The notes under the pieces: model-generated | Database searches by the model: none | What the model saw: only the letters and a program-made list of their open reading frames with translations | What the model was told of the DNA's origin: nothing | Part shown: positions 1-24,409 of the stretch, in pieces | How the letters are laid out: every line of letters starts with the position of its first letter | How positions within the stretch are numbered: position 1 is the first letter of the stretch | Source: a virus | Reading direction: 5' to 3' (one strand) | Virus record (IMG/VR): IMGVR_UViG_3300035698_003461 | Span: 1-24,409 of that record | DNA length: 24,409 bases | Made by a program: the position numbers and the translations under genes

Positions 1-1971
1 TCCATCTTCTCCTAAAGTTAAATCATTAGCACTCGCGACATCAGCACCCTTTGATTCTAAAAATCTACCAGCACCCATTGTTAATAGTCCAGGCACAGTA
101 GTAGTTCCTATTCCTACTTTACCAATAGCAGCACCTTCATCATCACTATAAGCCATAACAAAGTTACCTTCTGCACCATCAGCACCACCACCTGCTAGTG
201 AACCACCAAGTCCTCCATAAGCATATAGGTTGGCTCCAGCTCCTCCATCAGTATCACCATTAAAAGCATCTGAACCTGAACCTGCATGTATCTCAACTGA
301 TTGACCAACATAACCTCCTGCACTTGTACTTTCTCCACCATCAGCACCAAAGATATGAAATATTCCAGTAGCATCTTGATCGTCTGAACCATCACCTATT
401 CCAAAATTAACATAGTTTAAATCAGCGTTAGCAAGTTTATATTCTATGTTTATATCTCCACCATCATCTTCTGATTCAATTTCAATAACGCTAACAGAAT
501 TGCCATTAACTTGCATTGAAAGATCAATCCCAGCAAACGGATTCGGAGCATTGTCTAATATATAGGTCTTGAAAGTTGACCAAGTATTTCCTATTCCATC
601 TTCAAAAGCTAATGTTCCAATAACATCATCGTCTGTAATCGTATCAGTATTTATTACATTTAAAGTAAGCCCATCAGAACCAGCTACTTGACTAAAATCT
701 ATTGTTCCATTATCACCTGTTCCACTAAGTAACCCAGGAGTTAATACTACATTTCCACCGTTATTATCACCTGCAAGAGCAGAAGCGGCTTGAATAGTAA
801 CATTATATGCTGTTGTACTTCCACCAAATTGAAACGGACTAATGACCATATGATCATTAACAGTTGCATAATCAATGTCCATATCAGTTGCAAGATCAAA
901 ACTAGCAAAACCAATTTTAGTAGCAGAACCTCCATTATCAGTTGCATTTCTAGCCATAATACCAACTAAAACTGCGGTTGCTGGATCACTAGCGTGGTCA
1001 GCAAATTGTCCTAGTATTCCTATACCTGCCTGAGTAGCAGAAAGTTGAGTAGAATTAAACGAAATATTTACAACTTCATTATTAGCACTACTATACATAT
1101 CAATATCAAGTGCTGGATTATCAGTTGCAATAGGATTACTTGCATCTCCATGATCTATAACTAATATATTTTTATCAGCTATGGCTGGGGTAGTATTGTT
1201 AAGATATAATTGTGTATTATTAGCATTTATCAATCCAGTAGCAGGAGCTAAATTAATATCACCTGTATCAGTTGTAATACTGAAATGTCCTAGATTATTA
1301 GCAGTTAAGGCAAACTGAACTTGAGGGTTTCCAGTTTGAGCACCTTTAATCATTGTAAATGTAGAACAGTCAGCAGTAGCATTACCCATTTGAACAGCAC
1401 CATCAGCAAAGAGTGTTCCGTCAACTTCTAATTCACCAGTAATAAGCATATCGTCATTACTATCAAGCGATTGAGTGGTTGAACCTGCGTCACCAACTAT
1501 TGTAATTGTAGAAGGAGCAGGTAATAGATGTAGATCAGCTGAATATTTTGACCTTATATATCCACTTTGTAATTGTAGATCGCCTTCAACCGTTAGCGAG
1601 TGAATTGTAGTTGCTCCACCAAAAGAAGAAGAACCAGAAACGTCTAATCTTTGAGCCATTGTTACATTTCCACTAAAACTAGCAGAACTAAAAGTAGAAG
1701 CACCAGTAATTGATAGTGTTCCACCGCCTACTATATTTCCAGTAACAGTAAGAGAATCGGCAATAGTTTCATCACCAACGTATGTTAAGTCTCCTGTCGG
1801 ACTAACTGACAGTAAGACTGTTCCTGCGTTATTTTTTATTTCAAAGACATTAGCCGTTTGACCAGATGCCCCTGTTAGAGTTAGAGGTATTTGTGAAGCT
1901 GACCGAGATGTAAAACTATATGCACCACGACCAGTACCACCAGCTCTCCAATTATCATATTGATTAGCCAT
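1..1971 (-). CDS. Repetitive fibre-like virion protein (C-terminus beyond window)
   Basis: An open frame of 657 codons runs from an ATG at 1971 to the left edge without a stop, so the gene is 3'-truncated by the window. The protein starts MANQYDNWRAGGTGRG. It continues with a stretch containing LTLTGASGQTANVFEIKN, a pattern I associate with phage tail-fibre and virion-surface proteins, followed by 'GTVLLSVSPTGDL'. The rest is rich in Gly, Ser, Thr, Asp and Ala with many short beta-type repeats (GDITL, ADGAVQMG, SLTVEGDLQLQSG), as in trimeric beta-helical fibres. No signal peptide, membrane segment or enzymatic motif is visible. The ATG lies 4 bp after the stop of the 111-aa gene, so the two are probably co-transcribed. 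The leader is A/T-rich with no Shine-Dalgarno. Fibre or head-appendage is the best reading; the receptor-binding end is not visible. Confidence 0.72.
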   Translation of the reverse strand, partial: MANQYDNWRAGGTGRGAYSFTSRSASQIPLTLTGASGQTANVFEIKNNAGTVLLSVSPTGDLTYVGDETIADSLTVTGNIVGGGTLSITGASTFSSASFSGNVTMAQRLDVSGSSSFGGATTIHSLTVEGDLQLQSGYIRSKYSADLHLLPAPSTITIVGDAGSTTQSLDSNDDMLITGELEVDGTLFADGAVQMGNATADCSTFTMIKGAQTGNPQVQFALTANNLGHFSITTDTGDINLAPATGLINANNTQLYLNNTTPAIADKNILVIDHGDASNPIATDNPALDIDMYSSANNEVVNISFNSTQLSATQAGIGILGQFADHASDPATAVLVGIMARNATDNGGSATKIGFASFDLATDMDIDYATVNDHMVISPFQFGGSTTAYNVTIQAASALAGDNNGGNVVLTPGLLSGTGDNGTIDFSQVAGSDGLTLNVINTDTITDDDVIGTLAFEDGIGNTWSTFKTYILDNAPNPFAGIDLSMQVNGNSVSVIEIESEDDGGDINIEYKLANADLNYVNFGIGDGSDDQDATGIFHIFGADGGESTSAGGYVGQSVEIHAGSGSDAFNGDTDGGAGANLYAYGGLGGSLAGGGADGAEGNFVMAYSDDEGAAIGKVGIGTTTVPGLLTMGAGRFLESKGADVASANDLTLGEDG

Positions 1972-1975
1972 ATAA

Positions 1976-2311
1976 TTATTCGGTTAAACTATATTCAAAT
2001 GAAACAGTAGCTGTATCGCCACTAACACTTGAATCAAGCCATAGATTTTGTGTGTTTCTTATTTGATAACCAACACTCTGTCCAGGTTCTAACGGTTTAT
2101 TACTTGTTTCTGTATGGTCAGCTTCGTCAGAAGTTGAAGCAACTGTAACAGTTCCGCTATTACCAGCAATAGTTGCTGTTGGTCCAGTAGCAGTAATCAA
2201 TACTTCGATACCATCAGGTACTACATATTCAGTAGCCTGAACAGGAGTACCAGAAGTAACAACTTCAACCAAGAAGCTTTTTATATAAGTTAAATTTGAA
2301 TGTCTTGACAT
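1976..2311 (-). CDS. Small beta-rich virion-associated protein (unknown)
   Basis: This 111-aa protein sits between the two fibre-like genes on the same strand. It has no Cys and no membrane segment. It alternates short beta strands with Gly/Thr/Ser turns (VVPDGIEVLITATGPTA, LEPGQSVGYQIRNTQNLW) and ends in a strand-like FEYSLTE. Small proteins of this composition between capsid and tail genes are usually structural, for example fibre adaptors or head-surface proteins, but I do not recognise a family. The ATG at 2311 follows a TTAACTAAAAAAAT leader. A GAGAGG motif lies about 14 nt upstream, farther than an optimal Shine-Dalgarno. A hairpin (2337-2376) separates it from the upstream 858-aa gene. 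Confidence 0.6.
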   Translation of the reverse strand: MSRHSNLTYIKSFLVEVVTSGTPVQATEYVVPDGIEVLITATGPTATIAGNSGTVTVASTSDEADHTETSNKPLEPGQSVGYQIRNTQNLWLDSSVSGDTATVSFEYSLTE

Positions 2312-2336
2312 ATTTTTTTAGTTAATCCTCTCATTC

Positions 2337-2376
2337 CACCCTCCCTCGTTGTGAGAGCCACGAGAGGGAAAGGGTG
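2337..2376 (-). promoter_or_regulatory. Intergenic stem-loop between fibre gene and 111-aa gene
   Basis: An imperfect inverted repeat fills most of the 76-bp gap. The outer arms CACCCT (2337-2342) and AGGGTG (2371-2376) pair, as do the inner arms CTCGT and ACGAG, leaving a 10-nt apical loop. No U-tract follows on the minus-sense RNA, so it is not a standard terminator. A role in mRNA processing or partial attenuation is inference. Confidence 0.4.
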
Positions 2377-2387
2377 AAAGGACTTAT

Positions 2388-4964
2388 TTAAGCAGCGTAG
2401 TAAGGAACACGTCTTGCAGTTCCATCTACGTCAATATTTAAGTATCCAACAACCTGAGCAGGAACATCTCCATTACCACCAGCGGTAGCTGATGTAATAG
2501 CAGTAGCACCACTCATCTTCATGTATGGTTTATCTAGGTCAGCTTGTTCTAGTTCAAGAACAGCCTGAGCAGAAGTAGTAGATGAATTTGTAATAACGGC
2601 AGCACCTTGAGAGGCAGCAGCCTTATTAACAGTTACATCTAATCCGTACATATCAGTAGTTGTAGTAGTATTTATTCCACCATCTGATAACGCAAGGTCA
2701 CCAGCAGTGATAATAAGAGCATCAGTAGCAGCAGCAACACCAGTAAAGGTTGAAGCACCGATATTAGCAAGCATTGAATCAGCAATCGCTGTTGCGTTAG
2801 CAGCAGATGATTGTACATACAATGCAGAAGTTAAAGTACCAGCAACCATAACCTGTAAGTCAATCTTACCGTCTTCAGTTCCGTCAGTAACATCCATCGC
2901 AGTTGTTTTGATAGAACCAAGTATTCTAGCAGTAGCAGCAGATGATACAGCAGCCATATCTAATGTGAACACAACATCATCATCAGCAGGAGTTGCTGAA
3001 GTTTGCTGTGCATACCATTTAACACCAACAGCACCTGCGTTAGTATTGAATGTAGATAGTGAGTAATTAACACCAGAACCAGTTACGTTTACAGCAGCTC
3101 CAGTAGAAGTACCAGAGTTAATCTGCATTGTAATTGGGTTATTGGTCATTGTAGACGCAGCGTAGGTAAACTCAGCTAAGTAAGAAGTCGCAGCATCAGG
3201 AGTAGAAGCACCAGAAGCAACTCTTAATAATGAACTTCCAGCTTTATTAGCTGCAGTACCATTAGTAATTTCAAGATTTGCTTTAGTTGTTTCTTTAATA
3301 CCTGAACCTGTGATTGTTACATCTGAAACTGTGGTAGAAGCACTTGCAATAGCAACTGCAACAGCTCCAGTAGCTGAATGAGTAGCTTTAAGAGCATTAC
3401 CAGTACCACCTGAATCCATTACAATTTCGATACCATTAGAGGTTTCGGTAACAGTTCCAGTAGTTTGTACTTCAGCGTAGATTGCTGAACCAGCAGTCGC
3501 AGCAGTACCAGCAGTCCTAGTAGTAGCCTTAACAACTGATAGACAATCAAAGTCGTCAGCAGTATTACCACTTGTGTTTACAGTTCTAGCAGAAGAAATA
3601 GATACAACAGAGCCAATCTTATTAACACTTGAAGCAATTTTAGTTGCTGTATGGTCAAATGTAGCGACTGTACCACTTGTCATAGCACTATCTTCACCAG
3701 TTTCTTGAACATATAAAGCTGAACCAGTTGTTTGAGTAGCATCTGTAGCGATATGAACACCTTTACCAGTTGTTAAACCAGCAAAAACTGCATATACACC
3801 AGTACCAGTAGTCATTCCTGATGGAGTAATTGTCATCCAAGAAGTAGTAGTAGAACCAGTAAATACACCAGAACCAGCCAATACAACAACACTAGCAGTA
3901 GTAGCTGTGTTATTAGTAACTGAGAAAGTAGCAGCGTTATCAGCGTCAGTGATAGCTAAAGAACCATCACTCATAGCCATATCACCAGCAGTGTAAGTAA
4001 ATGCACCAGCTGTAATGACTAAAGCACCGTCAGTAAGAGTTATATCACCTTTATTACAAGTGATAGCGTCTGTACCTTCAGCGTTTCCAGCAATAGTCAA
4101 AGCACCATATCTCTGAACTTTAAATACAGAGCTAGTACCATTCATACAGTTAATGTAACCACCATCGCCAGAGAAAGTAGCCCCTGTGTCAGAATCAATA
4201 TATAGACCTGAACCAGAAGTTAAGTCATCAGCAGTAATATGAACACCACCACCACCTGTTCCTGAAGAAGCGACAACTACTCCATAAGTAGCAGTATCAT
4301 TTTCAGTAACAGTTATTGAACCACCAATAGTCATATCACCGTCAGTAACAACCAATACATCACTATCAGCAGAACCAGTAATTGTTACACTTGCCACAGC
4401 AACTAAAGCTGGGGTAATTGTAACAGCACCAGTTGATACATCACCAATACCGATAGTACCTGTACCAGTAGCATTGATAACTAAGTTAGCAGCAGCAGTA
4501 AGAACATCACAACCAGTAATGTTAAGGAAGACAGCTTTACCGTCAGCCTCTACATTCCAACTGTTATCAGTACCTTCAATATCTGCACCAGCAGTACCAG
4601 TCGTATCGTTCTGAATGTCAATCATATTACCAGTACCAGCACCAGCTAAGGTAACTTCTACTATATTGATTGCACCATCACTAGCACCACCAAATGCAAC
4701 AGCACCAGTATCAACGGCTATATTTGAGCCATCGTTGTAGGCATCATCCAAGCTGTAACTAACAACAGAACCTGAACTACCAAGAACAGTGGTTGTAGCA
4801 CCATCGTCATAAATCATCTGGTTAGAAACATTTACATAAAGTAATCGTTCACCAGTTGTAGTAGTAGGAGTGTCTGTTGGAGTCTGGAATCGAATGCAAC
4901 CATTTTTTGATTTTAAATCAATTCCAGCTAGCGGAGTAAATGCTCTACCATTTCGAGTAGCCAT
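2388..4964 (-). CDS. Large repetitive fibre-like structural protein
   Basis: This 858-aa protein is dominated by Thr, Ala, Gly, Ser, Val and Asp, with very few Lys, Arg or aromatic residues in its body. It contains imperfect internal repeats of a GD-(I/M/L)-x-(L/M)-(T/S)-DG-(A/S/G) unit, for example GDITLTDGALVITAG, GDMAMSDGSLAITDAD and GDLALSDGG. These are typical of beta-helical or beta-prism fibre stalks. The N-terminus (MATRNGRAFTPLAG) is more globular. The C-terminus (GYLNIDVDGTARRVPYYAA) looks like a short capping beta segment ending in a Tyr-Tyr motif. It is the first gene after the major capsid protein, so a head fibre, neck or tail fibre is plausible. The ATG at 4964 follows a TTAAAAAATTAAAATT leader without Shine-Dalgarno. 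It may share ancestry with the edge-truncated neighbour, but I cannot align them here. Confidence 0.7.
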   Translation of the reverse strand: MATRNGRAFTPLAGIDLKSKNGCIRFQTPTDTPTTTTGERLLYVNVSNQMIYDDGATTTVLGSSGSVVSYSLDDAYNDGSNIAVDTGAVAFGGASDGAINIVEVTLAGAGTGNMIDIQNDTTGTAGADIEGTDNSWNVEADGKAVFLNITGCDVLTAAANLVINATGTGTIGIGDVSTGAVTITPALVAVASVTITGSADSDVLVVTDGDMTIGGSITVTENDTATYGVVVASSGTGGGGVHITADDLTSGSGLYIDSDTGATFSGDGGYINCMNGTSSVFKVQRYGALTIAGNAEGTDAITCNKGDITLTDGALVITAGAFTYTAGDMAMSDGSLAITDADNAATFSVTNNTATTASVVVLAGSGVFTGSTTTSWMTITPSGMTTGTGVYAVFAGLTTGKGVHIATDATQTTGSALYVQETGEDSAMTSGTVATFDHTATKIASSVNKIGSVVSISSARTVNTSGNTADDFDCLSVVKATTRTAGTAATAGSAIYAEVQTTGTVTETSNGIEIVMDSGGTGNALKATHSATGAVAVAIASASTTVSDVTITGSGIKETTKANLEITNGTAANKAGSSLLRVASGASTPDAATSYLAEFTYAASTMTNNPITMQINSGTSTGAAVNVTGSGVNYSLSTFNTNAGAVGVKWYAQQTSATPADDDVVFTLDMAAVSSAATARILGSIKTTAMDVTDGTEDGKIDLQVMVAGTLTSALYVQSSAANATAIADSMLANIGASTFTGVAAATDALIITAGDLALSDGGINTTTTTDMYGLDVTVNKAAASQGAAVITNSSTTSAQAVLELEQADLDKPYMKMSGATAITSATAGGNGDVPAQVVGYLNIDVDGTARRVPYYAA

Positions 4965-4981
4965 AATTTTAATTTTTTAAA

Positions 4982-5036
4982 GGCTGGGCGAAGTCTCTAG
5001 TATTGAAGCCTAGACCTCTCAAGCACAACGCCCACC
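4982..5036 (-). promoter_or_regulatory. Stem-loop downstream of the major capsid gene
   Basis: The 105-bp gap after the capsid gene contains outer arms GGCTGGGCG (4982-4990) and CGCCCACC (5029-5036), which pair with a single bulge. Nested TCTAG (4996-5000) and CTAGA (5010-5014) pair inside them. The minus-sense RNA continues into an A-rich leader rather than a U-tract, so this is not a canonical terminator. A 3'-stabilising or processing hairpin for abundant capsid mRNA is a reasonable inference. Confidence 0.42.
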
Positions 5037-5069
5037 AGTAGTAAGTAAGTTTCTAGGAACTCAAGCGGT

Positions 5070-6095
5070 TTAGTTTGATCCGTCAGAAGTGAAACCACCA
5101 CGAGCATCATTGTGACCGTAAGCAAAAGCAGAGGTCGCAGTATACTGAATCTCTTTGGTCTTATATACAATGTTCTGCTCATCCAACATAATTGGTTGAG
5201 ATTCAAAGTATTGAGCACCATATTCATCAGTCATCTGAGAAGTGTCAAATGAATGCCAGTTAGTAGCGTCACTCAAATTTGTTGTAGAAGTATCATCTCC
5301 AGTTCCAAATAGGAATGGATTTTCAACTAATTCAAACATTGGGACAGCAGAACCGTCATTAGAAAATTCTTCTGGAATCCTGTTGTTTTTAATAGCACCA
5401 AGAATTTCTTTCGCTTTGAAAGAAGGAGTAGAACCTTTCTTAACTACAATTCTGTTAGGACTTGAATCGAAGATCTGACCTTTTGGATTTACCAATAAAG
5501 CGGCAACACGCCAAAGGGCTTTAAGACCAGCGTAGTCAAGTTTAATGTTAGAAGTTGTACCATCTGAAACAATATTGCTCCAAGCAGTACCACCGTCTTC
5601 ACGAGTATGAGATGCAGTCGCCATAGCTGCACTGTCACCACCTGATGTAGTAATAGAGTAGTTTCCAGCGTCATCACTCTCAGTGTAAGTTGTTAAATAT
5701 GCAGCGTCATATTTACGAGCCAAAAGCTTTTCTCTCTTTGAGTAATTAGCACTTTTTAGTTCATTTACAACACGAGTAACATCTCGTTTTTTAATACCAA
5801 ACTTCCACATGTGCCATGAAAATGACATTAGTTTTCCGTAAAGTATTTGAGTATAAGTTTGATCGAAAGTTTGCACAGGGACTTCAGCAACAATAGAAGC
5901 TGATTCAACGACACGAGCAGCATCGCCAAGTCCTGACAAACCACTATCTTTCATATAGTAATCAGACACACCAGTTGTTACGTTATACATCTTTCTAAAG
6001 TATTCTTCCTTTTCGGTTGTACCTTTAAGGAAATACTTTTGAATGCTAACGTCAACAGCATCGGCAGCCTGACCTATAGTTAATGGAGCAGCCAT
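5070..6095 (-). CDS. Major capsid protein (probable HK97 fold)
   Basis: This 341-aa protein follows the scaffold and decoration-like genes in a conserved head-gene order. Its length fits HK97-fold major capsid proteins. Visible hints include an N-terminal helical segment and the block VPVQTFDQTYTQILYGKLMS followed by a long basic helix (DVTRVVNELKSANYSKREKL), which resembles the P-domain and spine-helix region of this fold. Near the C-terminus, EQNIVYKTKEIQYTATSAFA followed by YGHNDARGG resembles the closing beta strands seen in many phage coats. There is no obvious N-terminal protease-delta domain; the acidic scaffold is a separate gene. Assignment rests on context and general pattern rather than a diagnostic motif. 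A phage-encoded GroEL/ES pair in the same operon could fold it. Confidence 0.75.
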   Translation of the reverse strand: MAAPLTIGQAADAVDVSIQKYFLKGTTEKEEYFRKMYNVTTGVSDYYMKDSGLSGLGDAARVVESASIVAEVPVQTFDQTYTQILYGKLMSFSWHMWKFGIKKRDVTRVVNELKSANYSKREKLLARKYDAAYLTTYTESDDAGNYSITTSGGDSAAMATASHTREDGGTAWSNIVSDGTTSNIKLDYAGLKALWRVAALLVNPKGQIFDSSPNRIVVKKGSTPSFKAKEILGAIKNNRIPEEFSNDGSAVPMFELVENPFLFGTGDDTSTTNLSDATNWHSFDTSQMTDEYGAQYFESQPIMLDEQNIVYKTKEIQYTATSAFAYGHNDARGGFTSDGSN

Positions 6096-6107
6096 AAGCT
6101 TTTATTA

Positions 6108-6530
6108 TTAAGTAGAAGTTGATTGTAGACGAGTGAACTCACCAAGCAGTTTCTTGTCAGCAGCAGCACCTTTAAGTGCAAGAGCCAAGAAAACAGCAGT
6201 AGCACCAGTAGAATCTGTACCAGTGTTATTGATAGTGTCATGGTCGGTTAGAACCATTGACTCATACACTTGGTCAGCAGCTGTGCTATTCGCAACGTCA
6301 ACTTCATACAGTTGTCCCTGAATGAATGGTTTCCACAAGATAAGAGTATCTGTGGCAGAGATGGTTCCAGCAGCTACACCCATAATAGTATGGATTGTAG
6401 TTGAAGAAGTTGCTCTTTGAAGTACATTACCGTTAATGTCTAGTATATCGCCATCTGCGATTGCTACACCAGCAGTAACTGTACCTTCTAAAGCAGCCTG
6501 ATCTGGAAAACCACCAATATATTTAATCAT
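6108..6530 (-). CDS. Probable capsid decoration/stabilisation protein
   Basis: This 140-aa, Ala/Thr/Gly-rich, beta-predominant protein lies 12 bp upstream of the major capsid gene and directly after the scaffold. The segment VTAGVAIADGDILDINGNVL followed by QRATSSTTIHTIMGVAAG resembles the 'xAGxxVxxGDxVxxxxGxxxxATxxxxxxxxGVAxxxx' pattern of small phage head-decoration proteins, such as the DUF2190-like group. It has no Cys, membrane segment or enzymatic motif. In many phages such a gene sits next to the coat gene and binds the expanded capsid surface. I place it by pattern and position; a head-completion protein is the alternative. Confidence 0.6.
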   Translation of the reverse strand: MIKYIGGFPDQAALEGTVTAGVAIADGDILDINGNVLQRATSSTTIHTIMGVAAGTISATDTLILWKPFIQGQLYEVDVANSTAADQVYESMVLTDHDTINNTGTDSTGATAVFLALALKGAAADKKLLGEFTRLQSTST

Positions 6531-6554
6531 ATTTCAGGTTTTAGGTTTATTAGA

Positions 6555-7388
6555 CTATAAACCCATCTCCACTAATTCTTCTTCGCTGTAACCATCATAC
6601 ATAGAACGGTCAATACCTACTGGTTTATTTTTGGTAGCAGGTGTTTTAGCACCACTACCTCCACCAGATTTTGAGGTTGTTGATAAGCGTTCTTTTTTTG
6701 CTTTGGTTTCAGCTGAAGTCTTTTGTGGCAAAGATTGCTTAGGGTTAAGTTTGGAATGGGCAAAATCCATAAGATCCTTAATTCCTTTAGGGTCTTTTGG
6801 TGCTGAGAATCCATACTCTTCCATTTTTTGCTTTAAAGAGTTCCATTTTATGTCATCGGAATCATTAGCAGGTAAATATTCAGGATGTTCCTGTAACCAA
6901 TTATCTTTATTACTTTGTAGCTTCTCATTATAACCAAGTTGTTGGACATCGTCCTTCCGAACATATCCCTTAGCTTTGAGAACCTTCTCGATTAAGTCCA
7001 CGTCTGCATCTGCCACATCTTTCAATGCGTCATCTGTCAGTAGTGGAGCTTCTGTTGGTTTATCCTTCAATCCTCTGCGTGTTCCTCTAAGTTTTACAAT
7101 ATCCTCTAATAGAATATCTTTTTGGGACTTTAAGCCTGCAATCTCTTTAGGGTCATCAACGATCTCATCTTCATCAGGAGTAGGATCAGCCTCTTCGGCT
7201 TCATCTTCCTCAGTTGTTTGCGGAGTATCATCTCCGTCTGATTCAGTTTCTTCGTCTGCTTGTTCTGAGGTGGAAGCTTCCTCAGGAGTATCCGTCTCCT
7301 CACCGTCAACTTCTTCGGTATCAGGTGCTTCATTTACTTCCTCTGCGTCTTCGGCGACATTAGCGTCACCCATTTTTATTGTATCCAT
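6555..7388 (-). CDS. Capsid scaffold protein
   Basis: This 277-aa protein has a very acidic N-terminal third (runs of E/D such as DAEEVNEAPDTEEVDGEE). A helical or coiled-coil stretch follows near residues 90-110 (IAGLKSQKDILLEDIVKLRG), then a basic Lys/Ser/Thr/Gly-rich region around residues 225-260 and an acidic tail (YSEEELVEMGL). An acidic N-terminus, central coiled coil and basic C-terminal part immediately upstream of decoration and coat genes is the usual layout of phage scaffolding proteins, whose basic C-terminus binds coat subunits. I see no protease catalytic signature. Upstream lies a 172-bp structured leader (7389-7560), so its translation or transcription may be specially controlled. 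The gene ends in TAG. Confidence 0.72.
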   Translation of the reverse strand: MDTIKMGDANVAEDAEEVNEAPDTEEVDGEETDTPEEASTSEQADEETESDGDDTPQTTEEDEAEEADPTPDEDEIVDDPKEIAGLKSQKDILLEDIVKLRGTRRGLKDKPTEAPLLTDDALKDVADADVDLIEKVLKAKGYVRKDDVQQLGYNEKLQSNKDNWLQEHPEYLPANDSDDIKWNSLKQKMEEYGFSAPKDPKGIKDLMDFAHSKLNPKQSLPQKTSAETKAKKERLSTTSKSGGGSGAKTPATKNKPVGIDRSMYDGYSEEELVEMGL

Positions 7389-7436
7389 ATTTTTTACTCT
7401 AGTTTAAACTGACTTAGAGTGGTCAGATTACGAACA

Positions 7437-7469
7437 ACATAAAACTCCTAGAACTTAGGAGTTTTATGT
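7437..7469 (-). terminator. Strong hairpin ahead of scaffold gene, possible (bidirectional) terminator
   Basis: A perfect 13-bp inverted repeat pairs ACATAAAACTCCT (7437-7449) with AGGAGTTTTATGT (7457-7469) across a 7-nt gap. In the minus sense the stem ends AGGAGTTTTATGTTGTT, a U-rich run. Because the stem carries AAAA/TTTT on its outer half, it could act in either direction. It lies inside the late operon, so full termination would silence the capsid genes; attenuation or antitermination is more likely. Confidence 0.55.
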
Positions 7470-7541
7470 GTACGCTTAGAAATAGAACCGCAAGAAAACT
7501 ATCTCTAGGAGTACACGTGAAACCCCCAAGTTCTTGCGGTT
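7437..7541 (-). ncRNA. Pseudoknot-like cis-regulatory RNA upstream of scaffold
   Basis: Beside the 7437-7469 hairpin there is a second stem-loop. GTGTAC plus TAGAAATAG (7468-7485) pairs with CTATCTCTA plus GTACAC (7499-7516). Its 13-nt loop contains AACCGCAAGAA (7486-7496), which is perfectly complementary to TTCTTGCGGTT (7531-7541), giving an 11-bp pseudoknot helix. The single imperfect pair in the TAGAAATAG helix is G-U in the minus-sense (late transcript) RNA. In addition, minus-sense ACTCCTAGA (7512-7504) can pair over 9 bp with the 3' arm of the terminator-like hairpin (7452-7444), an alternative that would break both hairpins. The element fills the gap between the 155-aa gene and scaffold. 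I recognise no known riboswitch family. Confidence 0.55.
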
Positions 7542-7560
7542 GTTATTCTTTTTTTAATTA

Positions 7561-8028
7561 TTATTTAAGTGCTGCAATTACTTCTTCTACTAATCCGTCA
7601 TCGCCAACTGTCCAACCATTCTTATCACCGTATGCTTCAAAATACTTTTTAACGACTGCGATAACATTACTACTTACTTTTACCTCTACCTTCTCACTTG
7701 TTAAGGCAGCTATGTCTTCTGTAAACTTGTCATCTTGATTAAGTGCTTTAATCATCTGGATGTTGTAGTCTCCTTCTTTCATCTCACCTTGAGGTGATGA
7801 CTTCCTATAAGCTTCCTTAACATCTTCAAATAACTTGTTTTGTGTTTCACCTAGTTCTGTAAGAATTGGATCAACAGCTTTCAGAAAGTGTCTTCGTTGT
7901 GAAGATTCCTCTCCGCTTAGTCTTAATGGTGAACTGACTTCGTTTCCTTCTGCATTTAGCTCTTTCTCTCCAGTTGTAGTCAATACTACTTTCAAAAGAG
8001 ATAATGCTTGTTTTGATACGTTTAGCAT
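7561..8028 (-). CDS. Unknown late-operon protein, helical
   Basis: This 155-aa, charged and mostly helical protein (MLNVSKQALSLLKVVLTTTG at the start) has no Cys and no membrane segment. The middle (KAVDPILTELGETQNKLFED) looks like an amphipathic helix. I do not recognise a family. It lies between two unknown late genes and the structured leader of scaffold, so a head-assembly or head-completion accessory role is possible. The start at 8028 follows TAAAGAAAAACT, an A-rich leader without Shine-Dalgarno. Confidence 0.6.
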   Translation of the reverse strand: MLNVSKQALSLLKVVLTTTGEKELNAEGNEVSSPLRLSGEESSQRRHFLKAVDPILTELGETQNKLFEDVKEAYRKSSPQGEMKEGDYNIQMIKALNQDDKFTEDIAALTSEKVEVKVSSNVIAVVKKYFEAYGDKNGWTVGDDGLVEEVIAALK

Positions 8029-8041
8029 AGTTTTTCTTTAT

Positions 8042-8545
8042 TTAATTAACTTCTTGGTTTGGTTTAAAGTCTGGGTAGAATTTTAATATATTACCTTTAA
8101 TCTTTTCACACCAAGTCCTTACATCTGCGTCTGCACTAGCACGATGAACAGTACCAACAGACTTATCTTTTCCTTTATGTCTTTCAGCACCTAAACGTCT
8201 ATCGAGATATTCTGGTAAGAATACTAGCATAAGGAAATCTCCATGAGCTGTATCCTCAACTACAATCTCTACATCCGTTCCAAGCACTTCATCTGCTATT
8301 TTTCTCCACGAACGTGGTGCTGGTAGAGGTGCATCTAAGATAGCATCTGCGATGATACCTTCACCTTTAGGTTTTGCTTCTACAGTAGCTTTAGGGGCTG
8401 CTACTGCTTCTGGTTTAGCGTCTACGGTATAGTTCGGTAGTCGTTTGACCAATCCTTCGATTAAGTCAACCAATCCATCTATCTTCTTCTCTGTAACTTC
8501 GGTTACCTCTTTGACCATTTGTTCTAGTTCTTTATTAGTTGGCAT
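8042..8545 (-). CDS. Unknown late-operon protein
   Basis: This 167-aa protein has three visible parts. An N-terminal amphipathic helix (residues ~5-35, ELEQMVKEVTEVTEKKIDGL) is likely a coiled coil. An Ala/Pro/Lys linker follows (residues ~43-65). The C-terminal globular part contains FLPEYLDRRLGAERHKGKDK and VRTWCEKIKGNILKFYP. I do not recognise the fold. Position, 10 bp downstream of the 121-aa gene, implies co-expression with capsid genes. The leader is A-rich with no Shine-Dalgarno. Confidence 0.6.
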   Translation of the reverse strand: MPTNKELEQMVKEVTEVTEKKIDGLVDLIEGLVKRLPNYTVDAKPEAVAAPKATVEAKPKGEGIIADAILDAPLPAPRSWRKIADEVLGTDVEIVVEDTAHGDFLMLVFLPEYLDRRLGAERHKGKDKSVGTVHRASADADVRTWCEKIKGNILKFYPDFKPNQEVN

Positions 8546-8555
8546 AGGTTTTTAC

Positions 8556-8921
8556 TTATTTTTTAATGTTACCAGCTATTACCTCTTCGGTCTCTGGTAT
8601 TGTAAATATATGTGGAGCTTTTATCAAAACTTTCTCACCTTTCTTATAATTCCTAGAAGCTGGAAATTCAAACGTAAGCATAGTTTCGTACTTCTTAATC
8701 CTACTAAGTTTCATCGGCATCAACTTTTCCTGATCGTCAGCAGAACCTACTAAGAGCATAAGTGACATCAGCTCACTTCGTTTCATAATAAACTCCTTAT
8801 CATCTAAGGTGAACTTGATGACATTGCAGTCTTTAACTTTCTTCTCTTTAGACCAGTTCACTTCTGCTTCTAACTTACCGTCTAATGTTTTGAGTTGAAA
8901 TTTTCTATGTTCATTTAACAT
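8556..8921 (-). CDS. Unknown small late-operon protein
   Basis: This 121-aa protein has basic and beta-strand-rich stretches (KFQLKTLDGKLEAEVNW, KKGEKVLIKAPHIFTIPE) and a short hydrophobic helix MSLMLLVGS near residue 55. No catalytic or metal-binding motif is seen. Its ATG (8919-8921) overlaps the end of groES by 7 nt, indicating translational coupling and late expression. Function unknown. Confidence 0.6.
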   Translation of the reverse strand: MLNEHRKFQLKTLDGKLEAEVNWSKEKKVKDCNVIKFTLDDKEFIMKRSELMSLMLLVGSADDQEKLMPMKLSRIKKYETMLTFEFPASRNYKKGEKVLIKAPHIFTIPETEEVIAGNIKK

Positions 8922-9184
8922 TTTCTTGCTAGTATATCAGCTGGTTTAAGTAGAAGATACTCAATTCCTTTCTCTTCTATTTTCTCACCAGCATATTCAT
9001 TAAAGTATATAATATTACCAACCTCTAAATCATAATCATAAATGATTTCTTTATTACCGAAGTCAACTATCTCAGCTTCTGGTAGGACTACATCATCGTC
9101 ATCTGAGCTTAATATAATACTTGATTTAGTCTTATCTTGCTTCTTTTGTACGGCTAATATTCTTTCGCCTATTGGTTTTATCAT
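8915..9184 (-). CDS. groES: GroES-like co-chaperonin (Cpn10)
   Basis: This 89-aa protein is close to the usual 90-97 aa of Cpn10. It opens MIKPIGERILAVQKKQDKTK, matching the conserved start of GroES (I/R-P-L-x-D-R-V-x-V). The mobile-loop hydrophobic tripeptide that docks on GroEL apical domains appears as IIL near residue 24 (IVL in E. coli GroES). The roof-loop region is replaced by an acidic DDDD stretch. The closing segment VGNIIYFNEYAGEKIEEKG then YLLLKPADILA matches 'VGDIVxFxxYxGxxx...YLxxxxxDILA'. It would cap a GroEL ring, presumably the phage GroEL encoded at 12223-13755. The gene is not adjacent to groEL: portal and three small genes intervene. Its ATG overlaps the TGA of the upstream gene (ATGA), and GGAGG about 10 nt upstream is one of the few Shine-Dalgarno-like sites here. 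Confidence 0.88.
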   Translation of the reverse strand: MIKPIGERILAVQKKQDKTKSSIILSSDDDDVVLPEAEIVDFGNKEIIYDYDLEVGNIIYFNEYAGEKIEEKGIEYLLLKPADILARKC

Positions 9185-9402
9185 ACTTTACTTGCCTCCT
9201 GTTCTATCTTCTCTAGGAAAGCCCTGATACCTATTTGCTTACCATCTCTTTCAAAAGAGTTTTGAAGATACTTAAATTCAGTTTGGGCAGAACAATCCTC
9301 TCTACCAAATTTATCTATCATTTCATTAGCTAGGTCTTTTAATTCTCTATAAGTTGTGGTAGATACAAGGTTCTTGAATAGACTTTTAGTTTGGTCGTCC
9401 AT
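9181..9402 (-). CDS. Unknown small protein
   Basis: This 73-aa helical, charged protein (ELKDLANEMIDKFGREDCSA) ends in TGA within an ATGA overlap with groES, so the two are probably translationally coupled. TGA as a stop here argues against UGA recoding. No family is recognised. The start at 9402 follows AAATAACCGT, shared with the next gene upstream. Confidence 0.55.
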   Translation of the reverse strand: MDDQTKSLFKNLVSTTTYRELKDLANEMIDKFGREDCSAQTEFKYLQNSFERDGKQIGIRAFLEKIEQEASKV

Positions 9403-9406
9403 ACGG

Positions 9407-9610
9407 TTATTTTTTATTTTGTTCTATTAACTTCTTTATTTTCTTTTTACATTTTTCTATTGCCCTCTGTTTATCTTTATCTATCGCCCCAAATCGCCAT
9501 TGTATATTAAAACTAGTAATATAATAATCATCTTCTTTATATTTCTTAATCCTATCAATTTCAATATCATATTCATCATTATCACTTGAAAAATATTTAA
9601 TTGATTCCAT
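9407..9610 (-). CDS. Unknown small basic protein
   Basis: This 67-aa protein starts MESIKYFSSDNDEYDIEIDR and ends in a Lys-rich helix (CKKKIKKLIEQNKK). I chose the ATG at 9610 rather than an in-frame ATG at 9700, because the longer version would overlap 74 nt of the 86-aa gene in another frame. The 9610 start also shares the AACCGTATGGA context with the next gene's start at 9402. Function unknown. Confidence 0.5.
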   Translation of the reverse strand: MESIKYFSSDNDEYDIEIDRIKKYKEDDYYITSFNIQWRFGAIDKDKQRAIEKCKKKIKKLIEQNKK

Positions 9611-9626
9611 ACGGTTTTTAGTTAGA

Positions 9627-9887
9627 TTATTTCTTTTTCTTAGCGACCTTTTTAGCTGGTTTCTTTTCTTCTTTAACTTCTTTCTTAACCTTACTACCAT
9701 CTAAGATAGCTTCTAGTAGCTCCTCAACTGGAAGTTCATTGTCAAAAGCTTTCTGTCCGTTACGATAGTCAACTAGGATACTACCAGATGTGTCCTTAGA
9801 GATGAACTTGATGTTCATTACCCTAGGATCAGGCTTTAGTTCTCGCAGTTTTACTGTCAACAGTTGTACTTTTTTTTCTACCTTCAT
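9627..9887 (-). CDS. Unknown small protein with Lys-rich tail
   Basis: This 86-aa protein has a compact N-terminal ~60 residues (VKLRELKPDPRVMNIKFIS, then VDYRNGQKAFDNELPVEELL) and an intrinsically disordered basic tail (KEEKKPAKKVAKKKK). The tail suggests nucleic-acid or acidic-surface binding. It lies 50 bp downstream of portal. No family is recognised, and the leader (TCTAAAAAAAAGT) lacks a Shine-Dalgarno. Confidence 0.55.
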   Translation of the reverse strand: MKVEKKVQLLTVKLRELKPDPRVMNIKFISKDTSGSILVDYRNGQKAFDNELPVEELLEAILDGSKVKKEVKEEKKPAKKVAKKKK

Positions 9888-9937
9888 ACTTTTTTTTAGA
9901 TTTTTTAACTTTCCCTTTTATATATAAGACTGACATA

Positions 9938-12220
9938 TTATTCTACTTTACCTGAAGCCCTGTCACCTTTATTCAAGGCACTCTTAGACACCAATGGTTT
10001 AAGTTCTCCGCCCCCAGCAGTAGGTGGTAGGTTCTCAGGAGTCTTTTCTTTATCTATAAATAGCTCAGGTTCGGACTTAATACCGTAATACTTCTCCAGT
10101 ACCTGTGACCTAGCATCAGGTGACATATTCTCATCTTTCAATGAAAGACTAACCTTCTCCTCGGCTTTCTTCTCTTGAGGTTGAAGTGTCTGCTCATACA
10201 ATCCCATAAGAGCCTTTTCATCAATCCAGTCCTGTACATCCTCATCATAGGCTTTAACTATCTGCTTAATAGGTGTTAATAGCATAGGAATATTCTGAGG
10301 GGTCTCTAACATTTTCAACAGTGCAGCGTCAACTAAGTTAAACAAATCCAGCTTCATTCTCTTAGTAAGCTCCTTAGATGGATTCAAGACAGACTGAGGT
10401 TTAACTCTGATGATACCTTCCCAGTCTAACCTACCAAGTGGTAAGTCAGCACCGTATCTATAAAACTTTGCATCTTCAGATTCTATTAGTTCACCTTGGT
10501 CATCTTCCTCTAAACTTAATCTTGACTCAGGATATATGTTAGCAAACTTATCAACTGGTTCAAGTCCAACAGCAGAGCCTACTTTCTGAAATGTACTCTG
10601 GTCTTTCTTAGGTACAGCTTCATCAAATAGTAACTCACTCTCTGGATTACCTTGCTCCAAGTCTTTAAGATATGGTTGTATCTGCTCACCAGTCAGCCCA
10701 GCTTCTTTAAGTGAAGCTATCAGGTCTTCTGTACCACTGTATCTAACTACTTCAGGAGTAGATAGTATTTGTTTCTGCCAAGACAATGAGATATAAGCTT
10801 CCTGTTGTAGAGCATCTAATATGTAATCAAGTGGAGTCTTTAATCTCTGTAATGCAGCTTCCTTAGCCTCAACATCCTGTCCTAAAGTCTTACCAGTAAA
10901 CTGCCCTGCTGTCTGCTGAGTTATACCAGAATTAATATCTCTACGTTGAGCTATAAAATCTAAGCCTTTCCAAGCTTCCTGCCCAGGACCAGGGATATCT
11001 ACAAACTTAATAGCCTGAGGGTCGATCACTTGTTTACCAGCTCCAGGTTCAACTAACATCTGGTTACCTTCATCCGCTAAGACGTCAGTACCTTTATAGA
11101 AAAACATCTTGTAAATAGAAAGAACAAGTTGATCCATAGTCATGTTAGATAACTTGTCATACAGAATACTATCCTGTTTTATAATCTCATAGATACCAAT
11201 TCCATAATGTAACCTGTCATCTCTTAAAGTCCAAGGAGCAAACCATAATGATAGTTTACCGTCATCGTTAGGAAGTGGGCTTTTATACAAAACTACATTA
11301 CTGCCTGGGATCCAGATACTATAAATATCTTTTACCTGATTCTCATAGAACCCAACAGTAACAATATCTTTAGGCTTCTCATCTGTAGCATCACCAGTTT
11401 CTTCTTGGTTAGATGTAGAAGTTCCTTTGTTGACATACTTAATATTAGGATAATCTTTAAATTCTTCTTGAAACTTATCCCAATGATATTCTTTCTCAAA
11501 GTACCAGTCATCCACTGATAACGGATCACCTACCCGAGCCTGTTCGGATAGCCAAACAGACCAAGGGTTTAGGTTTTCTCTATATAAATCATTATATTTA
11601 ATGATCTTCTTACTCTCATATACGTTCTTATCAGGCTCATTTTGGAAATATTCAGTTAAAATCTGCTTATTCTGTTCTACGTATTTAGGGTAAGTACGAG
11701 CATAACTTGTACCATACTTAGCCATATTGAAGATGAAATGCTTTAACTGTTGCTTAGCACCACTGATCTCCCAACTATTCTTCCAGTTGTTATAAGCTAA
11801 CTTAGTATTCTCTTCATACTTACTAGATGTAGCCATAAAGACTGCCTCTGGGTTCTGATCTACTAGGATAGCTAGAGCAGTATTAACTTTGACATAAAAA
11901 TCAGGGGAAGCATTATTAGATTGCCAATCCTTATTATCACCTACCTTGACCATTCTTGAACGTAAGCCGTCATCTTCATTTGATTCAAAGCGTACGCTAC
12001 CTTTGTTACCTATTCCTAGTTCATGCGGAGTATATTCTCTATCTGCTTCCTTCCAAATATCTTCAATGTTTCTACCAGTACCAACTAAATCTTTCTCTCT
12101 ACCGTCTTTTAGATCACTTATCCTACTCTTCAGGAACTCTTGTAATTCAAGCTCATTACCCTCTGGTGAGTAGCTTTCGTCTTGCTTATCTTTTGTTTTG
12201 ACTTTTACGTTAGGAGACAT
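9938..12220 (-). CDS. Portal protein
   Basis: This 760-aa protein lies after terL and groEL in the packaging/head cluster. Its N-terminal helical region (residues ~80-130) contains DFYVKVNTALAILVDQNPEA, a pattern typical of the clip/stem region of large portal proteins. A central segment GIGIYEIIKQDSILYDKLSN followed by MTMDQLVLSIYKMF resembles the conserved portal helix just before the stem. An acidic, Gln-rich C-terminal third would form the crown or barrel. The length is greater than HK97-type portals (~420 aa) and nearer to P22-type ones (~725 aa). The portal forms the dodecameric DNA channel and docks terminase. No frameshift is seen. The start at 12220 is only 2 bp after the groEL stop, with an AATAAAT leader. 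Confidence 0.78.
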   Translation of the reverse strand: MSPNVKVKTKDKQDESYSPEGNELELQEFLKSRISDLKDGREKDLVGTGRNIEDIWKEADREYTPHELGIGNKGSVRFESNEDDGLRSRMVKVGDNKDWQSNNASPDFYVKVNTALAILVDQNPEAVFMATSSKYEENTKLAYNNWKNSWEISGAKQQLKHFIFNMAKYGTSYARTYPKYVEQNKQILTEYFQNEPDKNVYESKKIIKYNDLYRENLNPWSVWLSEQARVGDPLSVDDWYFEKEYHWDKFQEEFKDYPNIKYVNKGTSTSNQEETGDATDEKPKDIVTVGFYENQVKDIYSIWIPGSNVVLYKSPLPNDDGKLSLWFAPWTLRDDRLHYGIGIYEIIKQDSILYDKLSNMTMDQLVLSIYKMFFYKGTDVLADEGNQMLVEPGAGKQVIDPQAIKFVDIPGPGQEAWKGLDFIAQRRDINSGITQQTAGQFTGKTLGQDVEAKEAALQRLKTPLDYILDALQQEAYISLSWQKQILSTPEVVRYSGTEDLIASLKEAGLTGEQIQPYLKDLEQGNPESELLFDEAVPKKDQSTFQKVGSAVGLEPVDKFANIYPESRLSLEEDDQGELIESEDAKFYRYGADLPLGRLDWEGIIRVKPQSVLNPSKELTKRMKLDLFNLVDAALLKMLETPQNIPMLLTPIKQIVKAYDEDVQDWIDEKALMGLYEQTLQPQEKKAEEKVSLSLKDENMSPDARSQVLEKYYGIKSEPELFIDKEKTPENLPPTAGGGELKPLVSKSALNKGDRASGKVE

Positions 12221-12222
12221 AT

Positions 12223-13755
12223 TTATTCTTTATTTGAAACAATAGCCTTAGTTGTGATAAATAAGTTAGCTATTGATACAGCGTTTTGTAGTGCGGTACG
12301 TGTGACTTTAACTGGATCAATGATCCCAGCTTCAATCATATCTACATATTTATTATTTAAAGCATCATAGCCTTTTCCAGTCTTTAGTATCTGAGCTACG
12401 ACTTCCTTACCGTCAGCGTCACAGTTCTCAGCGATGTACTCTGCTGGTTTACTAAGAGATTCGTACAGTATGTTTGCCCCCAGTTTGTCCTTATCGCTAA
12501 TATTTGCCCCACCAAGGGCTTTGGAAGCCATAATTAGAGCCACACCACCACCTGGGACTATACCTTCGTCTATGGCACATTTGGTGGCATTTAACGCATC
12601 TTCTATTTTAAACTTAATCTCTTTTATCTCACTCTCAGTGGCAGCACCTACTTTTATGACAGCCACACCGCCTGTAAGCCTAGCTAATCTGTTAGCTATC
12701 TTCTCAGTTTGAAATGGTGTTTCCTCTGCTTTAAGCTGTTGCTTTACTATCTTAATACGGTCTTTCACGTCACCGTCACCGTCAATTATGACTGTTCTGT
12801 CACTGTATGAGGTAACCTTAACTGCTAATCCTAGATCTATTATCTCTAAATCTTCAAATTTAATGAAGTTATCTACCACCTCAGTACCTGTTAAGGCAGC
12901 TATATCATCTAAATACTCTCTTTTATCGGTAAATCCAGGGGTTTTAATGGCTATTACACCAAGTACACCTCTGATACTGTTAGCTACTAGCGTCTCAATC
13001 ACTGGTATTTCGAAGTCATTGGCTATGATAACAAGTTTTCTTTTCTCCCTGCTTACCTTTTCAAGTATAGGTAATATCTCAGACATCATTGATATCTTCT
13101 TATCAACTAACAGGAATAAAGGTTCATCATACTCAGCTTTCATGGATTCATTATCAGTAATCATATACGGTGAAATGAAACCTTGATCTATCTCCATGCC
13201 CTTAACAACTTCTTTCTCAATACCTAGGCTCTTACCGTCTTCAACTGTAACCACTCCGTCTTTTCCTACTTCATCTAAAGCCTCAGCTATGACCTTACCA
13301 AGTTCAGAACTACCTGATGATATGGTTGCTATCTGTTCTGTTTCTTCTTTGGTAGACACTGGCTTTGATATTCTCTTTAATTCTTTTAAGACAATATCAA
13401 GTCCTACATTGATACCTTTCCGTATCTCAATAGGTTTAATATTTAAATCACTATCATTTTCTTTATTTACTATGTGTTGAGCTAATACAGTAGCCGTAGT
13501 AGTACCGTCACCAGCCACGTCATTGGTTTTACCAGCTACTTCTTTGACCAACTCAGCACCAATATTCTCAAACTTATCTTCGAGTACAATAGCCCTAGCT
13601 ATGGTGACACCATCATTTGTGATGATAGGTTTAATTCCATCTAAGATAATGTTGTTACCACTTGGTCCAAGTGATAGCTTAACTATGTCAGCTAATCTGT
13701 TAAGACCTAATACAATAGAATCTTTAGCTTCTTTTCCTTGCTTTATTTCGTTCAT
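12223..13755 (-). CDS. groEL: Phage-encoded GroEL-type chaperonin (Cpn60)
   Basis: This 510-aa protein has unmistakable GroEL signatures. LADIVKLSLGPSGNNIILDG lies near residues 21-40. TNDGVTIA contains D48 (equivalent to Asp52), and AGDGTTTATVLAQ contains D83 (equivalent to Asp87); both are needed for ATP hydrolysis. Apical-domain motifs (FISPYMITD, DKKISMMSEILPILE, IKTPGFTDKR) are present, then LARLTGGVAVIKVGAATE, the IEDALNAT segment with the Asp398-equivalent, and EGIVPGGGVALI. It ends near VSNKE and lacks the C-terminal Gly-Gly-Met tail of bacterial GroEL (~548 aa). The protein should form an ATP-driven folding cage with the GroES at 8915-9184. It sits between terL and portal, so it is a late gene, most plausibly folding virion proteins. 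There is no Shine-Dalgarno. Confidence 0.96.
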   Translation of the reverse strand: MNEIKQGKEAKDSIVLGLNRLADIVKLSLGPSGNNIILDGIKPIITNDGVTIARAIVLEDKFENIGAELVKEVAGKTNDVAGDGTTTATVLAQHIVNKENDSDLNIKPIEIRKGINVGLDIVLKELKRISKPVSTKEETEQIATISSGSSELGKVIAEALDEVGKDGVVTVEDGKSLGIEKEVVKGMEIDQGFISPYMITDNESMKAEYDEPLFLLVDKKISMMSEILPILEKVSREKRKLVIIANDFEIPVIETLVANSIRGVLGVIAIKTPGFTDKREYLDDIAALTGTEVVDNFIKFEDLEIIDLGLAVKVTSYSDRTVIIDGDGDVKDRIKIVKQQLKAEETPFQTEKIANRLARLTGGVAVIKVGAATESEIKEIKFKIEDALNATKCAIDEGIVPGGGVALIMASKALGGANISDKDKLGANILYESLSKPAEYIAENCDADGKEVVAQILKTGKGYDALNNKYVDMIEAGIIDPVKVTRTALQNAVSIANLFITTKAIVSNKE

Positions 13756-13766
13756 ATTTGCTGTTT

Positions 13767-15136
13767 TTATAAATTGTTACCATAATAACTATTAAAATTA
13801 CCTGGATTAAGACTGTGCTTAGTCTTCCACTCTGCTAGTTTCTTCTCAACTGGACTAAGTGGTAATGGTGTCTTGGCTTCATGTAAGTATTGTAAGCCGT
13901 AAGATATAGCATCGGCACAATGGTCGTCCATATCACTATTTAAGTCTTCTGGTTTCTTCTCATCGTGGATAAGTGTTGGAATGGAACGAATAGAATTTAA
14001 ACAGGTACTAAAGAATAACATCTTAGGCTTGGTTTCTTCTTGTCTTAGGTATTGGTGGAACAAACCCCACCCAGCCATTCTGTTCTTTGGTGCTGGTTCA
14101 GCCATAACACCTTTACGAGCATAAATATCAGCAAATGTCTCTCCATGTCCTGTTTTATCAAAACAACTAGAATCCATTACAGTGAACCAATATGTTTCAC
14201 CTTCACTAAGTCTGGCTATTTCTTTGGCATTAACATCAGCGTCAACCCCTGCCTTATAATATTCTCTGTACCAGTGAATGTTACCATCGTAGTCTATTGC
14301 TCCCCATAAACATGCTGTTGGAGCTGTCCTACCGTGATCTATACATCTGATCCGTCTCCAGTTATCTGGTATCTTAAATGGGATAGTGACATGAACTTCC
14401 TTGTCCCACTCATCAAAATACATTCCCTCAAAGACATCCCAATTACCATGTAGTAACATTTTCTGTTCTTTCTCAGGTAATCCTTCCAAACGATTAACAT
14501 ATTCTGGGTCTTCTTCCATTAAAACAAGATTATCGAATACCTTTGATGGTATAAACTGCTTGGTAAGCTTTGTCTTTTCATCTACGTAAGTCTTATACGG
14601 CTCCTTACCAGCAATGAAACGATCATAAAAGTATACATGACCTATGTTTCCAGGATTAGAAGCATATCTTATACATTTGAACACTGTCTTATCAGCACAA
14701 CGACAACGAGATTTTAGGTATTCTATCTGAAACTCAGTGAAATGAGTTGCCTCATCAAATCCTAAGTAGGCATACTGAGCACTCTGGTAAGCGTAGACAG
14801 CCTTGTCGTTGTCTAGGTAACCAAAGTCTATAATAGCACCACTTGGGAACGTCCATCTATGTTTCAGCTCTGAATACTTACCGCCCATTGAGGGGTAGAG
14901 TTCATGTGATCTAAGAATAAGAGATTTTTCTAATTCTGGATAACTTCTTCTAAAAAGAACTGCCTTATAGTTTTTCTTATCAACTTGTCTTAAAGTATCT
15001 AGTAAAAGGAAATCTGATTTACCTCCACCAGCTGCTCCACCATAGAACATCTCAAACGCACTAGACGCTAAAGCCTTTTCTTGCGATCCAGGATTTGGTC
15101 GCCAACAATTCTCTTTTTTTTTACTTCTTCTTGCAT
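13767..15136 (-). CDS. terL: Terminase large subunit, apparently expressed by -1 frameshift
   Basis: TerL is the packaging motor: an N-terminal ATPase and a C-terminal nuclease. The continuous frame begins at an ATG at 15050, only three residues before Walker A (GGAAGGGKS), which would remove conserved N-terminal residues. The frame stays open upstream and encodes CWRPNPGSQEKALASSAFE, typical of TerL, but holds no ATG, GTG or TTG there. The only good start is ATG 15136, which overlaps the previous stop (TAATG). It reads MQEEVKKK in the zero frame and then meets A AAA AAG. A -1 shift at 15113 joins the frames, giving a 456-aa product. Walker B is FDEATHF (D128/E129). Nuclease-domain acidic residues lie in RCIDHGR and DMDDHCADAISYG. 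An assembly indel in the A9 run is the alternative explanation. Confidence 0.87.
15081..15119 (-). promoter_or_regulatory. Programmed -1 frameshift cassette in terL
   Basis: In the minus sense the heptamer A AAA AAG (15119-15113) sits exactly in the X XXY YYZ phase of the ORF starting at 15136. A 7-nt spacer (15112-15106) follows. Then comes a stem-loop (15105-15081) with arms TTG-CGA-CCA and TGG-TCG-CAA, two single-base bulges and a 5-nt AATCC loop. The zero frame ends at TAG (15070-15068), giving a 22-aa peptide. The same heptamer is used for -1 frameshifting in E. coli dnaX. Transcriptional slippage on the nine-A run could give the same product. Confidence 0.62.
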
Positions 15137-15300
15137 TATTTTTTTCTAAATGAATCTATTACAGAACAAAACATATCTCCCTCAACAGCAATCTTTATTT
15201 CTTTCCAAGCCCTATGAAACTGTTTATCTTCTTCAAACTGTAATTCTCTAACAAATTCAGTCCCATTGATAGTAAACTTTACACTAATTTTATCTTCCAT
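15136..15300 (-). CDS. Small unknown protein between terS and terL
   Basis: The reading frame of 54 aa begins MEDKISVKFTINGTEFVREL and ends CSVIDSFRKK. It fills the gap between terminase genes, with a start 1 bp after the terS stop. Its TAA stop overlaps the ATG used by terL (TAATG), implying coupled translation of all three. The protein appears to be a beta strand pair followed by an amphipathic helix (QFHRAWKEIKIAVEGDMF). A terminase accessory role is only inference from position. Confidence 0.62.
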   Translation of the reverse strand: MEDKISVKFTINGTEFVRELQFEEDKQFHRAWKEIKIAVEGDMFCSVIDSFRKK

Positions 15301-15301
15301 A

Positions 15302-15793
15302 TTATTCTTTTTCTTTCTCTGGTAAATAAATCATCATGTTAATCTTGTCACCCTTTGAGGTAAGATCAACAGACTGGGGAGCTTTGCCGAAAGCTCTATC
15401 AACCATAGAATCAATAGATCTTTGTTCTGGTTTCTTTATAGAAATGTAGTAATAGTTATCATCTACACTACCACCATTACCATCAGTTTCATCTAAAACG
15501 TCTTTAATCTCATCTTTATCAGTAACTATATTGTGTTCTCGTTTTACTTTACCCTTGCTATCTTTAACTTCGTCTATACGATACATGTAAGCCTCACCCT
15601 TAGCCAAGGCTAGTTGTGCATTAAATAACTTATCAAGATTAATTAAAATACGCTGTCTAAATGCTTCTTCAGCTATTTGCTTCTCAATGGTAGCTTTATT
15701 CTTACTTCCCTGCTTTCTTCCAGAACCAAGTCTAGCTCCACCATTCTTTCCTGGAACTGGTTTATCATTCAGTTTTTCAGTTTCAACATCCAT
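15302..15793 (-). CDS. terS: Terminase small subunit
   Basis: This 163-aa protein is the first gene of the late operon, directly upstream of terL. Near its N-terminus (residues 18-35) it has GGARLGSGRKQGSKNKAT, the Gly-Arg-rich AT-hook-like motif common in phage TerS-like proteins. A helical segment (EKQIAEEAFRQRILINLDKL) probably mediates oligomerisation. The C-terminal part has RSIDSMVDRAFGKAPQSVDL, a pattern I associate with TerS-like phage proteins. TerS recognises the packaging site on DNA and loads TerL. A possible acidic insertion (residues ~93-110, DEIKDVLDETDGNGGSVDD) lies between the two regions. The leader ATATATAATAAAAT lacks a Shine-Dalgarno. The gene follows a terminator by only 15 bp. 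Confidence 0.78.
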   Translation of the reverse strand: MDVETEKLNDKPVPGKNGGARLGSGRKQGSKNKATIEKQIAEEAFRQRILINLDKLFNAQLALAKGEAYMYRIDEVKDSKGKVKREHNIVTDKDEIKDVLDETDGNGGSVDDNYYYISIKKPEQRSIDSMVDRAFGKAPQSVDLTSKGDKINMMIYLPEKEKE

Positions 15794-15807
15794 ATTTTAT
15801 TATATAT

Positions 15808-15831
15808 AAAAAAACCAACTAAAAAGTTGGT
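15808..15831 (-). terminator. Intrinsic terminator between late promoter and terS
   Basis: In the minus sense, ACCAACT pairs with AGTTGGT (7 bp, 4-nt TTTT loop) and is followed by a run of seven T's (15814-15808), a textbook rho-independent terminator. It lies downstream of the late promoter and 15 bp before the terS ATG. No gene lies between promoter and terminator other than a 13-codon leader ORF. The layout resembles the lambda late region, where Q antitermination is required. Confidence 0.72.
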
Positions 15832-15860
15832 CTGATAAATTTTATTTCTTTTCCAAGCAT
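15819..15860 (-). CDS. Possible leader peptide of the late operon
   Basis: A 13-codon ORF (MLGKEIKFIRPTF) begins at 15860 in the late leader, and its TAG stop (15821-15819) falls at the 5' arm/loop junction of the terminator hairpin. A ribosome reaching this stop would cover the hairpin. There is no Shine-Dalgarno. Translation is unproven, and such short ORFs occur by chance. Confidence 0.25.
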   Translation of the reverse strand: MLGKEIKFIRPTF

Positions 15861-15895
15861 GGTAAGAAAGTAAATTGATAAATCCCCTACTTATA

Positions 15896-15924
15896 ATTGT
15901 ACTCCTATAAATCTATTTTGTCAA
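15896..15924 (-). promoter_or_regulatory. Late (morphogenesis) promoter, minus strand
   Basis: Reading the minus strand, the -35 TTGACA (15924-15919) matches consensus exactly. A 17-bp spacer precedes the -10 TACAAT (15901-15896; 5 of 6 match). Transcription would begin near 15889 and run into the terminator at 15831-15808, then terS. It is the only good minus-strand promoter I found upstream of terS. Confidence 0.68.
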
Positions 15925-16023
15925 CCCCTAACCCAAAACCTAAAAACTTACTCAACCAAATAAATCAACTAAAAAACCAAAAACCACCACCACCTAAAAA
16001 ACACCTCCAAAAAAACACTAACC
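15921..16023. other. 103-nt tract with no G on the plus strand
   Basis: From 15921 to 16023 the plus strand contains no G at all and is mostly A and C with few T. The minus strand is therefore C-free and includes GGTGGTGGTGG. It lies between the late promoter -35 and the iteron cluster and has no coding potential. Such strand asymmetry is typical of DNA that must stay unstructured when single-stranded, or of a DNA-unwinding or G-quadruplex-prone segment. Its role in an origin is inference. Confidence 0.6.
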
Positions 16024-16035
16024 GAACAAACGCAT

Positions 16036-16201
16036 GACACTTACCTCCCTATATATAGGGGAGGTAAATGACATCTATCATAAATTCACTGGTAAGCGTT
16101 ATTTCCGAACACCTATTCCACCGCTAAATTTAGGTAAATAACACTTACCCAGGTAAGCGTTGGTAAGCGTTGGTAAATGAGTAACTGAAAAGACACTTAC
16201 C
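16036..16201. repeat. Iteron/operator cluster GGTAA(G/A)(Y)GTT
   Basis: Nine copies of a ~10-bp box lie here. The plus-oriented ones are GGTAAATGAC (16063), GGTAAGCGTT (16091, 16152, 16162), GGTAAATAAC (16133) and GGTAAATGAG (16172). The minus-oriented ones read (G/A)ACACTTACC on the plus strand (16036, 16140, 16192). Three (16152, 16162, 16172) are in exact 10-bp register. A tenth copy (16330-16339) overlaps the -35 of the early promoter. The first pair forms a large palindrome centred on TATATATA (16041-16067). This is the usual look of an iteron origin or a multi-site operator array. Confidence 0.72.
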
Positions 16202-16210
16202 GACCCTATT

Positions 16211-16225
16211 TCGGAACTGTTCCGA
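16211..16225. promoter_or_regulatory. 15-bp palindromic operator candidate
   Basis: TCGGAAC-T-GTTCCGA is a perfect 7-bp inverted repeat with a 1-bp centre. It touches the -35 region of the first early promoter. A related half-site, TTCCGAACA, is at 16103-16111. It fits a dimeric repressor site of the LexA/CI type; the binding protein is unknown. Confidence 0.45.
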
Positions 16226-16253
16226 TGGCATACTGTCAAGTTTATGGTATAAT
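16225..16253 (+). promoter_or_regulatory. Early promoter P1 (extended -10)
   Basis: TATAAT (16248-16253) is preceded by TGG, an extended -10. ATGGCA (16225-16230; 4 of 6 match to TTGACA) lies 17 bp upstream. The -35 abuts the 16211-16225 palindrome. It points toward the early genes. Confidence 0.5.
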
Positions 16254-16276
16254 ATACATTACCTAAATTAAGCCAA

Positions 16277-16305
16277 TTTAATATCTCAATATTCTATGGT
16301 ATAAT
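16277..16305 (+). promoter_or_regulatory. Early promoter P2 (extended -10)
   Basis: The sequence TATGGTATAATATA repeats that of P1 52 bp upstream. TATAAT is at 16300-16305 with an extended TGG. The -35 is weak (TTTAAT, 16277-16282), so activity would depend on the extended -10 or an activator. Confidence 0.45.
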
Positions 16306-16310
16306 ATATG

Positions 16311-16356
16311 TTATCCACAACCAACTGTTGACACTTACCACCCCATCTGGTACACT
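16311..16356 (+). promoter_or_regulatory. Early promoter P3 with upstream DnaA box
   Basis: A consensus DnaA box TTATCCACA (16311-16319) is followed after 8 bp by TTGACA (16328-16333), a 17-bp spacer ending in TGG, and TACACT (16351-16356). An iteron-like box GACACTTACC (16330-16339) overlaps the -35, so an iteron-binding protein would block it. The predicted start is near 16363, leaving a ~32-nt leader before the first early gene. Confidence 0.72.
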
Positions 16357-16394
16357 GTAATCAGTTAAGAAACTAACAAACTTAAAAATAATCT

Positions 16395-16541
16395 ATGACA
16401 AAGTTCCATCATAAAACTACTTCTCCAGCAGAAACAGTTGAGGAGATAAAGGCTAGTATTAAGAAAAGCAACGATGATTGGGAGAAAGATCACGGTGAAC
16501 CGTATAAGTTTGTACCACTTAAAAATAAGAAGAGTCTATGA
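16395..16541 (+). CDS. First early protein, unknown, 48 aa
   Basis: This 48-aa hydrophilic protein (MTKFHHKTTSPAETVEEIKA...) is the first gene behind the early promoters. It has a helical middle and a basic tail (PLKNKKSL). Its TGA overlaps the next ATG (ATGA), so it is coupled to the zinc-finger protein. First genes of early phage operons are often host-takeover or regulatory proteins; nothing in the sequence shows which. Confidence 0.55.
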   Translation: MTKFHHKTTSPAETVEEIKASIKKSNDDWEKDHGEPYKFVPLKNKKSL

Positions 16542-16696
16542 CCACCAACAACTCTAATCCCTACTACACTTGCCCCTTCTGCCATAAAGAACATCAAGGT
16601 TTATACCCTAAATGCCAAGAATGTGCAGATAATAACGTCTACAATCGCAAGACTAAGTTCATTAAGAATCCTAATAAATCTAACAAGCCTTTTTAA
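16538..16696 (+). CDS. Small zinc-ribbon protein
   Basis: This 52-aa protein has CPFC at residues 12-15 and CQEC at residues 26-29, a CxxC-x10-CxxC pair typical of a minimal zinc ribbon. A basic tail follows (NRKTKFIKNPNKSNK). It overlaps the previous gene by 4 nt (ATGA) and ends 1 nt before the next ATG. DNA, RNA or protein binding is plausible. Confidence 0.6.
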   Translation: MTTNNSNPYYTCPFCHKEHQGLYPKCQECADNNVYNRKTKFIKNPNKSNKPF

Positions 16697-16697
16697 T

Positions 16698-16946
16698 ATG
16701 ATAACCAAATCAATAAAAGAATATAACGAAGCAAATTATACTAATATCCCAGATGATATGTGGAAACTATTATTTGACCTATACTGGCTAAGGTTTAAAA
16801 AACCAGGGGATCAGTGGTACGAGCTAACTGACTACCTAAGAGATAAGCTCATAGATGATGGTTTAGGTATCCAATATACTAAAGATGATGTAGTAGTCAC
16901 ATTGAAACATAAGGTCTTCTCAATGAAAGAATCATTAAATAAATAA
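16698..16946 (+). CDS. Unknown early protein
   Basis: This 82-aa protein starts MITKSIKEYNEANYTNIPDD. I chose the ATG at 16698 over an in-frame ATG at 16623 because the latter would overlap the zinc-ribbon gene. The protein is helical, with an aromatic core segment (WKLLFDLYWLRFKKPGDQWY). No family is recognised. It is followed after 1 nt by the 197-aa gene. Confidence 0.58.
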   Translation: MITKSIKEYNEANYTNIPDDMWKLLFDLYWLRFKKPGDQWYELTDYLRDKLIDDGLGIQYTKDDVVVTLKHKVFSMKESLNK

Positions 16947-16947
16947 T

Positions 16948-17541
16948 ATGAACAAAGATATTCAAGCAATCAAAGATGAATCCCTAGCCCTACTCCCTGA
17001 TACCAGCAAACCTATCCTAGTAGCCACAGAAGCCGATTACGCTTTAGAAGGTGATCGTATCAAAGTATTAAAGGCTTATGTTAAGACAGTAGACGATAAG
17101 AGATTAACCTGGACTAGACCTATGGATGACGCTAAGAAACTTATCATGGCTGACATAAGAACGATCACTGATCCCTTAAATGATTATGTAGACAACTCTA
17201 AGAAAGCCATGTCAACATGGTTCACCACTAATCAAGCTAAGTTAGACGCTGAACAAGCAGTAATAGACGCTAAAGCAGTAAAAGGTAGCACCGAAGCTAT
17301 CATAGAAGTCCCAGTAGTCAATGAAACCATGACAATCAAAGGTGAAACTGCTACAATAACAGTGAAACAGAAGATGAAGTGGCGTATAACAGATGAAACT
17401 CTTATCCAGCGTGAATACCTACACGTCAACTCTGCCCTAATAGATGAGAAGATCAAAGATACCCTCATCGCAGAAGACGGCTCATGTCACATTAAGGGTA
17501 TTGAAGTCTATTACGAGTATCAAGATCCAAGTGTTAGGTAA
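16948..17541 (+). CDS. Phage early protein resembling recombination-associated proteins
   Basis: This 197-aa protein has a helical N-terminal half (residues ~20-110: KVLKAYVKTVDDKRLTWTRP, KKLIMADIRTITDPLNDYVD) likely forming a coiled coil. The compact C-terminal part contains WRITDETLIQREYLHVNSAL, IDEKIKDTL and IKGIEVYYE. The C-terminal pattern '(W/F)xxxDxxxxPREYLxxDxxxIxxxxK...IxGxxxxxE' recurs in phage proteins found beside ssDNA-annealing and recombination genes (DUF1351-like group), so I expect a DNA-metabolism accessory. No SSAP gene is visible in this window. The resemblance is from memory and only suggestive. Confidence 0.6.
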   Translation: MNKDIQAIKDESLALLPDTSKPILVATEADYALEGDRIKVLKAYVKTVDDKRLTWTRPMDDAKKLIMADIRTITDPLNDYVDNSKKAMSTWFTTNQAKLDAEQAVIDAKAVKGSTEAIIEVPVVNETMTIKGETATITVKQKMKWRITDETLIQREYLHVNSALIDEKIKDTLIAEDGSCHIKGIEVYYEYQDPSVR

Positions 17542-17553
17542 CTTTACCTAACC

Positions 17554-17693
17554 CCCCACACACCTGGTCAGTCAGTAGAGTATTAAGAAAGAACGTCTTT
17601 CTTAATCCGTTGGTATTACTGTGCTAGACATAACACGATAGGATAGCCCGACTATCCACTGGCAAATCTTTACTGCTGACTGGCTGTGTGGGG
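17554..17693 (+). ncRNA. Multibranched structured RNA element
   Basis: This 140-nt region contains nested helices. CCCCACACA (17554-17562) pairs with TGTGTGGGG (17685-17693). After a 4-nt bulge, GTCAGTCAGTAG (17567-17578) pairs with CTGCTGACTGGC (17673-17684) over 12 bp with two G-U pairs. Inside are a perfect 10-bp hairpin with an AACGT loop (17582-17606), a 6-bp GGATAG/CTATCC hairpin with a CCCGA loop (17641-17657), and a weaker GTG/CAC hairpin (17621-17636). G-U pairs occur in the plus sense, matching the early transcript. It is not a tRNA cloverleaf: there is no CCA end, anticodon arm or TPsiC sequence. No known family is recognised. Confidence 0.62.
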
Positions 17694-17723
17694 AGTTATT
17701 AAGTAATCCTTAACAACTAATAT

Positions 17724-17867
17724 ATGAAACTAAACCGTAAAACAAAAGCCTTCTACCGTAACTTCCTAAGACAGTTTGATACTAAGACACTACTGATGGC
17801 ACTCCTATCACTGTTCCTAGTATTATTTTTCATGGCTCTTGGTGATGTTTACTTTAATCTAAACTAA
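17724..17867 (+). CDS. Small single-pass membrane protein
   Basis: This 47-aa protein has a basic N-terminus (MKLNRKTKAFYRNFLRQ), so the N-terminus is predicted inside. One hydrophobic segment follows at residues ~23-40 (LLMALLSLFLVLFFMALG), then a short C-terminal tail. It follows the structured RNA by 30 nt and precedes the second DnaA-box promoter. Candidate functions such as superinfection exclusion or membrane targeting are guesses. Confidence 0.6.
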   Translation: MKLNRKTKAFYRNFLRQFDTKTLLMALLSLFLVLFFMALGDVYFNLN

Positions 17868-17888
17868 TCATACTGATTAGCTTAGACC

Positions 17889-17934
17889 TTATCCACAGTC
17901 AACCATTTACCGTGTTACCGAAAAATGGTATACT
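17889..17934 (+). promoter_or_regulatory. Internal early promoter with DnaA box
   Basis: A consensus DnaA box TTATCCACA (17889-17897) is followed by 8 bp, then -35 TTTACC (17906-17911), a 17-bp spacer ending in TGG, and -10 TATACT (17929-17934). ATTTACC (17905-17911) and GTGTTACC (17912-17919) look like iteron half-sites overlapping the -35. The predicted start is at 17941, the G of a GTG start codon. Confidence 0.62.
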
Positions 17935-17940
17935 GTAAAA

Positions 17941-18102
17941 GTGGAAACAAAAAAACAAAAACTATCTGTCCTGTATTACCGTATTACGGAATACAATAAC
18001 ACTCATAGCTACAACTGGAGACGCTATGATAAGTATTACGATAACCTAGTAAGAGAAGCAGATAGATTAGCCAGAGAAATAATTAAAATATATGAACGAT
18101 GA
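17941..18102 (+). CDS. Small unknown protein, GTG start, possibly leaderless
   Basis: The 53-residue frame opens GTG-GAA-ACA and ends in TGA, overlapping the next gene by 11 nt. It has no internal Met, so GTG is the only reasonable start. The protein is basic, Tyr/Arg-rich and helical (YNWRRYDKYYDNLVREADRL). The predicted transcription start coincides with the GTG, so the mRNA would be leaderless. Confidence 0.52.
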   Translation: METKKQKLSVLYYRITEYNNTHSYNWRRYDKYYDNLVREADRLAREIIKIYER

Positions 18103-18382
18103 AGAATTTACTTCTTTTCAGCATGTTGAAGGGAAGCACAGTTTAAAAATAGATGAGTCTGAAGTAGTAGAAGGACCATCACTTTTCTTTCACACTGATG
18201 AGAAGACTAAAAAATATGATACATTCGTTATCGACATAGACGATGACAAATTCTTAGAAGATATCAGTATAGATAAGTTCTTTGCCTTAAAAGAGTTATT
18301 CGATGTTGCTTTTAAGCAACTTGAGAAAAGACAGACAATCACAAACATATTTGGTGAGGATATGAAAAGAGTTAAAACATAA
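18092..18382 (+). CDS. Unknown acidic early protein
   Basis: This 96-aa acidic protein begins MNDEEFTSFQHVEGKH. It has a beta-rich centre (YDTFVIDIDDDKFLEDISID) and a C-terminal helix (KELFDVAFKQLEKRQT). Its ATG lies inside the end of the preceding gene in another frame, preceded by the A-rich AATTAAAATAT. No family is recognised. It is followed by the 18396-18497 RNA/terminator element. Confidence 0.58.
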   Translation: MNDEEFTSFQHVEGKHSLKIDESEVVEGPSLFFHTDEKTKKYDTFVIDIDDDKFLEDISIDKFFALKELFDVAFKQLEKRQTITNIFGEDMKRVKT

Positions 18383-18395
18383 TAAACAACGCTAT

Positions 18396-18497
18396 GCTTG
18401 TCGGCATCAAACAAATAAATAGTAAGTCCCACATTAGAGGTTACAGTTCTTCTGAGCTGTGCCCTGACAAGCCTAGTGTGGGACTTTTTGTTTAGTT
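18396..18497 (+). terminator. Intrinsic terminator with pseudoknot potential
   Basis: A 14-bp stem (arms 18424-18437 and 18473-18486, one G-U) is followed by TTTTTGTTTAGTT. Its large apical region holds a 7-bp hairpin, ACAGTTC/GAGCTGT (18443-18460, one G-U). GACAAGC (18466-18472), just inside the stem, is perfectly complementary to GCTTGTC (18396-18402) upstream, forming a pseudoknot. It precedes the RepA-type ATPase gene, so it may attenuate expression of that gene. Confidence 0.62.
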
Positions 18498-18504
18498 AAA
18501 ATAT

Positions 18505-19764
18505 ATGACCCCTCAAATAAAACAATTCTTAAAACTTGCGTTAGAGGATAAGTATTACCCTCCACCTATTTCAAAAGATAGTCCTGTTTTTAAATTAGAA
18601 AAGTTATCAGAGAAACTAAAACCTAATGAGAAGGAAACACTCAATCTTATAAAAGAGATTAAGAAATATGAGAAGGCTGGTCTAGTACCAACTGATAGGG
18701 TAAAAGATTCCCTAGCTAAAATCCTCCCCTACCTAGAGGACAATGTTAAATTTATCAAAACAGAACACTTCTCTACTTTCATCAAGAAGACTGCTATTGA
18801 TGACTCATTTGTAGTTGATAGGTTAGTACCTGAAAACGGTATCACTTCTATCACAGCTGACTCTGGAAAAGGTAAATCTTTATTTGCTCTTATCCTGGCC
18901 AAGCATATTGGTACAGGGTTAGACTTCTTCGACTTTAAGGTTAAGAAGAAAAAGGTACTCCTAATAGATCAGGAGATGAGTCCCAACATAGTCTTAAAAC
19001 GCTGTCAGAGCATCGTAGACAAGGATAACTCTGTTTCTGGTGGTCTAGTACCAATACCAGACATAGACGTTGCTACGGAGCAATTTATAAATATTGAAAA
19101 GGATTATGATGAGCTTGTAGAACTGATTAAGAATAATAAAGATGAGGTAGTAATATTTGATACCTTCTCCACTATCCATGACGGAAGGGTCGAGAACAGT
19201 TCAGAAGATATGGCCGTCATAAATAAACTCTTACTTAACCTTATCAAGGATACTGGTATCACTGTAATCTATCTTCATCACCATAGGAAACTTGGTAAGG
19301 GAGAGAGCATGGGACAGTCCAGCTCTCGTGGATCAACAGAGATTATAGCTAAGGTAGCGTCTCATTTATTACTAGATTCTAAGCAGAAGATTGATGCCTT
19401 TACTGAAAACTCAGTCCTAGAGATATCAGTAAAACAGGAGAAGAGTAGAGACGGTGCTTGCGTAGGAGAATTTGCATTAGCGGTTACGCATGATAAGGAC
19501 ACTAAGAAAATAAGTTGCGAGTTCATAGGTAACGAGGTAATCGAGAACGCTAAAGTAGAAGCAGTTAAGAATTTAGTCTTAGCAACATTCAAGTCTACTG
19601 ATAGGAACGAGATTAATATACAAGATATCAAAAAGGAACATGAGATCACTGGTTCACAGGTTAACCTAAGGCATAGGAAGAAAGCCTGCGATCAGCTCAT
19701 AGAGGAAGGTATTATAGGACAGGAGAAAGTCGGTAAGAGTTTTATTTATAAGTTGGTAAGCTAA
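18505..19764 (+). CDS. RepA-like RecA-fold ATPase/helicase
   Basis: This 419-aa protein has an N-terminal ~95-residue helical region. The P-loop core follows: Walker A ADSGKGKS (residues ~118-125), VLLIDQEMSP (151-160), Walker B EVVIFD (~214-219), a VIYLHHHRK sensor-like segment (~254-262) and SSSRGSTEI (~272-280). A C-terminal winged-helix-like part closes it (residues ~350-419, LRHRKKACDQLIEEGIIGQE). This order matches the AAA_25/RepA (RSF1010 RepA-type) hexameric replicative helicases of plasmids and phages. It would act at the phage origin, probably the iteron region at 16036-16201. It follows a terminator-like element by 8 nt, and its leader (TTAGTTAAAATAT) has no Shine-Dalgarno. Confidence 0.82.
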   Translation: MTPQIKQFLKLALEDKYYPPPISKDSPVFKLEKLSEKLKPNEKETLNLIKEIKKYEKAGLVPTDRVKDSLAKILPYLEDNVKFIKTEHFSTFIKKTAIDDSFVVDRLVPENGITSITADSGKGKSLFALILAKHIGTGLDFFDFKVKKKKVLLIDQEMSPNIVLKRCQSIVDKDNSVSGGLVPIPDIDVATEQFINIEKDYDELVELIKNNKDEVVIFDTFSTIHDGRVENSSEDMAVINKLLLNLIKDTGITVIYLHHHRKLGKGESMGQSSSRGSTEIIAKVASHLLLDSKQKIDAFTENSVLEISVKQEKSRDGACVGEFALAVTHDKDTKKISCEFIGNEVIENAKVEAVKNLVLATFKSTDRNEINIQDIKKEHEITGSQVNLRHRKKACDQLIEEGIIGQEKVGKSFIYKLVS

Positions 19765-19765
19765 T

Positions 19766-20116
19766 ATGAAAACAACTAAAAAAGATTTTGAACTGTTTAA
19801 AAAAGAATGTGAGAAATGGATTAAGAAACTGGGGCTAGATAATAAGAGAGTAACTATATACTGGTCTGACCTAGAACCTGAAACCGCTGCGTGTATATAC
19901 AGAGATCTTTTACAAGCTAGTGTTGAAATACATCTTTGTAAAGACTATGAAAGTCACACATTAACAGATGAAAAGATTAAGGGTCACGCTAAACATGAAG
20001 TAATCCATTTACTCTTAGCTGATTTATCGGTATATGCTGGTAGTAGATATGTAACACAACAAGAATTACAAAAATCAGAAGAAGAATTAGTCCGTAAGCT
20101 AGAGAAACTACTCTAA
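19766..20116 (+). CDS. Putative HExxH zinc metallopeptidase-like protein
   Basis: This 116-aa protein contains HEVIH (residues 77-81) followed by LLLADL, the zinc-binding helix of gluzincin/SprT-type metalloproteins. A Glu-rich C-terminus (ELQKSEEELVRKLEKLL) could supply the third ligand. The N-terminal half contains TIYWSDL followed by ETAACIYRD, matching small phage-encoded metallopeptidase-like proteins. The substrate is unknown. The gene starts 1 nt after the ATPase gene and is followed by the third DnaA-box promoter. Confidence 0.65.
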   Translation: MKTTKKDFELFKKECEKWIKKLGLDNKRVTIYWSDLEPETAACIYRDLLQASVEIHLCKDYESHTLTDEKIKGHAKHEVIHLLLADLSVYAGSRYVTQQELQKSEEELVRKLEKLL

Positions 20117-20118
20117 CC

Positions 20119-20164
20119 TTATCCACAAGCAACAGTTGACAATACCAATACAATAAAGTAACAT
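20119..20164 (+). promoter_or_regulatory. Third DnaA-box promoter
   Basis: A consensus DnaA box TTATCCACA (20119-20127) is followed after 8 bp by TTGACA (20136-20141), a 17-bp spacer and TAACAT (20159-20164). GACAATACC (20138-20146) resembles the iteron box GACACTTACC. The predicted start is near 20171, 22 nt before the ATG at 20193. The box begins 3 nt after the metallopeptidase stop. Confidence 0.65.
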
Positions 20165-20192
20165 AAAGACATAATTAATAGCTTGTAAATTT

Positions 20193-20375
20193 ATGAACAA
20201 ATGTAGACTATGCGGAGGAGAACTTAAGAAGTATAGAGAGAATAAGATTAGGTATCAGGAGTGTACTGTATGCCATCTTAATGAACTACAACCAGATCAG
20301 CTACACGACTACTCTTACGACTTAGGTACTCACAGAGGTGTTAATTTAAGCATTGAAATGCAACCTAGCGACTAA
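20193..20375 (+). CDS. Small zinc-ribbon protein
   Basis: This 60-aa protein has CRLCGG (residues 4-9) and CTVCHL (24-29), two CxxC knuckles 16 residues apart, as in minimal zinc ribbons. A polar tail follows. It is the first gene of the third early transcription unit. A regulatory or host-binding role is possible. Confidence 0.6.
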   Translation: MNKCRLCGGELKKYRENKIRYQECTVCHLNELQPDQLHDYSYDLGTHRGVNLSIEMQPSD

Positions 20376-20379
20376 GTAT

Positions 20380-20748
20380 ATGACAAACGAACAAATATTA
20401 AAAAAGGCAATCGAGAAGGCAGTGGAGAATGGACTAGAAGATAATGAAATAATATGGGAAATAGAAATGAAAGAGGATGGTAGTGAAATTTGTACTACAA
20501 TAAGTGAGTTAGATGATACTAAAGAATTAGGTGTAAACTTTAATTTATTCCCAATGATAATCTTCTCTCACGACTTCGCTGAGGCGTTTTGGGGAGATGA
20601 AGATATAATTTTTCCTGCCAAAAATATCTTAACTGGTAAAGTAGCTCCAGGTGTTAAGTTTAGAGGTGATATGAAAGCATGGAAATGGCATCTACAACAA
20701 ATGGTACTAGAAGAAGATCCGCTTAAATACTTAGAGAAGTTTTTATGA
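20380..20748 (+). CDS. Conserved-type phage protein of unknown function
   Basis: This 122-aa protein starts at ATG 20380. A longer in-frame ATG at 20353 would overlap the previous gene. The C-terminal half, FSHDFAEAFWGDED...WKWHLQQMVLEEDPLKYLEK, matches a pattern I know from many uncharacterised phage proteins (a His/Asp/Phe-rich core then W-x-xHLQQMV). Whether this is catalytic is unknown. It ends in TGA within an ATGA overlap with the next gene, another use of TGA as stop. Confidence 0.6.
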   Translation: MTNEQILKKAIEKAVENGLEDNEIIWEIEMKEDGSEICTTISELDDTKELGVNFNLFPMIIFSHDFAEAFWGDEDIIFPAKNILTGKVAPGVKFRGDMKAWKWHLQQMVLEEDPLKYLEKFL

Positions 20749-20891
20749 AACCAAACTGGAAAAAGGCACTAGGATTACCAGACGTTGAGAATCCTAATGG
20801 AAAACTTATACCTGATAGGTACTGGAGTAACGGAAGGTATTACGATACTAAGGAGGAAGCTGAGAAAGCTTATAACTTAAATAACAAATAA
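20745..20891 (+). CDS. Small unknown protein
   Basis: This 48-aa protein (MKPNWKKALGLPDVENPNGK...) is coupled to the upstream gene by ATGA overlap. It contains RYWSNGRYYDTKEEAEKAYN, which resembles a short AP2-like or single-domain beta-hairpin/helix segment. It ends 4 nt before the next ATG. Confidence 0.55.
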   Translation: MKPNWKKALGLPDVENPNGKLIPDRYWSNGRYYDTKEEAEKAYNLNNK

Positions 20892-20895
20892 ACTT

Positions 20896-21084
20896 ATGAA
20901 AATTATAGGACTTATACTAGCATCATCACTTCCACTTGGAATGATATTATTTGGAATCAATAAAATTATTGAGGGATATAAACACAAAAAGAAATATGGT
21001 GATGATCTACTTAGTTATCTCATTGGAGGTTTCTATATAATTATACCGTTATCTGTTATAGGACTAATCTTATTACTAATTTAA
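20896..21084 (+). CDS. Small two-pass membrane protein
   Basis: This 62-aa protein has two hydrophobic segments (residues ~4-22, IGLILASSLPLGMILFG; ~40-61, YLIGGFYIIIPLSVIGLILL). They are joined by a basic cytoplasmic loop (GYKHKKKYGDD). The topology predicts both ends outside and the loop inside. It could be a holin-like or superinfection-exclusion protein. Its place among early genes argues against a holin. Confidence 0.6.
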   Translation: MKIIGLILASSLPLGMILFGINKIIEGYKHKKKYGDDLLSYLIGGFYIIIPLSVIGLILLLI

Positions 21085-21087
21085 ACT

Positions 21088-21354
21088 ATGGAACAATTTA
21101 CTAAAAAAGAAGTACCGACCGATAACCCGATAAGAAAGTATCAGGAGGATAATGATACTACTTTTCGTGCTATGGCAAAGTTATGCGGTATCCATGAGAA
21201 CAGCATACAGAATATAGTTGCCATGAATAGAAAGCAGATGTTAGGTCTTAGGGTAGGAACTCTTATCAAGATAAACAAAGCCCTTAAACTCGATTTAGAG
21301 AGTTATATATTAGATGTTAAATTAAAAGGAAAACATTATGACAAAAACAATTAA
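21088..21354 (+). CDS. XRE-like helix-turn-helix DNA-binding protein
   Basis: This 88-aa protein has a central helix-turn-helix-like block (residues ~26-70). It contains TFRAMAKLCGIHENSIQNIV, followed by helices ending in RVGTLIKINKALKLDLESYI, the standard layout of a Cro/CI-type XRE domain. No dimerisation or peptidase domain follows. It is the only clear candidate in this window for the protein that binds the iteron/operator boxes at 16036-16201 or the palindrome at 16211, though nothing links them directly. It overlaps the next gene by 17 nt. Confidence 0.7.
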   Translation: MEQFTKKEVPTDNPIRKYQEDNDTTFRAMAKLCGIHENSIQNIVAMNRKQMLGLRVGTLIKINKALKLDLESYILDVKLKGKHYDKNN

Positions 21355-22579
21355 CGGTGTCACGTACACACCATTTGAAAGTGGTAAGTCAGCTAAGGAA
21401 CTTGGTATTGATTTAAGTAGGAAGTTTATAATATTGAGTGATTGTGGTGGTAACCAAATTCCAGTAGGTAGTATAGTCACTGCTAGTGAAAAAAATTATG
21501 AAAGCGATTTAGTTTATGTTTTTGATGGTCACAATACTTCTGGTTTATTTTGGAAACGCCTAGCCTACTATGATGAGGTCTCAGTTCCAGAGGAACTTAG
21601 TGCCAAGTTCAAGGTTGGGGATAGGGTGAGATCTAACAGTTCCAATAATAATATTGGGGATAAAATAGGAAAGATAATTCATATTGAAAGAGATGTCTAC
21701 GCAGTAATGTTCAAAGATTATCATGGTGGATGGAATTGTTTATGTTGTGGTAATACTATTGACTGTGGAGATAGCGGATATAGATTAGATGAAAAACATT
21801 TAGAACTCATTACCTCAGAGCAAAGCTCTTCGGAGCCTATTAATTCAAAAGAACTCATCATCCACTGTCCAACAAAGGAATGGTGGATCAAGTCTGTAAA
21901 GAAGCTGGAGAGAGATTATCCTGAGTTGAGTAATTATGAAGATAAGAGACCAACTGAATGGGAACATGACCCTGAAGAATTTCCTTACGTTGGGATTTAT
22001 TTAAAAGGTGAAATGGACTTAGATGCTTGGTCTAGTCCAGGTTATCTAGGAAAGAAATACCCCCACATCCCCATCACTTCTGCGGAAGAGTATCTGGGGG
22101 AGGGAGAGTTGTTGGATAGAGAAGGAGTTGATGTTGAACTTAGTGCTGGTACCTATTATGGTCCGTCTCTTTGTAACACACTATCATTCGAAGCAGCAGG
22201 TATAGAACCAACAGATGACAGCGAACCATTAACATTAGACAAATTAAATAATAAAAAAACTATTAAAGACAAAATTATGGAAACATCAAACAAGGTGATC
22301 AATGCGATCAAAGACGCAAGACTAAGTGCAGAGGACAAGTTACTCCGTAAGTACGGTATGGTAGATGAAAACATCAACTGGACAATCAATGGTCTATACG
22401 CTATCTATGAGTATGAAGCAGTAAAAAGAGGTTATAAATCAATGGATGCAATGTGTCATAAGGTTGCAATGGAAAGCAGTACTTCTGTATTCGAGGATGA
22501 CGACCTAATCAAGACACACCTACCAGCTCTACTAGAACAGTTAGGCAAGTTGGAGAAGGAAGAATCTAAAAAGAAATAA
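21338..22579 (+). CDS. Multidomain early protein of unknown function
   Basis: This 413-aa protein appears to be a chain of modules. An N-terminal region (residues ~1-90) precedes an SH3/KOW-like barrel (FKVGDRVRSNSSNNNIGDKI, residues ~91-125). A Cys-rich patch (WNCLCCGNTIDCGDSGY) follows. A middle domain (residues ~170-250) contains CPTKEWWIKSVKKLERDYPE and YLGKKYPHIPITSAEEYLGE. A low-complexity acidic/Lys linker leads to a C-terminal ~100-residue domain (SAEDKLLRKYGMVDENINWT). An in-frame ATG at 22277 with a strongly A-rich leader could start the last domain separately. I recognise no catalytic motif. Confidence 0.62.
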   Translation: MTKTINGVTYTPFESGKSAKELGIDLSRKFIILSDCGGNQIPVGSIVTASEKNYESDLVYVFDGHNTSGLFWKRLAYYDEVSVPEELSAKFKVGDRVRSNSSNNNIGDKIGKIIHIERDVYAVMFKDYHGGWNCLCCGNTIDCGDSGYRLDEKHLELITSEQSSSEPINSKELIIHCPTKEWWIKSVKKLERDYPELSNYEDKRPTEWEHDPEEFPYVGIYLKGEMDLDAWSSPGYLGKKYPHIPITSAEEYLGEGELLDREGVDVELSAGTYYGPSLCNTLSFEAAGIEPTDDSEPLTLDKLNNKKTIKDKIMETSNKVINAIKDARLSAEDKLLRKYGMVDENINWTINGLYAIYEYEAVKRGYKSMDAMCHKVAMESSTSVFEDDDLIKTHLPALLEQLGKLEKEESKKK

Positions 22580-22617
22580 CTAAATAAAGTCCGTAAAGGA
22601 CAATAACAAAAAAGACT

Positions 22618-23166
22618 ATGATTAACGAAAAGCTCAATGTTGGTATGGATTCTATCGCACCATTACCAAAAGACATTTACCAGTGTGAATTGTTAGATGT
22701 ATCAATGGAGGAAAGACCAACTTATGACACAAGAAACCTACCTGAAGACAGTCAAGAAATGCAGAAAGTATTAAACTTCCAGTTTACTGTTCTTGAAGGT
22801 AAAGACGGTGATGATGACCTAAGAGGACGTAACATTTGGTCAAACTTTATTCCTACATTCTTCTTCGTAAGTAAGAAGGGTAAGAATAAAACAATGAGAA
22901 TTGTTGAAGCTATTACTGGAACTGAACTAACTGAAGAAGAAAAGAAGTCTGGAATAGACGAAACATTCTTAAACTCTCTAGTTGGTAAGCAGTGTCGAGT
23001 ATCAGTTGAACCAAAAGTAAGTGGTGATAAGACTTACAATAACACTACTGATTGGCTAAAGGCTAACGATCAACTTGAAGCACTAACTGACGAAGAGAAG
23101 GAAAAAGCAGAAGTTAAAAAGGTAATAGATGATATTAATGTAGACGAAATATCACTTTACGACTAA
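22618..23166 (+). CDS. Putative ssDNA-binding-like replication protein
   Basis: This 182-aa protein begins with a beta-rich segment (YQCELLDVS, then NFQFTVLEGKDGDDDLRGRN and IWSNFIPTFFF). A centre with ITGTELTEEEKKSGIDETFL and LVGKQCRVSVEP follows. It ends in an acidic tail (IDDINVDEISLYD). The beta-barrel-like core plus acidic C-terminus resembles DUF669/SSB-like phage replication proteins, whose tail recruits partners. The assignment is tentative; I see no exact SSB motif. It lies after the 413-aa gene and before a strongly structured RNA (23180-23283). Confidence 0.5.
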   Translation: MINEKLNVGMDSIAPLPKDIYQCELLDVSMEERPTYDTRNLPEDSQEMQKVLNFQFTVLEGKDGDDDLRGRNIWSNFIPTFFFVSKKGKNKTMRIVEAITGTELTEEEKKSGIDETFLNSLVGKQCRVSVEPKVSGDKTYNNTTDWLKANDQLEALTDEEKEKAEVKKVIDDINVDEISLYD

Positions 23167-23179
23167 TAATTAGTTATAG

Positions 23180-23283
23180 AATCCCTAATTGTATACGAGC
23201 AATTGGGGGTTTACTAAGGTGTAGGTAGCAAATATTGTGTTGTTCGTTTAACCCGCATGCTCAATTACCTACATCTTAGTAAA
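23180..23283 (+). ncRNA. Tandem-hairpin structured RNA, possible kissing loops
   Basis: Hairpin 1 (23180-23211) pairs AATCCCTAATTG with CAATTGGGGGTT over 12 continuous bp including two U-G pairs. Hairpin 2 (23210-23283) pairs TTTACTAAGGTGTAGGTA with TACCTACATCTTAGTAAA over 18 bp with one G-U, around a 38-nt loop. All wobbles are in the plus (transcribed) sense. GAGC in the first loop region (23197-23200) is complementary to GCTC in the second loop (23259-23262), and ATTG/CAAT can close an inner stem. No U-tract follows, so it is not a simple terminator. It lies 11 nt before the next ATG. Confidence 0.6.
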
Positions 23284-23293
23284 TAAAAACTAT

Positions 23294-23537
23294 ATGACAA
23301 AAAAACAATGCCTAAAAGAAGGTGGCCACTGGATCCAAAATTGCAGAGCAATTCTGGATTGCAACACTACCGAGAGGCTAGTACCAGAACGATATAGAAT
23401 GGAAGGCTTCAATACTTAAATGGTTGCCAGAAAAAGAAGAATCGTTTACTAAAGATGGAGAAAATGAATACGGTTACGATTCCTGCCGCCAACAATTCAT
23501 CGACAACATGGAGAAAGATTTAAATAATAAGGAATAG
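23294..23537 (+). pseudogene. Frameshifted or split small gene
   Basis: From ATG 23294 a 41-aa frame encodes MTKKQCLKEGGHWIQNCRAI... (Cys/His-rich) and stops at 23419. An overlapping +1 frame encodes a well-formed 48-residue tail from 23391 to the TAG at 23535-23537 (DIEWKASILKWLPEKEESFT...GYDSCRQQFIDNMEKD), but it has no ATG of its own. The two halves look like one protein separated by a 1-nt insertion or a +1 frameshift. There is no convincing slippery motif. A true split gene with a TTG start at 23424 is the alternative. Confidence 0.42.
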
Positions 23538-23539
23538 GT

Positions 23540-23875
23540 ATGAAATATAAACAACTTATACCAGACGATTTAATGGAAAAATTAGCAGACATTGAACATC
23601 AACGATGGGCTAAATGGCAAAAGTATTTACATTCTCGCTGTGTTAAAGATAATGTTGGTGAGGGTTATTTATGTATCCCAATGGGATTAGTAAAACATTG
23701 GGAAGAACAAATAGATACTGAATATAAAGATTTATCAGAGAGTGAGAAAGAAAGTGACCGTAACCAAGTAAGAATGTATGAAAGGCATATTTTTGAATTT
23801 GTTAATAATGAGTGTGGTAAACGTATCAGAATAGCAAAAAATAATTTAATTCAAGAATTAAAAGAAAACATGTAA
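23540..23875 (+). CDS. Phage protein of the E-x-x-RW-x-x-W type, unknown
   Basis: This 111-aa protein contains IEHQRWAKWQKYLHSRC, then KHWEEQIDTEYKDLSESEKE and SDRNQVRMYE. This pattern recurs in many small phage proteins, sometimes annotated as RyR-domain-like. Its biochemical function is not established to my knowledge. Start 23540 follows GGAATAGGT, a purine-rich leader. Confidence 0.65.
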   Translation: MKYKQLIPDDLMEKLADIEHQRWAKWQKYLHSRCVKDNVGEGYLCIPMGLVKHWEEQIDTEYKDLSESEKESDRNQVRMYERHIFEFVNNECGKRIRIAKNNLIQELKENM

Positions 23876-23879
23876 ATCT

Positions 23880-24038
23880 ATGAAATTAACAAAAGACTTA
23901 GTAAAACAATTTGAAGATGACTATAATGATAATGGAACAAAAACAGCTATTTATAATTTAATATGGAAAATAGCTGCTGAACTATTAAATGATATTGGTG
24001 TATGCAGTATTAAAACTACTGAACAACCTAAACAATAA
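23880..24038 (+). CDS. Small unknown protein
   Basis: This 52-aa helical protein (MKLTKDLVKQFEDDYNDNGT...) contains a WKIAAELLNDIGVCS segment. Its ATG follows TGTAAATCT with no Shine-Dalgarno. It is in tight succession with its neighbours. No family is recognised. Confidence 0.5.
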   Translation: MKLTKDLVKQFEDDYNDNGTKTAIYNLIWKIAAELLNDIGVCSIKTTEQPKQ

Positions 24039-24039
24039 T

Positions 24040-24409
24040 ATGAACAAAAAAGACTACTTATCACAGCCAACCTGCAAGTGGCTAAGTGAACATGGATGCG
24101 AGATTGAGAGTGATGTTGGATATGAACAATGTATAGGTGGAATACATTCTGATAAAAAAAAATATGGTGGGTTCGCACTTATTAACGAAAAAGAAAGACA
24201 ACTTATTGATATTGCTTGGACACCAGCCTACTCCTGGTCAGATGTCCTAATTTGGAAAGCGAAGGAGTTTTTTGGGGAGGAAAAAGTTATGTTTGATACT
24301 GGTACAGAAATTAAAGAAAAAGATAAAATACTCCTTCCGCTAGGAATACCTAGATTTGGTTACTATACTGAACAACTTTTATTGCTCCTCCAACAAGGCG
24401 ACATAGACA
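24040..24409 (+). CDS. Unknown early protein (C-terminus beyond window)
   Basis: This open frame from ATG 24040 runs 123 codons to the right edge without a stop, so it is truncated by the window. The sequence starts MNKKDYLSQPTCKWLSEHGC. It contains a Trp-rich segment (IAWTPAYSWSDVLIWKAKEF) and a basic turn (KEKDKILLPLGIPRFGYYTE). It has a nine-A run (24153-24161) that is read in frame, unlike the one in terL. No domain is recognised. Confidence 0.55.
   Translation, partial: MNKKDYLSQPTCKWLSEHGCEIESDVGYEQCIGGIHSDKKKYGGFALINEKERQLIDIAWTPAYSWSDVLIWKAKEFFGEEKVMFDTGTEIKEKDKILLPLGIPRFGYYTEQLLLLLQQGDID

Follow-up and report, generated by a model that had tools for sequence, protein, structure and literature searches.

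Phased DnaA boxes at predicted promoters of a phage and of Patescibacteria chromosomes

Judged from sequence, a DnaA box followed after 8–10 bp by TTGACA and, about 17 bp further, by TATAAT is a genome-wide class of predicted promoters in Patescibacteria. This architecture is widespread in Patescibacteria and in many viral contigs, and is not specific to the phage in which it was noticed, whose 24,409-nucleotide sequence (positions 1 to 24,409 of IMG/VR record IMGVR_UViG_3300035698_003461) is hereafter called the window. The initial annotation had not recognised it as described for phages. It is no phage invention: since it is a chromosomal promoter class of Patescibacteria that also recurs in many viral contigs, the phage most likely uses its host's own system.

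Three phased boxes in the phage window

The layout reported by the initial annotation, TTATCCACA-N8-(-35)-N17-(-10) at 16311, 17889 and 20119, was recovered exactly from the window sequence (Table 1). The boxes are isolated single copies, with 1.6 and 2.2 kb between neighbours, and sit at about -52 to -44 relative to the predicted starts of P1–P3. Each of the three promoters has one weak core element; that of P2 is a poor -35, but its -10 is extended (TGGTATACT). The best-consensus leftward promoter (15924), which carries no box, provides an internal contrast. A scan of both window strands for unphased copies returned no exact TTATCCACA beyond the three sites. With one mismatch allowed, 8 matches were obtained against 8.1 expected, so these near-matches are attributable to chance. 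Markov-resampled windows contained 0.28 exact boxes each and the full architecture in none, and the chance of three phased sites was put at about 7e-12, a Markov estimate uncorrected for the free choice of the motif in the initial annotation. For this estimate, a promoter-like site was one with at most 3 mismatches and a spacer of 17, found at 0.13% of positions. No box cluster like that of a DnaA-dependent origin was found in the window, which holds single boxes only, and Rfam gave no match.

CAAC at box +3 to +6 is a further feature common to all three phage sites, absent from the initial annotation. As the extended motif TTATCCACANNCAACNNTTKACM was found in 3 contigs only, CAAC is no general part of the element. 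The first ATG of the P1 operon lies about 32 nt past the predicted start site, while P2 has its predicted start site at the GTG of the ORF that follows (17941), so that its mRNA may be leaderless. The last copy of the repeat array, a possible phage operator or set of iterons, overlaps the P1 -35 and spacer.

Table 1. Positions of the box-promoter sites and neighbouring features in the window.
Feature	Position	Strand	Description
Phage GroEL	12223..13755	-	Used to infer the host
Leftward promoter without DnaA box	15896..15924	-	TTGACA-N17-TACAAT, toward packaging/structural genes
Repeat array	16036..16340	both	About 10 CACTTACC / GGTAAGYG-like copies
DnaA box 1 (predicted)	16311..16319	+	TTATCCACA, 8 bp 5' of P1 -35; site TTATCCACA-ACCAACTG-TTGACA-N17-TACACT
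P1	16328..16356	+	-35 TTGACA 16328-16333, 17-bp spacer, -10 TACACT 16351-16356
P1 operon	16395..17541	+	Four small genes without recognised family
P1 operon genes	16395-16541, 16538-16696, 16623-16946, 16948-17541	+	
DnaA box 2 (predicted)	17889..17897	+	TTATCCACA, 8 bp 5' of P2 -35; site TTATCCACA-GTCAACCA-TTTACC-N17-TATACT
P2	17906..17934	+	-35 TTTACC 17906-17911, 17-bp spacer, extended -10 TGGTATACT, hexamer 17929-17934
P2 operon	17941..20116	+	Two small genes, then helicase, then HExxH-type protein
AAA_25/DnaB-like helicase	18505-19764	+	P2 operon
Small HExxH-type protein	19766-20116	+	P2 operon
DnaA box 3 (predicted)	20119..20127	+	TTATCCACA, 8 bp 5' of P3 -35; site TTATCCACA-AGCAACAG-TTGACA-N17-TAACAT
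P3	20136..20164	+	-35 TTGACA 20136-20141, 17-bp spacer, -10 TAACAT 20159-20164
Genes 3' of P3	20193..24038	+	Include HTH-like and SSB-like proteins
Small HTH protein (probable)	21088-21354	+	By our own reading
SSB-like protein	22618-23166	+	PHROG 378

Viral contigs, likely host and chromosomal promoters

In IMG/VR, the distance from TTATCCACA to a downstream sigma70-type promoter peaks at gaps of 8–10 and 19–20 (p = 1.6e-10); among 117 non-redundant sites, 42 have a gap of 8–10, where 16.7 would be expected. The fixed phase claimed for the window is far above chance for the triple and for the viral gap peaks alike. A 10.5-bp periodicity of the gaps (Rayleigh p of about 2e-12) places the site 5' of the -35 on a fixed helical face, as in class I/II-like sigma70 promoters, whereas the reversed-box control ACACCTATT was flat in these contigs (p = 0.43). 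Reverse-orientation boxes peak at other gaps (6 and 13–16), but kinship among phage families that bear clusters of boxes confounds this pattern. In some viral families, the box is found within the promoter spacer, between -35 and -10, where DnaA would repress.

Relatives of the phage were few. The helicase (18505-19764), used as a probe of IMG/VR, returned none and the GroEL returned one distant viral relative, while the TerL probe gave four, namely a close one (L003) at 81% and the others at 30–36%. No TTATNCACA box was found in the DNA examined of these four, that of L003 excluding the early region. Comparison of TerL with cultured phages did not inform on the host (best 41%, a Pelagibacter phage). 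The phage GroEL falls within a clade (100/98) of 24 patescibacterial GroELs and one Chloroflexi GroEL. From this grouping the host is probably a patescibacterium, an assignment that rests on one long-branched protein.

Two Patescibacteria genomes contain 53 and 24 matches to TTATCCACA-N0-30-TTGACA, most with a gap of 8–10, and none to the reversed-pattern control. In their order, the architecture is present in 22 of 26 genomes (100 matches against 0 for the control, gaps of 8–9 dominating), and in their class in 99 of 286 (at least 175 matches against 3). Across a phylum-wide Patescibacteria sample from which the top genome was left out, gaps of 7–10 represent 27 of 68 sites against 8.8 expected (p = 3e-8); in 22 ascertained genomes from other phyla, matches were few and no phasing was detected. 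This enrichment is further illustrated by a 369-kb sample of one host, which contains 56 copies of TTATCCACA, whereas 9-mers of equal composition average 4. The architecture stands 5' of lexA, rpoB, greA, nadA and other genes, and at lexA orthologues of four species the box is kept at a gap of 8–9 while the letters of gap and spacer vary. Many box-bearing host promoters have near-consensus -35 and -10 elements, which results in part from the search design, TTGACA being demanded. In one genome, the box accompanies 19 of 62 strong promoters in hit-bearing contigs and 0 of 16 in other contigs.

The match of TTATCCACA to the bacterial DnaA consensus, already pointed out initially, is exact, and the likely hosts carry the same box ahead of certain dnaA genes. 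Indeed, tandem boxes in one orientation, spaced by 11 bp, precede some dnaA genes of the order, with the same phase in two cases (L471 and L477), so that the motif is probably a real DnaA box; in other dnaA promoters of the order, the boxes are degenerate or absent. Where domain IV of DnaA was read in the order, the RDH[TS]T signature is conserved. Of the in-phase sites, 75 match the box exactly and 10 have one mismatch, and the commonest variant, TTATCCCCA, is not one of the position-5 changes that E. coli DnaA would lead one to expect. A four-box cluster (L387) considered as a candidate oriC was rejected, as it sits among zinc-ribbon paralogues and not at dnaA.

Possible role of the box and competing readings

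We consider it reasonably probable that host DnaA activates the rightward early operons of the phage from the phased boxes, as it would a host regulon; DnaA as the binder, activation as the effect and the early timing of the genes are what we infer from sequence. The three predicted strong boxes lie upstream of sigma70-type promoters opening rightward operons that are presumably early and replicative. Host DnaA would bind the box at about -48, on the helix face toward RNA polymerase, and would stabilise polymerase binding, probably via the alpha C-terminal domain or sigma region 4. As a consequence of this stabilisation, early phage genes would be turned on by a host activator. The single weak core element in each of P1–P3, set against the near-consensus boxless leftward promoter, counts in favour of activation. 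Conversely, host promoters with near-consensus cores might need no activator, and the in-spacer boxes of some viral families also count against DnaA in this role. The initial annotation had proposed host DnaA or a phage protein mimicking it as activator. The upstream, face-of-helix position does fit an activator better than a repressor, whereas no DnaA-family match was recognised among the scanned window proteins (a subset of ORFs in a fragment record), which weighs against a mimic.

That DnaA binds but mainly represses, or gates the promoters through its ATP/ADP state so that they open as free DnaA falls, appears unlikely. DnaA is known both to activate and to repress (PMC8203912), boxes of this phase stand at some dnaA promoters in the host order, promoters at which DnaA usually acts by autorepression, and the in-spacer boxes as well as the many host core promoters that are strong unaided would suit such a reading. 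However, a single site that lies wholly 5' of the -35 and is tightly phased with the helix, at about -49 and -60, has the geometry expected of an activator; simple repressors occupy the core promoter and require no phasing, and the weak core elements of P1–P3 also argue against repression. It is less probable still that a protein other than DnaA, from host or phage, reads TTATCCACA beside promoters, although the substitutions allowed at the in-phase sites are fewer than at E. coli DnaA boxes and of other kinds, CAAC is common to the three phage sites, and the phage encodes a small HTH-like protein that might serve. The exact consensus and its recurrence at dnaA promoters as in-phase 11-bp tandem boxes speak for DnaA, and the presence of the architecture in host chromosomes makes a phage-encoded reader unnecessary.

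Direct reading of the box by the alpha C-terminal domains of RNA polymerase, as an upstream promoter element, seems very improbable. The location, about -45 to -53 with helical recurrence near -60, is where these domains bind, but the site is a strict 9-mer that contains CC and CACA instead of A/T tracts, and it accompanies a minority of strong promoters in the genome counted above. We give hardly any credence to the three boxes being phage origin parts or chance occurrences with incidental promoter spacing. DnaA boxes are present in the origins of many replicons and the repeat array adjoins P1, yet the boxes are isolated, each is locked to a promoter, the estimated chance is minute and unrelated genomes display the same phase.

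Beyond activation in this phage, the evidence is about evenly balanced on whether a class of Patescibacteria uses DnaA as a broad activator through one stereotyped site, a design that phages would copy for their early genes, so that infection would be tied to the initiator of host replication. Under this broader proposal, the site would lie 8–10 bp 5' of the -35 or be displaced upstream by one or two more turns of the helix, and the regulon would comprise lexA, rpoB, greA and many more genes. If true, this would be the first sequence-readable regulon for these ultra-small uncultured bacteria, with a replication initiator serving as broad activator and a promoter design copied by phages, and it would offer a host-linking signature for phages whose hosts are uncultured.

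Comparison with known systems

No account of DnaA as a transcription factor or at promoters in Patescibacteria was found in the open-access literature searched, which is no proof of novelty. At class I and class II sigma70 promoters, the activator site lies 5' of the -35. The present sites are alike in this position and in recurring each helical turn (about -49 and -60), whereas those promoters use a dedicated dimeric regulator and the presumed activator here is the replication initiator on a single asymmetric 9-mer. In a few model species, DnaA is known to control the transcription of limited sets of genes; at E. coli dnaA, and likewise at nrdAB when DnaA-ATP is high, it holds down or gates transcription. 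At nrdAB, DnaA-ADP or low DnaA-ATP is reported to activate by making the RNA polymerase-DNA complex more stable (PMC8203912). Both nrdAB and the phage sites have DnaA boxes within the promoter region, but the former is one locus with three boxes plus Fis and IciA, whereas the phage and host class has one strict box at a fixed distance in many promoters.

DnaA sites are also known at E. coli uvrB, a LexA-linked SOS gene (PMC6015884). The SOS link is shared, the box here preceding lexA itself in four species, while the fixed single-box architecture and the phylum differ. In phage lambda, host DnaA stimulates transcription at pR and ori-lambda through a proposed contact with the RNA polymerase beta subunit (PMC8203912). 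Lambda is hence a case of host DnaA stimulating the early/replication transcription of a phage, as may, by analogy, happen here. Its protected DnaA-box-like sites are downstream of the pO promoter (PMC3985674), a layout with boxes near the phage origin that the present sites do not match, since they lie upstream of the -35 in fixed phase, three times.

Boxed promoters in the phage record

The three box-promoter sites were found exactly as first described when the window sequence was inspected, TTATCCACA at 16311, 17889 and 20119 being followed each time by 8 bp, a -35 hexamer, a 17-bp spacer and a -10. No other exact copy of TTATCCACA, phased or unphased, occurs in the 24,409-base sequence, which is the complete IMG/VR virus record and probably a phage genome fragment. 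The chance of finding three exact boxes, each with the complete arrangement, was estimated at about 7e-12, before correction for the free choice of motif by the initial annotation. Near-matches are meaningless here, because one-mismatch matches in the window numbered 8 versus 8.1 expected. CAAC at the third base past the box is common to all three sites.

The record is that of a tailed phage (see table), in which replication-type genes run rightward from 16.4 kb. A rightward operon begins at each boxed promoter (P1, P2 and P3, in map order), and their position and gene content suggest that these operons are early. The box-less leftward promoter, which is the best consensus match in the intergenic region, faces the packaging and structural genes. 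Since the predicted start of P2 falls on the GTG of the first ORF, its message may be leaderless. Both GroEL and GroES are encoded on this one short-contig phage.

Features of the window near the boxed promoters and in their gene setting
Feature	Position	Strand	Remarks
GroES	8915-9184	-	
GroEL	12223-13755	-	
TerL	13767-15050	-	
Leftward promoter	15924	-	TTGACA-N17-TACAAT, without box
Repeats between divergent modules	16036-16340	both orientations	about 10, CACTTACC / GGTAAGYG-like; one overlaps P1 -35 and spacer; possible repressor operators or origin iterons
TATGGTATAATATA (extended -10)	16243-16313		two copies, 52 bp apart
Strongly structured stretch between P1 and P2 operons	17549-17697	+	149 nt, -61.3 kcal/mol, z = -6.2; without Rfam match; may be a phage non-coding RNA or an atypical terminator
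Strongly structured intergenic stretch	18397-18492	+	z = -5.9; no Rfam match; ends in terminator-like stem, then T run
AAA_25/DnaB-like helicase	18505-19764	+	
SSB-like protein	22618-23166	+	
Strongly structured intergenic stretch	23165-23282	+	z = -6.1; no Rfam match

Recurrence in viruses and Patescibacteria

IMG/VR was scanned with TTATCCACA-N(0-20)-TTGACA-N(16-18)-TANNNT, and at least 120 contigs matched. Among the matches listed, the gap between box and -35 was strongly peaked at 8-10 bp, with a second peak at 19-20 and a periodicity of 10.5 bp; after removal of similar sites, 42 of 117 had gaps of 8-10 versus 16.7 expected (chi-square p = 1.6e-10). Scanned likewise, the reversed box gave no peak (flat, p = 0.43). 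The box-promoter relation is thus a helical one, tied specifically to the DnaA box. Some phage families (contigs L249, L263, L277, L298 and L333) carry oppositely oriented DnaA-box clusters; one of these boxes lies within the 17-bp spacer (TTGACA-TGTGGATAAC...), placed as a repressor site would be.

In bacterial chromosomes, a stricter-promoter scan of GTDB genomes returned many Patescibacteria at gaps of 8-10. Whole-genome searches gave 53 matches to TTATCCACA-N(0-30)-TTGACA in the patescibacterium AH-259-L07 and 24 in another, AH-259-L05, mostly at gaps of 9-10, and none to the reversed pattern in either. Within their order, 22 of 26 genomes matched at gaps of 7-11 (100 matches versus 0 in the control) and, within their class, 99 of 286 (at least 175 matches versus 3), with 8 and 9 as the commonest gaps. 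The class sample included Falkowbacteria and Buchananbacteria, which we take to be ABY1 members. Across the phylum, in a sample leaving out AH-259-L07, 27 of 68 matches lay at gaps of 7-10 (p = 3e-8). No phasing appeared in 22 genomes of other phyla, each picked because it held one match and having as a rule one or two. Selenomonadaceae genomes (L130, L147, L169, L170, L194, L204, L212 and others) have TTATCCACA exactly 30 bp 5' of TTGACA, in a promoter with a conserved core common to them.

Downstream of the boxed patescibacterial promoters lie lexA (Pfam-confirmed) and, by reading of translations, nadA, rpoB, greA (two genomes), a Fur-like gene, a tyrosine recombinase, aspartokinase and DUF5320 proteins. 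Four lexA orthologues (proteins 76-100% identical), one of which has TTATCCCCA, keep the box at a gap of 8-9 while the letters of gap and spacer vary; such a phylogenetic footprint is strong evidence that the arrangement is under selection.

The phage GroEL is at most 53% (about 50%) identical to patescibacterial GroELs and 36-50% to those of other bacteria. In a tree it falls, on a long branch, inside a clade (100/98) that holds 24 patescibacterial sequences plus a single Chloroflexi one, a picture biased by the selection of most patescibacterial rows as best matches. The host is a probable patescibacterium.

DnaA as candidate regulator

In a 369-kb sample of AH-259-L07, half of it contigs chosen for holding matches, TTATCCACA occurred 14 times as often as other 9-mers with that base composition; of its 56 copies, 26 stood 8-10 bp ahead of a good promoter. 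Some dnaA genes of the order have same-orientation upstream boxes 11 bp apart, at gaps of 7, 18 and 29 in locus L477 (proximal box with one mismatch) and of 8 and 19 in locus L471 (distal box with one mismatch); at the remaining dnaA loci boxes are degenerate or absent. The domain IV signature RDH[TS]T was found wherever the DnaA proteins of the order were readable. This abundance, these boxes and this signature make a good, not conclusive, sequence-based case for DnaA as the binder of TTATCCACA. Elsewhere in AH-259-L07, four same-orientation boxes in 10-14 bp steps (L387:18766-18812) lie among a tandem zinc-ribbon protein family, not at dnaA.

With the -35 hexamer at -35 to -30, a box at a gap of 8 covers -52 to -44 and is centred on about -48, and gaps of 19-20 place it near -60; both are activator positions. 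From known promoter architecture, an interval of 8-10 bp would leave room for the alpha C-terminal domain, and the one weak core element in each of P1, P2 and P3 would fit a need for activator help. It is possible, however, that DnaA represses boxed promoters instead, as boxes within the promoter spacer occur in some other viral families. The start predicted from the second TATGGTATAATATA copy lies on DnaA box 1, so that bound DnaA could also block that upstream promoter. The activator role first proposed is partly supported and is enlarged to a host promoter class, which the phage appears to use and in which DnaA, the initiator of replication, probably regulates many genes.

DnaA is already known as a transcription factor; a fixed single-box promoter class, spread through Patescibacteria and used by phages, was not found in the literature searched. 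At E. coli nrdAB, DnaA activates through polymerase stabilisation, and transcription at ori-lambda is reportedly stimulated by DnaA, with a potential beta-subunit contact (PMC8203912). The lambda DnaA sites are downstream of pO (PMC3985674), whereas the boxes of the present phage are upstream of the -35, so the two layouts differ.
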